This document shows positions 1-64,000 of a stretch of DNA of 64,000 nucleotides, piece after piece. The stretch is from positions 62,001 through 126,000 of the forward strand of contig NZ_JABAIM010000002.1 in assembly GCF_012641365.1 (NCBI RefSeq), given 5' to 3'. A program made the position numbers and the translations under genes. Positions within the stretch are counted from its first letter, which is position 1. Each line of letters begins with the position of its first letter. The stretch comes from Leeia aquatica (lineage in GTDB: Bacteria > Pseudomonadota > Gammaproteobacteria > Burkholderiales > Leeiaceae). Below the pieces are notes generated by a model, which made no database searches, had not been told where the DNA came from, and saw only the letters and a list, made by a program, of their open reading frames with translations.

Positions 1-1519
1 CCTTCAGGTTGGCATCGGCCAGCGCCGGGTTACCCGCCTGTACGAACAGATCCCACTTGAAGCTCAGCGCGTGGCTGTCGCCATCTTCACGCCAGCGGAT
101 GATCTGGCCAAACAGATTATTTTTGCGCGGGTTGGCCGCATCCACACCCGGCTTGCCTTCCTTGCCACGCTCACTGTTGTTGGTCAGCGTGCAATACACT
201 TCCTTGGTGCGCGGATCCACCGTCACCCACTCCGGGCGATCCATCGGCGTTGCACCAACCTTGTCCCCTGCCGCACGGGCGCGGATGACCACATCAGCCT
301 GGTCGGCAAAGCCATTGGCCGCAGTCAGACCATTCTTGCCATGGCTCAGCTCAATCCATTGGCCGGAACCATCGGCATTGAAACGTGCCACGTACAGCGT
401 ACCCTCATCCAGCAGGCTCATATTGGCAGCGCGGTCATTCGGGTTGTAGACATTGCGCGAAACAAACTTGTAGATGTACTCAAAGCGCTTGTCGTCCCCC
501 ATGTACACGACAGCACGGCCATCTGCTGCCAGCGTCACGGTGGCGCCTTCGTGGCCCATGCGGCCCAGCGCAGTACGCTTGACCGGTCGGCTGCTCGGGT
601 CAAACGGGTCAATTTCCACCACCCAGCCGAAGCGATTGGCTTCATTCGGCTCTACGGCAGCGTCAAAGCGCTTATCGTGCTGATGCCAGTTGTAGCCCGC
701 GCCTTTCGGGTTGATACCGTAGCGCTTTTCGTTGGCATTTGGATTGGCAGATACAAAGTGGTCCTGCCAGTTTTCTTCACAGGTCAGGTAGGTGCCCCAC
801 GGGGTGTAGCCGTTGGCGCAGTTGGAGAAGGTACCCAGCACTTCGCGGCCGCTCGGGTCGGCATTGGTCTGCATGCTGGCGTGGCCTGCAGCCGGGCCGG
901 CAATATCCATCGGCGTGCTGGCGGTAATGCGGCGGGCAAAACGGGACTGCACCACTTGCCAGCGGCCACCCCGGTTCTGCACTTCCACGATCGAGACGCC
1001 CACCGCAGCCTGAGCCTTGCGTACCTTCTCGGCACTCCAGTTCTCCGTGCCATCCGTGTGCAGCAGACCATCATCCACATACTCGTGGTTCATGGCCAGC
1101 AAACCACGCTCCGAGCTTTGTGAACCATAGGGATAGGGGAAAAACCACATGCCATCATGATGCATGCCTGCTTGCAGCGCCTGCTCAGCTGCCGTATTGC
1201 TGGCATCCTCCTTGAAAGCCGGCATGCCTTTCAGGCTGCCGATCGGGTCACCCCAGGCATACATCACGTCAGCACGATAGCCCGGCGGGACGATCACTTT
1301 GTCTTCGGTAGACAGCGGTACGGCGGTGAAGCCCAGACTACCGGCACCCACGGTGCTGCCACAGGCGGTCAGACTGGCAGACATGCCGGTGACCATGGCG
1401 GTCGCCACCGTGGCTTGCATGAAGCCACGACGGGACAGACGGGTATTCAGGATGCTGGAAAACGGTTCGCTCGAGCTGGGGTTCAGTACCAGCTCGGCGT
1501 TGCAGTAATTGTCACTCAT
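1..1519 (-). CDS. PhoX-family alkaline phosphatase (DUF839), 3' end cut by window
   Basis: The minus strand is open from an ATG at 1519 to the window edge (506 codons, no stop), so the C-terminus is missing. Reading it directly gives a Tat signal with the twin arginines at residues 30-31 (SRRGFM), followed by LTAC with Cys53 in lipobox position. This suggests Tat export and possible lipidation. The body has PhoX hallmarks: GTYLTCEENWQ, GWVVEIDPFDP, MGHEGATV, MGDDKRFEYIYKFVS and a RPEWVTVDP segment. PhoX enzymes are calcium-dependent phosphomonoesterases that release phosphate in the periplasm. A GGGGGTG ribosome site precedes the ATG. A weak Pho-box-like element lies 44-61 bases upstream. Family call is strong; substrate is inferred. 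Confidence 0.9.
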   Translation of the reverse strand, partial: MSDNYCNAELVLNPSSSEPFSSILNTRLSRRGFMQATVATAMVTGMSASLTACGSTVGAGSLGFTAVPLSTEDKVIVPPGYRADVMYAWGDPIGSLKGMPAFKEDASNTAAEQALQAGMHHDGMWFFPYPYGSQSSERGLLAMNHEYVDDGLLHTDGTENWSAEKVRKAQAAVGVSIVEVQNRGGRWQVVQSRFARRITASTPMDIAGPAAGHASMQTNADPSGREVLGTFSNCANGYTPWGTYLTCEENWQDHFVSANPNANEKRYGINPKGAGYNWHQHDKRFDAAVEPNEANRFGWVVEIDPFDPSSRPVKRTALGRMGHEGATVTLAADGRAVVYMGDDKRFEYIYKFVSRNVYNPNDRAANMSLLDEGTLYVARFNADGSGQWIELSHGKNGLTAANGFADQADVVIRARAAGDKVGATPMDRPEWVTVDPRTKEVYCTLTNNSERGKEGKPGVDAANPRKNNLFGQIIRWREDGDSHALSFKWDLFVQAGNPALADANLK

Positions 1520-1562
1520 TGGTCACCCCCGGTTGAAGAGGACCAAAATGTAACAACGGATT

Positions 1563-1580
1563 ATGACACCACTGTGAAGC
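1563..1580 (-). promoter_or_regulatory. weak candidate Pho box upstream of phoX
   Basis: On the minus strand two 7-base blocks, GCTTCAC and GTGTCAT, are separated by 4 bases. This spacing equals that of a PhoB half-site pair (CTGTCAT, 4 bases, CTGTCAT). The second block matches 6 of 7 positions, the first only 3 of 7. The position upstream of a phosphatase makes it plausible; the sequence alone is weak. Confidence 0.2.
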
Positions 1581-1601
1581 CTGAACGCCCGTACACGTTA
1601 C

Positions 1602-2798
1602 TTACAGCGCACCGCTGAAAGTATTTTCCTGCGTAGTGCTTGCAGGCGCCTCTACCCCCATGAAGGCCAAAATTTCCTCTTTCTGCTGCATGGCATCCTG
1701 ATAACCCAGTCGGATCAGGTCCCGGGTATACGGCGGCTCAAACAACAGGTAGCTGGCCAGCACCGAGCCCCCCCGACGCAATGCACCAATACCGCGCAGC
1801 AGGTAGCGCACGGCCCAGGGAAAATGCATGGAGTGTTGCGCTGCCAACGCCTCCAGCGGTTTAGAGGGGGCTACCAACAGCACGTCCACCTTACGCATGG
1901 GGATGCCCGCCTCCTCCAGCTTGTTCTCCGGGATCAGGTCGAGCAAGCGGTTCAATACCTGCAACCGCTCCAGATCATTCTCGAGGCTGTCCAGAAACGT
2001 ACCATTGAGCAATTGCCCGGCGACCTGGGCCAAGGAGGGATGGCTGCTGGTTTTGTGTCGCTCCGGCGCCCGTGCATGCGGTGACACGCCGATCACCAGC
2101 ACCTTGCTGGCACCGAAATGCAAAGCCGGGCTGACCGGCGCATGCTGGCGGATCGAGCCATCGCCAAAATACTCCCGGTGAATCCGCGCCGCCGGAAAAA
2201 CCAATGGAATGGCCGACGAGGCCAGCAGATGCTCCAGCGACAGCGTACAGGACACGCCCACCCGCTGGGCACGTTGCCAGTTATGGCAAGGATCGCCCTC
2301 ATAGAAACAGACGGACTGGCCGCTGCTGTAACCCAGCGCGGTCACGCTGACCGCCTTGAGGTTGTCCGCCGCCACGGAAGCCTGGATGTTGCGAAAGGTT
2401 ATCACCTTCTGCAGAAAGCCCTTAAGCGGGCTGTTATCCAGAAAGGAACGTGGATTGCGCCGCCCCATCCCGCCCAGAAAGAACGACGCCAGCCAGTAGA
2501 GAATCTGCTTGCTCACCCCGGCAAAATCCGAGCGGTAAATGCTGTGGCAGTGCAGCGTTTTCCACACCAGTTCCAGCTGGTGGATACCGGCGTGGAACCC
2601 GGATGGTTCGGCTGCCAGCGCCGTCGCATTGATGGCACCGGCACTGGTACCCACAATGATGCGGAACGGGAAGCGTCGCTCAGGGGGCAACAGTTTGGCA
2701 ATCGCCTTCAGCACACCCACCTGATACGCTGCACGCGCACCGCCGCCGGAGAGTATCAGCCCGATTTCATGCTGCTTTGTTTGCCAGCGTGATGACAT
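1602..2798 (-). CDS. patatin-like phospholipase
   Basis: This 398-residue protein has the patatin fold signature. The oxyanion-hole glycine run GGGARAAYQVG is at residues 18-28, the nucleophile elbow GTSAG has Ser52, and the catalytic Asp213 sits in a DGS motif. These form the Ser-Asp dyad of RssA/NTE-type lipid acyl hydrolases. No signal peptide is evident, so it probably acts in the cytoplasm or at the inner membrane on phospholipids or lysophospholipids. The long C-terminal half (about residues 250-398) is typical of larger proteobacterial patatins. It is followed by phoX in the same direction after about 80 bases. Substrate unknown. Confidence 0.88.
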   Translation of the reverse strand: MSSRWQTKQHEIGLILSGGGARAAYQVGVLKAIAKLLPPERRFPFRIIVGTSAGAINATALAAEPSGFHAGIHQLELVWKTLHCHSIYRSDFAGVSKQILYWLASFFLGGMGRRNPRSFLDNSPLKGFLQKVITFRNIQASVAADNLKAVSVTALGYSSGQSVCFYEGDPCHNWQRAQRVGVSCTLSLEHLLASSAIPLVFPAARIHREYFGDGSIRQHAPVSPALHFGASKVLVIGVSPHARAPERHKTSSHPSLAQVAGQLLNGTFLDSLENDLERLQVLNRLLDLIPENKLEEAGIPMRKVDVLLVAPSKPLEALAAQHSMHFPWAVRYLLRGIGALRRGGSVLASYLLFEPPYTRDLIRLGYQDAMQQKEEILAFMGVEAPASTTQENTFSGAL

Positions 2799-2881
2799 AT
2801 GCCCCTCTCAGCTACCACGGGTAGCTTTCTTTCCAGCATATGACAGCCCTGTCGTGCGCGCCAGCCCGTTCTACGACAGCC

Positions 2882-3265
2882 TCATGACCATGACTTGTCT
2901 GCAGGCGCCTCCTCGCTCATCAACTCGGTTTGCCCCCAGCGATACAGTTGATCCAGCAAGGGCCGCAGAGAGAGGCCACGGCTACTGAGTGAGTATTCCA
3001 CCCGCGGCGGAATCTCGGGAAATACCGTCCGCACAATCATGCCATCAGCCTCCAGCTCTCGCAGTTGCTGGGTCAGCATTTTCTGCGATACCGCCGGAAT
3101 ACGCTTGCGCAGCTCGCCAAAGCGCAAGGTGCCACTGGCCAGACGGTGCAGAATCAAGGGCTTCCACTTGCCCCCAAGAATGTTCAGTGTCATGACCAAT
3201 GGACAGGTGGGCACACGATCAAGATGCCAGGGTTTTACCGGGCCGGTTTCCATTTCGTAACTCAC
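2882..3265 (-). CDS. HxlR-family transcriptional regulator
   Basis: A 127-residue winged-helix protein of the HxlR type. It starts with a CPLV segment, then LGGKWKPLILHRL, the recognition-helix region ISQ/VSQKMLTQQLRELEADG, and a PPRVEYSLS wing leading to the conserved LxPLLDQLYRWG C-terminus. The assigned start is a GTG at 3265. An ATG four codons in, at 3253, is an alternative with a GTGAG sequence in front. It is divergent from the metallo-hydrolase gene at 3344 with only 78 bases between, the usual arrangement of an HxlR regulator and its target. Members often sense electrophiles, quinones or aldehydes; the signal here is unknown. Confidence 0.88.
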   Translation of the reverse strand: MSYEMETGPVKPWHLDRVPTCPLVMTLNILGGKWKPLILHRLASGTLRFGELRKRIPAVSQKMLTQQLRELEADGMIVRTVFPEIPPRVEYSLSSRGLSLRPLLDQLYRWGQTELMSEEAPADKSWS

Positions 3266-3343
3266 TAACGGTTTTGTAAGTACTTGTTTTATTTATACAT
3301 ACACAGAGAATAGCAACTTCCCTGACAAACGGAAAGTTATCAC

Positions 3344-4054
3344 ATGCAAGCGGTGTACGTTACTCGCATTCCCATCTTGCCCTTGGGTCTGGTCAATGCC
3401 CATCTGATCCACACCGGTCAAGGCTGCATTCTGGTCGACAGCGGCTTGCCCGGCAGCAGCGACAAAATCGAGCGGGCCTTGCGCAAGCAGGGCATGGGAC
3501 TGCGTGATATCCGCTTGATTGTCATCACCCACGCCCATGTAGACCACGCCGGTGAGGCCTGGGCCTTGCGTGAGCGTTGCCATGCCCCCATTCTTGCGCA
3601 TGCAGGTGACCTGCCTTACTACCATCGGGAACAGCCGATGACGTTCTGCGCCACCGGCTGGTTTGGCCGCGTCTTCCTGAAAACCGGGCTGATGTATCAG
3701 TCCTATCCGGCGTTTACTCCGGACATCCTGCTACAGGGTGATGACACGTTTGACCTGACTCCCTATGGCATTGCAGGCACGGTCATCCCGACACCAGGGC
3801 ACACCCAAGGCTCGCTGTCAGTCGTGCTGCAAGATCGGCAAGCGCTGGTGGGCGACTTGCTGGCTTCCGGCATCCTGCTGGGTGGCGTGATGTGGCATGG
3901 CCGCCCCAAGCAACCGCCGTTTGAGGATGATCCGGTACAGGTCGGTACCATCCTGCAGGGCATGCTGGCAGACGGGATGGAGCGCTTTTACATCGGACAC
4001 GGCGGGCCACTGGATGCCGCAGCAGTGGCACGCCATAGCCATCGCCTGCTATAG
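3344..4054 (+). CDS. MBL-fold metallo-hydrolase
   Basis: A 236-residue metallo-beta-lactamase-fold enzyme. The metal site HAHVDH lies at residues 63-68, with further ligands in TPGHTQGS, VGDLLASG and the late GHGGP motif. The fold and length fit glyoxalase II-like or lactonase-like hydrolases with a two-metal centre. It has no signal peptide. The ribosome site GGAAAG is 7 bases before the ATG. It diverges from an HxlR regulator, which probably controls it, suggesting a role in detoxifying a reactive thioester, lactone or peroxide. The sequence does not reveal the substrate. Confidence 0.85.
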   Translation: MQAVYVTRIPILPLGLVNAHLIHTGQGCILVDSGLPGSSDKIERALRKQGMGLRDIRLIVITHAHVDHAGEAWALRERCHAPILAHAGDLPYYHREQPMTFCATGWFGRVFLKTGLMYQSYPAFTPDILLQGDDTFDLTPYGIAGTVIPTPGHTQGSLSVVLQDRQALVGDLLASGILLGGVMWHGRPKQPPFEDDPVQVGTILQGMLADGMERFYIGHGGPLDAAAVARHSHRLL

Positions 4055-4131
4055 CGCAGAACACACACAGGATAGGGTCAAAGCAGGCCGCACCATGCTA
4101 ACATGCCATCATCATCGAAATGGTGGGCATC

Positions 4132-4689
4132 ATGATCAAGCATACCTTTGCAATACTGACCGCAACGCTCAGCCTCGCCACTGCGGCAGCAGAGCCCATC
4201 TGGACCAGCATTCGCCCAGCAGAATGCACGCCACTCACTCGCGCGGCCAGCGGGAAAATGGCGGATGATTACCAACACTGTAAAGGCATGGGGGGCTGGC
4301 AGCTGTGGGCAGGCAGCGCTGATAGCCAGCCTGCCAGCTGGCTGCTGCTCGGACGAGGGCAGACCATGTGGAACACCCACACCCTGCTCACCAACCCGCA
4401 GCGCTGGGGCCAATTTGCCGGTCTGGGTGCCGACAAGGTGGAATGGCAGCAGCAGGGTGGCATGGCAACCGGCCTCATCTTCCGTGTCAATGGTCAGCAG
4501 GACGATGGCCGCAAGCAATCCCGTCTGGTCGCCCTGAAGCTCACTCCCCAGGCTGTACAGTATTGTGGTGATGCCGACACCATAGCGGGCGCCCGTGCCC
4601 TGTTGGCGCAAGACCAGTGCAGCACACCGCTTCCCGCGCAGCCCGTACAATGTCTGCATCAAGCGCCGGGGGCTGCAGGATGTCAGTGA
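4132..4689 (+). CDS. hypothetical secreted protein
   Basis: I do not recognise this family. From the ATG at 4132 the product is 185 residues and begins with a clean signal peptide (MIKHTFAILTATLSLATAAA, then EPIW). An in-frame ATG at 4120 would add four residues, but a GTGGG sequence precedes the second ATG better. The mature protein is small, rich in Trp, Gln and Gly and carries several cysteines (ECTP, HCKG, QYCGD, DQCS, VQCLH, AGCQ), so disulphide bonds are likely in the periplasm. Both neighbours in the same direction (MBL hydrolase, purU) are unrelated in function, so context gives no role. Confidence 0.65.
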   Translation: MIKHTFAILTATLSLATAAAEPIWTSIRPAECTPLTRAASGKMADDYQHCKGMGGWQLWAGSADSQPASWLLLGRGQTMWNTHTLLTNPQRWGQFAGLGADKVEWQQQGGMATGLIFRVNGQQDDGRKQSRLVALKLTPQAVQYCGDADTIAGARALLAQDQCSTPLPAQPVQCLHQAPGAAGCQ

Positions 4690-4785
4690 TGCAGTGTCCG
4701 GTTTCCGCCAAAGCAGGACGCCTGCCAGCAAGCGCCACCCGATGACTGCGCTAGGCTGGCAGACACCATCCACAAGGAGCCCCTC

Positions 4786-5652
4786 ATGTCTGCCGCCCGC
4801 CACAAGCTGATCCTCTCCCTGCATTGCCCCAGTGCAGCGGGCCAAGTGGCCGACATCTCCCACTTTCTGCACGAGCGTGGCTGCTATATCGACGAAATTG
4901 CGGTGTTTGATGATGAAGACGAACAGCGCTTCTTTGTCCGCTGTGTCTTCCACCTGGAACAAGGTCAAGCACCAGACCTGCCCGCCTTGCGCAGTGCCTT
5001 CCAGCCGATTGCCGACCGTTACCAGATGCGCTGGGCGCTGCATGACAGCCAGACACGCCCCAAGGTACTGCTGATGGTGTCCAAGCTGGACCATTGCCTG
5101 AACGACCTGCTCTACCGCTGGCGGATGGGCGACATCCTGATGGACATCGTCGGCGTGATGTCCAACCATCCCGACCTCGCCAGCCTGGTCACCCCGCACG
5201 GCATCCCCTACCACCACCTGCCGATCACCCCGGACACCAAGCCACAGCAGGAAGCCGCCCTGCTGCAGATCATCGACCAGTCCGACGCCGAGCTGGTGGT
5301 GCTGGCCCGCTACATGCAGGTACTGTCACCTGAACTCTCCCGCCAACTGGCAGGCCGCGCCATCAACATCCACCACTCCTTCCTGCCCGGCTTCAAAGGC
5401 GCCAAGCCCTACCACCAGGCCCACGCCCGGGGTGTGAAACTGATCGGCGCCACCGCCCACTACATCACCGATGATCTGGATGAAGGCCCAATCATCGAGC
5501 AAGTGGTCGAGCGCGTCGACCACGCCTTCCGCCCGGAACAACTGCTCGCCACCGGCCGCGACATGGAATGCCTCGCCCTCGCCCGCGCCGTCAAATTCCA
5601 CCTGGAGCGCCGCGTCTTCCTCAACGACAACCGCACGGTGGTGCTGCGCTAA
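4786..5652 (+). CDS. purU: formyltetrahydrofolate deformylase
   Basis: PurU hydrolyses 10-formyl-THF to THF and formate, balancing the one-carbon pool and supplying formate to PurT. The 288 residues comprise an N-terminal ACT regulatory domain (about 6-85) and a formyltransferase-fold domain (about 93-288). The fold shows NIHHSFLPG at 194-202 and the TDDLDEGP loop, giving the catalytic triad equivalents Asn194, His196 and Asp232. Length matches the family. An AAGGAG ribosome site lies just upstream. It converges on the metallophosphoesterase gene with only 7 bases between the two stop codons. Confidence 0.95.
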   Translation: MSAARHKLILSLHCPSAAGQVADISHFLHERGCYIDEIAVFDDEDEQRFFVRCVFHLEQGQAPDLPALRSAFQPIADRYQMRWALHDSQTRPKVLLMVSKLDHCLNDLLYRWRMGDILMDIVGVMSNHPDLASLVTPHGIPYHHLPITPDTKPQQEAALLQIIDQSDAELVVLARYMQVLSPELSRQLAGRAINIHHSFLPGFKGAKPYHQAHARGVKLIGATAHYITDDLDEGPIIEQVVERVDHAFRPEQLLATGRDMECLALARAVKFHLERRVFLNDNRTVVLR

Positions 5653-5659
5653 GGATACC

Positions 5660-6772
5660 TTATGCCCGTACCAGTTTAAGCAGGGTGATTTCAGACGGAG
5701 CACCAAAGCGCTTCGGCGGGCCCCAGTAGCCGGTGCCGCGGCTGGTGTAGATCCACATGTCGGCCAGCCGGTTCAGACCGGCGACAAAGGGTTGTTGCAG
5801 TGGCACCAGCCAGTTCCAGGGCAGGAACTGGCCACCGTGGGTGTGGCCGGAGAGTTGCAGGTGAAAGCCTGCCTCGGCGGCCAGTGGCGCGGTGCGGGGC
5901 TGGTGGGCCAGCAGGACCTTGACCTGACAATCCTGCGCTCCTGCGATGGCGGCATGGGGGTCGCTACGGTGCTGCGGGATGAACTGGTGGGCGGTGTAGT
6001 CGGTGACACCGGCCACCGCGAGCCGCGCCTGCCCCTGCTGAACCTTGACATGCTCATTCATCAGCACGGTGATGCCGAGGCGGCGAACTTCCGCCACCCA
6101 GGGCTCGGCTCCGGAGTAATACTCATGGTTGCCGGTAACAAAGTAGCTACCATGCCGGGCCTGCAGGGATGCCAGTGGCGCGGTATGGGCAGACAGGGCT
6201 TCAACGCTGCCATCTACCAGATCCCCGGTAATGGCCACCACATCCGGCTGCAGCTGATTTACCGCATCCACAATGGCTTGCAGATACGGCTGGCGAATGG
6301 TGGGGCCCACATGGATATCGCTGATCTGTACGATGCGGAAACCTTGCAGGTCTTCCGGCAGCTGGTTGATGGGTACCTCAACGGTCACCACCCGGGCCCG
6401 CCGCCGTGCGTTCATCAAACCGATCGCTGAAGCCAGCAGCGCAATCAGCCATACACCCCAGGCACTCCAAACGGTGAAGGCTGGCGGCACCGGCAGCCAC
6501 AGCAAGACTTCACGCAACAGGGACAACACCATCAGGGTGGAGAACAGACCCAGCGACAGCAAACCCAGCCATTCGAGTGACGAAGCACCGTCCTGTCGCT
6601 TGTTGGCACGCGCCAGCAGGCCTCGCGCAATCAGAGGGGTGGACAGCAAAAGCCAAACCCCGAGGGGAATCATCAAAACCACAGGCAGCTGGGGCAATAA
6701 ACGCCACGCCAGCCAGCCATGCATCAGCAGCAGCAAAGTCAGTACAGTGATGACAACACGACGCGGGGGCAT
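5660..6772 (-). CDS. membrane metallophosphoesterase (YkuE/YaeI-like)
   Basis: A 370-residue protein with about four hydrophobic segments in the first 120 residues, then a cytoplasmic or periplasmic calcineurin-type domain. Metal ligands are seen in order: SDIH with Asp152 and His154, GD at 183-184, GNHE with Asn215 and His216, AHQP with His290, and GHTH at 309-312. Relatives include YkuE and the UDP-diacylglucosamine hydrolase-like YaeI. I placed the start at 6772 because GGAGTAGAA precedes it and because the longer frame would run into the Lar-like gene upstream. Substrate unknown, possibly a membrane phospho-lipid. Confidence 0.85.
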   Translation of the reverse strand: MPPRRVVITVLTLLLLMHGWLAWRLLPQLPVVLMIPLGVWLLLSTPLIARGLLARANKRQDGASSLEWLGLLSLGLFSTLMVLSLLREVLLWLPVPPAFTVWSAWGVWLIALLASAIGLMNARRRARVVTVEVPINQLPEDLQGFRIVQISDIHVGPTIRQPYLQAIVDAVNQLQPDVVAITGDLVDGSVEALSAHTAPLASLQARHGSYFVTGNHEYYSGAEPWVAEVRRLGITVLMNEHVKVQQGQARLAVAGVTDYTAHQFIPQHRSDPHAAIAGAQDCQVKVLLAHQPRTAPLAAEAGFHLQLSGHTHGGQFLPWNWLVPLQQPFVAGLNRLADMWIYTSRGTGYWGPPKRFGAPSEITLLKLVRA

Positions 6773-6843
6773 TTCTACTCCAGAATGGGCGTACGGAATC
6801 GGTGGCTCAGCATGGTCTTGCCTAAAAGAACGTGCCAGAACCT

Positions 6844-7029
6844 TTACTTCATGCGGTTCCAGCTGGCAATGGCGTCCTTCTTGTTGGCTTCCGGACGGCT
6901 GATGGCGGAACAATTGCCATCTTTGCCAAACTTGGCACACTGTACCCACACCCGGTTGGAACCCGCTTTACGGATTTCACCCGCAGCACCGCATCGGGGG
7001 CAGGGTTTGGGGCTAACGGCATCGCTCAT
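6844..7029 (-). CDS. small Lar-like zinc-ribbon protein
   Basis: A 61-residue protein with KPCPRCG near the N-terminus, VWVQC in the middle, CSAIS after it, and a C-terminal KKDAIASWNRMK. This order (CPxCG, aromatic-VxC, C, then EAIxxWNRR) is the layout of the Lar restriction-alleviation family and related phage zinc ribbons. An AGGAG site sits 9 bases before the ATG, a good argument that it is translated. It lies between the metallophosphoesterase gene (71 bases downstream) and the divergent lipid-cluster gene at 7209. No phage genes are near. Function is unknown; DNA or RNA binding through zinc is the simplest guess. Confidence 0.72.
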   Translation of the reverse strand: MSDAVSPKPCPRCGAAGEIRKAGSNRVWVQCAKFGKDGNCSAISRPEANKKDAIASWNRMK

Positions 7030-7108
7030 GCGGCAGGACTCCTGTATTCAAACAAATGTGGCACCAAAAAACAAACTATGGGCATTAGCATCATTTTTCA
7101 ATACCTTA

Positions 7109-7137
7109 TTGGATCATTTTCGCAGCGCTTGTAAAAT
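7109..7137 (+). promoter_or_regulatory. candidate sigma-70 promoter of the lipid cluster
   Basis: TTGGAT, 17 bases, TAAAAT lies about 70 bases before the start at 7209. The -10 matches the consensus at 5 of 6 positions; the -35 is weak. It is the best promoter-like pair in the 179-base gap between the Lar-like gene and the transporter-acyltransferase gene. Confidence 0.4.
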
Positions 7138-7208
7138 CATAGCCAGCGTTGCTGCGCTGTGCTTTACCATGCCGATGTCGCCTCAGGCTTCGTGGAGTAG
7201 GTCCCAAC

Positions 7209-9089
7209 ATGTCTCACCATCCGAACCAGTTTGACCTGTTTCGTACCCGCCGCTTCCTGCCCTTGTTTTTGACCCAGTTTCTGGGGGCCTTCAATGATAA
7301 TCTGCTGAAGAACGCCATCATCGTTCTGATCAGTTTTCACGGCTTGCGGCTGAGCGGACTCTCCGGAGAGGTACTGATCCAGCTGACCGCTGCGCTGTTC
7401 ATCCTGCCTTTTCTGCTGTTCTCGGCGACCAGCGGCCAAATCTGCGAGAAGTACGACAAAGCCAGCATCGCCCGCATGGTCAAGCTGCTGGAAGTGTTGA
7501 TCATGCTGGTGGCCGCTGCCGGGTTCTGGCTGAACAACGGCTATATCCTGATGAGCACCATTTTCCTGATGGGGGTTCATTCGACCCTGTTTGGACCGCT
7601 CAAGTTCAGCGTGCTGCCGCAGTACCTACGCCCGCATGAGCTGGTGGGTGGTAACGGCATGATCGAGATGGGTACCTTCATTTCCATCATCCTCGGCCAG
7701 GTGGCGGGTACCTTGCTGGTGGGCATGGACAGCCACCACGCCACCCTGATCTCCGCGCTGCTGCTGTGTGCAGTGCTGGGCTACCTCAGTTCACGCGCCA
7801 TGCCCGCGGCACCCAGTAGCGTGCCAGAACTGAAGATAGACTGGAACATGGCCCGGCAGAGCTGGCAGATCGTCAACCACCTGCGCGGCAATCGCCCGGT
7901 CTGGCTCGCCTTGCTGGGCATCTCCTGGTTCTGGTTCCTGGGCGCCATCTACTTGTCCAAGCTTCCCTCCTATGCCGATCTGGTGCTCAATGGCGACGAG
8001 ACGGTCTTCACCCTGCTGATGACGCTGTTTTCAGTCGGGCTGGGTATAGGCTCCATGTTGTGCGAGCGGCTGTCCGGCAGCAAGGTGGAGCTGGGTCTGG
8101 TGCCGTTTGGCTCACTGGGCTTGTGCCTGTTCGGCATTGACCTGTATTTTGCCACTCCGGCAATGGCCGCCAGCCGTCTGGATTGGTGGCAGTTCGTGCA
8201 CCATGCCAGCCATTGGCGTTTGATGGCGGACTTTGCCTTGATCGGCATCTTCGGCGGGCTGTACATCGTTCCGCTGTATGCGCTGGCGCAGTCTCGCACC
8301 GAACCAGAATTCCGCTCTCGAGCGATTGCGGCCAACAACATTCTCAATTCGCTGTTCATGATCCTCTCGGCGGCCTTTGCTGCCGTGCTGGCACATTTTC
8401 ATGTCAGCATCCCGGTGGTGCTGCTGATCACCGCCCTGCTCAATCTGGTGGTGGCCGCCTATATCTACACCTTGCTACCGGAATTCCTGATGCGGTTTGT
8501 GGTGTGGATTCTCACTCACACCATGTACCGTATCCGTCATGAAGGTCTGGAGCAGATTCCGGAAGAAGGCCCGTGCGTGCTGGTGTGTAACCATGTCAGC
8601 TTCATGGATGCGCTGATTCTGGCCGGCAGCGTGCGCCGCCCGATCCGTTTTGTGATGGACCACAATATCTTCAAGGTGCCGGTCCTGCGCTTCGTGTTCA
8701 AGACCGCCAAAGCCATCCCGATCGCCCCGGCCAAGGAAGACCCGGATGCCAAGCAGCGAGCCTTTGATGCGGTGGCTGCCGCCCTGGCCGAAGGGGAAGT
8801 GGTCTGCATTTTTCCGGAAGGCCGCCTGACCAGCGATGGGCAGATGTCGCCGTTCCGCACCGGCATTGAAGAAATTATTGCCCGCACCCCGGTGCCGGTG
8901 GTGCCGATGGCATTGTGCGGCATGTGGGGCAGCTTCTTCTCGCGTCGCTATGGCAAGGCCATGTTGAGCATTCCGCGCCGGGTCTGGTTCCGTATCGCCC
9001 TCAAGGCGGCAGCTCCGGTGCCCCCAGCCGAAGTCAGCGCGGCGGGCTTGCAGCAACAAGTGGCCGCCCTGCGTGGTGACTGGCAATAG
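7209..9089 (+). CDS. LplT-like MFS transporter fused to PlsC-type acyltransferase
   Basis: A 626-residue two-part protein. Residues 1 to about 415 form an MFS module with about 12 membrane segments, opening with LFLTQFLGAFNDNLLKNA, the LplT-like lysophospholipid flippase signature. Residues about 430-626 are a glycerolipid acyltransferase, with NHVSFMD (His462, Asp467) and the phosphate-binding PEGRLTSDG (Glu537). The pair resembles the LplT-Aas pathway that flips lysophospholipids inward and reacylates them, but the AMP-binding acyl-ACP synthetase domain of Aas is absent. The start at 7209 is preceded by GGAG. It overlaps the next gene by 17 bases, so the two are probably coupled. Confidence 0.92.
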   Translation: MSHHPNQFDLFRTRRFLPLFLTQFLGAFNDNLLKNAIIVLISFHGLRLSGLSGEVLIQLTAALFILPFLLFSATSGQICEKYDKASIARMVKLLEVLIMLVAAAGFWLNNGYILMSTIFLMGVHSTLFGPLKFSVLPQYLRPHELVGGNGMIEMGTFISIILGQVAGTLLVGMDSHHATLISALLLCAVLGYLSSRAMPAAPSSVPELKIDWNMARQSWQIVNHLRGNRPVWLALLGISWFWFLGAIYLSKLPSYADLVLNGDETVFTLLMTLFSVGLGIGSMLCERLSGSKVELGLVPFGSLGLCLFGIDLYFATPAMAASRLDWWQFVHHASHWRLMADFALIGIFGGLYIVPLYALAQSRTEPEFRSRAIAANNILNSLFMILSAAFAAVLAHFHVSIPVVLLITALLNLVVAAYIYTLLPEFLMRFVVWILTHTMYRIRHEGLEQIPEEGPCVLVCNHVSFMDALILAGSVRRPIRFVMDHNIFKVPVLRFVFKTAKAIPIAPAKEDPDAKQRAFDAVAAALAEGEVVCIFPEGRLTSDGQMSPFRTGIEEIIARTPVPVVPMALCGMWGSFFSRRYGKAMLSIPRRVWFRIALKAAAPVPPAEVSAAGLQQQVAALRGDWQ

Positions 9090-10101
9090 GCTGACCGCCA
9101 GCGCCAGCGGGCTGTTCCTGCACGCGCTGCACAACTGGCTCCAACCCGGCAGCGCCCCTGCCGAGTGGCGTAACTCGCGTAGTCGGGTACCGTTTGCTCA
9201 AGTGGTAGACGGCTTTGCTCGCGCTGCCGACACCCGGCTGGATGTCGGCCTGCGCTTTGCCGAGCACATCAAACCCGGTGCGTTCGGTGCGCTCGGTTAC
9301 GCTGCCATGACCTGCCGCACCCTGGGGGATGTCCTACCGCTGATCCCGCGCTATGGCAAGCTGGTGTTTGACTTCGGCCAGCCCATTGAGCTGATCCAGC
9401 AGCAAGCCGATGACGTCACCCTGCTGTGGGCGCCAGAGCAGGTTGCGCCAGACCTGCCTTGGTCTACGGATCATCCTGGCTTCAGGGCCGTAACGGACAG
9501 CATCATTGGCGGCTGGTACCGTTTCGGCTGCTGGATTACCCAGCAATGCAAGCCTCCCAGCCGGGTCACCTTGCGAGCCACTGCCCCGGCAAACCCGCAG
9601 CCGTGGCATGACTTCTTCGGCATCCCGGTTGAGTTTGCAGCCCCCTGCAACAGCCTGAGTTTTCCACGCAGCTACCTTGAGCTGCCACTGGCACAGGCCG
9701 ACAGCGTGCTGCACCAGACACTGCAGCAGCAGGCTGAAGCCTTGCTGCAAGACCTGAACAAGCCCGACCTCGCCCGACAGGTGCAGCATGCCCTGTTGCA
9801 CTGCCTGCCCTTGGGTGAAGCCACGCTGGCTGAGGTCGCCCGCCAACTGGCCACCACCGAGCGTACCTTGCAACGGCGGCTGGCCGAGCAGATGCTGGGC
9901 TTTCAGACCCTGCTCAGCCAGACCCGCTACCAACTGGCACGGCAGCACCTGGCCAACCCGGCACTCAGTGTGCTGGACATCGCCTTGCTGCTGGGCTATG
10001 CCGAGCAAAGCGCCTTCAGCAAAGCCTTCCGCCTGTGGTCGGGCCTCTCCCCTGCGCAGTATCGCCATTCCCTAGCCGCTACGCCAACGCATTTGGCGTG
10101 A
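9073..10101 (+). CDS. AraC-family transcriptional regulator
   Basis: A 342-residue regulator with an Arabinose_bd-type sensor (about 20-200) and two C-terminal helix-turn-helix motifs of the AraC type. These include LAEVARQLATTERTLQRRL, then LDIALLLGYAEQSAFSKAF and a terminal GLSPAQYR. It starts at GTG 9073 (or the adjacent GTG at 9076), inside the end of the transporter-acyltransferase gene. Homologues with this sensor include OruR/ArgR-type and other metabolite-responsive activators. Its position inside the lipid cluster suggests it controls one or both flanking transcripts; the ligand is unknown. Confidence 0.85.
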   Translation: MVTGNRLTASASGLFLHALHNWLQPGSAPAEWRNSRSRVPFAQVVDGFARAADTRLDVGLRFAEHIKPGAFGALGYAAMTCRTLGDVLPLIPRYGKLVFDFGQPIELIQQQADDVTLLWAPEQVAPDLPWSTDHPGFRAVTDSIIGGWYRFGCWITQQCKPPSRVTLRATAPANPQPWHDFFGIPVEFAAPCNSLSFPRSYLELPLAQADSVLHQTLQQQAEALLQDLNKPDLARQVQHALLHCLPLGEATLAEVARQLATTERTLQRRLAEQMLGFQTLLSQTRYQLARQHLANPALSVLDIALLLGYAEQSAFSKAFRLWSGLSPAQYRHSLAATPTHLA

Positions 10102-10186
10102 ATTGCCAAGCAGCTGGCAGCAATTCACGATGCAATGCCACGCCATCCGCTTACACTGAGGGCTGTCTTCCTGCTGAAGTCGCCTC

Positions 10187-10858
10187 ATGCGCACACCTTC
10201 CCGCTTGGCCCCGTGGCACGTTGCCTCCCTGCTGCTCGCTACCCTGTTCTGGGTCAGCCATGCCCTGCCGCCGTCGGTCTGGACGCTAGCCGCCAAAACC
10301 GGTGCCATCCTCGCGCTGGCGGCTTGGTGCTGGCCCCATACGCAGGGACTGAGCCGACTGATCCCGCTCGCCTTGCTGGCCCATGCGACCGGCGATGCCC
10401 TGCTGGAATGGGCCAGAGTGCAGCAGCAGGACTGGTTGATTCCCGCTGTCGCGGCTTTTCTGGTCGGCCATCTGATCAACCTGCGCCTTTTCTGTGCCTG
10501 GCGTCAGCCACGCTGGCTCAGCCCGGTTCTGGCCGGGTTTACCCTGTTGCTGGCCTTGCTGGCGGGAATCCTGGTGCTGCGCGGCTTATGGCTGAGCCAG
10601 CCTGCGCTGCTGCGCGTGATCGTACCGATCTATATGTCGGTGCTGCTGGCGATGGCGCTGATGGCCCAGCGTACGGGCAACGTCACCATTGCACTGGGCG
10701 CGCTGAGCTATCTGGTATCGGACGCCCTGATTGGGCTGACGCATTTTGCAGGCTGGTTTCCGGGCTTTGAAAGCGGCTGGCTGACCTGGCCCAGCTACTA
10801 CATCGGCCAATGGGCACTGGTGACCGGTTTACTGCACGTACTGCGAAAGCAAGATTGA
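10187..10858 (+). CDS. YhhN/TMEM86-family lysoplasmalogenase
   Basis: A 223-residue integral membrane protein with about seven or eight hydrophobic segments. It bears the YhhN signatures: LLAHATGDALLEW with a conserved Asp, and SYLVSDALIGL with a second Asp near the end. Characterised YhhN/TMEM86 proteins hydrolyse the vinyl-ether bond of lysoplasmalogen to release a fatty aldehyde. A different frame (10135-10770) also reads open but has no family signature. The stop TGA is followed after one base by the ATG of the next gene, so the two are almost certainly co-translated. A lipid ether or vinyl-ether substrate is inferred. Confidence 0.85.
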   Translation: MRTPSRLAPWHVASLLLATLFWVSHALPPSVWTLAAKTGAILALAAWCWPHTQGLSRLIPLALLAHATGDALLEWARVQQQDWLIPAVAAFLVGHLINLRLFCAWRQPRWLSPVLAGFTLLLALLAGILVLRGLWLSQPALLRVIVPIYMSVLLAMALMAQRTGNVTIALGALSYLVSDALIGLTHFAGWFPGFESGWLTWPSYYIGQWALVTGLLHVLRKQD

Positions 10859-10859
10859 G

Positions 10860-12077
10860 ATGGATACCCGTTTGATTGCGCTGGCCGCGCCACTCTTCGT
10901 GTTGCTGATGTTACTGGAAGCCTGGCTGAGCCATCGCCGTGGACAGCAGGTGTATCGCAGTCACGATGCCATCAGCAGCATCAGCCTGGGCTTGCTGTCG
11001 GTCATTGCCAATGTGCTGACCGCGAGCCTGGGCCTGGCCGCTTACCAGTGGGTCAGCCAGCTCGCCCCGCTACACTTGCCCGCCAGCGCAGCGTGGGTAT
11101 GGCTGCTGGCATTTGTGCTGTTCGACTTCTGCTACTACTGGCACCACCGGCTGGGGCATACCATTGCCCTGCTGTGGGCGGCCCACAGCGTGCATCATCA
11201 GAGTGAAGACTACAATCTCTCCACGGCGCTACGCCAACCCAGTACCACCTTCCTGTTTGGCTGGCTGTTTTATCTGCCGATGGCGCTGCTGGGCATTCCG
11301 GTGGCGCTGTATGGCGCGGTCTACTCGTTGAACCTGCTGTATCAGTTCTGGATTCATACCGAGCTGGTGGGGCGTTTGGGCTGGCTCGACCGGGTGTTTG
11401 GCTCACCCAGCAATCATCGTGTGCATCATGGTCAGAATGCCTATTGTCTCGACCGTAACTATGGCGGCTTCCTCATGCTGTGGGACCACCTGTTTGGTAC
11501 TTATGTGGACGAACGGGCAGACGAAGCACCGATCTACGGGGTGCGTGGTGCATTGCATAGCTGGCACCCTCTGGTTGCCAACCTCAAGGTCTATCTGGGC
11601 CTGCTGCGGACTTCCTTATCACTGACACGCTGGCGGGACAAATTGCAGGTCTGGCTGCGCCCGCCAGGCTGGACGCCGCAAGGCATTGACCTTAGCTGGG
11701 ACCCGACAGCATTCCGCAAACATGACCCTGTCTTGCCCGGTGCCTGGCAAGCCTATGCCTGGGCTCAGTTCGGTCTGTGCTATCTGTCCGGCCTGCTCTG
11801 GCTGGTGCGATGGCCGGGGCTGGGCAACCCTGTGGGTACCGGGGTCCTGGTGGCTGTGCTGCTGGGGGTGCTGAGCCTGGGGTTCTGGTTAAGCCAGCAC
11901 ACATGGGCCCACCGGCTGGAAGCCGGGCGTTTGCTGCTGACGGCCGGGATGGCCTGGTTTACCCCTCCCCCGGTGCGGTGGGGTGTATTGGCACTGCTTG
12001 GCCTGCAAGGTCTGTGGTTGCTGCGCATTTCTGCACGTTCCTCAGCAGCAGGGCAAACCCTTAGTGCAAATGGCTAG
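10860..12077 (+). CDS. sterol desaturase/fatty acid hydroxylase family, alkylglycerol-monooxygenase-like
   Basis: A 405-residue membrane di-iron oxygenase. Histidine clusters appear as HHRLGH at 95-100, HSVHH at 109-113 and NHRVHHG further on. The stretch SEDYNLSTALRQ directly after the second cluster is characteristic of alkylglycerol monooxygenase (AGMO/TMEM195) rather than generic sterol desaturases. Six or more membrane segments flank the core, with an extra hydrophobic C-terminal block. AGMO cleaves the ether bond of alkylglycerols using tetrahydropterin and oxygen. It is translationally coupled to the lysoplasmalogenase gene, giving a plausible ether-lipid catabolic pair. Its last 17 bases overlap the convergent gene downstream. 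Confidence 0.85.
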   Translation: MDTRLIALAAPLFVLLMLLEAWLSHRRGQQVYRSHDAISSISLGLLSVIANVLTASLGLAAYQWVSQLAPLHLPASAAWVWLLAFVLFDFCYYWHHRLGHTIALLWAAHSVHHQSEDYNLSTALRQPSTTFLFGWLFYLPMALLGIPVALYGAVYSLNLLYQFWIHTELVGRLGWLDRVFGSPSNHRVHHGQNAYCLDRNYGGFLMLWDHLFGTYVDERADEAPIYGVRGALHSWHPLVANLKVYLGLLRTSLSLTRWRDKLQVWLRPPGWTPQGIDLSWDPTAFRKHDPVLPGAWQAYAWAQFGLCYLSGLLWLVRWPGLGNPVGTGVLVAVLLGVLSLGFWLSQHTWAHRLEAGRLLLTAGMAWFTPPPVRWGVLALLGLQGLWLLRISARSSAAGQTLSANG

Positions 12078-13227
12078 TCTGGAGTTCGCTGCCTTCAGGC
12101 ATCTCGGGATGCTGCAGTTCCCCCTCGCGGTTGGCATACAGGGCCGTGCCACAGTCTTCGCACTGTTCCAGCGGAAACGCGCCGTCCAGCACCCGCACAT
12201 CGTGCACACCCTGCTCACGCAGGATCGCGCGGATGTCATCCAGCGCGGAGCTGTCTTCCGGTGCTTCGCCCATCAGTGACCACGCCATGCCATAACACAC
12301 TTGCTCATCGTCAGGACGCAACAGGCCAATCCGATACTCCACCAGCTCCTGCTCATGACAGCCAATGACGGTTGCCGTCAGTTCAGCTGCGGGCAGGTCC
12401 AGCGTCATGCTCATGAACTGGATGGCGGCACGCAGGGAAAACGGGCGAGCGGCCCAATCCGCCTGCTTCCACGCGGAGTACAGTACGTCTGGCGCCAGCA
12501 CTTCATAACCACAACCGCTGAACAGGGGGCGCACGATATGGCTTGCCTCCCGCTGCCAGGCTGATAGTGCAGCATCCCGTGTCGCAGGCTCCTTGCTACC
12601 CGGCTGCCAGCGATAGAGCGGCTGCCCTTCTGGCAGGTGCACCACGGCCAGCAGGCAGCGAATATCCGACAGGAAGGACTGGCTTTCCTGCTGCATGCGG
12701 GCAGGCAGCGACAGATCCGGGCTGGTGCTTCCCTGCCACTGCGACAGCCAGGCACGGGTTTCACCAAAATGGGCGGGTAGCTGATCCGGGCTCAACCACT
12801 GCGGTAGCCAGCGTACCGCTCCGGTCACTGCCAGCACATGCTGCCGCAATGCCTGCTCCAAGGCCTGCAGGGTGTCCGGGGCCACCTCACCGGATGGCAA
12901 GGCGAAACGCGACCAACTCAATACCGGCAGCATCAGCAACGCGACTTGTCCGCCCCCTGCTGCTGGCATGGCTGCAGCCACCCACTCCAGCATGCCGATC
13001 AGGATATCGTATGCGGTGGGGGATTGCTGCAGCAAATGCTCCAGCAATCCATTGAGGCTGGCCTCATCCTGCTGCTGCAATGCATCCACCACAGCCGCTT
13101 CCAGAGCAGGCACCCAGCCGCGCCGCTCCAGCTCGGAGCGCGCTTCGGCGGCGGCCAGCACCAAGGCCGACAAGGATTCGACCCATTCAGGCTGTGCGTG
13201 GGGGCGTGGCGGGCGGTAACGGGGCAT
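12061..13227 (-). CDS. hypothetical protein, probable DUF2863 family
   Basis: A 388-residue soluble protein without signal peptide or membrane segment. I place it tentatively in the DUF2863 group of betaproteobacterial proteins on overall size and composition. It is rich in Leu, Ala and Gln and has a late CEDCGTALYANREGEL segment, with a CxxC pair that could bind zinc. The N-terminal MPRYRPPRP region is basic. It has its own TATAAT box 25 bases upstream. It is convergent with the AGMO-like gene and shares 17 bases with it. Function unknown. Confidence 0.75.
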   Translation of the reverse strand: MPRYRPPRPHAQPEWVESLSALVLAAAEARSELERRGWVPALEAAVVDALQQQDEASLNGLLEHLLQQSPTAYDILIGMLEWVAAAMPAAGGGQVALLMLPVLSWSRFALPSGEVAPDTLQALEQALRQHVLAVTGAVRWLPQWLSPDQLPAHFGETRAWLSQWQGSTSPDLSLPARMQQESQSFLSDIRCLLAVVHLPEGQPLYRWQPGSKEPATRDAALSAWQREASHIVRPLFSGCGYEVLAPDVLYSAWKQADWAARPFSLRAAIQFMSMTLDLPAAELTATVIGCHEQELVEYRIGLLRPDDEQVCYGMAWSLMGEAPEDSSALDDIRAILREQGVHDVRVLDGAFPLEQCEDCGTALYANREGELQHPEMPEGSELQTSHLH

Positions 13228-13251
13228 AATGGACCATTCAGCAAATCAGAT

Positions 13252-13257
13252 ATTATA
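13252..13257 (-). promoter_or_regulatory. -10 box for the DUF2863-like gene
   Basis: A perfect TATAAT on the minus strand, 25 bases before the ATG at 13227, implies a very short leader. No convincing -35 hexamer stands at 16-18 bases upstream. Confidence 0.4.
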
Positions 13258-13283
13258 CCCCGCCGCACACCGACAAGCTGTGC

Positions 13284-14912
13284 TCACAAGGTAAAACGCC
13301 CCACCATTTCCAGCAGTCGCCGCGACAACTGGCGCAAGTCCTGCACCACCACCGCGGCTTGCTGAAATACGGTGTCACTCTCTTTAGCCATTTTGCTGAT
13401 ACTTTCAGCCGTGCTGGCCATCTCGGTTGCTGCCCGGGATTGCTCGGCCGTCGCCTCGCTGATCTGGCCAATCTGGCTCACCACCTGTGCCATCCCGGTC
13501 TGCATGTCCTTGATGTTGTCTGCCACGCCTTCCGCGCTGCTGACCCCAAGCTGCACACGTTGACGGGTATCGGCCATCTGGCTGGCTGCAGTAGTCGTCT
13601 CGCCCTGCATCTGCCCAATCATGTTGCCAATTTCGATGGTCGCCTGGCTAGTACGTTCAGCCAGCTTGCGTACTTCATCAGCCACCACCGCAAAGCCTCG
13701 CCCCTGCTCCCCTGCGCGTGCGGCTTCAATGGCAGCATTCAAGGCCAGCAGGTTAGTCTGGTCAGCAATTTCGCGAATCACACCCACCACGTCCTGAATG
13801 GAACGCGAGCGGTTTTCCACCCGAGCGACCAGCTCGGACAACTGCACCACCGATTGCGACATTTGCTGCATGTCCTGGGTCAGCTGCGCCACCACCCGCA
13901 TACTGTCCTGCGAACGATCCTGCATCGCCTGCATGGCATGATTGGCCTCGCGCGCACCCTCGGCAACCTGGATGATCCGCTGGCTGACATGCTCGACAGT
14001 GGCTGCGCTTTCCTGCGCCATCATGGCCTGCTGGCTGGTTTCTGCAGACATGGTCTGCGTCATCTGCTCGATGTGCTGACTCCCCTGCTCCATGCGCACC
14101 GACTCTTCCTGTACCGAGCGAAGCATGTGCTGCAACTGGCTAACAAACTGATTGAAGTGCCGAGCAATATCGCCTAGTTCATCTCCCCGGTTTTCCGGCA
14201 GTCGTACGGTCAAATCTCCAACACCAGAGCCAAGGTCCGTCATGGCAGCCCGGAGTCGACGCAATGGCTGCGAAATGAGTTTTCCCAGCAGCAATGACAG
14301 CAAGATGGTGGATAACAGGACCAGCGCAGCCAAAACCAATGAGGAAATAAAAGCCTCCCGCATGGCAAGGCGAACCGATAAAAGATTCTCATCGGCCACC
14401 ATGATCAAGGTGTCGCCACTGGGTAAGGTGTACGGAATATAGACACTGCGAAACTGCCCATATTCATCTTCATATTCGAAAAACTGTGTCTTGCGTTCTC
14501 GAAAAGCAGCTACCAAGCCTTCATTGAGCTTACCGTAAGGCTCCATGTATGAATGCTTGCCCGCCTCTTGCAGTTCTTCCTCCGCCAGTGAGGACTGGAG
14601 GTTGTAGACTTTACCATCCACCATGACCAGTCCATAGATGAACGGCAAATTGGCGGCCTTGGCGTAGCCCGTCAACTGTTCGGAGATCTGACGCATCAGC
14701 TTAGGATCAACTGCCGCTCCTTTGGGCATACTCAGTGCAGGACGAGCAATAAACGGAAATGCCTCTGCAGCCACAGTCAGCCGGGCATCAATCCTGGCCA
14801 ATGCTTGCTGACGGCTATGCCAGACATCATAGGCAGTAAAGATGCCTATCGATACCATGGCCACCAAGATGAACAGCCACTGCAATTTACGCTGCAGACT
14901 CATTGCTTTCAT
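13284..14912 (-). CDS. methyl-accepting chemotaxis protein
   Basis: A 542-residue chemoreceptor. It has a first membrane helix near residues 9-27, a periplasmic sensor of about 160 residues of the Cache type, a second membrane helix near 195-215, a HAMP linker, and a long coiled-coil signalling domain. The hairpin tip reads [19 protein letters not shown] followed by [18 protein letters not shown], which docks CheA and CheW. No C-terminal NWETF-like tether is present. I chose ATG 14912 over the longer frame starting at 14984, which would overlap the rplI terminator. Ligand unknown; no che genes are in the window. Confidence 0.92.
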
Positions 14913-14962
14913 GCCTTCACTCGGTTTCGTATCATTGTCACTGCATTCTAGGTGCTCAGAAC

Positions 14963-14996
14963 CAAAAAACAAAAGGCCGCACAAGGCGGCCTTTGT
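14963..14996 (-). terminator. rho-independent terminator of the rpsF-priB-rpsR-rplI operon
   Basis: A 9-bp perfect stem (AAAGGCCGC with GCGGCCTTT) closes a 5-base loop. On the minus strand it is followed by a run of T (TTTTGTTTTTT). It begins about 20 bases after the rplI stop. Confidence 0.9.
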
Positions 14997-15015
14997 AGAA
15001 GCGTGGACTGACCGA

Positions 15016-15462
15016 TCAGGCCGGACGCACGTTCACAGTGATGTTGGCTGTCACATCGTGATGCAGGGCCACAACCACAGCGTACTCGCCGATGGCCTTG
15101 AACGGGCCTTCCGGCAGGCGCACTTCAGCACGCACCACAGCGTGACCAGCAGCGGTCAGCGCTTCAGCGATGTCAACGTTGTTCACGGAGCCAAACAGCT
15201 TGCCGTCCACACCCGCTTTTTGTACCAGCTCCAGCACGAAGCCTTCCAGCTTCTCGGCACGCACCTGGCACTCGGCCAGCTTGGCAGCCTCGGCCTTTTC
15301 CAGCTCAGCGCGGCGTGCTTCAAATTCCTTCAGGTTGGCATCGGTCGCGCGGCGAGCCTTGCCAGTCGGGATCAGGAAGTTACGTGCGTAGCCGTCTTTC
15401 ACCTTCACAACATCGCCCAGTTGGCCGAGGTTGGCTACTTTTTCCATCAGAATGATTTGCAT
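15016..15462 (-). CDS. rplI: 50S ribosomal protein L9
   Basis: The 148-residue product opens with [19 protein letters not shown] and NFLIPTGKA, the L9 N-terminal domain that binds 23S rRNA at the base of the L1 stalk. A long connecting helix (about 40-75) and the C-terminal domain follow. Length and sequence are standard. It is the last gene of the rpsF-priB-rpsR-rplI operon and is followed by a strong terminator. Confidence 0.98.
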
Positions 15463-15484
15463 GGCGGAATGACCTCTTCAGCGC

Positions 15485-15712
15485 TTAGTGGTTATCGGTG
15501 TACGGCAGCAGGGCCAGGAAGCGGGCGCGCTTGACCGCGGCCGACAGCTGACGCTGATAGCGAGCCTTGGTACCGGTGATGCGGGCCGGGATGATCTTCC
15601 CGTTTTCGCTGATGAAATCCTTCAGCAGATCCACATCCTTGTAGTCCACTTGTTTGATGCCTTCCGCGGTAAAGCGGCAGAATTTTTTGCGCTTGAACAG
15701 ATTACGAGACAT
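15485..15712 (-). CDS. rpsR: 30S ribosomal protein S18
   Basis: A 75-residue basic protein. The body contains [35 protein letters not shown] and the RNA-binding end [18 protein letters not shown], all diagnostic of S18. S18 forms a heterodimer with S6 on the 30S platform. It lies 24 bases after priB and 22 bases before rplI. Size matches the family. Confidence 0.98.
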
Positions 15713-15736
15713 TTCTCGCTCCTTGTCTGAATTCGT

Positions 15737-16045
15737 TTATATGCTTGTTTCGTTCAACACGGCAGTCACATGCAGTATCGGGCGCGGATAGCGGAGGCTT
15801 TTGGCAGCCAGGAACCCACTGAAAGTGTGTTCTACATCCCCCGGCAAACGATCCAGCTCTGTTGCCAGAGGACCGAGGGCTACCGCCTCGATGGTGCATT
15901 GCACCTCACGCTGCCTGCCCGCCTCCACCTGAACCGACTGGTGGGCAATCTGGAACCGGCTTACCGGTGTTCCCGCCGGGGTGTAGGCCAGGGCTTGACG
16001 CTCCTGAACCTTGCCTCGCAGCAGAACCTGATTGCTGGCCTGCAT
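15737..16045 (-). CDS. priB: primosomal replication protein N
   Basis: A 102-residue OB-fold protein. PriB binds single-stranded DNA and links PriA to DnaT in replication restart. The N-terminal NQVLLRGKVQERQALAYTP, GTPVSRFQIAHQS and the C-terminal GFLAAKSLRYPRPILHV fit PriB, and its position between rpsF and rpsR is the conserved one in beta- and gammaproteobacteria. The Shine-Dalgarno (CAGGG) is partly inside an inverted repeat that also spans the rpsF stop codon, suggesting translational coupling. Confidence 0.95.
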   Translation of the reverse strand: MQASNQVLLRGKVQERQALAYTPAGTPVSRFQIAHQSVQVEAGRQREVQCTIEAVALGPLATELDRLPGDVEHTFSGFLAAKSLRYPRPILHVTAVLNETSI

Positions 16046-16049
16046 TTGC

Positions 16050-16066
16050 CCTGATCCGTGATCAGG
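16050..16066 (-). promoter_or_regulatory. inverted repeat over rpsF stop and priB ribosome site
   Basis: CCTGATC and GATCAGG, 7-bp perfect arms around a 3-base loop, straddle the rpsF TGA. In the mRNA the second arm contains part of the priB Shine-Dalgarno, 5 bases from the priB ATG. A ribosome finishing rpsF would open it. Confidence 0.45.
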
Positions 16067-16433
16067 CCTGTGCTTCTGCCTTGCTTTCTGCGTTGTCCAT
16101 CAGCGACTTGGACTTCTCTTCCTTCATCATCGGGGAAGCGGCAGTCACGGCTTCATCCATTTTCACAACCAGATGGCGCAGCACGGCGTCGTTGAACTTG
16201 AAAGCATGTTCGAGCTCATCCAGGGTTTCCTGGTTGATTTCGATGTTCATCAGCACATAGTGTGCCTTGTGAATCTTCTGGATCGGGTAAGCCAGCTGAC
16301 GACGGCCCCAGTCTTCCAGACGATGGATCTGGCCGCCGTTACCGGTGATCAGGGTCTTGTAACGGTTGACCATGGCCGGCACTTGCTCGCTTTGGTCCGG
16401 GTGGACGATGAAAACGATCTCGTAATGACGCAT
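16062..16433 (-). CDS. rpsF: 30S ribosomal protein S6
   Basis: A 123-residue protein beginning [18 protein letters not shown]. It contains [21 protein letters not shown] and the [12 protein letters not shown] strand of S6, and ends in an acidic/Lys-rich tail (about residues 105-123) of variable type. It pairs with S18 in the 30S platform. TAAGGAG lies 7 bases before the ATG. The operon promoter and a candidate regulatory hairpin are just upstream. Confidence 0.98.
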
Positions 16434-16453
16434 ATATGCTCCTTATGGAAAAA

Positions 16454-16479
16454 GCCTGCCGTATGCGTTTCGGTCAGGC
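16454..16479 (-). promoter_or_regulatory. hairpin in rpsF leader, candidate S6:S18 autoregulatory site
   Basis: The transcript can fold GCCTG with CAGGC and, beyond one bulged A, CCG with CGG around a 9-base loop. It lies 21 bases before the rpsF ATG. Many bacteria carry an S6:S18-binding leader with a conserved CCG element at this place. The assignment here rests on position and the CCG only. Confidence 0.35.
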
Positions 16480-16499
16480 AAGGTTTGGCTAAACGCAGC

Positions 16500-16528
16500 A
16501 TTATAGCGATGCTGCAGGAATTTCACAA
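16500..16528 (-). promoter_or_regulatory. sigma-70 promoter of the rpsF operon
   Basis: TTGTGA, exactly 17 bases, then a perfect TATAAT on the minus strand. The -35 hexamer overlaps the stop codon of the ABC-F gene upstream. It gives a leader of about 60 bases before the S6 start. Confidence 0.75.
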
Positions 16529-18433
16529 TACCGATTCGTTAATCGCTTCCAGCTCCATCTGCAAGGACAGCCAGCGCTCCTCCAGCTCCGCCAGGCTGGC
16601 TTTCAGCTTGACTTGTGTCTGCAAGCATTGCTGCAGTGCCGCTTTTTGCTCAGCCTCATACAAGCTGCTGTCATTGAGCCGCGCCTCTACCTGAGCCAGC
16701 TCAGCCTGCTGGGCAGCCAGCTCCGGCTCCAGGCGGGCCAGCTTGTTTTCCAGCGGCTTGCGCAGCTTGGCCAGCGCTTGCCGCTGCTCGGCTTCAGCAC
16801 GCTTCTGCGCCTTGCGGTCTACCGACGGCGTGGCATCAACCGCGCTGTCGTTGACCACCTGGGGCTGCTGCTGTTGCAGGAAATCCCGGTAATCATCGAG
16901 GTCACCCTCATAGTGCTGCACCCGGCCATGCCCGACCAGCCAGAACTGGTCGGTGGTGGTCTTGAGCAGGTAGCGGTCGTGCGACACCACAATCAGCGCA
17001 CCTTGATACGCTTGCAGCGCCAGTGTCAGTGCGTCCCGCATTTCCAGATCCAGGTGGTTGGTCGGTTCGTCCAGCAGCAGCAGGTTCGGTCGCTGCCAGA
17101 TCAGCAGCGCCAGCGCCAGCCGGGTTTTTTCCCCGCCGGAAAACGGCCGCACCGGCCCGGTCGCCATATCACCATGAAACATGAAGCCGCCGAGGAAGTT
17201 GCGGAACTCCTGCTCGCGCCCCTGTGGGTCCAGCCTTTGCAAATGCAGCAAGGGCGATGCATCGGGGTCAAGCTGTTCCAGCTGCTGCTGCGCAAAATAG
17301 CCAATCTGCAGGCCTTTGCCTTCCAGCCTTTGCCCCGCCAGCGGGGGCATCACACCGGCCAGCAGTTTGACCAGGGTGGACTTGCCGGCCCCGTTGACCC
17401 CGATCAGGCCGATGCGCATGCCATCCAGCACCTGCAGGTCTACCTTGCGCAAGATGGTCTTGTCGCCATAGCCCGCATCCACCTGCTCCAGCTTCAGCAG
17501 CTGTTGCGGCTGGCTGACCGGCTCCAGAAATTCAAACTGGAAGGGTGACTCCACATGCACCGCCGCCACCTGCTCCATCCGCTCCAGCGCCTTGATACGG
17601 CTCTGTGCCTGCCGGGCCTTGGTGGCCTTGGCGCGGAAACGGTCAATATACGACTGCAGGTGCGCCACTTGTCGCTGCTGCTGCTCGTACAAGGCTTGCT
17701 GCTGAGCCAGCCGCTCGCTGCGCTGGCGTTCAAACGCCGCATAGTTGCCGCTGTACAGCATCAGTTGCTGCTGATCCAGATGCAGGATGCCCTGCACCAC
17801 ATTGTCCAGCACATCACGGTCATGCGAGATCAGCAGCAGGGTGCCGGGATAGCGCTGCAGCCAGTTCTCCAGCCAGATGACTGTTTCGAGGTCCAAGTGG
17901 TTGGTCGGCTCATCCAGCAGCAGCAGGTCTGAGCGGCACATCAGCGCCTGCGCCAGATTCAGCCGCATGCGCCAGCCACCCGAAAAGGATTTGACCGGCG
18001 CATCCAGCTGGGCATCCGTAAACCCCAGCCCATGCAGCAAGGCGCTGGCTCGCGCCTTGGCGGTATAACCGTCGATTGCGCGCAGCAGATCGTGACAATG
18101 GCCGATACCCTCGCCATCATGGCGAGACTCCGCCGCCGCCAGCTCGGCTTCTACCTGCCGCAGCTCACGGTCCCCGTCCAGCGCATAATCGAGCGCCGAA
18201 CAATCCAGCGCGGGCGTATCTTGCGCCACATGCGCCACCACCCAGCCTGCCGGAATCGAGACATCGCCTTGGTCCGGGTGCAACTCGCCACGTAGCAGAC
18301 TGAACAGGCTGGATTTGCCACAGCCGTTATGCCCGATCAAACCAATGCGCTGCCCCGGAAATACCGTCACACTGGCGTCCTGCAGCAAAACCTTCTGGCC
18401 ACGCTGCAAACCCAGCTTTTTGATAACAATCAT
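16523..18433 (-). CDS. ABC-F family ATPase (YheS-like)
   Basis: A 636-residue soluble protein with two ABC ATPase domains. The first has Walker A GHNGCGKSS (about 34-42), signature SFSGGWRMRLNLA and LLLDEPTNHLD. The second has GVNGAGKST, FSGGEKTRLALAL and another LLLDEPTNHLD. Between them is the P-site tRNA interaction motif region rich in Arg and Gln, and the C-terminus is a coiled coil (about 545-630). There are no membrane segments, so it acts on ribosomes, not transport. The order fits YheS rather than EttA or Uup. The start overlaps the PncC-GNAT gene by 4 bases (ATGA). Confidence 0.9.
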   Translation of the reverse strand: MIVIKKLGLQRGQKVLLQDASVTVFPGQRIGLIGHNGCGKSSLFSLLRGELHPDQGDVSIPAGWVVAHVAQDTPALDCSALDYALDGDRELRQVEAELAAAESRHDGEGIGHCHDLLRAIDGYTAKARASALLHGLGFTDAQLDAPVKSFSGGWRMRLNLAQALMCRSDLLLLDEPTNHLDLETVIWLENWLQRYPGTLLLISHDRDVLDNVVQGILHLDQQQLMLYSGNYAAFERQRSERLAQQQALYEQQQRQVAHLQSYIDRFRAKATKARQAQSRIKALERMEQVAAVHVESPFQFEFLEPVSQPQQLLKLEQVDAGYGDKTILRKVDLQVLDGMRIGLIGVNGAGKSTLVKLLAGVMPPLAGQRLEGKGLQIGYFAQQQLEQLDPDASPLLHLQRLDPQGREQEFRNFLGGFMFHGDMATGPVRPFSGGEKTRLALALLIWQRPNLLLLDEPTNHLDLEMRDALTLALQAYQGALIVVSHDRYLLKTTTDQFWLVGHGRVQHYEGDLDDYRDFLQQQQPQVVNDSAVDATPSVDRKAQKRAEAEQRQALAKLRKPLENKLARLEPELAAQQAELAQVEARLNDSSLYEAEQKAALQQCLQTQVKLKASLAELEERWLSLQMELEAINESVL

Positions 18434-19455
18434 GATTCCTGCTCTTGCCCAGCCAGATCGGCGGGCCTGTTCAATTCATCGTCGCTGGCAGCCGCATTGT
18501 CGGCCACATAGCGCAACTGCTGTAACGCAATGCCATCCGGGTGTGTCATCGTCCCATCCAGCACAAACCCTGCCTGTCGGTAAGCTGCAATGGCCGCCTG
18601 ATTGGCCAGCCCGGTGGTGACGTAGACCCGCTGTTGATCACGCAGGACCCATTGCAGCAAACGTCGGGCCAAACCCTTGCGAAAATGGTCTGGGTGTACC
18701 ACCAGTCGATTGATCGCACGTTGCCGAGGTGCCGGGCTCTCCCAGCCCACCGCAGCCACCAGCACCTCATCCAGATAGCAGCCCAGCACCTGCTCGCCGC
18801 AGGCCTGCAAGTCAGCCACACTGGCCCGCAATGGCGGGAAGTCGGACACGCCCAGCCAGCCCGCCTCGACCCGGTACGCCGCCTGCTGTACCGTCCACAA
18901 GGCGGTAGCCTGCGCGACATCCGACAGGTCCAGTTGCCGCAGGCGGGGCACTGAAGCCAAGCAGCGCAAGGCCTCTTCCAGCGCTCGCTGGATGGCACGC
19001 TGGCGGACCGTGATGCGGTCACCCGGAAAATGGCAGCACACCGTCTCCACGTTGCCTGGCTGCGCCCAGGCCAGCCAGACGGTCCCTACCGGCTTGGCCT
19101 CCGAACCGCCCCCAGGCCCGGCAATACCACTCACCGCCAGCGCCAGTTGCGCCCCACTGCGCAGACGAGCGCCCTCGGCCATTTGCCGCACCACCGCTTC
19201 GCTCACGGCGCCGTGAGCGATCAGGGTCGCCTCCTCCACCCCCAGCAGACTGTGCTTGGCGGCATTGCTGTACGTCACCCAGCCCTGATGGAACCAGGCC
19301 GAACTACCGGCAATGTCGGTCACCGCTGCGGCAATACCGCCACCGGTGCACGATTCCGCCGTGCTCAGTGTCCAGCCGGCTTCTTGCAGGGCCTGTCCCA
19401 GCTGCGTGGCCAGCGACCGGATGTGCACCAGCCGCTGCGCTTCATTCTGGCTCAT
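18430..19455 (-). CDS. PncC-like NMN amidohydrolase fused to GNAT acetyltransferase
   Basis: A 341-residue fusion. Residues 1 to about 168 are a CinA C-terminal (PncC) domain, with TAESCTGG (Ser35, the region of the nucleophile) and SGIAGPGGGSEAKPVGTVW. PncC deamidates nicotinamide mononucleotide to nicotinate mononucleotide in pyridine salvage. Residues about 172-330 are a GNAT fold: INRLVVHPDHFRKGLARRLLQWV carries the acetyl-CoA loop, and NQAAIAAYRQAGF follows. Standard PncC is about 160 residues, so the acetyltransferase is an addition. It overlaps pgi by one base (TAATG) and the ABC-F gene by four. Confidence 0.85.
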   Translation of the reverse strand: MSQNEAQRLVHIRSLATQLGQALQEAGWTLSTAESCTGGGIAAAVTDIAGSSAWFHQGWVTYSNAAKHSLLGVEEATLIAHGAVSEAVVRQMAEGARLRSGAQLALAVSGIAGPGGGSEAKPVGTVWLAWAQPGNVETVCCHFPGDRITVRQRAIQRALEEALRCLASVPRLRQLDLSDVAQATALWTVQQAAYRVEAGWLGVSDFPPLRASVADLQACGEQVLGCYLDEVLVAAVGWESPAPRQRAINRLVVHPDHFRKGLARRLLQWVLRDQQRVYVTTGLANQAAIAAYRQAGFVLDGTMTHPDGIALQQLRYVADNAAASDDELNRPADLAGQEQES

Positions 19456-21104
19456 TAGGATTGCCTCAATTGACGGTGCCAGGCCAGTAGCCCCTGCGTA
19501 GAAGCATCATGTTCGCCCTCCCCCTGCCCTTGCAGCTCAGCCATCACCGCCTGCGCCAGCTGCTTGCCATACTCGACCCCCCACTGGTCAAAGGAGTTGA
19601 TTCCCCAGATCACGCCCTGCACAAACACCTTGTGCTCATACAGGGCCAGCAGTGCACCCAGTGCTGCCGGGGTAAGTGCGTCCAGCAGCAGGGTGTTGCT
19701 CGGTTGGTTGCCAGGGAACACTTTGTGCGGCAGCAGCCGCTGTGCTGTCGCGTCGTCCACACCCGACTGCTGCAGCTCCAGCCGGGCTTCTTCACGGGTC
19801 TTGCCGCGCATCAGTGCCTCGGTCTGTGCCACACCGTTGGCAAACAGGTGATCCTGGTGCAGCCCATGCTCATGCAGGCTGTTCACGCAGACAATAAAGT
19901 CTGCCGGAATCAGGCGCGTGCCTTGGTGCAGCAACTGGAAGAAAGCGTGCTGTACATTGACGCCCACATCACCCCAGATGATCGGGCCGGTATCAAACCC
20001 CAGACGCTCCCCATGGCTGCCGATGCGCTTGCCGTTGGATTCCATGTCCAGCTGCTGCAAGTGCGCAGGCAAACTGCGCAAACCATGCACATAGGGCATC
20101 ACCGCGTGGGTATGCGCCTTGAAAAAGGTGTTGTACCAGATGCCCATCAGGCCCAGCAGCACCGGCATGTTTTCCGCCAAGGGCGCATTGAAAAAGTGGT
20201 CATCCATGGCGTGACCACCCGCCAGAAAAGCATCAAACGCATCCATGCCGATGGCCAGTGCCACCGACAGGCCAACGGCTGACCATACCGAATAGCGCCC
20301 CCCTACCCAGTCCCACATGGCAAAGGTCTGTGCCGGCGCAATACCGAATGCCTGCACCGCCGTCAGATTGCTGGACACCGCAACAAAGTGCTGCGCAATG
20401 GCGGATTCATCGGGGGCGGCTGCCAGCAGCCAGGTACGTGCGGCCTCGGCATTGAGCCGGGTTTCCAGCGTGGTGAACGACTTCGACACCACGATGAACA
20501 GGGTGCGCGCCGGGTTCAGGCCACTGAGCACCCGGTGCAGCTGCTCGGGGTCAATATTGGACAGAAAATGCACCCGAGGGCCAGGTGCTTCGGGTGCCTG
20601 CAAGGCTTCCACCACCATGCGCGGCCCCAGGTCCGAGCCACCAATGCCGATATTGACCACATCGGTGATCGTCGCCCCACCATACCCCCGCCACTGGCCA
20701 GCGCGCACCGCATCCACCAGCACCCGCATCTGCTCACGCACCGCATGCACCTGCGGCATCACCGCCTGCCCGACGACCGTATAGCCCTCCTGCTCAGGAT
20801 GGCGCAGGGCGACATGCAAAGCCGCACGCTGTTCGCTGTAATTGATCGGCGCGCCTGCCCGCATGGCCTGCATCTGCTGTGGCAGCCGTGCGGCCTGGGC
20901 CAGCTGGCATAACAGGGCAATGGTTTCTTCGTTGATGCGGTTCTTGCTGTAATCCAGCCGCAAGCCGGCAGCCGTCAGCGAAAAGCGGGCAAAGCGGTCG
21001 GGCTGACGGGCAAACAGGTCCCGCATGTGCCAATCCGCCGCCTCACGATGGTGGCGGATCAACGCTTGCCAGACCGGAGTGTGCTGGATGACGTAACGGC
21101 TCAT
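19455..21104 (-). CDS. pgi: glucose-6-phosphate isomerase
   Basis: Interconverts glucose-6-phosphate and fructose-6-phosphate in the cytosol. The 549 residues match the long bacterial PGI type. Signatures seen: NIGIGGSDLGPRMV for phosphate binding, VVSKSFTTLET, DWVGGRYSVWSAVGLS, the catalytic-Glu region ESNGKRIG, and GVNVQHAFFQLLHQGT with the catalytic His. The C-terminal FDQWGVEYGKQLA contains the conserved lysine. Upstream orn is 21 bases away. The downstream PncC-GNAT gene starts inside the pgi stop codon, so they are translationally linked. Confidence 0.97.
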   Translation of the reverse strand: MSRYVIQHTPVWQALIRHHREAADWHMRDLFARQPDRFARFSLTAAGLRLDYSKNRINEETIALLCQLAQAARLPQQMQAMRAGAPINYSEQRAALHVALRHPEQEGYTVVGQAVMPQVHAVREQMRVLVDAVRAGQWRGYGGATITDVVNIGIGGSDLGPRMVVEALQAPEAPGPRVHFLSNIDPEQLHRVLSGLNPARTLFIVVSKSFTTLETRLNAEAARTWLLAAAPDESAIAQHFVAVSSNLTAVQAFGIAPAQTFAMWDWVGGRYSVWSAVGLSVALAIGMDAFDAFLAGGHAMDDHFFNAPLAENMPVLLGLMGIWYNTFFKAHTHAVMPYVHGLRSLPAHLQQLDMESNGKRIGSHGERLGFDTGPIIWGDVGVNVQHAFFQLLHQGTRLIPADFIVCVNSLHEHGLHQDHLFANGVAQTEALMRGKTREEARLELQQSGVDDATAQRLLPHKVFPGNQPSNTLLLDALTPAALGALLALYEHKVFVQGVIWGINSFDQWGVEYGKQLAQAVMAELQGQGEGEHDASTQGLLAWHRQLRQS

Positions 21105-21125
21105 GCGGGCAGGGGCAGGCGGCGA

Positions 21126-21671
21126 TCAGAGCTTGATGAAGTGCTCACGGTAGTATTTCAGCTCTTCAATCGACTCGTAGATGTCTGCCAGCGCCTCATG
21201 CTTGCCATGCTTGGTCAGCCCCTTGGCCAGCTCCGGCTTCCAGCGTTTCATCAGTTCCTTCAGGGTGCTGACGTCCAGATTGCGATAATGGAAGAACTGC
21301 TCCAGTTTGGGCATCCAGCGGGCCATGAAACGGCGGTCCTGACAAATGGAATTGCCACACATTGGCGACACCCCTTGCGGGATGTGTGCAACAAGGAAAG
21401 TCAGCATGCGTGCTTCGGCCTCAGCTTCATCCAGCACGGAAGCCTTTACCTTGTCGATCAGGCCAGATTTGCCATGGGTGCCCTTGTTCCAGGCGTCCAT
21501 ACCATCCAGCACGGCATCGCTCTGGTGCACCACCAGCACCGGACTTTCTGCAATGGTATTGAGCTGGGCGTCGGTGATGACGGCGGCCAGCTCGATGATG
21601 CGGTCGCTGTCCGGCTGCAGGCCGGTCATTTCCATGTCCACCCAGATCAGATGGCTACTATTGTTCGACAT
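21126..21671 (-). CDS. orn: oligoribonuclease
   Basis: A DEDDh 3'-5' exoribonuclease that degrades two- to five-base RNAs, including pGpG from c-di-GMP breakdown. The 181 residues show WVDMEMTGL (Asp and Glu ligands), [13 protein letters not shown] with the middle Asp, and [21 protein letters not shown] with the catalytic His and last Asp. The length is normal. It is divergent from the Ste24-like protease gene with about 145 bases between. The orn/M48 protease/rsgA neighbourhood is common in betaproteobacteria. Confidence 0.96.
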
Positions 21672-21815
21672 GGGGTATCCTAGTCAGCGGTTTGCTAAAA
21701 CAATCCTTCATTCTACCTGATTCCGTGGCCGGCCCCTATGCTTTAGCCTTGCCTTGGGCTTGATTTACCGTACCTTGCCCCCATTTCCGCTGGGTATCCG
21801 CACCTGAACCTGACC

Positions 21816-23069
21816 ATGACCACGCTTAACTGGTTTTCCATCCTGATCATTACCCTGCTTGCCCTCAGTACCGGGCTCCAGTGGTGGCTCACGTCCCGTC
21901 AGATTCGGCACGTACAGGCCCACCGCCCTGCTGTTCCGGCTGATTTTGCCGCAGACATCAGCCTGGCGGATCATCAGAAGGCCGCCGATTACACCGTCGC
22001 CAAAGCCCGCCTCTCGCGTTTCGGCATCGTGCTGGATGCTGCCTGGCTGCTGGCAATCACTCTGGGGGGAGGCATGGCACAGCTGCATGCCGTGCTCGGC
22101 CAGTGGTTCAGCTCACCGCTGTGGCATGCCGTGGCTACCGTCATCAGCCTGTTGCTGCTGCAATCCTTGCTGCAATTGCCACTCAGCCTGTGGCGCACGT
22201 TCCGGCTGGAGGCCCGCTTTGGCTTCAACCGCATGACGTTGCCACTATTCCTGATCGACATGGTTAAAGGTGCCGCCTTGGGTGCCGTGGTGGGCATTCC
22301 CTTTCTGGCGGGCGCCCTGTGGCTGCTGCAGAGCATGGGCGCGTACTGGTGGTTGTATGTGTGGCTGGCCTGGCTGGGCTTTAATGTCCTGATGCTGGCG
22401 CTATACCCCACTTTCATTGCGCCGCTGTTCAACCGCTTCAAGCCGCTGGAAGACGAGACCCTGAAAGCCCGTATTCACCAGCTGTTGCAACGCTGCGGCT
22501 TTGCCAGCTCCGGCGTCTTTGTGATGGATGGCTCCCGGCGCAGCAGTCACGGCAATGCCTACTTTACCGGCTTCGGCCAGAACAAGCGCATCGTGTTCTT
22601 TGATACGCTGCTGGAGCGCCTGAACCCGGAAGAGATTGAATCGGTACTGGCACACGAGCTGGGGCATTTCAAGCGCAAGCACATCATCCAGCGCCTGATC
22701 TGGATGTTCCTGATGGCGCTTGTTGCACTGGCTGCGGCGGGCTGGACCTTGCAGCAAGCCTGGTTCTATCAGGGTGTGGGCCTGGCTCAGGTCGATACCT
22801 CACTGGGGCTGTTCCTGTTCTTCTGCATTGCGCCGCTGTTCACCCTGCCGCTGGCACCGCTCTCCAGCCACTTTTCACGCAAGCATGAGTTTGAGGCGGA
22901 TGCCTTTGCCGTCGAGCATGCCAGTGCGAACGCGCTGGTCAGCGGCCTGGTCAAGCTGTACCGCGACAATGCCAGCACGCTGACGCCGGACCCGGTACAC
23001 TCCCTGTTTCATGATTCCCACCCCCCTGCAGCCATCCGCATTGCTGCGCTGCATGCCGCACGAGGTTAA
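21816..23069 (+). CDS. M48 family membrane metallopeptidase (Ste24/CAAX-protease-like)
   Basis: A 417-residue protein with about seven membrane segments and the zinc motif HELGH at 280-284. The third ligand Glu lies in the later HEFEADAFAVEH segment. Size and architecture follow Ste24-type proteases. Bacterial members are thought to act in membrane protein quality control; they have no prenylated substrate. The small secreted-protein gene starts 3 bases after its stop, then rsgA follows. Confidence 0.9.
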   Translation: MTTLNWFSILIITLLALSTGLQWWLTSRQIRHVQAHRPAVPADFAADISLADHQKAADYTVAKARLSRFGIVLDAAWLLAITLGGGMAQLHAVLGQWFSSPLWHAVATVISLLLLQSLLQLPLSLWRTFRLEARFGFNRMTLPLFLIDMVKGAALGAVVGIPFLAGALWLLQSMGAYWWLYVWLAWLGFNVLMLALYPTFIAPLFNRFKPLEDETLKARIHQLLQRCGFASSGVFVMDGSRRSSHGNAYFTGFGQNKRIVFFDTLLERLNPEEIESVLAHELGHFKRKHIIQRLIWMFLMALVALAAAGWTLQQAWFYQGVGLAQVDTSLGLFLFFCIAPLFTLPLAPLSSHFSRKHEFEADAFAVEHASANALVSGLVKLYRDNASTLTPDPVHSLFHDSHPPAAIRIAALHAARG

Positions 23070-23072
23070 GCC

Positions 23073-23297
23073 ATGTTTCTGCTCAAACTGCTGATTCCAT
23101 TGATGCTGGCATGTGGTGTGGCTGCCGCCCAAGCCACCTGCTGCCAGCCGCAAACCGAACCGGTCAAGGTCAGTATGACGCGCCCGACCCCAATGACTGA
23201 ACCGGCGCCCTTGCTGAGCGGGGTGCAGGTACAGGATGTCGAGCTGCGCCACCTCGTCACCTACCTGCAACTGCAAGCCGCCGCGCCAAAGCCCTGA
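23073..23297 (+). CDS. small secreted protein of unknown function
   Basis: A 74-residue product with a hydrophobic N-terminus (MFLLKLLIPLMLACGVAAAQA) that looks like a type I signal peptide. The mature part starts with TCC, is Pro- and Thr-rich, and ends with a short helical stretch (LRHLVTYLQLQ). It is tucked 3 bases after the M48 protease stop and 3 bases before rsgA, so it is clearly part of that transcript. I do not recognise a family. The adjacent cysteines could be modified, bind metal, or form a disulphide. Confidence 0.7.
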   Translation: MFLLKLLIPLMLACGVAAAQATCCQPQTEPVKVSMTRPTPMTEPAPLLSGVQVQDVELRHLVTYLQLQAAAPKP

Positions 23298-23300
23298 GCA

Positions 23301-24200
23301 ATGGCAAAGCAATCCAGCGCATCACAAGCAGGGACGCAGACCGGCCTCGTCATCCAGAGCTTTGGCCGTCGCTACTCGGTAGAGACGGAAGGCGGCATCC
23401 TTAGCTGCGTGACCCGGGGCAAGAAAACTGACGTAGTCTGCGGCGATCAGGTGCAAGTGCGCATCAGCAGCCCTGGCGAAGGGGTGATTGAGGATATCGA
23501 CCCACGCCACAGCCTGCTCTACCGGCAGGACGAGTGGCGCATCAAGTCGATTGCCGCCAATGTCAGTCAGATCATCGTGGTCACGGCGGCGGTTCCCGCC
23601 TGCCACGAGGCCATGCTCAACCGCTGCCTGGTCGCCAGTGAAGCCGCAGGCATTCCGTGCATCCTGTTGCTGAACAAGGCCGACCTGCCGGAAAGCGCCG
23701 CACTGCAGCAGCGGCTTGGCCGCTACGAGCAGCTCGGCTACCGACTGGTGGTGCTCTCCGCCAAGCAGGATGCCCAACCCTTGCGCGCGCTGCTGCAAGG
23801 CCAGACCAGTGTGCTGGTCGGCCAGAGCGGCATGGGCAAGTCCACCCTGGTCAATGCATTGCTGCCTGAGGCCAGCGCGCGCACCGGCGACATTTCCACC
23901 GCGCTCAATTCCGGCAAGCACACCACCACCTATGCCACCCTGTACCATCTGGACGCGCAGAGCCGCTTGATCGACTCCCCCGGCATGCAGGTATTTGGCC
24001 TGCACCAGATTGAAGCACGCCAGCTGGCGGAATGCTTCCCGGAGTTTCGCCCCCATCTGGGGCAATGCCGCTTCAACAATTGCTGGCATCGGGTCGAGCC
24101 CGGTTGCGCAATCGCCGCAGCAGCAGAGAACGGTGAGATTGACGCAGCGCGCCTAGCGTTTTATCGCGAGCTGCTGGCCGAGCGGGAGAGCAGCCGTTAG
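23301..24200 (+). CDS. rsgA: ribosome small subunit-dependent GTPase A
   Basis: A circularly permuted GTPase that checks late 30S maturation. The 299 residues hold an N-terminal OB fold (about 10-75), then the G domain in permuted order: NKAD (G4), GQSGMGKSTLVN (G1), and DSPG (G3). A C-terminal zinc knuckle follows (CRFNNCWHRVEPGC). All key residues are present and the length is typical. It follows the small secreted-protein gene closely. Confidence 0.96.
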   Translation: MAKQSSASQAGTQTGLVIQSFGRRYSVETEGGILSCVTRGKKTDVVCGDQVQVRISSPGEGVIEDIDPRHSLLYRQDEWRIKSIAANVSQIIVVTAAVPACHEAMLNRCLVASEAAGIPCILLLNKADLPESAALQQRLGRYEQLGYRLVVLSAKQDAQPLRALLQGQTSVLVGQSGMGKSTLVNALLPEASARTGDISTALNSGKHTTTYATLYHLDAQSRLIDSPGMQVFGLHQIEARQLAECFPEFRPHLGQCRFNNCWHRVEPGCAIAAAAENGEIDAARLAFYRELLAERESSR

Positions 24201-24287
24201 CCCCGGCAGAGGCTGCCCGTCACCAATCGGTTTGGCTGCCAGCCGCAAGCGCGGGTAAAATACCGCTTTTCCTTTGCAGCAGCCATC

Positions 24288-25004
24288 ATGACTGATCCCC
24301 GACACGCCAATCTGCAACGCGACCCGACGGCCGCCGAAGCACATGGCCATATCCGCAGCTACGTTCGCCGGGCAGGCCGGGTCACCGAAGCTCAGCAGCG
24401 CGCGCTGGAAACCCTGTGGCCCCGCTTTGGCGTCGCTTACACCGAGTCCGCGCTCGACTTCCCTGCCCTGTTTGAGCGGGATGCCCCCACCATCCTTGAG
24501 ATCGGTTTCGGCATGGGCGGGGCCACCGCCGACATCGCCGCGCGCCACCCGGAAAACAACTACATCGGCGTGGAAATCCACCCGCCCGGCGTGGGCAACC
24601 TGCTGAAGCTGATCGGCGAGCAGCAGTTACACAACCTGCGGCTGATCCAGCATGACGCCGTGGAAGTGCTGCGCGACATGATCCCGCTTGGCAGCCTGGC
24701 CGGCGTACACATCTACTTTCCGGACCCGTGGCACAAGAAGCGCCACAACAAGCGGCGACTGATCCAGCCTGCCTTTGTCGCCAACCTGTGCCGCTATCTG
24801 GGCAAGGATGGCTATCTGCACTGCGCGACCGACTGGGAAGAGTATGCCGTGCAGATGCTGGAAGTGCTGAGTGCAGAACCCTCGCTGTACAATACGGCAG
24901 AGGGCTATGCCCAGCGGCCAGAGTGGCGTCCGCTGACCAAGTTTGAGCAACGCGGCCTGCGGCTGGGTCACGGCGTGTGGGACCTGCTGTTCCGTAAACG
25001 CTAA
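24288..25004 (+). CDS. trmB: tRNA (guanine-N7-)-methyltransferase
   Basis: Forms m7G46 in tRNA using SAM. The 238 residues show the SAM-binding LEIGFGMGG, then [16 protein letters not shown], the catalytic-region [16 protein letters not shown], and TDWEEYA near the end. These are the TrmB signatures in order. The start at 24288 gives a normal N-terminal extension with YVRRAGR. The gene lies 87 bases after rsgA and converges on purA across a shared bidirectional terminator. Confidence 0.97.
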
Positions 25005-25011
25005 GCTCGGC

Positions 25012-25057
25012 AGCCCCATGAAAAAACCCGCCATCTGGCGGGTTTTTTCATGGGGCT
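25012..25057. terminator. bidirectional terminator between trmB and purA
   Basis: A perfect 21-bp inverted repeat around the 4-base loop ATCT. The GC core is CCCGCC/GGCGGG and it is flanked by six A on one side and six T on the other, so it works for both converging genes. The repeat continues past the A/T run with CCCCATG/CATGGGG. Confidence 0.93.
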
Positions 25058-25065
25058 CACACCGC

Positions 25066-26364
<1,299 letters not shown>

Positions 26365-26434
26365 TCAGTTCCTCGACACTCGGTATGCCGCGATTTCGCG
26401 GGTGTATCCAGACAGTATAGATGCCGTGCGCGGT

Positions 26435-27580
26435 TCAGGCGCGCGGCAACACCAGCCACTGCCCATCCTGCAGGCACAGCTGATGGCTGGTAACCGGCGC
26501 TCCTTCACCCAGATCGCGGATTACCACTTCGCCCTGCGCACGCAATTGCGCCACCGTATCCTGCAACGCCGCGTCCATCTGCTGCGGTGCCAGGATGCTG
26601 CGCGGCAATTTCCCGCACGGCAAACCGCGTAGTATATCGCGCAAGTCGAGGCTAAAGCCAGTGGCAGGACGTGCGCGGCCAAACATTTGTCCCATATTGT
26701 CGTAGCGACCACCGCGGGCAACCGGGTTGGGCCAGCCATCGGCAAAAACGGAGAACACCAGCCCGTTGTGGTACTTGCCAGTGCGCAGCTCGCCCAGCTC
26801 GATGGACACATTCATGCCCTGCTGTTGCAGCACGTCTGCCAGTGTGCCCAGGCTGGCCAGACCCTGTTGGATGTCCGGCAGTGCAGGCAAGCGCTCGGCA
26901 GCAGCCTGCAACACAGCCGCATCACCAAACAGGGTGGGCAAGGCCCGCATCCCGCTTTGCAGATCAGCAGGCCAGTCTGCCGTCAGGCGCTCGATGGTTG
27001 GCTGATCTTTCAACTGCAAAGCCGCAAACAAATCGTCCTGTGCCAAACCGGACACACCCGCCGCCCGGCACAGGGCACGGAAAATCCCGACATGCCCCAA
27101 GTCCACCTGCACTTGCGGTACACCCAGCACCTTCAGCGCTTCTACCGCCAGACCGATCACTTCGACATCCGCTTCGTGGGTCGTGCTGCCGTACAGCTCA
27201 GCCCCCAGCTGCAAGGGCTCGCGGCTCGACAGATGACCGTTTGGGCGAGTATGCACCACATGACCGGCGTAGCACAGCCGGGTAATGCCCTCACGGTTCA
27301 GCAAGTGCGCGTCAATCCGCGCCACCTGCGGCGTCATGTCCGCCCGCAGGCCCAGCATGCGGCCGGACAGTTGATCCACCAGCTTGAAGGTTTTCAGATC
27401 GAGGTCGTCGCTGACACCGCCCGTCAGCGATTCCAGGTATTCGATATGCGGCGGAATCACCAAATCGTAGCCATGGCTGCGAAACAGCGACAGCACCGCG
27501 GTGCGGGAGGCTTCAATCTGCCAGGCAGCTTCCGGCAGCACGTCTTCAATGTATTCGGGCAACAGCCACAATTGCGTCAT
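26435..27580 (-). CDS. hisZ: ATP phosphoribosyltransferase regulatory subunit
   Basis: A HisRS-like protein lacking aminoacylation function that activates the short form of HisG. The 381 residues include LPEYIEDVLPEAAWQIE, the class II motif region LRADMTPQVARIDAHLL, and GGRYDNMGQMFGRARPATGFSLDL. It is shorter than HisS and lacks a full anticodon-binding domain. Its presence implies that hisG elsewhere is the short form. Linkage to purA and hflC is conserved in betaproteobacteria. Confidence 0.95.
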   Translation of the reverse strand: MTQLWLLPEYIEDVLPEAAWQIEASRTAVLSLFRSHGYDLVIPPHIEYLESLTGGVSDDLDLKTFKLVDQLSGRMLGLRADMTPQVARIDAHLLNREGITRLCYAGHVVHTRPNGHLSSREPLQLGAELYGSTTHEADVEVIGLAVEALKVLGVPQVQVDLGHVGIFRALCRAAGVSGLAQDDLFAALQLKDQPTIERLTADWPADLQSGMRALPTLFGDAAVLQAAAERLPALPDIQQGLASLGTLADVLQQQGMNVSIELGELRTGKYHNGLVFSVFADGWPNPVARGGRYDNMGQMFGRARPATGFSLDLRDILRGLPCGKLPRSILAPQQMDAALQDTVAQLRAQGEVVIRDLGEGAPVTSHQLCLQDGQWLVLPRA

Positions 27581-27587
27581 GATGGAC

Positions 27588-27770
27588 TCAGCACCACAGG
27601 AGGATCACACCTGCCAGCACCGCCAGCAGGCCAAAGAACCGCAACTGGCCATCGCGGTATTGCAACACACGCAACAAGGTCTGCCGCCATTGCTGCGGGA
27701 GCAGCAAGGGCAGCAGACCTTCATAGATCAGCAGGAGCGCCAGCGACTCCTGCCACGGAAAACGGCTCAC
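27588..27770 (-). CDS. DUF2065 family small membrane protein
   Basis: A 60-residue protein with two hydrophobic segments (about 8-24 and 43-60) separated by a basic loop (RQTLLRVLQYRDGQLR). This is the DUF2065 layout, and the gene occupies the usual place between hflC and hisZ/purA. It overlaps hflC by 4 bases (ATGA) and ends 7 bases before hisZ. No function is known; its linkage hints at a part in the FtsH-HflKC membrane complex. Confidence 0.88.
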   Translation of the reverse strand: MSRFPWQESLALLLIYEGLLPLLLPQQWRQTLLRVLQYRDGQLRFFGLLAVLAGVILLWC

Positions 27771-28666
27771 TTGCCGGCGGGTTTGGCCGGCGCTGCGCTG
27801 CCACCGCCCGGGCTCTTCATATACTTGAAGAAGTCTGAGGACGGATCCAGCACCAGTACATCCGATTTCTTGTTGAAGCTGTTCTGGTACGCCTGCATGC
27901 TCTTGTAGAAGGCGTAGAACTCCGGATTCTGGCTGAAGGCTTCGGCGTAGATGCGTGCCGCCTCGGCATCGCCCTCACCGCGCAGCTCTTCGGCCTTGCG
28001 GTAGGCTTCGGCCAGAATCACCTTGCTTTGCCGATCAGCCTCGGCCTTGATGCTGGTTTCTTCCTTGGTACCCATCGCACGCTGACCATTGGCCACCTGA
28101 CGGCGCTCAGCCTTCATCCGCTCATACACCGAGCCACTGATGTTATCCGGGAAATCCACCCGCTTCAGGCGCACGTCCAGCACTTTCACACCCAGACCAC
28201 TGGTTTCGGCATTCACCTTGTTGCGAACGTTAGCCATCACCTCATCGCGTTTGCCGGTAATGACATCGGCCACCGTCAGGTTACCAATCTCGTCGCGCAA
28301 GCGACTGTTGACAATCTGCTTGATGCGGTTCTCCGCGACAGCCGTATCGCCACCGGTTGCACGGTAGTACTGACCGGCATCCGCCACCTGCCATTTGATG
28401 AAGCTGTCCACCAGCAGGTTCTTCTTTTCCTTGGTGTTGTAGGGGTCTGGTGCTTCGGCATCAATGGTCTGCACCCGGCGCTCGAAGAAACGCACCGATT
28501 GCATGAACGGGATCTTGAAATTAATCCCCGGCTCCTTGACGGTCTTGACGATTTCACCAAACTGGAACACCAGCGCGTACTGGCGCTGATCCACGGTGAA
28601 CATGCTCAGATAAGCTGCCCAGATGACCAGCAGCAGCATGAACAGGGTACTTAATACGCGGTTCAT
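27767..28666 (-). CDS. hflC: FtsH protease modulator HflC
   Basis: A 299-residue SPFH/band-7 protein with one N-terminal membrane anchor (about 5-24). Key segments: TVDQRQYALVFQFGEIV, GINFKIPFMQSV and FFERRVQTIDAEAPDP. A long coiled coil follows (about 180-250), including AERRQVANGQRAMGTKEETSIKAEADRQ. With HflK it forms a cage around FtsH. The start overlaps the hflK stop by one base (TGATG), so the two are made in equal amounts. Confidence 0.97.
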   Translation of the reverse strand: MNRVLSTLFMLLLVIWAAYLSMFTVDQRQYALVFQFGEIVKTVKEPGINFKIPFMQSVRFFERRVQTIDAEAPDPYNTKEKKNLLVDSFIKWQVADAGQYYRATGGDTAVAENRIKQIVNSRLRDEIGNLTVADVITGKRDEVMANVRNKVNAETSGLGVKVLDVRLKRVDFPDNISGSVYERMKAERRQVANGQRAMGTKEETSIKAEADRQSKVILAEAYRKAEELRGEGDAEAARIYAEAFSQNPEFYAFYKSMQAYQNSFNKKSDVLVLDPSSDFFKYMKSPGGGSAAPAKPAGK

Positions 28667-29841
28667 CAGCGACCCTCCCGCAGTGGTTGGCCGGCATCCG
28701 GGCGTGCGGCATCCTGTGCAGGCGCAGCAGGGGTCACCACAGTCCGCGCAGGCTCAACCGGCGTGGCAGCCGGAGCCGTGGCGGTGTTCATCATCTTGTC
28801 GAGCGGCAGGTAAAGCATTTGACCACCGTTACGTTGATCCACCAGCACCTTGCTGGTGTTGCTGAGCACCTGCTGCATCATGTCCAGATACAGACGCTGA
28901 CGCGTCACGGCGGGAGCCTTGGCATACTCTGGCAGCACGCGCATGAAGCGGGCCACATCACCCTTGGCGCGGTCGATCACCGCATCACGGTCACCCTTGG
29001 CTTCCGCCAGCAGCTTGGCGGCCTCACCTTCGGCTTCTGGCACCACCTTGCTGCGATAGGCCTCACCCAGGCTCTTGCGCTGCTCGCGGTCCTGCACCGC
29101 TTTGGTAGCGTCATCAAACGCATCCAGCACTTGCTGCGGCGCCTGTACATTGCTGATGTTGACCTGCGTAATGCGGATACCGGTCTGATAGCGCTTCAGC
29201 ACTTCCTGCACCGTGGCCTTGACGTCGGCGGCGATACGCAGGCGGCCTTCGTTCAGCACCGCATCCACCTTGTTACGCCCCACCACTTCGCGAATGGCGG
29301 CTTCACCCACTTGCTTGACCACTTCGCTCTCGCTGCGGTTGCCGTCCATCATGTTCTGGAACTTGAATTTGACCGGGTCTTCAATGTCGTACTGAATCGA
29401 CAATTGCACATCAATGATGTTCTGGTCCTGGGTCACCATTTGCGCCTCTTCAGGCGCCTTGTTCTTGGTATCCCCTTTGTAACCAATTTCCACGCTGCGC
29501 ACTTCGGTCAGGTTCACCTTCTCCACCGTCTCCATCGGGAACGGCAGGTGCCAGTTCAAACCTTCACGGGTCAGCTCATGGTATTTGCCAAAGCGCAGCA
29601 CCACGCCACGCTCGCGAGCATCCACCACATAAAAGCCAGACGCCAGCCATAGCGTGGCCAGCACGCCGATGATCAGGCCCGCACCACCAGCAGCACCGGC
29701 ATTGCCCGAGCCATTGCCGCCCGGGCCAGCGCCTTTGCCGCCACCAAACATCCCGGCAATCCGGGCGTTCAGGCGGCGAAACAATTCGTCCAGATCCGGC
29801 GGACCATTTTGTCCACGGTTACCCCATTGGGAGTCGCTCAT
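28666..29841 (-). CDS. hflK: FtsH protease modulator HflK
   Basis: A 391-residue SPFH protein. A Gly-rich cytoplasmic N-terminus (about 30-52) precedes the membrane segment (about 53-72), then YVVDARERGVVLRFGKY and GLNWHLPFPMETVEKVN. The coiled coil runs about 240-330. The Pro- and Ala-rich tail is typical for betaproteobacteria. It partners HflC, encoded immediately downstream. It lies 33 bases after hflX. Confidence 0.97.
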   Translation of the reverse strand: MSDSQWGNRGQNGPPDLDELFRRLNARIAGMFGGGKGAGPGGNGSGNAGAAGGAGLIIGVLATLWLASGFYVVDARERGVVLRFGKYHELTREGLNWHLPFPMETVEKVNLTEVRSVEIGYKGDTKNKAPEEAQMVTQDQNIIDVQLSIQYDIEDPVKFKFQNMMDGNRSESEVVKQVGEAAIREVVGRNKVDAVLNEGRLRIAADVKATVQEVLKRYQTGIRITQVNISNVQAPQQVLDAFDDATKAVQDREQRKSLGEAYRSKVVPEAEGEAAKLLAEAKGDRDAVIDRAKGDVARFMRVLPEYAKAPAVTRQRLYLDMMQQVLSNTSKVLVDQRNGGQMLYLPLDKMMNTATAPAATPVEPARTVVTPAAPAQDAARPDAGQPLREGR

Positions 29842-29874
29842 CGTCTTCCTTGCTTCCAGGTCAAAGGAACCAGT

Positions 29875-31023
29875 TCAACCATCCAGTGGCGACCAGTCCG
29901 GGCCTACGGCATCCGGCATCGCCACCTCAACGCTACCCACCTGCACCTCACGCAACACTTCACGCAGGGCATCCAGCCCCGCGCCGGTCAAGGCACTGAC
30001 GCGAACCGCGCTGATTTTACCATAATCGTCCCGCTCAACCCCGGCCAACTGGCCGGGCCGCAGGTCAACCTTGTTAAAGACCAGAATTTGCGGAATCTGT
30101 TCCGCACCGATCTCGCGCAAGACCTTGTTGACTTCAATAATGTGCTGATCACGCAGCGGATGGCTGCTGTCCACCACATGCAGCAGCAGATCGGCGTGCA
30201 CGGTTTCTTCCAGCGTGGCGCGGAAGGCGGCCACCAGGCTGTGCGGCAACTGCCGGATGAAACCGACGGTATCAGACAACACCACTGACTCGTTTTCACC
30301 CAGAAACACTTTGCGACTGGTGGTATCGAGCGTGGCGAACAGTTGATCCGCGGCATAAGCACGGGCGTTGGTCAGCCGGTTGAACAGCGTGGACTTGCCC
30401 GCATTGGTATAGCCGACGATGGACACCGAGAACACACCACCACGGTGGCGTGAACGCCGCTGCACACTGCGTTGTTTCTGCGCCTTGGCCAGACGCTCGC
30501 GCAACAGTTTGACCCGTTTGCCGATCAGTCGGCGGTCGGTTTCCAACTGGGTTTCACCCGGGCCACGCAAGCCAATACCACCCTTTTGTCGCTCAAGGTG
30601 AGTCCAGCCTCGCACCAGGCGCGTAGAGAGATGATCCAGCTGCGCCAGCTCCACCTGCAGTTTCCCTTCAAAGCTCTGCGCACGCTGGGCAAAGATGTCG
30701 AGTATCAGGCTGGTGCGATCAATGACCCGGCATTGCAAAGCCCGCTCCAGATTACGCTCCTGCGCGGGAGAAAGCTGATGGTTGAAGATCACCACAGACG
30801 CCTCAACCGCACGCGCCACTGTGGCGATTTCCTCCACTTTGCCGCTACCAGCAAACAAGGCGGGATCAGGCCGGTCACGACGCCCGGTCACCTCATGCAG
30901 GGTATCGATCCCGGCACTGCGGGCCAGTTCGCGCAACTCGGCAAAACTTTCCAGAAAATCGGGGTCGCCAAAATCCAGCGCCACCAGCACGGCACGATCG
31001 CCAGCATCAGGACGGTCAAACAC
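29875..31023 (-). CDS. hflX: ribosome-associated GTPase HflX
   Basis: Splits stalled 70S ribosomes under stress. The 382 residues hold an N-terminal nucleotide-binding domain (about 10-180) with GSGKVEEIA and NHQLSPAQERNLE. The Gly/Arg linker GIGLRGPGETQLETDRR follows, then the G domain: GYTNAGKSTLFN, DTVGFIRQLPH, and FNKVDL. All signature residues are seen. It is 53 bases downstream of hfq, and the hfq-hflX-hflK-hflC order is conserved. Confidence 0.96.
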   Translation of the reverse strand: MFDRPDAGDRAVLVALDFGDPDFLESFAELRELARSAGIDTLHEVTGRRDRPDPALFAGSGKVEEIATVARAVEASVVIFNHQLSPAQERNLERALQCRVIDRTSLILDIFAQRAQSFEGKLQVELAQLDHLSTRLVRGWTHLERQKGGIGLRGPGETQLETDRRLIGKRVKLLRERLAKAQKQRSVQRRSRHRGGVFSVSIVGYTNAGKSTLFNRLTNARAYAADQLFATLDTTSRKVFLGENESVVLSDTVGFIRQLPHSLVAAFRATLEETVHADLLLHVVDSSHPLRDQHIIEVNKVLREIGAEQIPQILVFNKVDLRPGQLAGVERDDYGKISAVRVSALTGAGLDALREVLREVQVGSVEVAMPDAVGPDWSPLDG

Positions 31024-31076
31024 CAGAGGGACTCTTGCAGGCAGTGCCGGGGGAGGATTCCCCCGGCGTCAAAACA

Positions 31077-31319
31077 TCAGGCATCCGCAGCGGGTTGCTC
31101 GAACGGAATGGATACAGGGCGGGCGGGCACAACCGTAGAGATGGCGTGTTTGTACACCATCTGGGTCACCGTATTGCGCAGCAGCACCACGTACTGATCA
31201 AACGACTCGATTTGCCCTTGCAGCTTGATGCCATTTACCAGGTAAATGGAAACCGGAACATGTTCCTTGCGCAGGATGTTCAAAAACGGGTCTTGTAGGA
31301 TTTGCCCTTTGGCACTCAT
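31077..31319 (-). CDS. hfq: RNA chaperone Hfq
   Basis: An 80-residue Sm-like protein that forms a hexamer and pairs small RNAs with mRNAs. It shows [36 protein letters not shown] and the Sm2 motif VYKHAISTV. The C-terminal tail is short (about 12 residues), as usual in this class. GGAGAAGG precedes the ATG. A 9-bp hairpin stands 35-54 bases upstream of the start. Confidence 0.98.
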
Positions 31320-31354
31320 TGCAGCCTTCTCCGATCATGGTAGGTTCTTATAAT

Positions 31355-31374
31355 GCCCTCTCCACGGAGAGGGC
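31355..31374. repeat. 9-bp inverted repeat between der and hfq
   Basis: GCCCTCTCC and GGAGAGGGC separated by only two bases, followed on the minus strand by ATTATAAGAA, which holds a -10-like TATAAG. No T run follows, so it is not a standard terminator. Confidence 0.6.
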
Positions 31375-31451
31375 GGGGGCCAGCATATGGTTCACTGTAA
31401 TGGATTTCACCGGAAAATACCAACCGGCCATACAGCCAGCCCGGCCTCCGG

Positions 31452-32882
31452 TCAGGACTTCTTGCCACCTCGCGGCGCGCCACGCGGCTTGCGGGGTGTC
31501 GGCGCGCTCACCGGCTTGCGGCGTGCACCCGGTTTGCTGCTGGCTCGCCCCGGGATCGGGGCTTCCTTCGGCGCAAACGGGTTGTCGCCCCGCTTGAATT
31601 GCACCCGCAACGGCGTCCCTTCCAGCTGGAACATCTTGACGAAGCTGTGCTCCAGATATCGCCAATAGCTGTCCGGCACATGCTCCAGCGACGTACCATG
31701 CACCACCACCACCGGCGGATTGCTGCCGCCCTGGTGCGCATAACGCATTTTCGGGCGGAACATGCCAGCACGCGGCGGTGCCTGTTTTTCGGTCGCCAGT
31801 TGCAAGGCACGGATCAGTTGCGGAGTACTGAGCTTGACCATCGCCGAGCTGTACGCTTTGTCGATGGACTTGAACAAGCCCCCCACACCATCGCCCTGCA
31901 GTGCCGATATGAAGTGGAGCTTGGCAAAGCTCAAAAAGTTCAATTTGCGCTCAACTTCGCGCTTGATCATCTCGCGCTGTTCAAGCGGCAGGTTATCCCA
32001 CTTGTTGATGGCAATCACCAGCGCACGGCCACTTTCCAGAATAAAACCTGCCAGGCTGGCATCCTGATCGGAAATCTCCAGCTTGGCATCGAGCACCAGC
32101 ACCGCCACATTGGCGTCTTCCACCGCTTGCAGCGTCTTGATCACCGAGAACTTCTCAATGGCTTCGGTTACCTTGCCGCGGCGGCGCACACCCGCCGTGT
32201 CGATGATGGTGTAAGGCTTGCCTTCGCGCTCGAAATCAATATAGATGCTGTCACGGGTGGTACCCGGCGCATCAAACGCGATCACCCGCTCTTCACCCAG
32301 GATGCTGTTCACCAGCGTGGATTTACCCACATTGGGGCGGCCGATGATGGCGATCTTGGGATGCTGGCTGTCTTCTTCCTCCGCTGCGGGCGGGAAATCG
32401 GCCAGCACCAGATCGATCAATTCACGCAGACCATCGCCATGGGCGGCAGAAATGGCCAGCGGGTCACCCAGGCCGAGTTCGAAAAACTCAGCGGTAACGA
32501 CATCGCGCCGCATGCCTTCGGCCTTGTTGACGGCCAGCCACACCTTGCGCCCGGTCTTGCGCAGCTGATCCGCAATTTGCTTGTCTTGCGGGGCCAGCCC
32601 TTGACGGGCGTCGACCAGAAACAGCACCACATCGGCTTCATCCACCGCCTGCAGGGTCTGGCGGGCCATCTCGTGCAGGATGCCCTCTTTCACCACCGGC
32701 TCAAAACCACCGGTGTCGACCACCAGATAATCCTTGCTGCCAACCTTGCCATGACCATAGTGACGGTCACGCGTGAGGCCGGGAAAATCCGCAACCAAGG
32801 CATCACGTGACTTGGTTAAGCGGTTAAACAGGGTCGACTTGCCGACATTCGGCCGTCCAACCAGTACCAACGTGGGTTTCAT
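31452..32882 (-). CDS. der: ribosome-associated GTPase Der (EngA)
   Basis: A 476-residue double GTPase needed for 50S maturation. Two G domains are present, each with GRPNVGKST; the first has DTGGFEP and NKAEG, the second [10 protein letters not shown] and NKWD. A KH-like C-terminal domain follows, ending in a very basic Lys/Arg/Pro tail (about 440-476). It comes 18 bases after bamB in the same direction. The basic tail is longer than in E. coli and probably binds rRNA. Confidence 0.97.
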
Positions 32883-32899
32883 GCTTATTCCTGCTGGCC

Positions 32900-34024
32900 T
32901 CAGCGCAAGCTGATGCCGTAAACACTGCCGTTGCTGGTTTGCACCAGCACCGTTTCATTCATCACACGCGGCTGAGCCACCACCGCGCTGCCATCCAACT
33001 GTCGCCGTGCTACCAGATGGCCATCATCTGCACTCAAGGCATGCAGCACGCCCAGGCCATCAGCCACCAGCACAAACCGCCCCAGCGAAGCCGGGCCGCT
33101 GACAGCACGGTAGCGCAAGCGGTCCTGCTTCCAGGCGCTGGCACCGTTACGCCGATCAAACGCCACAATCGAGCCGTTGCTGTCGGTCACGTACACATTG
33201 CGTGCATCCATGCTGAGGCCACGCTCACTGCTGATATCGCGTGACCACTGTTGCTGGCCATTACGAGCATCGAAGCACGCCACCTTGCCTTGATAGGCCA
33301 CGGCACACACTTGTTGACCATACACGGCGGGTGCACCCACCACATCGGTCACGCGCTCCAGCTCCGTAGCACCACGTGGCAGCGCTACAGTGGCTTCCCA
33401 CAGAATCGTGCCGCGTGTCAGGTCAATGGCCAGCAACTTGCCGCCCCCCAGCCCCACATATGCCGTATCCTGATCCAGGGTACCCGCACTATAGCCACGC
33501 AAGGCCAGCGCAGGCTGGTTACGGCTGATCTGCCATTTGCGTGCGCCATTACCCAGACCATAGCCGGTCAGCTTGCCGTCGCCCGTGCGCACCAGGACGG
33601 TAGTCTCACCCACCAGCGGCGCAGCCAGCACTTCACTGCCGACAGCGGTTTGCCATGCTGGGCGGCCATTGGCTTCATACGCCATCAGCTCACCACGAGC
33701 ACTCACCACGACCACCTTGCCGCCACCCGCCCCGACCCCGGCAGACAAAGGCTTGCCCACGCTGATGGCAACCCCGCCATCCACCTGACGGATCAGGCCG
33801 TCGGTCCCAGCCGCAAATGCGCGACCCTGGGTTTCATCCGGGCTGAACCAGAAATCACCCGCCGAACCGACCTGACTCTGAAAACGCACATCCAGACTCG
33901 CGGAAGGCACAAACTCACTCAGGGGTGTTGGTGGATTGGCTTTTTCGCCAGATGTCCACAATGAGCAGCCGCCCAGCGCAGCAGTCGCCGCAGCAGCCAA
34001 CAGGATACGGGTGGTAAAAGCCAT
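32900..34024 (-). CDS. bamB: outer-membrane assembly lipoprotein BamB
   Basis: A 374-residue PQQ-type beta-propeller lipoprotein of the BAM complex. The signal peptide ends in LGGC, with Cys20 the lipid site. Repeated blade motifs follow (for example [36 protein letters not shown], and [18 protein letters not shown]), typical of the eight-bladed fold. BamB supports BamA in folding outer-membrane proteins. Its ATG overlaps the yfgM stop by one base. Confidence 0.95.
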
Positions 34025-34662
34025 TATTTCACGTCCCCCAGTGCATCGATTTGCATTTCCAGACGGGCCTTCAATTGCTCATCCGACTTGGCCCGCTCCA
34101 GCGCTTGCTGGTAGGCCAGCCGGGCCTCCTTGCGCTTGTTCATGGCCACCAGCAAGTCCCCTTTCAGGCTCAGCGCAGAAGCCTGCAAGCCCTCGCCCTT
34201 GATGCTGGCCAGCGCGGAGAGGCCCAGATCATACTGCTTGGTATCCAGATAGACAGTGGCCATACGCAACTGGGCCATGTCTTTCACCGGCGCCTCTTCG
34301 GCGTGCTCAGCCACCCACTTCAGGTCCGCCAGCGCAATCTTGGTATCACCCGCCTCAAACGCGGCGCGTGCCGTCAGCAAAGCGGCACGAGGGGTAAAGG
34401 CGGACTGCGCGGACTCCTTTTGCAGCTGAGCCAGCTCAGCACGCGCCTGCTTGACCTTGCCCGACTGCAGCGCCTGCTGTACCGCCTCAAAGCGGGTATC
34501 CGCGGCCTCAGCCTGCTGGTTTTGCCAGTACTGCCAGCCTTTGTAGCCACCCAAGGTCAGCAAGGCCAGTACCACCACGGCGATGACCAGCTTGCCGTTA
34601 TCCGCCCACCATGCCTTGAGGGCATCTATCTGTTCCTGCTCTTGCAAATCGTAAGCTGCCAT
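34024..34662 (-). CDS. YfgM-like tetratricopeptide membrane protein
   Basis: A 212-residue protein with the conserved start MAAYDLQEQEQIDALKAWW, a membrane segment at about 21-42, and a periplasmic helical repeat region. This is the YfgM/Tol-Pal-associated family that binds SecYEG and periplasmic chaperones. The gene order hisS-yfgM-bamB-der is the same as in E. coli. It overlaps bamB by one base, so it is coupled. Confidence 0.93.
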   Translation of the reverse strand: MAAYDLQEQEQIDALKAWWADNGKLVIAVVVLALLTLGGYKGWQYWQNQQAEAADTRFEAVQQALQSGKVKQARAELAQLQKESAQSAFTPRAALLTARAAFEAGDTKIALADLKWVAEHAEEAPVKDMAQLRMATVYLDTKQYDLGLSALASIKGEGLQASALSLKGDLLVAMNKRKEARLAYQQALERAKSDEQLKARLEMQIDALGDVK

Positions 34663-34698
34663 GCCTTCACTCCAGCCTTATCGGTATTTCTTTGATGT

Positions 34699-35991
34699 TC
34701 AGTCGTGTGCGTTACTACGCAAAAGGGCAGCCACTGCAGCCACCGCCACCCGTTGTTGTTCGCCACCCTCACGGAGGTCTTTCACGGTGACCTGCCCGGC
34801 CGCCGCTTCCTCGTCGCCGATGATCAGGGCAAAGCGGGCACCGGCCTGATCTGCCTTCTTCATTTGGGACTTGAAGCTGCCGCCGCCCATATGCTGCTGT
34901 ACCGAGCATCCCTCAGACCGCAGCTGCATGGCGACGTTCCAGGCCAGCGCTGTAGCGGCCTCACCCTGGTGTACCAAATAGGCATCCAAAGCCTGCACCG
35001 GCAACGGGCGCTGTTGCGATTCCAGAATCAACAGCAGGCGCTCCAGGCCCATGCCCCAGCCGGTTGCCGTGTTCGGCTTGCCGCCCATCTGCTCGATCAG
35101 CGCGTCGTAGCGCCCGCCCCCGCAGACGGTAGACTGCGCACCCAGGTGATCCGTCACCCACTCGAATACGGTCAGGTTGTAATAGTCCAGCCCGCGCACC
35201 AGACGCGGCGTAATCTCATAATCGACACCCGCTGCCTTGAGGCGGGCCTGCAATCCGTCGAAGTGGGCCAGCGAGGCATCGTCCAGAAACTCAATCAGTT
35301 TGGGCGCAGCTTCCACCATGGCCTGCATCGCCGGATTCTTGGTGTCCAGCACCCGCAATGGATTGCTGTACATCCGCCGCTTAGCTTCTTCGTCCAGCAC
35401 ATCCTGATGGGCTTCCAGATAGGCAATCAGTTTCTCACGGTGTGCCGCGCGGCTGGCCTTCTCGCCCAAAGTATTGAGCTGCAGGCGCATGCCGGTCAGG
35501 CCCAGCCGCTGCCACAGGTCAGCCAGCATGATGATCTGCTCGGCATCCATATCGGGCCCAGCGTAGCCCAGCGCCTCGACACCGACCTGGTGGAACTGGC
35601 GGTAACGGCCACGCTGCGGTCGCTCATGACGGAACATCGGGCCGGCGTACCACAGCCGCTGCGGGCTGTCGTACAGCAGATTGTGCTCCAGCACCGCGCG
35701 CAGGCACGAGGCGGTCCCTTCCGGTCGCAGCGTCAGGCTATCGCCATTGAGCTGGTCGGTGAAGGTGTACATTTCCTTTTCGACAATGTCCGTTACCTCA
35801 CCGATGGAGCGCACAAACAGCTCGGTCGGCTCCACAATCGGGGTCCGGATATTACGGTAGCCATAGGCATGCAGCCACTCGCGCAACACTGCTTCCAGTG
35901 CCTCCCAACGGGCAGACTGGAATTCCGGTGCTGCTTTGGCGACCGGCAGGATATCGTTCATACCTTTAACGGCTTGCAGGGTTTTGGCCAT
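34699..35991 (-). CDS. hisS: histidyl-tRNA synthetase
   Basis: A 430-residue class II synthetase. Motif 1 lies near [15 protein letters not shown], motif 2 in [17 protein letters not shown], the His-specific [14 protein letters not shown] is present, and motif 3 is [15 protein letters not shown]-terminal anticodon-binding domain (about 330-430) follows. I chose ATG 35991 ([16 protein letters not shown]) because it matches the family N-terminus. An upstream in-frame extension to 36117 overlaps ispG and is not family-like. Confidence 0.97.
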
Positions 35992-36043
35992 GACTCGAAA
36001 CAGGATTCTGGTTGAATGAGGTTGAACAGGGGTGCAAGCAGGC

Positions 36044-37315
36044 TTACACCGCGTGAATGGGAATGGTCTTGCTGCTACGTCGCTTGGCGCCACCCTCACA
36101 GTAACGGGTGCGCACATACTCTTCTACAATCTGCTGGAAGGCCTCGGCAATACCTTCGCCTTTCAGGGTGACCGTCTTCTCGCCATCCACATAGACCGGG
36201 CAGACCGGTACTTCGCCCGTCCCCGGCAGGGAGATGCCAATATCCGCTAGCCGGGATTCGCCCGGGCCGTTCACCACACAGCCCATCACCGCCACCGACA
36301 TGTCTTCAACACCGGGATACGCCAGACGCCATACCGGCATCTGATCGCGCAGGTATTGCTGGATCTTGCTGGCCAGCTCCTGGAAAAAGGTACTGGTGGT
36401 ACGACCGCAACCCGGACAGGCCGTCACCAGCGGTGTGAACGAACGCAGGCCCATGGTTTGCAGAATCTCCTGCGCCACCACCACCTCACGGGTGCGGTCG
36501 CCACCCGGCTCCGGCGTCAGGGAAATGCGTATGGTATCACCGATCCCCTCTTGCAGCAGCACAGCCAGGGCGGCCGTAGACGCCACAATGCCCTTGCTGC
36601 CCATGCCGGCCTCGGTCAAGCCCAGGTGCAAGGGATAATCACAGCGCCGGGAGAGCTCACGGTATACCGCGATCAGGTCCTGCACATGGCTGACCTTGCA
36701 GGACAGGGTAATCATGTCGCCCGACAAGCCCAATTCCTCGGCCTTGGCCGCAGATTCAAGCGCAGAAACAATCAAGGCTTCGCGCATCACGGCGTCAGGC
36801 GACAGCGGGGTCTCCCGGCGGGCATTTTCATCCATCATACGGGCGGCCAGTTCCTGATCCAGGCTGCCCCAGTTGACGCCAATGCGTACCGGCTTGTTGT
36901 ACTCGACGGCAGTACGGATCATGAAGGCGAACTGCTCATCACGTTTGCTGCCGCGCCCGACATTGCCCGGATTGATGCGGAACTTGGCCAGCGCTTCGGC
37001 ACATGCCGGATGGTCGCGCAACAAGCGATGACCATTGAAATGGAAATCACCCACCAGCGGTGCCGGGCACCCCATGGCATCCAGCTCACGGCGGATCAAC
37101 GGCACTGCTGCTGCAGCTTCGGCTGAGTTGACGGTAATGCGGACGACCTCCGAGCCGGCCTTCCACAGCGCATGAACCTGCGCCACCGTTGCGGCGACAT
37201 CCGCCGTATCGGTATTGGTCATCGACTGCACCATGACCGGGGCATCGCCACCGACCAGGACATGGCCAATGCGGACTTGCCGGGTTGGGCGGCGGGGCAT
37301 ACTCATGGACGTCAT
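36044..37315 (-). CDS. ispG: 4-hydroxy-3-methylbut-2-enyl diphosphate synthase (flavodoxin/ferredoxin)
   Basis: Penultimate step of the MEP isoprenoid route. The 423 residues begin with [21 protein letters not shown] (TIM-barrel domain). The iron-sulphur domain near the end carries CPGCGRT and [10 protein letters not shown], giving the three cysteines for the 4Fe-4S cluster. [10 protein letters not shown] and GVNWGSLD are also present. It lies between rodZ and hisS in conserved order. Confidence 0.97.
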
Positions 37316-37343
37316 GTTCTAAAACTGTTTTCTACGGACAGGA

Positions 37344-38192
37344 TCATTCGGAGCTGGCCTGGGGCAGCGTCAACCGCGCCACATTGGCCTGCACATAGGG
37401 CTGCAGGTCGATTGGCTGGCCATTGTACTCCAGCTTGACGTGACCGGCATTGCCGACCTTGAGCTTGAGCGGCGGCGTACCACTCAAGGTGATCGTCTGA
37501 TGCGGAGGGGTCAGCTGGGAATACAGCTTGCCACCCTTGCCATCAAACACTTCGATCCAGGCCGCCTCTTCCGTCAGCAATACCAATTGCTTGCCGCCAC
37601 CAAGCGGCGCGGAAGCCGATACGCCGCTGGCACTGACGTCCAGGGGCGCGGCGGCACCCACCAAGGGCTCGCCCTCACTGGCAGCAGGCAGATTGACCTC
37701 CAGATCCACGCCGCTGGCCGCTGACACACTGGCGGCAGGCTGACGCAAACTCGCCCACCACTGTTGCAGCTGCTGCTGATGCTGCCAGCCCCACCAACCC
37801 GCAGCGCCCAGACCGCCTGCAATCAGCACGGTGAACAAGGCTCGCCCCACCGGGAAGCGTGAGCGATTGCGCACCTCAACGGGGGTGGCGCGAATGGGGC
37901 TACTTGAACGCGGCACCGTTGCGGGAATCAGCACATCCAGCTGAGCCATCAGTGCGTCCATGTCCAGGTCAAGCAGGCGCGCATAATTCTTTAGCGCCCC
38001 CCGCAGGATGACCGGGCTGGAGAAGCCATCCAGCTGCCCCTCTTCCAGTGCCCGCAACTGGCTTACCGAAAACTTCAGCTGCTGGCTCACTTCTTCCAGC
38101 GAACGGCCTTGTGACTCTCGGGCTTGTCGTAGATGCTGCCCCAATGCGGCAGGGCTGATGATGCCTCCGGCTTCTGGTATCGCCTCACTCAT
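37344..38192 (-). CDS. rodZ: RodZ-like helix-turn-helix cytoskeletal protein
   Basis: A 282-residue protein. An N-terminal HTH_25 domain (about 15-80: LGQHLRQARESQGRSLEEVS and LRALEEGQLDGF) precedes a basic linker. One membrane segment (about 115-135) and a periplasmic DUF4115 domain (about 205-275: WIEVFDGKGGKLYSQL, TLSGTPPLKLKVGNA) follow. RodZ links MreB to the membrane in rod-shape control. The start at 38192 overlaps the pilF stop by 8 bases. Confidence 0.9.
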   Translation of the reverse strand: MSEAIPEAGGIISPAALGQHLRQARESQGRSLEEVSQQLKFSVSQLRALEEGQLDGFSSPVILRGALKNYARLLDLDMDALMAQLDVLIPATVPRSSSPIRATPVEVRNRSRFPVGRALFTVLIAGGLGAAGWWGWQHQQQLQQWWASLRQPAASVSAASGVDLEVNLPAASEGEPLVGAAAPLDVSASGVSASAPLGGGKQLVLLTEEAAWIEVFDGKGGKLYSQLTPPHQTITLSGTPPLKLKVGNAGHVKLEYNGQPIDLQPYVQANVARLTLPQASSE

Positions 38193-38931
38193 CCCAGGCT
38201 CCCCGCCGCAGCAGCTCGGCCTCACGCGACTTCGGGAACAATTTCTGCAGCTGTGCCGAAGTGCTGTCTACCGCGTCCTGCCGCCCCATCTGCCGATAGG
38301 TACGGGCCGCCAGCCACAGCAGCTCGGGGGCCTGAATATTGGCCTCCTGCATTTTCTGCAGCAGCTCGGACACCGTATCGAAATCCTTGCTCAGGTAGCG
38401 CAGTTGCGCCAACTCATACATCGCCGGGATCATCTCGGGGTTACGCTTGAGGGCACGCAGGAAGTGGGCATCCGCCGCAGCCAGATCGCCCGCTTTTCGT
38501 GCACATACCCCGGCTCGGTAATAGGCGAGATCCGGGGATTTGTATAGCGGATCGCGTGCCGCCATCAGCATGTAATCCAGCGATTTGGCCGGATTGCGCT
38601 GGCAGACAAACCAGCCGTAATTATTGTTGTACTCGGAGTTCTTGGGCTCCAGTTTCAGCGCCTGATTGAAGTTGCGCTCAGCCAGCTCCGGCTCATCCAG
38701 CGCCATGTACACCACGCCCAACGCATGGTAGCCCACTGAAATTTCGGGGTAGGCGTTCTTGGCGGTTTCAGCCTCTTCCAGCGCCGCATTCAGGTTGTTG
38801 ATCTGCAGGTATGAGAATGCCAGCTCGGCATGTACCCGGGCACGCTGATCCTTCAAGGCTGGGGGGTCATCCTCCGCCACCGCCATGCCCGCCATCAATA
38901 TCAACACTACCCCGCACGCTTTACGCCACAT
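38185..38931 (-). CDS. pilF: type IV pilus biogenesis/stability protein PilF/PilW-like
   Basis: A 248-residue TPR protein, with about six repeats (HAELAFSYLQINNLNAALEE, VGYHALGVVYMALDEPELAE and so on). PilF/PilW is the pilotin that helps the PilQ secretin reach the outer membrane. I set the start at ATG 38931, three bases after the rlmN stop and 11 bases after GGAG. Its signal peptide ends MAVAEDDPP, and there is no cysteine at a lipobox position, unlike the usual lipoprotein. Position next to rlmN and rodZ is the standard one. Confidence 0.88.
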   Translation of the reverse strand: MWRKACGVVLILMAGMAVAEDDPPALKDQRARVHAELAFSYLQINNLNAALEEAETAKNAYPEISVGYHALGVVYMALDEPELAERNFNQALKLEPKNSEYNNNYGWFVCQRNPAKSLDYMLMAARDPLYKSPDLAYYRAGVCARKAGDLAAADAHFLRALKRNPEMIPAMYELAQLRYLSKDFDTVSELLQKMQEANIQAPELLWLAARTYRQMGRQDAVDSTSAQLQKLFPKSREAELLRRGAWDE

Positions 38932-38933
38932 AT

Positions 38934-40022
38934 TCACCGTGACTCCTCGCTCAGCTTCTGCCATTTGATCTGACGGCGCGTCTTGTCATGCACTTGTCCT
39001 GCAAGCTGCCCACAGGCGGCGTCGATATCATCGCCGCGGGTCTTGCGCACCGTTACCACATAACCAGCGGCGATCAGAGTATCACGGAAACGGCGAATCT
39101 GCTCACTGCGCGAGCGGCGGTAGCCTGAGTTGGGGAATGGGTTGAACGGGATCAGGTTGAACTTGCACGGCACATCCCGGACCAGCGCCAGCAACTCTTG
39201 CACATGACGGTCAGTATCATTGACACCGTCCAGCATCACATACTCAAACGTCACGAAATCGCGTGGCGCTTTTTCCAGATAGCGCAGACAGGCAGCCATC
39301 AGTTCCCGCAGCGGGTACTTCTGGTTAATGGGCACGATTTCGTCACGCAAGGTATCGTTCGGCGCATGCAGGCTGACCGCCAGCGCCACCGGACAATCCT
39401 CACGCAAGCGATCCATGGCGGGTACAATACCCGAGGTCGACAAGGTAACTCTACGGCGGGACAGACCATATGCGTGGTCATCCAGCATCAGGCGCATGGC
39501 AGTCACGACATTGTCGTAATTGGCCAGTGGCTCCCCCATCCCCATCATCACCACATTAGAAATGATGCGCTCCCCTTTGGGGTCATGCCCGAGGGAGCGA
39601 TTGGCCCACCACAGCTGGCCTATGATCTCGGCCACCGACAGGTTGCGGTTGAAACCCTGACGCCCGGTGGAGCAGAAGGTACATTCCAGCGCACAGCCCA
39701 CCTGGGAAGAGACACACAGGGTGCCGCGATCATCTTCCGGAATGAAGACAGTTTCGATGGCACCGGCCGTACCCACATTCAGCGCCCACTTGCGGGTACC
39801 ATCTTCTGACTGCTGCTCTGCCACCAGCGTAGGTGGCGTGATCTCACAATGGCGCGCCAGCTTTTCCCGTGTCGCTTTGGCAATATCGGACATGTTCTCG
39901 AAATCCGACTCGCCAAACCGGTGAATCCAGCGCAGCAATTGTTTGGCGCGGAAAGGCTTTTCGCCCTGCTCCACCAGAAAGGCGGTCATGCCTGGCAAAT
40001 CAAAATCCAGCAAATTGGTCAT
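38934..40022 (-). CDS. rlmN: dual-specificity RNA methyltransferase RlmN
   Basis: A radical SAM enzyme that makes m2A at 23S position 2503 and tRNA position 37. The 362 residues carry the cluster motif [11 protein letters not shown], the [13 protein letters not shown] segment, and [10 protein letters not shown]. The catalytic second cysteine is in [12 protein letters not shown] near the C-terminus. ATG 40022 (MTNLLDFD) is preceded by GAGGTGAGC and fits the family; the longer frame to 40052 does not. Confidence 0.96.
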
Positions 40023-40073
40023 GCTCACCTCACTGACACCTCGCAGCCTCACCCTGCATCAGCAGGCCGCGCC

Positions 40074-40116
40074 ATAAAAAACGATGGCGTCGACCCTGCC
40101 CCGCAGTCGACGCCCT
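40074..40116 (-). terminator. rho-independent terminator after ndk
   Basis: GGCGTCGAC pairs with GTCGACGCC around an 11-base loop, followed on the minus strand by ATCGTTTTTTAT. It starts about 20 bases after the ndk stop, so rlmN downstream probably has its own promoter or depends on read-through. Confidence 0.88.
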
Positions 40117-40136
40117 TTACCCGGAGAACGGTTCGC

Positions 40137-40562
40137 TTAGCGGCTGAACACGCTCGACTGCGGGAAGAAGTAAGCGATTTCCACTGCAGCAGTTTCCACA
40201 GCGTCAGAGCCGTGCACCGCGTTGGCATCGATGCTGTCCGCAAAGTCAGCACGGATGGTGCCCTTCTCAGCCTTCTTCGGGTCGGTTGCGCCCATCAGTT
40301 CGCGGTTCTTGGCGATTGCGCCTTCACCTTCCAGCGCCTGGATCATCACCGGGCCGGAGACCATGAAGTCCACCAGATCCTTGAAGAAGGGGCGCTCTTT
40401 GTGCACAGCGTAGAACCCTTCGGCTTCCGCACGGGACAGATGTGCCATGCGTGCAGCCACCACCTTCAGGCCTGCTTTTTCAAAGCGGCTGTAGATTTCA
40501 CCAATCACGTTCTTGGCAACAGCGTCCGGCTTGATGATGGACAGGGTACGTTCGATAGCCAT
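40137..40562 (-). CDS. ndk: nucleoside diphosphate kinase
   Basis: Equilibrates nucleoside di- and triphosphates. The 141 residues begin with [18 protein letters not shown]. The phosphorylated His117 sits in NAVHGSDA, and [18 protein letters not shown] binds the substrate. GGAG is 6 bases before the ATG at 40562, which I prefer to the longer frame from 40601. It is the first gene of the long minus-strand block. Confidence 0.98.
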
Positions 40563-40671
40563 GAGATACTCCAGCGACAGTTCAGATTCAAAAGCCCACA
40601 AATAGCGAGCGGATCAAAGTTAATCGCCGAGTATACCAGACATTCATCTCTCGCGCATGACATACACACCA

Positions 40672-41160
40672 TCAAGGCTGCAAGGTCTTGCACATCCATA
40701 CCACCTCATCATCAACACCGGGAGGATAAGGCTCACGCCCACACTCCGAGTAACCCAACCGGGTGTAGAAAATCAGGTTTCCGGGCAGTCTGCGTCGCGT
40801 ACCCAGTTTCATGTGCGACACCCCCGCCTCAATTGCATGCCGTTCCAGCGCCATGACCAGGTATCGTCCAACGCCCGTACCCTGCTGACTTGGGTGTACC
40901 GCAATGCGTTTAAGCCAAGCCTGACCATGACTCATGACCCACGCACCGGTTGCGATCACATCCTGGCCGGAGCGCACCAGCATGGTGCCACCATGCCCCT
41001 GCAAACTGGAGAGCAAACTCGCTTCACTCATGTCCAGCGCGGAAGGCCGGCTGGGCAGAATGCCAACATAAGGCTGGAAAGCTGCCTGTATCAGCTGATA
41101 GACATAAGGAATATCCTTCGGCTCCACCTGTCCAACCGACCAGTCCGTCTCGAACAGCAT
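40672..41160 (-). CDS. GNAT-family N-acetyltransferase
   Basis: A 162-residue single-domain acetyltransferase. The acetyl-CoA loop is LKRIAVHPSQQGTGVGRYLV, followed by MKLGTRRRLPGNLIFYTRLGYSE. Substrate cannot be told. It lies 110 bases from ndk and downstream of the two-component genes with 57 bases between. Confidence 0.85.
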   Translation of the reverse strand: MLFETDWSVGQVEPKDIPYVYQLIQAAFQPYVGILPSRPSALDMSEASLLSSLQGHGGTMLVRSGQDVIATGAWVMSHGQAWLKRIAVHPSQQGTGVGRYLVMALERHAIEAGVSHMKLGTRRRLPGNLIFYTRLGYSECGREPYPPGVDDEVVWMCKTLQP

Positions 41161-41217
41161 GCTTCACTCCGCTTTGCCAAAAAGCTTTAAGCAGCAGAAA
41201 CCGTGCCATCCTCACCG

Positions 41218-43473
41218 TCAGCCTTGCTTGACCCGTCCTTCCGGCAGCATGAGAAACCAGCGCACGAAATCATCCGCCGGCATGGGCTTGGCATACAGAT
41301 AGCCCTGCACCTCGTCGCAGCCCAGTTCACGCAAATGGTCGGCCTGCTCGGGCGTTTCCACCCCCTCGGCGATGACCTTCAAATTAAGGCTTTGCCCCAG
41401 CTTGACGATCATCTCCGGAATGGAGGCACGCTCGGATTGGCGCCCCAAGTCATTGACAAAAGCGCGGTCAATCTTCAAACGGTTCACGTCCAGTCGCTGC
41501 AAATAGCTCAGTGAGGAGAAGCCGGTTCCAAAGTCATCTATGGCCACCGTGATGCCCAGCGCCGTTAATTGGCGCAATACGGTGCGCACTTCGTCGATCC
41601 GGTGCATGGCCATCGACTCGGTCACCTCCAGCTCGATCATGTCGGGCGACACCCCCAGCTCGGTCAGTGCACGCTTCACCATGGAGACAAAGCCCTGATG
41701 ACGGAACTGGGACAGCGACACATTGACGGCCATGCGCAAGGCACCCACCCCAAGTTGCTGCCATTCCAGCTGCTGCAGGCAGGCGGTGCGAAATACCCAT
41801 TCCCCCAGATCGATGATCAGGCCGGAATACTCTGCCAACGGGATGAAGCGGTCTGGCGGTACAAACTGCCCATTGGGCAGCTGCCAGCGCAACAGTGCCT
41901 CCACCCCGATGACCTGCCCGCTGCTCAACTCAATCTGCGGCTGGTAATACAACTGCATGCCCTGCCCTTCGATCACTGCGCGCAAGTCATGCAGCATGGT
42001 GAGGCGCTGGCGGGTCTCCGATGCCATTGCCTGCGCATACCAGACAAAGCGGCCCCGCTGATCCTGCTTGGCGCGATTGAGCGCAATATTGACATCCTTC
42101 AGCGCCCCGATGCCGCCACCCGTTGTCTCCGACAACTTCGCCAGCCCCACACTGACCTTGATCCGCAAGAAGTAGGCGTTGACGGCAAACGGACTGTTAA
42201 ATAGATCAATGATGCGCTGTGGGTCCAGCGCTCCGCTAGGACAAAGCAGGCCAAAGGTGTCAGCCCCTACCCGCGCAATCAGCACGGCGTCGCCAAAGGT
42301 CTCCTTCAGCCGTTGCCCAATGGCCTTGAGCAGCAGATCACCATTGGCATGACCCAAGGCATCATTGATCTCTGAAAAGTGGTCAATGTCCATCAGCGCC
42401 ACACAGTGGCTGGGGCGTTGCTCACCCTCCAATGCCTCATCCAGCAGCGCAATGAAGCGCGCCCGATTGGCCAGCCCGGTCAACGGGTCGGTGTAGGCCA
42501 CCGCATTCAGCTTCTGAAACAGGGTCACATTCTCGAAGCCGATCGAAATGTTGGCACAAAACACTTCAATCAACTGACGGTCGTCATCGGTCAGGTGTTG
42601 ATTGCTGGCCAGGTAAACCACTGCCTCGCGTTCTGACACCCCTTTCAGGTACAGCACGGTGCAATGCGGCTCATACAGATTGCCTTGTGCCATCACGGCA
42701 CGATGAATGGCATCAAGCACCAGCGGATTGGGCATGGTGCTCAGGCGCTGATTGATCAGGTGGCTGTATTGGCCTGCCGCACCAACGATATACCAATCCT
42801 CTCGTTGGGTAGGCTCCAGTGGAGAGCCATTCTGGGCACAGATCAAACCATCCGGACGCAGACCCAGCAGTGCTGAGAGCTGCGTCAGCACCCCTTCAGA
42901 GAATGTCTCCAGTGCCCTGCGGGCAAAGAGATCCGCCGCCGAGCGCACAATCAGGTTCAAGCCCCGACGGCTATTGGAGATCATGCGAATCTGCTCGAAA
43001 CACCGTATGGCCGTGGTCAGCGTGGTGACCAGTCGGGTCAGGGTCAGCTCGGACTTGGTTTTGTAATCGTTGATATCATAGTCGCGGATGGCGGCCAGTT
43101 CCGGCGCATAACCCGGCTGCCCTGTCCGCAGAATGATGCGGGTCTCGGTCATCATCAGCTCTTCACGGATCACGCGCACAAAGCGCAGCCCGCTGTCCTC
43201 CGATTCCATCACCACATCGAGCAGGATCACCGCAATGTCCGGCACACTGGACAGGATCAGGCGGGCATCCGCCGAACTGTGCGCATGCAGGAAGGTCAAG
43301 GGTTTACCCAGAATGACCTGGTCTTTCAGCGCAAAGGTGGTGGCGCGGTGCACATCCTCTTCATCATCGACGATCAATACCCGCCAACCCGGCTCAACAG
43401 GCTCAACCCCAGCCGTCTCCTCGTCCTCTAGGTCCAGCCACTCATCACCTTCATTTCGCGTGAGATGGATCAT
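41218..43473 (-). CDS. REC-DUF3369-GGDEF-EAL response regulator (c-di-GMP phosphodiesterase)
   Basis: A 751-residue regulator. A receiver domain (about 30-160) has VLIVDDEED and [12 protein letters not shown]3369 sensor (about 175-320), a GGDEF domain (about 325-480) and an EAL domain (about 500-745) follow. The GGDEF site reads RVGADTFG, degenerate at the active Gly and Asp-Glu, so cyclase activity is probably lost. The EAL domain keeps [33 protein letters not shown] and AEGVE, so c-di-GMP hydrolysis is likely. It overlaps the upstream kinase gene by 4 bases. Confidence 0.9.
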
Positions 43474-46400
43474 GTTGCCCCCGCTGTTTCTGGCTCCGGC
43501 GCTACCATCGGCAGCTCCATGATGAAGGTAGCACCCGTCCCTGGCGTGCTTTCCACCCGGATCTTGCCACCCAGTATCCGGTTGACGATGCTATAGACGA
43601 TATGCAAGCCCAGGCCGCTCCCCCCCTGCCCCAGCTTGGTGGTGTAAAAGGGATCAAATATGTGGCGCTGCTGCTCCAGCGCAATGCCACGGCCATCATC
43701 CTGCACCACCAGCTGCACCCAGCCGTCACGCAACACCTGCCCCCGGATGAGGATGGTGCCAGCGGACCGCCCCTCAAAACCGTGCAATATCGCGTTATTC
43801 ACCAGATTGGTGATGATCTGGCCGAGCGGCCCCGGAAAACTGTCCAGTTTCAGGCCAGCGTCAACCTCAAGCTGAATCTGGTAAGGTGTCTTCTTGAGGC
43901 TGGTCGCCAGCATGGCCAGCACCTCTTCCAGGGTTTGCAACAAGCTGAACTGTCGGCGTTTGGCGCTGGTCTGATCCACGGCCACCTGCTTGAAACTGGC
44001 GATCAAATCCCGCGCCTGCTCAAGGTTGCGGAACAACAGCTCACCCGCCGTCTGGCTGGACTCGAGATACGACTGCAGCGTAGATTTTTTGATGCTGCCT
44101 CCCTCCATTTGCTGCATGAAGGTTCGGGTCAACTCCACCAAGGTGCTGGTCACCGTGACGCTATTGCCAATCGGGGTGTTCAGCTCATGCGCCACCCCCG
44201 CCACCATGGCCCCCAGCGCTGCCAGCTTCTCCGTCCTGACCAGTTCGTCTTGCGCCAGTTGCAGGGTGTTCAGTGTTTCGGCCAAATCACGGTTGCTGCT
44301 TTCCAGTGCCCGGGTACGGTCACGCACCCGCTCCTCCAGCCGTGTCGTCAATTCACGCACGGCACGCTCATTGGCGCGCAATTCGGTGACATCACGCACC
44401 ATGATGATCATCAGACGCTGCCCCACCGCCTGCGCAATTCTGGACGTCACCTCCCCAACAAAGGTGAGGCCGTCGGCTCGACGCAGCATCAGATCCTGGC
44501 GGGATACCGTGCCCGCACGCTCCATCTCCTCGCGCAATGCCACCCATTGCCGGGGCTCCTGCCAGATCTCCAGCTGCCCCGCCACCGCCCCGACACTGTC
44601 TTCTCGGGAATAGCCGGTAGTAGGTAGCCATTGTTCGTTGACATCCACCACCCGGTCATCTTGCAAATCCACAATGAAAATCACATCCGGCAGCATGTGA
44701 AACACCCGCGAGAACCGCTCCTGGCTGTCACGCAATGCCATTTCAATTTCACGCTGCTCGGTGACATCCTCCATGGTGCCCACCACACCAATGCTACGTC
44801 CGTCCTCAATGGTGGGAATGATGTGCACCCGGGTCCAGATGATGCGGTTATTCGGGTGGACAAAACGCCGCTCGGACACCACCTCCCGCTGACGACTCAG
44901 CAGCGAGTACCAGTTGTCGCGCAGGATGTTCACATCGTCTGGATGCACATGCTCCAGCACCACATGCCAAGTCTTGCCCAGCAGCTCTCCTGGCAGCATG
45001 CCGGTCAAGGCACAGTAACGGGCGTTGACAAACTCAAAGCAGCCTTGCGCATCGGTGGCAAACACGCCAAACATGGACGCTTCCGCAAAGCCGGCGAAAC
45101 GCTGCGAGGTCAGCGCCAACTCATTGCGCAGCTGGTTGACCTCCGAGACGTCCAGCGCCAGCGCATAGATTTCCGGATCCCCCTGCCGGTTAAGGATGGG
45201 CACTTGGGTAACATACACCGCAATGCCCTCGCCCCCCTTGGTCCGCACCAGCCATTCCTGGGGTGCGGGTGCATCCCCTGAGGCCAGGGTGCGACGTATC
45301 AGGTCAATATAGGCCGGCCGATCTGCAGCCGTCAGTAACAGCTGTTCAAGCTGTTTGCCCAGGGATTCAGCAGACTCATAGCCAAACATACGGGTGCAGG
45401 CCGCATTCCAGTAATTCAACTGCCGATTGGCATTGATGCCGAACACCGCCACATTGGGCACCGCATCAAACACCCGGCGAAAACGCTGTTCGCTGGAGAC
45501 CAGCGCGGATTGCACTTTTTTGCGCTCGGTAATATCCACTGCCACCATCACCACTTGCGGCTGCCCTTCCTCCTCTTCCCGCACCGCCGAAACCAGCACA
45601 GATAGCAGCGAGCCATCCCGCTGCTGCATGTTCAGCTCCACCCCGCTCAACACACCGCTGCTTTGCAAGCGCGGATAGCCTATGTCCATCATGTAGCGGC
45701 GGGCATCTTCAGGCCAATACTGCAAAGCGGAGCTGTTCAATACCTCCGACCGGTCATAGCCGAGGGTACTGAGCCATACACTACTGACGGCGGTAATCAG
45801 GTGATCGCCATCCTCCACATGCAGGATGACCGGCAAGGCCTCATAGCGCAGCTGCTGCTGGCGCAATCGTTCAACCAGCTGCTCCGCCATCATGGCTCGC
45901 GTCTTGACCAGCCCTTGCACCTCTTCCTCGACATGATCGAGTTGCACGCGACTCAGACGGGTCTGCTGCTGTAGCAGCGCCAGCGCAAGCACCACCGGCC
46001 CCAGTTCAGACACCCCATGCAGCGCGGGAACCATCACACGCAGCAACAGGCTCAGGGTGTACACCACATAAAAAACCAGGAGCAAGGTGTGGCGTTCTCG
46101 CCGCATGTCCTGCAGACGGGGTAGCAGGAACACCAGCAGGACAAACCCCGGCAACAGCTCCGGCCAACCTGACAGGCCAGCCACGCGCAGCAAGGCCAGG
46201 CCTTTCAGGACGGGCAAGACCATTGCCGCTCCGGCGCACCACTGCCAGAGGGCCAGTCGCAGGCGCTGGGGGCGATATAAAGACTCCAGTACCACAGCCC
46301 AGGACAAAGCTACCAGCGTGTGGGTAAACGCAGCAAGGACCGGCCACTGCATGGACCACAGCAGCTGGCACAGGTGCAATGCAACTTCCAGCAGCAGCGC

Positions 46401-46541
46401 CAGGCAGGCAAGCCAGGCCGTGCGCGCATGCGTCCCATACCCCGCCAGCAGAGCCAGCATGGCGGTTACAGTCACCGCAACAACACCGGTGTATAGGGAG
46501 GCGTCAGCCAACGTCTTCACCTTTTCCAGTCCTCGCTTCAT
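43470..46541 (-). CDS. multi-PAS membrane sensor histidine kinase
   Basis: A 1023-residue kinase. About six hydrophobic segments occupy residues 15-175, then a coiled coil and about four PAS/PAC domains (about 215-740; repeated [32 protein letters not shown] motifs). The histidine kinase core has the H-box [11 protein letters not shown] (His785), the N-box [19 protein letters not shown] and [14 protein letters not shown]. This points to sensing of small molecules or redox through PAS. It is co-transcribed with the REC-EAL regulator that it most likely phosphorylates. Confidence 0.92.
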
Positions 46542-46588
46542 TAAAGAAGATCAGGACCGAAAAACCAAGGACGAGCTGGCGAAGGGGT

Positions 46589-47095
<507 letters not shown>

Positions 47096-47407
47096 TCAGA
47101 GGAAATGGCAAACGTAGTGCAAGGCCTCGCTGACGTCGATGTCAAACTGACTGTGGGCCGGAACCTCAAAGTGCTGACCACCGCGAAAGGCCTCCCACGC
47201 CTGACCCGGCAATCGAACCTGGCAGGCACCAGCCACCAGTTCCATGCGTTCTGCCGCCCCCGTAGTGAAGGTGAGCTGCGCCGGGAAAATGACGCCAACT
47301 GTTTTGCGGCTGCCATCCGGCAGGGTAACAGCATGGCTGACACACTTGCCATCAAAGTAGATATTGGCCTGCTTTTGGACCAGGCCTGGCCCCAGTGTGT
47401 CACTCAT
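47096..47407 (-). CDS. ppnP: pyrimidine/purine nucleoside phosphorylase
   Basis: A 103-residue cupin of the PpnP (DUF1255/YaiE) family, which cleaves several nucleosides with phosphate. It contains KANIYFDGKCVSH-like QANIYFDGKCVSHAV, KTVGVIFPAQLTF, then GQHFEVPAHSQFDI and the end YVCHFL. Length and motifs match closely. It lies 22 bases downstream of the DUF2788 gene and 36 bases from tadA. Confidence 0.9.
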   Translation of the reverse strand: MSDTLGPGLVQKQANIYFDGKCVSHAVTLPDGSRKTVGVIFPAQLTFTTGAAERMELVAGACQVRLPGQAWEAFRGGQHFEVPAHSQFDIDVSEALHYVCHFL

Positions 47408-47429
47408 GATTCCCCCGTCAGGTGTACGG

Positions 47430-47630
47430 TCAAACCAGCTTGGTCAGCACCGTTTTGATAATGAAGCCCACTGCCCCCATGCCCAGGCTGCTGAACATGA
47501 CCATCGTGCCATAACGCCCGGCCTTGGATTGCTTGGCCAGGTCATAGACGATGAAGCCCATGCAACAGATCAGTGCGGCAACACCGAATTGAAGCCCCAG
47601 GGTGGAAATGGTTTGTTCGTTGAGTTGCAT
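47430..47630 (-). CDS. DUF2788-like small membrane protein
   Basis: A 66-residue protein with two hydrophobic segments (about 13-30 and 43-60) joined by a short polar turn (AKQSKAGRYG). This is the DUF2788 shape found in beta- and gammaproteobacteria. No function is known. It is followed by ppnP after 22 bases and likely shares its transcript. Confidence 0.75.
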   Translation of the reverse strand: MQLNEQTISTLGLQFGVAALICCMGFIVYDLAKQSKAGRYGTMVMFSSLGMGAVGFIIKTVLTKLV

Positions 47631-47905
47631 GATAAGGCGATTTGAAGTTCAGAAACCGGTTTAGCAGATATTGCTTTGCAGCAATTTTAACCGATAACTT
47701 AGCTCGCAAACCAGTCTTGACACGCCTTGAAAAGGCTGAAATACGCCACTCAGGCACCAGCAATGGCTGCGACATGATGTCGCAGCGCAATATTTGTCAC
47801 GGGGACTCACCCAAAGCAAAACAGCCACTCCCGATACAGAAGTGGCTGTGCGAAATCCTGGGGGTGTCACTCAGGCAGGCAGGGGCTTGCCTGAGCCTCG
47901 CAGGA
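47631..47905. other. 275-base intergenic region with several inverted repeats
   Basis: This gap lies between the DUF2788 gene start and the NlpC/P60 stop. It holds a perfect palindrome at 47767-47785 (CTGCGACAT and ATGTCGCAG, 1-base centre), the terminator at 47812-47850, and a second hairpin at 47870-47895 (CTCAGGCA with TGCCTGAG). I see no ORF with family signatures. The DUF2788 promoter presumably lies here. Confidence 0.5.
47812..47850 (-). terminator. terminator after the NlpC/P60 gene
   Basis: ACAGCCACT and AGTGGCTGT form a 9-bp stem around an 11-base loop, followed on the minus strand by TTTGCTTT. It starts about 56 bases after the stop codon of the hydrolase gene. Confidence 0.65.
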
Positions 47906-48451
47906 TTACTGCTTGATGCTCAAGCGACGGGCGCCATCAAATCGCTTCACCCAGTAGCTGTCACTGATGCTCACCACCTGCACGGACTTGCCGGCACGTG
48001 GTGAGTGGATGAATTTACCATCACCCAGATAAATGCCGACATGGGAGAAGGTACGACGCATGGTATTGAAGAACACCAAGTCCCCCGGCTGCAGCTCATT
48101 CATGCCCACCATCTTGCCGACACCGGCAATCTCGGCGGCACTGCGCGGCAACACCATGCCCAGCGACTGGCTGACCACATAGCGGACAAAACCGCTGCAG
48201 TCCAGCCCGGTCTCCGGGCTATTGCCCCCAAAACGGTACTTGACACCGATCAGCGACAGGGCTGACACCAGCATATCGTCAGACTTGCTCTTGACAGGGG
48301 CCTCCGCCTGGGCGCTATCGTTGCCCTGCTCGCCTTGAGTGGGTATGCTGAAGTTATTGAAAATGAGCTGGGAAAGCGGATCGTCATCCGCCTGCGCACC
48401 GCCAAAAGCCAATAACAAACAAGCACTTAGGGTGAGTGTCAGTTTTTTCAT
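47906..48451 (-). CDS. NlpC/P60-family peptidoglycan endopeptidase
   Basis: A 181-residue secreted cysteine hydrolase. A signal peptide ends near GGAQA (about residue 21), a short linker follows, and the NlpC/P60 domain covers about 60-178. The catalytic residues are Cys85 in LDCSGFVRY, His137 in FSHVGIYLG and His149 in FIHS. Such enzymes cut the stem peptide of peptidoglycan. It is divergent from ubiB, with about 115 bases between. Confidence 0.93.
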   Translation of the reverse strand: MKKLTLTLSACLLLAFGGAQADDDPLSQLIFNNFSIPTQGEQGNDSAQAEAPVKSKSDDMLVSALSLIGVKYRFGGNSPETGLDCSGFVRYVVSQSLGMVLPRSAAEIAGVGKMVGMNELQPGDLVFFNTMRRTFSHVGIYLGDGKFIHSPRAGKSVQVVSISDSYWVKRFDGARRLSIKQ

Positions 48452-48567
48452 GGCTCAACTGTAATGTACAATGACGATGGTGTAAAGCAATCAGGTCAAG
48501 TTTGACCGACATCCGCCGCCACACCAGCCACCCCATTCTTCACCCCGACAAGCAAGGATTTCCGGGC

Positions 48568-50232
48568 ATGCTGCGAGAAACCCTGAGTGCGATGCGTGAT
48601 CTCCCCCGCCTGCGGGAAGTCAGCTCGGTTTTGATTCGTTACGGCATGGGCGACTTCTTGCGTCGCTTGGGCATCACCGGCCTGCTGGAGCGTGCCGGGC
48701 AGATTTTGCACATTCCGAGCAAACCCGAGCGCGAGCAGCAGGAGGCCCCCGTACGCCTGCGCAAGGCGCTGGAGGAGCTGGGGCCCACCTACGTCAAGCT
48801 GGGCCAGGTACTGGCCACCCGCTCTGACCTGTTCGGGGCCGACTGGATTACCGAGTTCGAAAAGCTGCAAAGCCATGTCCCCCCGGTACCCTGGGAGGAA
48901 CTGCACCCCACCCTGACCTCGGCGCTGGGCAGTCCACCGGAAACCCTGTTCGCCCAGATCAACCCGGAGCCCTTGGGGGCAGGCTCCATTGCGCAAGTTC
49001 ATCTGGCGCAGTTGCATAATGGTGATGCGGTCGTGGTCAAGGTGCGCCGCCCCGGCATTCGCCCCAAAATCGACGCTGACCTGCGCATCCTTGGCTACAT
49101 TGCCCAGCTGGTCGAGCTGGAGTTTCCGGAAACGCGCCGTTACCGTCCCACCCAGATCGTCGAGCAATTCGCCAAGTCGCTGCGCCGCGAGCTGGACTTG
49201 GCTACCGAAGCGCGCAATATGCAGCGCTTTGCCGCCAATTTCGCAGACGATCCGCACATTCTGGTACCCCAAGTGTATTGGGAGTACACCAACGAACACG
49301 TCAATGTACAGCAGTGGATTCAGGGCATCCCCGGCAACCAGCTGTCAGAGCTGGCTCCTAATGGGCTGGATCGCCGTACGCTGGCGGCACGTGGTGCCGA
49401 TAGCGTATTGAAGATGATCCTGATCGACGGCTACTTTCATGCCGACCCCCACCCCGGCAATGTGTTCTACCTGCCCAGCAACCGCATTGCCTTCATTGAC
49501 TTTGGCATGGTGGGCTGGCTGTCGCAGACAAGGCGCGATCAGGTGGTGGACCTGCTGGCGGCACTCTCCCGCCGCGACGCCTATGGCATTGCCGATGTGC
49601 TGCAGGAGTGGGTGTCCGGCAATACGCTGGACGATGAACAGCTGGCCTCTGACATCAACGAATTCATTTTCAACTATGAACATGTCTCCCTGCAGGACCT
49701 GCGCATTACCAGCCTGCTGACCGACATTGTGACCATCATGCGCGAGCATGAAATTGCCCTGCCTGCAGACATGACCTTGCTGTTCAAGGCCCTGATTACC
49801 CTGGAAGGCCTGGGCCGCCAGCTGGACCCGCAATTCCAGATGGTGGAGCACCTGACGCCCTATGTGAAAAAGGTCATCCTGCACCGTTTCCACCCGGAAA
49901 CCCTGCTGGCCAAAGGCAAGCATGGCTTGCGGGAAGCTTTTGGGCTACTGTCTGGCGTACCGCGCGACCTGGGGCGTTTGCTAAAAGAGTTACGCCGCGG
50001 CAATGTACGCATTGACCTGGACCTGAAACGGCTGGACAGCTTTGGCCATCAGCTCGACAAAAGCGCCAATCGGCTAACCCTGGGGATCGTGACTGCCGCG
50101 CTGATCATCGGCTCCTCGATTGCCATGACGGTACCGGGCGGGCCCAAGACCTTTGGCCTGATTGCCTTCATTCTGGCGTTCTTCAACAGCCTGTGGATCA
50201 TTTTTTCGATCTGGCGATCCGGTAAAAACTGA
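48568..50232 (+). CDS. ubiB: UbiB/ABC1-family kinase-like protein
   Basis: A 554-residue atypical kinase required for ubiquinone synthesis. It has the KxGQ motif (YVKLGQ at about 75-80), a nucleotide loop PLGAGSIAQVH, HADPHPGNVF and FIDFGMVGWL. Two C-terminal membrane helices (about 500-545) end in WRSGKN. I prefer ATG 48568 with AAGGA 9 bases before it over the TTG at 48502, which would add 22 residues without family similarity. The downstream gene starts 25 bases later. Confidence 0.88.
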   Translation: MLRETLSAMRDLPRLREVSSVLIRYGMGDFLRRLGITGLLERAGQILHIPSKPEREQQEAPVRLRKALEELGPTYVKLGQVLATRSDLFGADWITEFEKLQSHVPPVPWEELHPTLTSALGSPPETLFAQINPEPLGAGSIAQVHLAQLHNGDAVVVKVRRPGIRPKIDADLRILGYIAQLVELEFPETRRYRPTQIVEQFAKSLRRELDLATEARNMQRFAANFADDPHILVPQVYWEYTNEHVNVQQWIQGIPGNQLSELAPNGLDRRTLAARGADSVLKMILIDGYFHADPHPGNVFYLPSNRIAFIDFGMVGWLSQTRRDQVVDLLAALSRRDAYGIADVLQEWVSGNTLDDEQLASDINEFIFNYEHVSLQDLRITSLLTDIVTIMREHEIALPADMTLLFKALITLEGLGRQLDPQFQMVEHLTPYVKKVILHRFHPETLLAKGKHGLREAFGLLSGVPRDLGRLLKELRRGNVRIDLDLKRLDSFGHQLDKSANRLTLGIVTAALIIGSSIAMTVPGGPKTFGLIAFILAFFNSLWIIFSIWRSGKN

Positions 50233-50257
50233 TCTGCTGCAACAGCGAGGAGGCCAT

Positions 50258-51028
50258 ATGCCACTGACACGTCGTGAACTCTGTAGCGGGCTGGTGCTGC
50301 TGGCCGCCTGCCCCGGCATGGCCCTGGCTGCAGGCCCGGTTAGCTTGACCCTGCATTACCGTCCAGCGCAAGATCTGCTGCCGGTACTGCGTGAGCAGTT
50401 CCCGCGGCTCAACCTCTCCGCCTGGCAAGGCCAGCTGCTGGCCAGCGGCGACCCGGCAGAGCTGGATCGCCTGCAACAGACCCTGCCCCTGCTGGACACC
50501 CCGGCGCGCCAGCTGCGCATTCAGCTGCGTCAGCGACTGACAGGCCAGGACGAGCAACAGCAATTTGAGCTACAAGGCCAGGTGACCATCGGTAAGCATG
50601 GGCAGCTCATTGTGGGTACCGGCAGCAGTTATATCGGGCAACAACAGGGACAGCGCTCACGAGAGCTGACCCAGACCCTGATGGGGCAAGCAGATACGCC
50701 ACTCGCCTTTAGCCTCAGCCAGCAACGGCTGATGACCCAAAACGGCAACAGCAGCTGGCAGGAAGCGCAAAGCGGTTTCACGCTGCAGGCCAGCGTACTG
50801 GGCGGCACCTATCGCGTCCAGCTCAGGCCACAGCTATCGGCATTTCAGGGCAATACGGTACAGCTGCAGCAATTACAGACCACCGTGGATGTGCCACAAC
50901 GCGGCTGGTTCGCCATTGGTGATGCACTGGAGCAGCTGGACCAACAGCAGCGGCAACTGCTGGGGCAACGCAGTACCGAGCGAACGCAGCAATATCAGGT
51001 CTGGATACAGATCGACACCCTGCCCTGA
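50258..51028 (+). CDS. secretin-domain-like periplasmic protein
   Basis: A 256-residue exported protein. A signal peptide with TRR and a hydrophobic core ends at GMALAAGP (about residue 26). It is followed by LHYRPAQDLLPVLREQFP and a Gln-rich segment resembling the N1 fold of secretins. A C-terminal half follows with alternating beta-strand periodicity (VQLRPQLSAF, TTVDVPQRGWFAIG). It has no full secretin pore. GAGGAGG precedes the ATG, 25 bases after ubiB. No secretion genes are near. Function unknown. Confidence 0.75.
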   Translation: MPLTRRELCSGLVLLAACPGMALAAGPVSLTLHYRPAQDLLPVLREQFPRLNLSAWQGQLLASGDPAELDRLQQTLPLLDTPARQLRIQLRQRLTGQDEQQQFELQGQVTIGKHGQLIVGTGSSYIGQQQGQRSRELTQTLMGQADTPLAFSLSQQRLMTQNGNSSWQEAQSGFTLQASVLGGTYRVQLRPQLSAFQGNTVQLQQLQTTVDVPQRGWFAIGDALEQLDQQQRQLLGQRSTERTQQYQVWIQIDTLP

Positions 51029-51059
51029 ACCCACTATTGAAAAAAAACCGCACAGGGGC

Positions 51060-51088
51060 TTGACCACAGGGCGGAAGGTCTTTAATAT
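51060..51088 (+). promoter_or_regulatory. sigma-70 promoter of the tRNA-Asn genes
   Basis: TTGACC, 17 bases, TAATAT, then a GC-rich discriminator (CGGCC) about 14 bases before the tRNA. A GC-rich discriminator is typical of stringently controlled stable-RNA promoters. Confidence 0.75.
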
Positions 51089-51102
51089 TCGGCCTCTCTT
51101 GT

Positions 51103-51178
51103 TCCCTGATAGCTCAGTCGGTAGAGCGACGGACTGTTAATCCGCAGGTCCCTGGTTCGAGTCCAGGTCGGGGAGCCA
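51103..51178 (+). tRNA. tRNA-Asn (GTT)
   Basis: A 76-base cloverleaf with encoded CCA. The acceptor stem pairs TCCCTGA with TCGGGGA, the anticodon stem-loop reads CGGACTGTTAATCCG, giving anticodon GTT, and the T loop is GGTTCGAGTCC. It is identical in sequence to the copy 28 bases downstream. Confidence 0.97.
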
Positions 51179-51206
51179 AGACACAATTCACGCAGTACAC
51201 ACCTGT

Positions 51207-51282
51207 TCCCTGATAGCTCAGTCGGTAGAGCGACGGACTGTTAATCCGCAGGTCCCTGGTTCGAGTCCAGGTCGGGGAGCCA
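51207..51282 (+). tRNA. tRNA-Asn (GTT), second identical copy
   Basis: A 76-base exact duplicate of the first tRNA-Asn, with the same acceptor stem, GTT anticodon and CCA end. The two share the base pair GT immediately before position 1, consistent with a tandem duplication. Both are probably read from the promoter at 51060. Confidence 0.97.
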
Positions 51283-51543
51283 TATCATCTTCGGCGTTTC
51301 AGCCAAATCACAAGCAAGCAAATCCTTACACCGGAAAGCCAGTATCGCGGCATTTCTGCACGTGCCCGTCACACCCTCTCAGCGCCAGACTCCAACAAGA
51401 CAGACCAGCTCAAGCCACTTTCTCATGGCACATGCGTTGCCTGTGCATGCAAAAAACGCTATCCGACACTGCGTCCAGTACGGCACGCCAAAGCAATGAG
51501 CCACCTTTTCTGCAAGCCGCAGAAACAACACTTAAATCAGCAG
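51283..51543. other. gap between tRNA-Asn and tRNA-Pro terminator
   Basis: About 260 bases with no tRNA, terminator, promoter or ORF that I can support. Short open frames here lack ribosome sites and family signatures. Confidence 0.5.
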
Positions 51544-51564
51544 GAAAACAGGCCGAACCGGCCA
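51544..51564 (-). terminator. short terminator after tRNA-Pro
   Basis: GGCCG and CGGCC around a 3-base loop, followed on the minus strand by TGTTTTCC. It lies 24 bases past the tRNA-Pro 3' end. Confidence 0.65.
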
Positions 51565-51587
51565 GAGAAACACGAGAAAAACAGAGA

Positions 51588-51664
51588 TGGTCGGGGTGGA
51601 GAGATTCGAACTCCCGACCCACTGGTCCCAAACCAGTTGCGCTACCAGGCTGCGCTACACCCCG
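51588..51664 (-). tRNA. tRNA-Pro (TGG)
   Basis: A 77-base tRNA on the minus strand. The acceptor stem starts CGGGGTG, the anticodon stem-loop is ACTGGTTTGGGACCAGT with anticodon TGG, the T loop is GAGTTCGAATCTC, and the CCA end is encoded. It has its own strong promoter and terminator. Confidence 0.97.
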
Positions 51665-51678
51665 ACCGAGAGCCAGAG

Positions 51679-51707
51679 ACTATACCGTGTGTTGCGCACC
51701 GCGTCAA
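51679..51707 (-). promoter_or_regulatory. sigma-70 promoter of tRNA-Pro
   Basis: TTGACG, 17 bases, TATAGT on the minus strand, 15 bases before the tRNA 5' end. It is one of the best promoters in the window. It sits in the gap upstream of folD. Confidence 0.78.
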
Positions 51708-51777
51708 ATACCGAAATGAGAAAAGCGGTTTTATGCGATAATGGCGGCTCCCCGGTGCAAAGAGAGCCTACTTCCCC

Positions 51778-52629
51778 ATGAGCGCACGCATTCTGGACGG
51801 CAAAGCCGTCGCCGCCCGTATCATTGAGCAACTGGCCCAGCAGACCGAGCGTCTGACCCAGGCTGGCAAACGCCCGCCCGCGCTGGCCGTGGTGCTGGTT
51901 GGCGAAGATCCGGCCTCCGCCATCTACGTGCGCAGCAAGAAGCAGGATTGCGCCAAATCCGGCATTCGCTCCATCTCCCATGAATTGCCTGCCAGCACCA
52001 GCCAGGAAGCACTGCTGGCGCTGGTGCACAGTCTGAATGCCGACCCGGAAGTGGACGGTATTCTGGTGCAATTGCCACTACCGGCGCATATCGACGCCGA
52101 TGCGATTACCGCTGCCATTGACCCCGCCAAGGATGTGGATGGTTTCCACTCCTACAATATTGGCCGTCTGGCCCAGAAAATGCCGACACTTCGCCCCTGC
52201 ACCCCCAAGGGCATGATGACCCTGCTGGCTGAAACGGGTGAAAACCTGGTCGGCAAGGATGCAGTGGTGGTCGGCGCCAGCAATATTGTTGGCCGGCCCA
52301 TGGCCCTGGAGCTGCTGATGGCCCGTTGCACGGTAACCATCTGCCACAGTGCCACGCATGACCTGCCCGCCAAGGTACGCGGTGCCGACATTGTGGTGGC
52401 CGCTGTCGGCCGCCCACAGTTTGTGAAGGGCGACTGGATCAAGCCGGGGGCCATCGTGCTGGATGTGGGCATCAACCGGCTGGATGATGATCGCATCACC
52501 GGTGATATTGAATATGAGGTCGCACGCGAGCGCGCCAGCTGGATCACGCCAGTACCGGGTGGCGTAGGCCCGATGACACGCGCCTCATTGATGGAAAACA
52601 CCTTCATCGCGGCGGGTCATACCCTCTGA
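51778..52629 (+). CDS. folD: bifunctional methylenetetrahydrofolate dehydrogenase/cyclohydrolase
   Basis: Makes 10-formyl-THF from 5,10-methylene-THF with NADP. The 283 residues include [18 protein letters not shown] with the key Lys, [11 protein letters not shown], and [16 protein letters not shown] for NADP. The ending [17 protein letters not shown] is the FolD signature. It complements the purU step at 5 kb. The gene is convergent with the protease gene, 10 bases apart. Confidence 0.97.
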
Positions 52630-52639
52630 TCCGGCACAT

Positions 52640-53407
52640 TTAATCCGGCAAGTAGCGACGCAGCCAGCCCTGCATCCCCGTGAGGCTGGCGGCCCGGTTA
52701 TCCTCATGCGCCCGGTCTGCGGCGGCGGGCGCAGAGCTTTGTACGCCGATCAGCACCCATTGCCCGTCCTGCTGCATCAGCAACGGCGAGCCACTGTCCC
52801 CAGCCAGGGTATCACAACGGTGGGTCAGCACATGGTCAGGTGTCAGCGCAGTCACCCGGCACCCCGGATGCCCCAGTAGATGGGTCTGGTCATCGTCCGG
52901 ATAGCCTGCCTGGGTCACACGCCAGCCCGTCTTGGCGAGGGCTTGCCGCAGATCAGCCTGATTGCCTTTGAACAGGGCAATGGGCTGTATCGGGAGCGCA
53001 TATTGCAAGTGCAACAGCGCGTAATCCAGTGATGAAGCTTCGTTGCGGATGGACAAACCATCTGCATGTACGCGCAGGCCCGCACGCAAAGCGGGCTGTA
53101 GATAGCGCTTCACCACCCGCACATGGGCTGCCACCCGCTTCCCCTCCAGACCAAAGTCCACGCCTATAACCGGGTCTGGCCTGCCCTTCTCATCAAACAA
53201 GCAATGCCCGGCTGTCAGTACCCATTGCGGCGCGACCAGACTGACCGTACAAATCTGTCCGGAGCGGGTCTCCAGTTGACCCAACGCAGACCATGGAGCC
53301 TGCTGCACCGGCATGCGCACTCGTTCGTCGCGCCCAAAGAACAAAGGGTTTGCCTGTGCCAGCGCGCTACACATCAGCATCCCGATGGCCCATCTCAGGT
53401 ACGACAT
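52640..53407 (-). CDS. secreted trypsin-like serine protease
   Basis: A 255-residue chymotrypsin-fold protease. A signal peptide (about 1-19, ending ALAQA) leads to the mature domain. The triad is His68 in LTAGHC, Asp128 in LDYAL and Ser205 in GDSGSP, and cysteines at 53, 69, 183 and 198 can form two disulphides. There is no PDZ domain, so it is not a DegP type. Substrate unknown; periplasmic or extracellular. Confidence 0.9.
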   Translation of the reverse strand: MSYLRWAIGMLMCSALAQANPLFFGRDERVRMPVQQAPWSALGQLETRSGQICTVSLVAPQWVLTAGHCLFDEKGRPDPVIGVDFGLEGKRVAAHVRVVKRYLQPALRAGLRVHADGLSIRNEASSLDYALLHLQYALPIQPIALFKGNQADLRQALAKTGWRVTQAGYPDDDQTHLLGHPGCRVTALTPDHVLTHRCDTLAGDSGSPLLMQQDGQWVLIGVQSSAPAAADRAHEDNRAASLTGMQGWLRRYLPD

Positions 53408-53427
53408 GACCTGCTCCTGAATTCCAT

Positions 53428-53466
53428 CCCAAAAACAAACCGGGTGGCCTGATCAGGCCACCCGGC
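53428..53466 (-). terminator. terminator after the Asr-like gene
   Basis: A perfect 26-base palindrome (CCGGGTGGCCTGA and its complement, no loop bases left over), followed on the minus strand by GTTTGTTTTTGGG. It begins about 45 bases after the asr stop. Confidence 0.88.
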
Positions 53467-53511
53467 TGTGCGGTAACATCTGCAGCCAATGCTTGCAGCA
53501 GCTTATCCGGC

Positions 53512-53802
53512 TTACTTGGCGGCCTTCTTGTGCTTCTTGGTGGCCTGGGTCTTTTGCTCCGGCTTCTTGGCTACCTTCTTGTGCTTCTTGGCAGCCTGGG
53601 TCTTTTGCTCCGGCTTCTTCTCAGCCTTCTTCACCACTTTTTTGGCAGCTTTCTTTTCAGCTTTCTTGGCTTCCGGCTTGGCAGCCGCGGTGGAGGCCGG
53701 AGCTTCAGCCACCGGAGCAGCAGCCGGCTTGGTGGCTGGGGTGGTAGCGAACACCGAGGTGGACAGGGCGGCAGCAATGATCATGGAAACCAGTTTGTTC
53801 AT
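53512..53802 (-). CDS. asr: acid-shock protein Asr-like, Lys/Ala-rich periplasmic
   Basis: A 96-residue protein. A signal peptide (MNKLVSMIIAAALSTSVFA) is followed by a Thr/Pro/Ala stretch and a very basic tail of Lys, Ala, Gln and His. The unit KKPEQKTQAAKKHKK recurs twice, the pattern of enterobacterial Asr. Asr is a periplasmic basic protein induced strongly by acid. I set the start at ATG 53802, after AGAGAGG; the longer frame to 53976 crosses the regulatory region. It is divergent from rstAB with an RstA box between. The length and repeats fit; orthology is inferred. Confidence 0.85.
   Translation of the reverse strand: MNKLVSMIIAAALSTSVFATTPATKPAAAPVAEAPASTAAAKPEAKKAEKKAAKKVVKKAEKKPEQKTQAAKKHKKVAKKPEQKTQATKKHKKAAK
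53523..53624 (-). repeat. tandem 51-base repeat inside asr
   Basis: Two copies of a 51-base (17-residue) unit, at 53523-53573 and 53574-53624, encode KKPEQKTQAAKKHKKVA and a near-identical copy. The copies differ at a few bases. Repeat number may vary between strains. Confidence 0.8.
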
Positions 53803-53916
53803 GATAAACCTCTCTTTGTATACGCTTGAACTTGCCACCACCAAACCGGCGGTAGCATCGTGAGTCACATTGAGCCACAATCCAGCACTAGCTTCCGTTT
53901 CCAAATGTTTCGGCTG

Positions 53917-53930
53917 TGTAACGACATGTA
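53917..53930 (-). promoter_or_regulatory. RstA box between asr and rstA
   Basis: The minus strand reads TACATGTCGTTACA, an exact match to the enterobacterial RstA consensus TACATNTNGTTACA. On the plus strand it appears as TGTAAC repeated with 4 bases between, the direct repeat expected for an OmpR-family dimer. It lies 115 bases before asr and 44 bases before rstA, so it can act on both. Confidence 0.8.
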
Positions 53931-53974
53931 ACAACAGATGGCAACAATCACCGTGCTGACCGACAATACAGGGC

Positions 53975-54685
53975 ATGAACTCGACCCTGGTTTTTGTGGA
54001 AGACGATGCCGAGCTGGGTGCCTTGATTGCCCAGTTTCTGGGGCAACATGGATTGGAGGTTCAACTCTGCCCGCGTGGTGATGTGGCGGTGGAAACCATC
54101 CTGCGCCTGCAACCTGCGCTGGTGCTGCTCGACATCATGCTGCCCGGCAAGGATGGCCTCACGGTATGTCGCGAGCTACGCCCCCAATACACCGGCCCCA
54201 TCATCATGCTCACCTCACTCGATAGTGATATGAACCAGATCCTGGCGCTGGAAATCGGGGCGAATGATTTCGTGCTCAAAACGGCCCCGCCCACCATTCT
54301 GCTGGCCCGTATCCGCAGTCAGCTGCGGCAGAGCGCAAGCACGGTGGCCCCCCCGCTGCAGGCACTCAAGCCAGCCAGCAGCCTGTCTGTCGGACCATTG
54401 ACGCTGGACCTGACTCAGCGGGAGGCCTGGCTGCAACAACAGGCACTGCACCTGTCGACCACCGACTTCGACCTGTTGCACCTGCTGGTGTCCAGTGCCG
54501 GGCAGGTGCTCAGCCGGGATGAACTGCTGCACGCCATGCGTGGCCTCAGCTATGATGGTATCGACCGCAGCATTGACATCGCCATCTCCCGCCTGCGCAA
54601 GAAGCTGGGAGATGACCCGCATGAGCCACGACTGATCAAGACCGTACGCAACAAGGGCTACCTGTTGATGGCGACAGGGTGGTAA
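53975..54685 (+). CDS. rstA: response regulator RstA
   Basis: An OmpR-family regulator of 236 residues. The receiver has VFVEDDAELG (Asp10, Asp11), Asp53 in LLDIMLPGKDG and a Lys in FVLKTAPP. The winged-helix domain ends with the DRSIDIAISRLRKKL and IKTVRNKGYLL signature. Segments such as MLPGKDG, LTSDLDSDMN-like TSLDSDMNQILALE and RPYDGLDR-like SYDGIDRS follow E. coli RstA closely. It is encoded 3 bases before rstB. It probably binds the RstA box upstream and drives asr. Confidence 0.93.
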   Translation: MNSTLVFVEDDAELGALIAQFLGQHGLEVQLCPRGDVAVETILRLQPALVLLDIMLPGKDGLTVCRELRPQYTGPIIMLTSLDSDMNQILALEIGANDFVLKTAPPTILLARIRSQLRQSASTVAPPLQALKPASSLSVGPLTLDLTQREAWLQQQALHLSTTDFDLLHLLVSSAGQVLSRDELLHAMRGLSYDGIDRSIDIAISRLRKKLGDDPHEPRLIKTVRNKGYLLMATGW

Positions 54686-54688
54686 TAC

Positions 54689-55996
54689 ATGCGCCGCCTG
54701 TTTACCCAATTCTATCTGTTGCTGATTGCCGCCTTTCTGGTGGTGGTGATCCTGATAGGCGGGATCTATCAACGGGTGGTGCAAAATGCGGGGGACCGCT
54801 ATCTGGTCGACCTGATGACCTCCGCACTATCGCAAATCAGTACAGAGCTCAAGGATGTCCCCCCCGAGAAATGGCAGCAGGCGCTAGCGGCCAACGATCG
54901 CAACCTGTCGTTTCGTCTACGCATTGAGTCCCTCAGCCACTTTGACCTCAGTCCGAATGATCGCCGCGAACTGCGTCGCGGCAATATCGTCATGCTGGAG
55001 AAAGACTACCTGTTTCTGCAGAGCATGCCGGATGCCCGCTATGTGCTGGTAGCCGGACCCTTGCGCTACCTGATGTTTCTCGACGAACTGCAATGGCTGG
55101 ACTACCTGCTGATGGTACTGATTGGTCTGGTACTGTCGCTGGTCGTGCTGGTGCGTCTGTATCCGCTGTGGAAAGACCTCAGCGCACTGGAACGCGCTTC
55201 CCGCCTGTTTTCTGCCAACCGGCTGGACATACAGGTCGAGCTGCGCAAGCGCTCCAGCATCCGCCCACTGGGTGAGGCCTTCAACCATATGCTGCAACGT
55301 ATCCAGCAGCTTCTGCACAGCAAGAAGGCGCTCACCGATGCCGTGGCCCACGAGCTGCGCACCCCGCTCAGCCGGGTGCGTTATCGGCTGGCCATGCTGC
55401 AGGGGCATGATGACCCGACAATCCTCCATACCTGCTCGGCGATTGAGCGGGACCTGAGTGAGGTAGAAGCCATGATCGACGAAATGTTGATCCATGCCCG
55501 ACTGAACAGCCCGCAGACACCATTACAGAAAGAATGGCTGAGTGTGGCCAACTGGATGGAGGAGCGTCTGCTCAAGGCGCGGGTACTCACCCCCGGCCTG
55601 CGCTGGCACTGGCTTCGGATGGGCGAAACCCCCGAGCAACTGCAGGCTGACAACCGCCTGTTGGCTCGCGCAGTTGACAACCTGCTGGCCAACGCCAGCC
55701 GCTACGCCCGGCAGCAAATCATGATCAGTGTCGTGATGCTGGACGGGCACTATCGGCTGGCCGTCGAGGACGATGGCGAGGGTATTGCCGAAGCCGATCG
55801 CGAGCGGGTATTTGATCCCTTTGTCCGCCTGGATGACAGCCGCGATCGCAAAACGGGCGGTCACGGCCTGGGTTTGGCCATTGTTGCCGGGGTCGCCACC
55901 GCACACGGTGGCCAAGCCCGGGTCGAGACCTCGGCGCTCGGGGGTGCGCGCTTTGTGATCGAGTGGCCAGCGCAGCCCCGTGCCGACGCCCCTTAA
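54689..55996 (+). CDS. rstB: sensor histidine kinase RstB
   Basis: A 435-residue kinase. The first membrane segment covers about 7-28, a periplasmic sensor about 29-133 (MTSALSQISTELKDVPPEKW and NLSFRLRIESLS, matching E. coli RstB), and the second membrane segment about 137-157. A HAMP follows, then the H-box AVAHELRTPLSR with His221, an N-box DNLLANASRY, EDDGEGIA and GGHGLGLAIV. In E. coli RstB reports to PhoQ-regulated acid and magnesium stress. Its last 4 bases overlap the convergent permease gene. Confidence 0.93.
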   Translation: MRRLFTQFYLLLIAAFLVVVILIGGIYQRVVQNAGDRYLVDLMTSALSQISTELKDVPPEKWQQALAANDRNLSFRLRIESLSHFDLSPNDRRELRRGNIVMLEKDYLFLQSMPDARYVLVAGPLRYLMFLDELQWLDYLLMVLIGLVLSLVVLVRLYPLWKDLSALERASRLFSANRLDIQVELRKRSSIRPLGEAFNHMLQRIQQLLHSKKALTDAVAHELRTPLSRVRYRLAMLQGHDDPTILHTCSAIERDLSEVEAMIDEMLIHARLNSPQTPLQKEWLSVANWMEERLLKARVLTPGLRWHWLRMGETPEQLQADNRLLARAVDNLLANASRYARQQIMISVVMLDGHYRLAVEDDGEGIAEADRERVFDPFVRLDDSRDRKTGGHGLGLAIVAGVATAHGGQARVETSALGGARFVIEWPAQPRADAP

Positions 55997-58452
55997 GCTT
56001 CGCGCAACACCTGCATCGGCGTTTGGCGGCTGACCCGACGCGCAGCAGGCCATACCAGCAACCAGACCACCAATGCGCCGCCCAGCATGCCAGCCCCCCA
56101 CAGCATCGGGTGCCCTCGGTATGGAATCTCCAGCACATAACGCGCCAGCAGCATGGCACCGCCCTCCGCTCCCGCCGTCGCCAGCATCCCCGCTAGCGCG
56201 CCCAGCATGCTGAATTCCGCCACCAGTGCCAGCCGCAAGGCCCGTTTTGGCATGCCCAGCACCCGCAAGACTGCGGCATCCCGCAGCCGATCTGGCAAAC
56301 TGCCCTGTACTGAAGCCGCCAGCACCGTCAAACCACTGAGGATACTGAACATCAACACGAAGCTGACCACGCGCCCCAGCTGCGTCACAATCTGCTGCAC
56401 CTGATCCAGTGCAGCTGTCACATCAATCAGCGAGATGTTCGGCATCCGCTGCACCAGCTTGTCACCGAGTACGGCTTGCTGTGGTGCCAGATAAAAGCTG
56501 CTGATGCGGTTGCCCGCGTGCTGCTGCAGCAAGTCCGGCGTGGCGGTAACAAAGAAATTGACACGGAATGACCCCCAGTCCAGCGCCCGAATCTGCTGTA
56601 CCTTGCCGCTGACCACCTGCCCGGCCACTTCATAACGCAGCTCGTCGCCCAGACGGATACCCAGCTGACGGGCTATCCCCTCCTCCACCGACCAGCCACC
56701 CCGGCTGCCTGGCCCCCAGGGCTGGCCTTGTATCAGGCGGTTATCGGCGGGCAGCGCGGTACCCCAAGACAGGTTGAACTCACGCCGCGCCAGCCGCCGT
56801 GTCTGCGGATCTGGATATTGCTCGGGTTTGACCTCACGCCCTGCAATGGAGAGCAAGCGGCCGCGAATCATCGGATAAGACACGGGTTCCGGCAGCCCGG
56901 CCTCACGGAACACCTGCCGGAACTGCGGCATCTGGTCTTCCTGCAGGTTGATGACAAAGCGGTTGGGTGTCCCGGCCGGTAGTTGACGCTGCCAATATTG
57001 CAGGACATCACGCCCGGTGACCGCAATCAGCAACAGTGCCGTCAAGCCCAGCATCAGCGAGGCCACCTTGAGCGATGTCAGGCCCGGTTGCCGCCACAGG
57101 TTTGACAGCCCCAGCCGCACCGGCAATGGCCAGCGGGCGGCCAGGCGTCGCAGCAGCCGCAGCCACAGCAGACACAGCCCTGCGGCCAGCAGACCCAGTA
57201 CCAGCACAGTCGCCAGCATGATACCGCCCGCCAGCACATTACGGGTCAGCGCCCAAGCGACAAGTGCCAGCAGCAATCCGCCCAGCAGCAGGGCGGTAGA
57301 CCACGGCGGTAGTCGTACCTCGCCTTGCCGCAACACTTGCCAGGCCGGGATCTTCCGCAGCGACCACAGCGGTGGCAACACAAACGCCAGCATCAGCAGC
57401 AAACCGAACAGGAAAGCGCCCAGCAACGGCAAGAGTGATGGTGGGGGCAAGTCCTGCATCACCAGCTTGCCCAGCATCGTCACCAGCGCAGCCTGCCCCA
57501 GCCAGCCCAACAGCACACCCAGCGCAGAAGCCAGCCCGCCCAGCCACAGGAACTGGAGCAGGTACAGGCGAAACAGGCGACTGCTGCGTTCCCCCATGCT
57601 CTTCATCAGCGCCCAGTTGAGCAGGTGGCGTTGCACATAGCGTTGGCTGGCGAGCCAAGCGGTAGCCACCGTCAGCACCGAACTCAGCAAGGCTGCCAGC
57701 GTCAGGAAGTAGCCCGCTCGCTCCAGCATGTCCTGCATCTCCGGGCGGGCATCCTTGATTTGCTCGATGCTTTCGCCCCGTTGCAGCCCCGGTTTGCTGG
57801 CTGCCACCCAGCGTGCCAATGCTGCGGGTTCACCGGCCAGCAGCAGGCGGTAAGACACCCGGCTTTCCGGCTGAATCAAGCCGGTGCCCGGCAGGTCAGC
57901 CCAGTTGAACATCAGGCGAGGGGCCAGCGCGGCAAAGGACAGCGTAGCATCCGGCTCCTGCTGCAAGCTGGCTGCCACCCGAAAACGGGCATCGCCAAGC
58001 TGGATTTCCGCGCCAGGCTTCAGCTGCATGCGTCGCATGATCTGCGGATCCAGCCATACCGTTCCAGGCGCAGGCACGGCTTGCAGCGTTTTTGCCCCCT
58101 GCCCCGCATCCAGGGTCAGTTCACCGCGCAACGGATACCCTGCCTCCACCGCCTTGGCGCTCACCAGCATGCTGCGCTCGCCCACCAGCAACATACTGGG
58201 GAACTGTACGGTTCGCGCTGTTCGCAATTGCAACTGCTGCGCACGCTGCAGCAGCTCAGCCCGGATGGGCTCATCCGCCCGCAGGAGCACGTCTGCAGCA
58301 ATCAGCGAGGCGGCTTTCTGCTGCAGACCGCTCTGCAGTCGCTGGGTAGCCAAAAAGACACTGCTGAGCGCTGCCACCGCCAACAGCAATGCTACAAACA
58401 GCACACTGTTATGCCGTACATCCCGACGAAACATCTGCCAGCTCAAACCCAT
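55993..58452 (-). CDS. FtsX/YbbP-like ABC transporter permease
   Basis: An 819-residue membrane protein. A first membrane helix (about 15-35) precedes a large periplasmic domain (about 40-235), then FtsX-type helix groups at about 240-425, a second group and a third (about 690-815). The periplasmic parts read as MacB/FtsX-like. The family normally pairs with an ATPase such as YbbA, but none is encoded in the window. It is convergent with rstB and overlaps it by 4 bases. Role likely in lipid or envelope export; uncertain. Confidence 0.85.
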   Translation of the reverse strand: MGLSWQMFRRDVRHNSVLFVALLLAVAALSSVFLATQRLQSGLQQKAASLIAADVLLRADEPIRAELLQRAQQLQLRTARTVQFPSMLLVGERSMLVSAKAVEAGYPLRGELTLDAGQGAKTLQAVPAPGTVWLDPQIMRRMQLKPGAEIQLGDARFRVAASLQQEPDATLSFAALAPRLMFNWADLPGTGLIQPESRVSYRLLLAGEPAALARWVAASKPGLQRGESIEQIKDARPEMQDMLERAGYFLTLAALLSSVLTVATAWLASQRYVQRHLLNWALMKSMGERSSRLFRLYLLQFLWLGGLASALGVLLGWLGQAALVTMLGKLVMQDLPPPSLLPLLGAFLFGLLLMLAFVLPPLWSLRKIPAWQVLRQGEVRLPPWSTALLLGGLLLALVAWALTRNVLAGGIMLATVLVLGLLAAGLCLLWLRLLRRLAARWPLPVRLGLSNLWRQPGLTSLKVASLMLGLTALLLIAVTGRDVLQYWQRQLPAGTPNRFVINLQEDQMPQFRQVFREAGLPEPVSYPMIRGRLLSIAGREVKPEQYPDPQTRRLARREFNLSWGTALPADNRLIQGQPWGPGSRGGWSVEEGIARQLGIRLGDELRYEVAGQVVSGKVQQIRALDWGSFRVNFFVTATPDLLQQHAGNRISSFYLAPQQAVLGDKLVQRMPNISLIDVTAALDQVQQIVTQLGRVVSFVLMFSILSGLTVLAASVQGSLPDRLRDAAVLRVLGMPKRALRLALVAEFSMLGALAGMLATAGAEGGAMLLARYVLEIPYRGHPMLWGAGMLGGALVVWLLVWPAARRVSRQTPMQVLREA

Positions 58453-58599
58453 GGATCACCCTTTATCTGCCATGTATGCCATGATGCACAGCACGCCCGC
58501 GGCACCGTAAGCCGGACGACACCACCATCATGCCCGCCACTTCAGGTTCTGAGACCGGCCAGCCTGCACTGGGTTCACCCTGATCGCGCCCTGTTGTAC

Positions 58600-58628
58600 T
58601 TGCCATGTCCGCCCGTCTCCCCTACCAT
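58600..58628 (+). promoter_or_regulatory. candidate promoter of the carbonic anhydrase gene
   Basis: TTGCCA, 17 bases, TACCAT, with the -10 box 28 bases before the ATG at 58657. The -35 matches consensus at 5 of 6 positions and the -10 at 4 of 6. Confidence 0.4.
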
Positions 58629-58656
58629 CGCCCGACCACAGCCGCAGGCCCACGCC

Positions 58657-59304
58657 ATGAAATCCATCCAGACCCTGTTCGACAACAACCGCCAATGGGC
58701 CAGCAAGGTCAGCCGGGCAGACCCGGCCTTCTTCGAGACCCTCTCCCATCAGCAAGCGCCAGAATACCTGTGGATCGGCTGCTCCGACAGTCGCGTCCCC
58801 GCCAATGAGTTGATTGGCTTGCTGCCAGGCGAGGTCTTTGTACACCGCAATGTGGCCAACCTGATTGTACACAGTGACCTCAACTGCCTCTCCACCATGC
58901 AATACGGTGTGGATGTACTGGCGGTGAAGCACATCATTGTGTGCGGCCACTATGGTTGCGGCGGAGTCAATGCGGTATTGCAGGGCCGTAGGGTCGGTCT
59001 GGTGGATAACTGGCTGCGCCACATCCACGACATTCGCCAGAAGCATACGAGCCTGTTGGCAACCCTGCCAAACGAGCTGCAAAGCGAACGCCTATGCGAG
59101 CTGAACGTGATCGAGCAGGTACTGAATGCCTGCCAGACCACGGTAGTGCAAGATGCCTGGCTCCGTCAGCAACCCTTGAAGGTACACGGCTGGGTATACC
59201 GGCTCAGCAACGGGCTGCTGCACAACCTCAATGTCAGCATTTCCTGCCAGGAAGAATTGCTGGATCGCTACCAGGACGCACTGAGCGCCCTCGTTCGCGC
59301 CTGA
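58657..59304 (+). CDS. can: beta-class carbonic anhydrase
   Basis: Interconverts CO2 and bicarbonate in the cytosol. The 215 residues show the zinc ligands Cys42 (GCSDSRV), His98 and Cys101 (CGHYGCGG), plus Asp44. Length and residue numbers match E. coli Can. I use ATG 58657; a frame reading open from 57625 runs across the permease gene on the other strand and is not real. It is convergent with oxyR, 5 bases apart. Confidence 0.96.
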   Translation: MKSIQTLFDNNRQWASKVSRADPAFFETLSHQQAPEYLWIGCSDSRVPANELIGLLPGEVFVHRNVANLIVHSDLNCLSTMQYGVDVLAVKHIIVCGHYGCGGVNAVLQGRRVGLVDNWLRHIHDIRQKHTSLLATLPNELQSERLCELNVIEQVLNACQTTVVQDAWLRQQPLKVHGWVYRLSNGLLHNLNVSISCQEELLDRYQDALSALVRA

Positions 59305-59309
59305 ACAGC

Positions 59310-60245
59310 TCAAGCAGCCTGTGGCTGCTCCAGCCAGTCCACGCCTGACAGTACACAGCTTCGCAAAGCCTGCTGCAATACGTCGATGGCTTGCGGGCGC
59401 GGAAAACGCTTGCGCCACGCCAATACAATACGGCGATTCGGCGCACCGCCCGCAAACGGGAGGATGGACAGCAGGCGATGGCTGGGCTCGCCTTCCGCGA
59501 CCTGCGTCACCGGCAGCACGGTGATGCCCATGCCGGACGCCACCATCTGACGGATGGTGGCCAGCGAGCTGCCTTCCAGCGTACGCTGCAGACCCGCTTG
59601 CCCGCCCCGGTTCAAGGCGGGGCAGACTTGCAAGACCTGATCGCGGAAGCAGTTGCCCGCGCCCAGCAACAACACATCGTCTTCCGCCAGCTGGGCGGGT
59701 GGTACCGGTTGGCCTGCCTTGGCCCATGGGTGCTCACGCGGGGTCGCCACCACAAAGGGTTCGTCAAACAAAGGCAGCACTTCCAGCCCGCTGTCGTTGA
59801 ACGGCTGCGCCAGCAACATCGCGTCCAGCTTGCCTTGCCGCAGCAGCTCGCACAGACGGCTGGTGTAGTTCTCTTCAATCAACAGCGGCATTTTCGGAGC
59901 CAGCGGCTGCAGTCGTGGAATCAGGCAAGGCAGAATACCGGGCGCCAGGGTATAGATCACACCCAGCCGCAGTGGCACCGATAATTGATCCTGCCCCGCC
60001 TTGGCCATCTGCTTCAGGGCATCCGCCTCTTCCAGTACACGCTGGGCCTGAGCAACAATCTGCTCACCCATTGGCGTCAGGGTGATTTCCCCATTTCGCT
60101 CGAAAATCTGCAGCGACAGTTCTTCTTCCAGCTTTTTCACTGCTACCGACAAGGTCGGCTGGCTCACATGGCAAGCATCTGCCGCACGGCCAAAGTGGCG
60201 AGTGGTGGCCACCGCCAGGATGTAACGCAGTTCAGTCAGGGTCAT
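59310..60245 (-). CDS. oxyR: hydrogen-peroxide sensor regulator OxyR
   Basis: A LysR-type regulator of 311 residues. The HTH domain is at about 1-60 (MTLTELRYILAVATTRHFGRA). The regulatory domain has the redox pair Cys199 and Cys208 in GNCFRDQVLQVC, at the same residue numbers as E. coli OxyR. GMGITVLPV is also typical. It senses peroxide by disulphide formation and switches on catalase and peroxiredoxin genes. It is the third gene of a run with the PhaM-like and yciA genes. Confidence 0.95.
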   Translation of the reverse strand: MTLTELRYILAVATTRHFGRAADACHVSQPTLSVAVKKLEEELSLQIFERNGEITLTPMGEQIVAQAQRVLEEADALKQMAKAGQDQLSVPLRLGVIYTLAPGILPCLIPRLQPLAPKMPLLIEENYTSRLCELLRQGKLDAMLLAQPFNDSGLEVLPLFDEPFVVATPREHPWAKAGQPVPPAQLAEDDVLLLGAGNCFRDQVLQVCPALNRGGQAGLQRTLEGSSLATIRQMVASGMGITVLPVTQVAEGEPSHRLLSILPFAGGAPNRRIVLAWRKRFPRPQAIDVLQQALRSCVLSGVDWLEQPQAA

Positions 60246-60263
60246 GTGGTCGTCAGGTCCGGA

Positions 60264-60677
60264 TCAAAGTGCAGTTTTGCGCGGCGGGATGGTACGGGGT
60301 TTGCCATCGGCCCCGACAGCCACATAGGTCAGCGTGGCTTCGGTCACCTTGACCACTTGCACCGCCTCCGGATTGCGCTCGGCGAAGACTTCCACCTTGA
60401 TGGTCACCGAGGTATTGCCGATCCGCAGTGGCTCGGTATAGAAGCTCACCACGTCGCCAACAAACACCGGCTCCTTGAACTGAAACGCATTGACAGCCAC
60501 GGTCACCACGGCGCCTTGAGCCACCATCATCGCCTCGGCAGCGCCGGCCAAGTCCACCTGCCCCATCATCCAGCCACCGAAAATGGCACCGTGCATATTG
60601 GTATCACGCGGCATGGGCATCACCCGCAGCGCAGGTTGCCGCCCTGGTGGCAGCTCGGTCAATTCATGCGTACTCAT
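60264..60677 (-). CDS. yciA: YciA-like acyl-CoA thioesterase
   Basis: A 137-residue hot-dog fold enzyme. It contains ALRVMPMPRDTNMHGAIFGG, then GWMMGQVDLAGA with the active Asp, VTVAVNAFQFKEPVFVGDVV and FTVEVFAER-like KVEVFAERNPE. It hydrolyses short to medium acyl-CoAs. I set the start at ATG 60677, which overlaps the stop of the PhaM-like gene by 4 bases; the frame open to 60884 is an artefact. The stop is 18 bases before oxyR. Confidence 0.9.
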   Translation of the reverse strand: MSTHELTELPPGRQPALRVMPMPRDTNMHGAIFGGWMMGQVDLAGAAEAMMVAQGAVVTVAVNAFQFKEPVFVGDVVSFYTEPLRIGNTSVTIKVEVFAERNPEAVQVVKVTEATLTYVAVGADGKPRTIPPRKTAL

Positions 60678-60931
60678 TTGGAATCCTTGTCCGGTTTGGC
60701 AACCGCCTGCATGGCGGCCAGTGCACCACGCTGCATTTCCAGCGTCTTGATGCTCATCTGCAACATGTTGAGGTTGACGGTGAGCCAGTTCTCTACCGTC
60801 TTCAATTCGGTAATCTTGCGATCCAGCTCTTCGGCGCTGAACAGGCCCGGCAGGGTTGGCATCGGGGTTTCCAAGGGTTTCCACAGATCACGGAACATCT
60901 TGAACGGGTCGCTGAAATCGTCGGCCATCAC
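60674..60931 (-). CDS. PhaM-like small protein
   Basis: An 85-residue protein. LPGLFSAEELDRKITELK and TVENWLTVNLNMLQMSIKTLEMQRGALAAMQ are close to the N-terminal part of PhaM from polyhydroxyalkanoate granules, which binds PHA synthase and DNA. The long basic C-terminal half of PhaM is missing; only a short KPDKDSK tail remains. So it may bind granules or PhaC without DNA. It is the first gene before yciA and oxyR. No pha genes are near. Confidence 0.75.
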   Translation of the reverse strand: MMADDFSDPFKMFRDLWKPLETPMPTLPGLFSAEELDRKITELKTVENWLTVNLNMLQMSIKTLEMQRGALAAMQAVAKPDKDSK

Positions 60932-61011
60932 CGTCTCCTGCCATCTGGATGAATAGTGCTAGTGTAGTCAAAAGCCCCGCTGGCTGCACGAACTTCATCA
61001 ATAAAACAAAT

Positions 61012-61040
61012 GAAAAAGGGCTGCCTGTTAGGCAGCCCTT
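61012..61040 (-). terminator. terminator after maeB
   Basis: AAGGGCTGCC pairs with GGCAGCCCTT around a 5-base loop; the minus strand then carries TTTTTCATTTG. It lies 17 bases past the maeB stop and separates it from the phaM-like operon. Confidence 0.92.
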
Positions 61041-61056
61041 ATCGAGGATGCAACGC

Positions 61057-63342
61057 TTAGGCTTGACGCGAACCGGCATCCACCACCGCCAGCGCGGTCA
61101 TGTTGACGATACGGCGCACCGACGAGGTCGGGGTCAGGATATGTACCGCATGCCCCACACCCAGCAGGATCGGCCCGATGGTCACCCCGTCCGACGCGCT
61201 GGTTTTCAGCAGGTTGAAGGAAATATTGGCAGCATCCAGCGTCGGCATGATCAGCAGGTTGGCCGCCCCCTTCAGGCGCGAGTTCGGGAAAATCATCTGA
61301 CGAATTTCCGGGCTCAATGCCGCATCGCCGTGCATTTCACCGTCGATTTCCAGCTCTGGAGCCATCTGGTTGACCAGTTCCAGCACCTTGCGCATCTTCA
61401 GCGAGCTGGGCGAAGCCAGGCTGCCAAAGCTGGAGTGCGAGCACAGCGCGACCTTCGGCACAATGCCGAAGCGACGGATGCTGTCTGCCGCCATCAGGGT
61501 GATCTCGGCCAGTTGCTCAGCGCTCGGATCGTGATTGACGTAGGTATCGGCAATGAAGATGTTGCCGGTGGGCAGGATCAGCGCATTCATGGCCGCCAGC
61601 GTCTTCACGCCAGGCTGATAGCCGAGAATGTCGGTAATGGTCTGCAAGTGCAGGTGATGATGGCTCATCATGCCGCAGATCATGGCATCCGCATCACCAC
61701 GTCGAATCATCAGCGCGGCAATCATGGTCACCCGGCGACGTACTTCCCGCTTGGCGTCCGCAATGGTCACGCCCTTGCGCTGCATCAGCTCGTAGTACAG
61801 GCTCCAGTATTCACGGTAGCGCGGGTCGTATTCCGGGTTGACCAGCTCAAAGTGCTCGCCCGGGCGAATGCGCAGCCCCAGCTTTTCAATTCGCTGCTGG
61901 ATCACCGCCGGACGACCGATCAGGATCGGTGAAGCAAGGCCCTCGTCCACCACGGCCTGCACGGCGTGCAGCACACGCTGGTCTTCACCTTCGGCGTACA
62001 CCACACGCTTCTTGCTCTTTTCCACCTTCTTCGCTGCCGCAAACACCGGCTTCATGAAGATGTTGGTGCGATAGACGAACTGGGTCAGCTTGTCGATGTA
62101 GGCGGTGAAGTCCTCAATCGGACGGGTTGCCACCCCGGACTCCATCGCCGCCTTGGCCACGGCCGGGGCGATCTTGATGATCAGGCGCGGATCAAACGGC
62201 TTCGGAATCAGGTATTCCGGGCCAAACGACAGGGTCTGGTCGGCGTAGGCTGACGCCACCACATCGCTTTGCTCGGCCAGCGCCAGATCGGCAATGGCGC
62301 GCACGCAGGCCAGCTTCATTTCTTCGTTGATGGTGGTGGCGCCCACATCCAGCGCGCCACGGAAGATGAAGGGGAAGCACAGCACATTGTTGACCTGGTT
62401 CGGGAAATCCGAACGGCCGGTACACACGATGGCATCCGGGCGGGCTTCCTTGGCCAGCGGCGGCAGGATTTCCGGGTCCGGATTGGCCAGCGCCAGGATG
62501 ATGGGTTTGTCCGCCATCGAGCGCACCATGTCTTGCGTCACCAGCTTCGGACCACTCAGGCCGAGGAAGATATCCGCACCCGCAATGGCATCCTTCAAGC
62601 TGCGCGCTTCGGTGTCACGGCAGTAGCGTGCCTTGGACGGGTCCAGCTTCTCGTCGCGCCCGGTGTAGATCACACCCTTGGAGTCGCACACCAGCACATT
62701 CATCGGGTTGATACCCAGCGCCACCAGCAAGTCGAGGCAGGCAATGGCCGCTGCGCCCGCACCGGACACCACCAGTCGCACCTTGCCAATTTCCTTTTCC
62801 ACCACCCGCAGGCCGTTCAATACCGCTGCAGCGGTAATGATGGCGGTGCCATGCTGGTCGTCGTGGAACACCGGAATCTTCATCCGTTCGCGCAGCTTGC
62901 TCTCAACGTAGAAGCACTCTGGTGCCTTGATGTCTTCCAGGTTGATCCCACCAAAGGTCGGCTCCAGTGCCGCAATGATGTCAACCAGCTTGTCCGGGTC
63001 GTTCTCGTCCACTTCGATATCGAACACATCAATACCGGCGAACTTCTTGAACAGCACACCCTTGCCTTCCATCACCGGCTTACCCGCCAGCGCACCAATA
63101 TTGCCGAGGCCCAGCACGGCAGTACCGTTGGAAATCACCGCCACCAGATTACCGCGGGCGGTCAGGGTCATCGCTTCACGCGGGTCTTCCACAATGGCAT
63201 CGCAGGCAGCGGCCACGCCCGGCGAGTAGGCCAGGGAAAGGTCACGTTGGGTAGTCAGGGGCTTGGTGGGGGAAATCTGAATCTTGCCGCCGGTGGGGTA
63301 ACGGTGATACTCCAGTGCGCTCTTGCGCAACTCTTCATCCAT
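61057..63342 (-). CDS. maeB: NADP-dependent malic enzyme
   Basis: A 761-residue two-domain malic enzyme. Residues about 1-430 hold the malic domain ([71 protein letters not shown]). Residues about 435-761 form a phosphotransacetylase-like domain that acts in regulation. It decarboxylates malate to pyruvate and supplies NADPH. It is preceded by a TATAAT promoter and followed by a terminator, so it is monocistronic. Confidence 0.96.
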
Positions 63343-63425
63343 GCTAACTCCTCGATTCGGGGTCTGTCGCGATTCAACACAACACAGGGGGGCGATCAGG
63401 TCAATTTATGGGTATCGTGGGTGGC

Positions 63426-63454
63426 ATTATACCCTCGCCATGCCAAATTGCCGA
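63426..63454 (-). promoter_or_regulatory. sigma-70 promoter of maeB
   Basis: TCGGCA, 17 bases, TATAAT on the minus strand. The -10 is perfect and the -35 matches 4 of 6. The leader is about 75-84 bases. Confidence 0.55.
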
Positions 63455-63539
63455 TGCGGGAAGTTCCGGATAGCGTGAAAGCCTGCACAGCCGGAGGTAG
63501 CCGCACTACAATACGCCATCCCCCTTCCTCTGGTGCCCC

Positions 63540-63983
63540 ATGCCGTACAAGCAAGCCGTCTCGGTTCTGGTTGTCATTCATACCCCTGATCTACAGGTTT
63601 TGCTGCTGGAGCGTGCCGGGCACCCGGGCTACTGGCAATCGGTCACCGGCAGCCGGGAGGGTGAAGAATCCCTGATGGAGACCGCACGGCGGGAAGTGCA
63701 GGAAGAAACTGGCCTGTCCAGCCCACCTGCCCAGCTGCAAGACTGGCAATATGCGGTCGATTATGAGATTTACGAAGAGTGGCGTCACCGCTATGCCCCC
63801 GGCACCCGCTACAACCGCGAGCACTGGTTTGCCCTGTGCGTACCGGAGACTCAAGCCGTGACGCTCGCCGTGGATGAGCACATTGCTTACCGCTGGCTAC
63901 CGTGGGCAGCCGCAGCCGAAGTGGTATTCTCTCCCAGCAATGCGGATGCCATTCGCAGTCTGCCCGATCGCTTGCACCGTTAA
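63540..63983 (+). CDS. nudB: dihydroneopterin triphosphate diphosphatase
   Basis: A Nudix hydrolase of 147 residues in folate synthesis. The Nudix box is GSREGEESLMETARREVQEETG in sequence order, with glutamates for metal. The start MPYKQAVSVLVVIHT and the following LLLERAGHPGYWQSVTGS, plus EHWFALCVPE, fit NudB rather than generic MutT. It lies at the window edge, divergent from maeB; the final 17 bases hold nothing. Confidence 0.9.
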   Translation: MPYKQAVSVLVVIHTPDLQVLLLERAGHPGYWQSVTGSREGEESLMETARREVQEETGLSSPPAQLQDWQYAVDYEIYEEWRHRYAPGTRYNREHWFALCVPETQAVTLAVDEHIAYRWLPWAAAAEVVFSPSNADAIRSLPDRLHR

Positions 63984-64000
63984 TACGCGGGAACCGCTTG

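Follow-up and report, generated by a model that had tools for sequence, protein, structure and literature searches.

The sn-1 ether bond of lyso-ether lipids is not known to be cut by ordinary esterase-type lipases. Animals possess two enzyme families relevant to such lipids, namely AGMO (TMEM195; EC 1.14.16.5) and the TMEM86A/B proteins, the latter related to bacterial YhhN. A 2013 review of AGMO, in the portion available to us, places the gene in animals, does not contain the word 'bacterial', and describes the protein as one that could not be purified (PMC3617469). The title of a study of Mycobacterium tuberculosis YhhN reports that it protects against toxic host lysolipids. The available part of that study describes the M. 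tuberculosis enzyme as specific for lysoplasmalogens, attributes lysoplasmalogenase activity to Legionella YhhN, and points out that YhhN occurs in many microorganisms that have no genes for making plasmalogens, raising the question of whether the enzyme targets host lysoplasmalogens or other molecules (PMC9052158). Our literature search found no description of a YhhN and AGMO-like pair.

We analyzed a window of 64,000 nucleotides from Leeia aquatica (contig NZ_JABAIM010000002.1, positions 62,001 to 126,000) in which an earlier sequence-only reading had called four genes of interest, all of which are present on the forward strand. The first gene (7209..9089) encodes a 626-residue fusion of an LplT-like MFS transporter and a PlsC-type acyltransferase, recognized with Pfam and NCBIfam (Pfam MFS_1, 68.5 bits; Acyltransferase, 101.2 bits). 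The second (9073..10101) encodes a 342-residue AraC-type regulator (Pfam Arabinose_bd, 104.6 bits; HTH_18, 62.9 bits) and begins with a GTG codon within the first, giving a 17-nt overlap (9073-9089). The third (10187..10858) encodes a 223-residue membrane protein of the YhhN/lysoplasmalogenase family (PF07947, 93.9 bits against a curated cut-off of 25.6). The fourth (10860..12077) encodes a 405-residue AGMO-like fatty acid hydroxylase (Pfam FA_hydroxylase, 103.4 bits against a cut-off of 31). Exactly one base lies between the YhhN stop codon and the hydroxylase ATG, as had been claimed. The accompanying claim that all four genes lie head to tail with overlaps or near-overlaps holds for genes 1 and 2 and for genes 3 and 4, but not for genes 2 and 3, which are separated by an 85-bp gap. 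The core of the locus is the pair formed by YhhN and the AGMO-like hydroxylase, and not the whole four-gene cluster. As to a possible insertion of the locus into a site conserved within the genus, one flanking gene was tested; it has a relative in genome G001 and none in G002, and nine other window genes had no match around that relative in G001.

The window YhhN shares PF07947 and eight proposed catalytic residues with TMEM86A/B and with the YhhN proteins of L. pneumophila and M. tuberculosis. Residues K43, G81, D82, H104, G182, S189, D190 and Y213 of TMEM86A correspond to K37, G69, D70, H95, G171, S178, D179 and Y204 of the window protein, so that all eight are kept; the list comes from a study in which G81 was found to be dispensable (PMC11994398). 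The window gene is coupled to a gene for an AGMO-like enzyme, to which YhhN is fused in relatives; for the bacterial YhhN proteins that have been studied, the available part of the bacterial study mentions no such partner (PMC9052158). A search for the plasmalogen synthesis family PF10520 came out at 0 of 16, but the controls of that search were also unmatched, so the result does not show that plasmalogen synthesis is absent.

The sequence-only reading had described the hydroxylase as AGMO-like, and comparison with human AGMO bears this out. The window protein aligns with residues 43-399 of the 445 residues of human AGMO at 36% identity over 360 residues (223 bits), whereas 11 other bacterial FA_hydroxylases score only 56-85 bits against the same query. 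Consisting of those 11 bacterial proteins, the comparison set covers only part of the refuting condition named in the sequence-only reading, a grouping with sterol or carotenoid enzymes; the human sequence used agrees with the literature at 16 of 16 published residues. AlphaFold2 modeled the window hydroxylase with good confidence (pLDDT 87.8, pTM 0.85), and Foldseek found no PDB entry matching this model at E ≤ 0.001. PDB sequence searches gave no usable relative for P0004 (best E 0.047, to an unrelated protein) and none for P0003.

A different account of the pair would have the hydroxylase act on lipids of the resident membrane, such as the ornithine lipids that OlsE modifies, with YhhN clearing the lysolipids formed as by-products; the pair would then serve as a membrane-stress device and belong to no ether-lipid pathway. 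OlsE (NF052566) is indeed the only NCBIfam match of the hydroxylase, but at 69.9 bits this match stays below the cut-off of 475 bits, so the window protein shares a Pfam superfamily with OlsE without qualifying as a member; human AGMO, by comparison, aligns with 223 bits over 360 residues. Two genomes have YhhN directly behind an LplT-like transporter gene and no hydroxylase within the 1.5-kb flanks, and the reported protection by M. tuberculosis YhhN against toxic host lysolipids fits a clearing role. Against this stand the lysoplasmalogen specificity of that same protein and the lysoplasmalogenase activity of Legionella YhhN, both as given in the available part of the source (PMC9052158). 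We consider remodeling of resident lipids unlikely.

We next compared individual residues, using the published numbering of human AGMO (PMC3617469, PMC7911779). Nine histidines, comprising the eight-histidine FA_hydroxylase motif and a ninth, are present in the window protein and in 80 of 80 named relatives; most FA_hydroxylase controls also have them, so they are not specific to the AGMO-like group. Six further residues reported as essential in AGMO (Q162, D233, N235, Y236, W243 and D244) are all kept, as Q126, D198, N200, Y201, W208 and D209. Equivalents of Q162, D233, N235, W243 and D244 occur in all 80 relatives and that of Tyr236 in 77, while the Q162 equivalent occurs in only 3 of 15 control FA_hydroxylases. 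D233 is replaced by Asn in one of six A1 rows, which is not that of the window. The window protein shares with animal AGMO the family, the nine histidines, the Q/D/N/Y/W/D set, and similarity in the C-terminal membrane region. It differs in being bacterial, in that a good share of its relatives have YhhN as a neighbor or fusion partner, and in carrying Thr101 in place of Glu137, the glutamate that contacts tetrahydrobiopterin. Of the 80 relatives, 69 have the equivalent of Glu137, among them 11 of the 15 fusions and 7 of the 8 with an adjacent YhhN gene; because 5 of the 15 bacterial controls carry it too, this glutamate is less diagnostic than the AGMO review states. The AGMO C-terminal domain, PF24858, matches 11 of 30 relatives (best E 1.1e-7) and does not match the window protein even at E 0.1; two YhhN-linked relatives score 24.2 and 24.0 bits against a cut-off of 28.3.

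The threonine and the unmatched C-terminal domain would suit a scheme in which YhhN is the active partner, detoxifying host or environmental lysoplasmalogens only, and the hydroxylase, at least in its Thr101 form in the window, has drifted to another substrate or become independent of pterin. Retention of every residue reported to be essential for AGMO catalysis, together with the glutamate in most of the fused relatives, makes such drift improbable in our estimation.

The sequence-only reading had proposed comparing the neighborhoods of YhhN-AGMO pairs across bacteria, and this comparison reveals a recurrent linkage. Of 80 named hydroxylase relatives, 15 carry YhhN as an in-frame fusion and 8 have it immediately upstream; in the majority (57 of 80) it is neither adjacent nor fused. 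The fusions were aligned, and Pfam confirmed both domains in the L160 fusion. In a structural model of the fusion, residues 119-136 and 170-233, which include part of the hydroxylase active site, fall below pLDDT 50, so we base no claim on that model. We also sampled 398 genomes evenly, that of the window among them: the long form of the hydroxylase occurs in 31, of which 23 also have YhhN and 8 of these have the two genes linked. A rough model predicts 0.023 linked cases by chance; leaving out the window, the pair is linked in 7 of 22 genomes with both genes. The pairing therefore exceeds chance. Likewise, 72 of the 102 genomes that encode an AGMO-like hydroxylase also have YhhN, as against 33 of the 296 that encode none (Fisher 1.6e-29, uncorrected for kinship); counted by genus, the figures are 45 of 63 and 18 of 149 (3e-17). 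Seen from YhhN, 33 of 105 genomes that have it lack an AGMO-like hydroxylase, and a hydroxylase lies in the 1.5-kb flanks at only 2 of 26 loci, one of which is the window. The linkage state underwent at least 10 changes along the tree, in which long branches (AGMO, the short-subfamily rows and L226) group together and for which the counts were redone without them. The arrangement also varies, with YhhN upstream, downstream, fused at the C-terminus, or facing the hydroxylase together with an AraC gene.

Given this repeated adjacency and fusion, the simplest reading is that YhhN and the hydroxylase share a role in ether-lipid breakdown. We put the probability that they form an ether-lipid cleavage unit at roughly 0.6, and its most likely function would be to cleave lyso-ether lipids, both alkyl and alkenyl, with release of fatty aldehydes. 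The AGMO-like di-iron enzyme would use O2 and probably a reduced pterin to hydroxylate 1-O-alkyl-glycerols or lyso-alkyl-phospholipids at carbon 1 of their alkyl chain; the resulting hemiacetal would collapse, releasing a fatty aldehyde and leaving glycerol or a glycerophospho-alcohol behind. For its part, YhhN would hydrolyze the vinyl ether of lysoplasmalogens to products of the same kind, so that the two enzymes together would remove both alkyl and vinyl lyso-ether lipids. This direction of flux, toward aldehyde, is inferred along with the substrates, the cofactor and the regulation; the anatomy of the genes, their families, the recurrent linkage and fusion and the retained catalytic residues are read from the sequences. 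The aldehyde could then be oxidized by an aldehyde dehydrogenase, which is encoded just downstream in two relatives. In genome G738, which offers the best operon context, such a gene begins 6 bp after a YhhN-hydroxylase fusion whose YhhN half has lost four of the eight proposed catalytic residues. The second-best PDB match of this dehydrogenase is a solved 'Fatty aldehyde dehydrogenase' (4qgk, 355 bits), and its best NCBIfam match is benzaldehyde dehydrogenase, at 370 bits and thus below the cut-off of 550. In G446, a further aldehyde dehydrogenase is encoded two genes downstream of the hydroxylase. Of 14 genomes with the AGMO-like hydroxylase that were searched, 13 encode a pterin-dependent amino-acid hydroxylase, which suggests that they have a pterin cofactor available. 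This result is not discriminating, since the enzyme is also present in both genomes of the same genus that lack the pair.

Vinyl-ether hydrolysis and AGMO-type hydroxylation of alkyl ethers would pass through a common hemiacetal, a 1-hydroxyalkyl glycerol, and the YhhN half of a fusion may for this reason, besides cutting lysoplasmalogens, receive the hemiacetal from the hydroxylase half and break it down. The fused protein would then work as a single enzyme whose two active sites are coupled and channel both classes of ether lipid to fatty aldehyde; we offer this as a speculative and rather doubtful extension, which, if true, would mean aerobic ether-lipid breakdown in bacteria with the two enzyme families of animals. 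For the cleavage unit itself, recurrent fusion to an AGMO-like enzyme would tie the orphan YhhN to the breakdown of lyso-ether lipids as a whole class, and the pair points to a largely unstudied bacterial route for dismantling lipids that are hard to digest. The role of YhhN in bacteria without plasmalogens thereby becomes directly testable, and the bacterial AGMO-like family, with some members in single-chain fusions, may offer proteins that can be expressed and structurally solved.

The sequence-only reading went further and suggested scavenging of ether lipids followed by reacylation, which would make the four genes a single operon that takes up, cleaves and re-acylates such lipids. The LplT-PlsC protein resembles the LplT-Aas flip and re-acylation system in joining an LplT-like MFS transporter and a PlsC-type acyltransferase in one chain, and it differs in having no acyl-ACP synthetase part: its match to NF005291 reaches 552 bits against a cut-off of 1349 and covers positions 3-598 of 1140. 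The 17-nt overlap with the AraC gene, and an LplT-like gene directly before YhhN in G354 and G377, would agree with a four-gene operon. However, no LplT or PlsC homolog lies near the hydroxylase in any of the 80 named loci (flanks up to 8 kb), and no LplT-PlsC relative lies in six further hydroxylase regions; the 1.5-kb flanks of the even-sample survey are too short to show such a neighbor. In G022, a relative with 60% identity is on a different contig from the hydroxylase, and in the window the 85-bp gap falls between genes 2 and 3. With no second case beside a hydroxylase, we rejected LplT-PlsC as a partner. It is an upstream neighbor whose membership in the unit is not supported, the proposed reacylation step is likewise unsupported, and a single four-gene operon is very improbable.

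The suggestion that the cluster has its own regulator fared better. In six genomes, that of the window and five others, the hydroxylase comes with an AraC-type regulator, and the AraC protein probably acts as the switch of the YhhN-hydroxylase pair. Its best relative among six other genomes (40%, 198 bits) is encoded directly upstream of the hydroxylase in G022; its best paralog in its own genome scores 99.9 bits. Between the AraC and YhhN genes lies a candidate operator, a perfect 10-bp inverted repeat with a 13-nt spacer (10097..10129, no strand; arms 10097-10106 and 10120-10129) that covers the AraC stop codon and the first part of the 85-bp gap. It is the only perfect copy in the genome, which has one further site with 3 mismatches, about what is estimated for chance. 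We rejected the repeat as an attenuator, since the RNA fold is not unusual (z 0.05), and as a conserved operator, since it is absent from five of five related intergenic regions. One of these related regions, in L233, contains a perfect repeat of its own, 9 bp long and different from that of the window, and another, in L069, contains imperfect repeats.

The sequence-only reading had placed four genes head to tail, and all four are present on the plus strand of the window: a fusion of an LplT-like MFS transporter to a PlsC-type acyltransferase (LplT-PlsC, 7209-9089), an AraC regulator (9073-10101), a YhhN protein of the lysoplasmalogenase family (10187-10858) and an FA_hydroxylase resembling alkylglycerol monooxygenase, AGMO (10860-12077). 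The first two genes overlap by 17 nt, 85 bp separate the AraC gene from YhhN, and the hydroxylase ATG lies one base after the YhhN stop codon. A perfect 10-bp inverted repeat with a 13-nt spacer, the genome's only perfect copy, spans the AraC stop codon (window 10097-10129). The same genome carries a second FA_hydroxylase gene (G000:C3:438260-438733), whose product is 37% identical to the window hydroxylase over approximately 155 residues. YhhN is absent from the two other genomes of the genus, and the hydroxylase is matched in just one of them, at 32% (E = 9.5e-9).

We scanned the named genomes with an alignment of six hydroxylase relatives, including those of the window and of genome G386. 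This gave at least 590 candidate stretches, with 582 relatives among the matches listed, and the best 80 loci were kept and searched for YhhN with profiles in all reading frames. This comparison of neighbourhoods across bacteria, which had been proposed from the window alone, reveals that the pairing recurs. Among these best 80 of at least 582 relatives, YhhN is fused in frame with the hydroxylase at 15 loci (in Hydrogenophaga, Variovorax, Rhodoferax, Acidovorax and two less exactly named MAGs) and lies immediately upstream on the same strand at eight (in Dyella, Oleiagrimonas and Undibacterium), several of which have ATGA stop-start overlaps; this linked share is not unbiased, since the 80 are those nearest to a query in which two members, from the window and from G386, are themselves YhhN-linked, and since short contigs are included. 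YhhN lies nearby on the opposite strand at one locus and is absent from the available flanks, some on short contigs, at 56. At three fusion junctions (L154, L145 and L169), the profile matches of the two families share approximately 10 to 33 residues, so a single membrane helix may serve both halves.

In an even sample of 398 genomes across the phylum, 102 encode an AGMO-like hydroxylase (E ≤ 1e-60), 31 of them in a long form (at least 390 bits over approximately 370 positions) and 71 in a shorter form only. Thirty long-form loci, read with flanks of at most 1.5 kb at either end, comprise five fusions, three clusters of AraC, YhhN and hydroxylase (window, G386 and G368) and 22 loci without YhhN; for five further long-form matches, YhhN is in the same genome on another contig or, by coordinates, at least 30 kb away. 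YhhN exceeds the cut-off in 105 of the 398 genomes. Among long-form genomes 23 of 31 have it, versus 82 of the 367 others (Fisher 8e-9); among genomes with either form the count is 72 of 102, versus 33 of the 296 without (Fisher 1.6e-29); and per genus it is 45 of 63 with an AGMO-like hydroxylase versus 18 of 149 without, kinship beyond genus being ignored throughout. The pair is linked in 8 of the 23 genomes that have both YhhN and the long form (7 of 22 minus the window), for which a rough random-placement model gives 0.02. An additional sample (399 genomes from the order) contributes G695, with YhhN upstream, G642, with YhhN downstream, and G738, with a diverged fusion. When YhhN is the starting point, linked loci are exceptional: a single-protein search, which missed fused forms, placed a hydroxylase part within the 1.5-kb flanks of 2 of 26 YhhN loci, the window being one.

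A tree of 82 rows was built from 44 of the 80 named loci, 26 sample loci, the six aligned relatives, five other hydroxylases and AGMO, with SH-aLRT support from a quick search. By parsimony, with gain and loss not told apart, it requires at least 10 changes for YhhN linkage, three for fusion and three for AraC linkage; these become 10, two and three without long branches (75 rows). The window row has a long end branch, belongs to no starred set and is unsurely placed.

In a search of seven genomes, the window AraC scored 198 bits (40% identity) against the AraC that immediately precedes the G022 hydroxylase; the best paralogue of the window AraC in its own genome scores 99.9 bits. The same AraC-hydroxylase order occurs in G454 and G494. 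G386 and G368 have AraC and YhhN as a pair that lies tail to tail with the hydroxylase; with only about 25-27% identity to the window AraC, these AraC proteins may not be its orthologues. The 80 named loci hold one weak AraC match only, approximately 6 kb from the hydroxylase.

LplT-PlsC had been read as a partner of the pair, and this part was not borne out: neither the 80 named loci nor six further regions hold a second case near a hydroxylase, and we therefore exclude it from the unit. A looser tie to lysophospholipid handling is possible, since an LplT-like MFS gene lies directly 5' of YhhN in G354 and G377 (L071 6468-8562 and L072 6675-8809; one family). At both loci, the gene after YhhN resembles argB by eye and the 1.5-kb flanks hold no hydroxylase; the arrangement suggests a second YhhN context, in lysophospholipid handling.

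From family chemistry, kept residues and linkage, we infer that the pair would cleave lyso alkyl- and alkenyl-ether lipids, and we infer substrate, cofactor and regulation likewise. Published reports establish this chemistry for AGMO in animals and for YhhN proteins from animals and from two bacteria (PMC3617469, PMC7911779, PMC11994398, PMC9052158). Among the papers listed, titles and abstract openings gave no description of a bacterial AGMO-YhhN pair, and none pairing "sterol desaturase" with YhhN or lysoplasmalogenase was found, subscription papers and preprints lying outside the scope of both searches.

The human AGMO query used here has the published length of 445 and agrees with the published residue numbering at 16 of 16 positions. 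It aligns with the window hydroxylase over 360 residues (36%, 223 bits), and scores 196-265 bits against the other aligned relatives, 271 against the best named relative, 155-191 against three short AGMO-like forms and 56-85 against eleven other bacterial FA_hydroxylases, with one control giving no match; these controls include no characterised sterol or carotenoid enzyme. Of 30 relatives, 11 match the AGMO C-terminal domain of Pfam; the window protein does not. The window hydroxylase keeps all nine His, as well as the Q, D, N, Y, W and D residues, that two papers describe as essential in AGMO (PMC3617469, PMC7911779), and each is kept in 80 of 80 relatives, bar Tyr236 (77 of 80). At the position of Glu137, the pterin contact, 69 of the 80 have Glu and the window hydroxylase has Thr. 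A review describes Glu137 as absent from every other FA_hydroxylase (PMC3617469); it is a weak marker here because 5 of 15 controls, the window hydroxylase's own further matches (L006-L020), carry Glu there. Q162 separates better (80 of 80 relatives versus 3 of 15 controls; short AGMO-like forms account for two of these three).

The window YhhN keeps all eight residues proposed for TMEM86 catalysis (PMC11994398). Among 35 YhhN proteins linked to or near a hydroxylase, the Lys is kept in 33, the first Asp in 34, the second Asp in 35, the Ser in 34 and the His in 32. G738 has the most losses, at four of the eight: in the YhhN half of its diverged fusion (L237 6591-8327, minus strand), the proposed active site has lost its Lys, His and Ser and one Asp, so this half may be inactive, despite the aldehyde dehydrogenase gene that directly follows.

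This dehydrogenase gene starts 6 bp past the fusion. The best PDB matches of its product are 6k0z, "Aldehyde dehydrogenase" (409 bits), and 4qgk, "Fatty aldehyde dehydrogenase" (355 bits), followed by dimeric NADP-preferring/class 3 enzymes; its best NCBIfam match, benzaldehyde dehydrogenase, is below cut-off. In G446 (L225), the hydroxylase is followed with an ATGA overlap by a membrane protein of 197 residues that matches no Pfam family (845-1438, minus strand), possibly another partner type, and then by another aldehyde dehydrogenase. Since both proposed reactions would yield a fatty aldehyde, this context fits and hints at an aldehyde sink. It is suggestive and not general, because a single-sequence search of all loci with the G738 enzyme matched, beyond G738 and G446, more distant relatives only (these include one at 2-3 kb from the hydroxylase in G058, one at that distance in G010 and one at approximately 5 kb in L119). 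Within 5 kb of the hydroxylase in L090, L093 and L101 lies an ORF that by eye resembles glycerophosphodiester phosphodiesterase and would process the head-group product.
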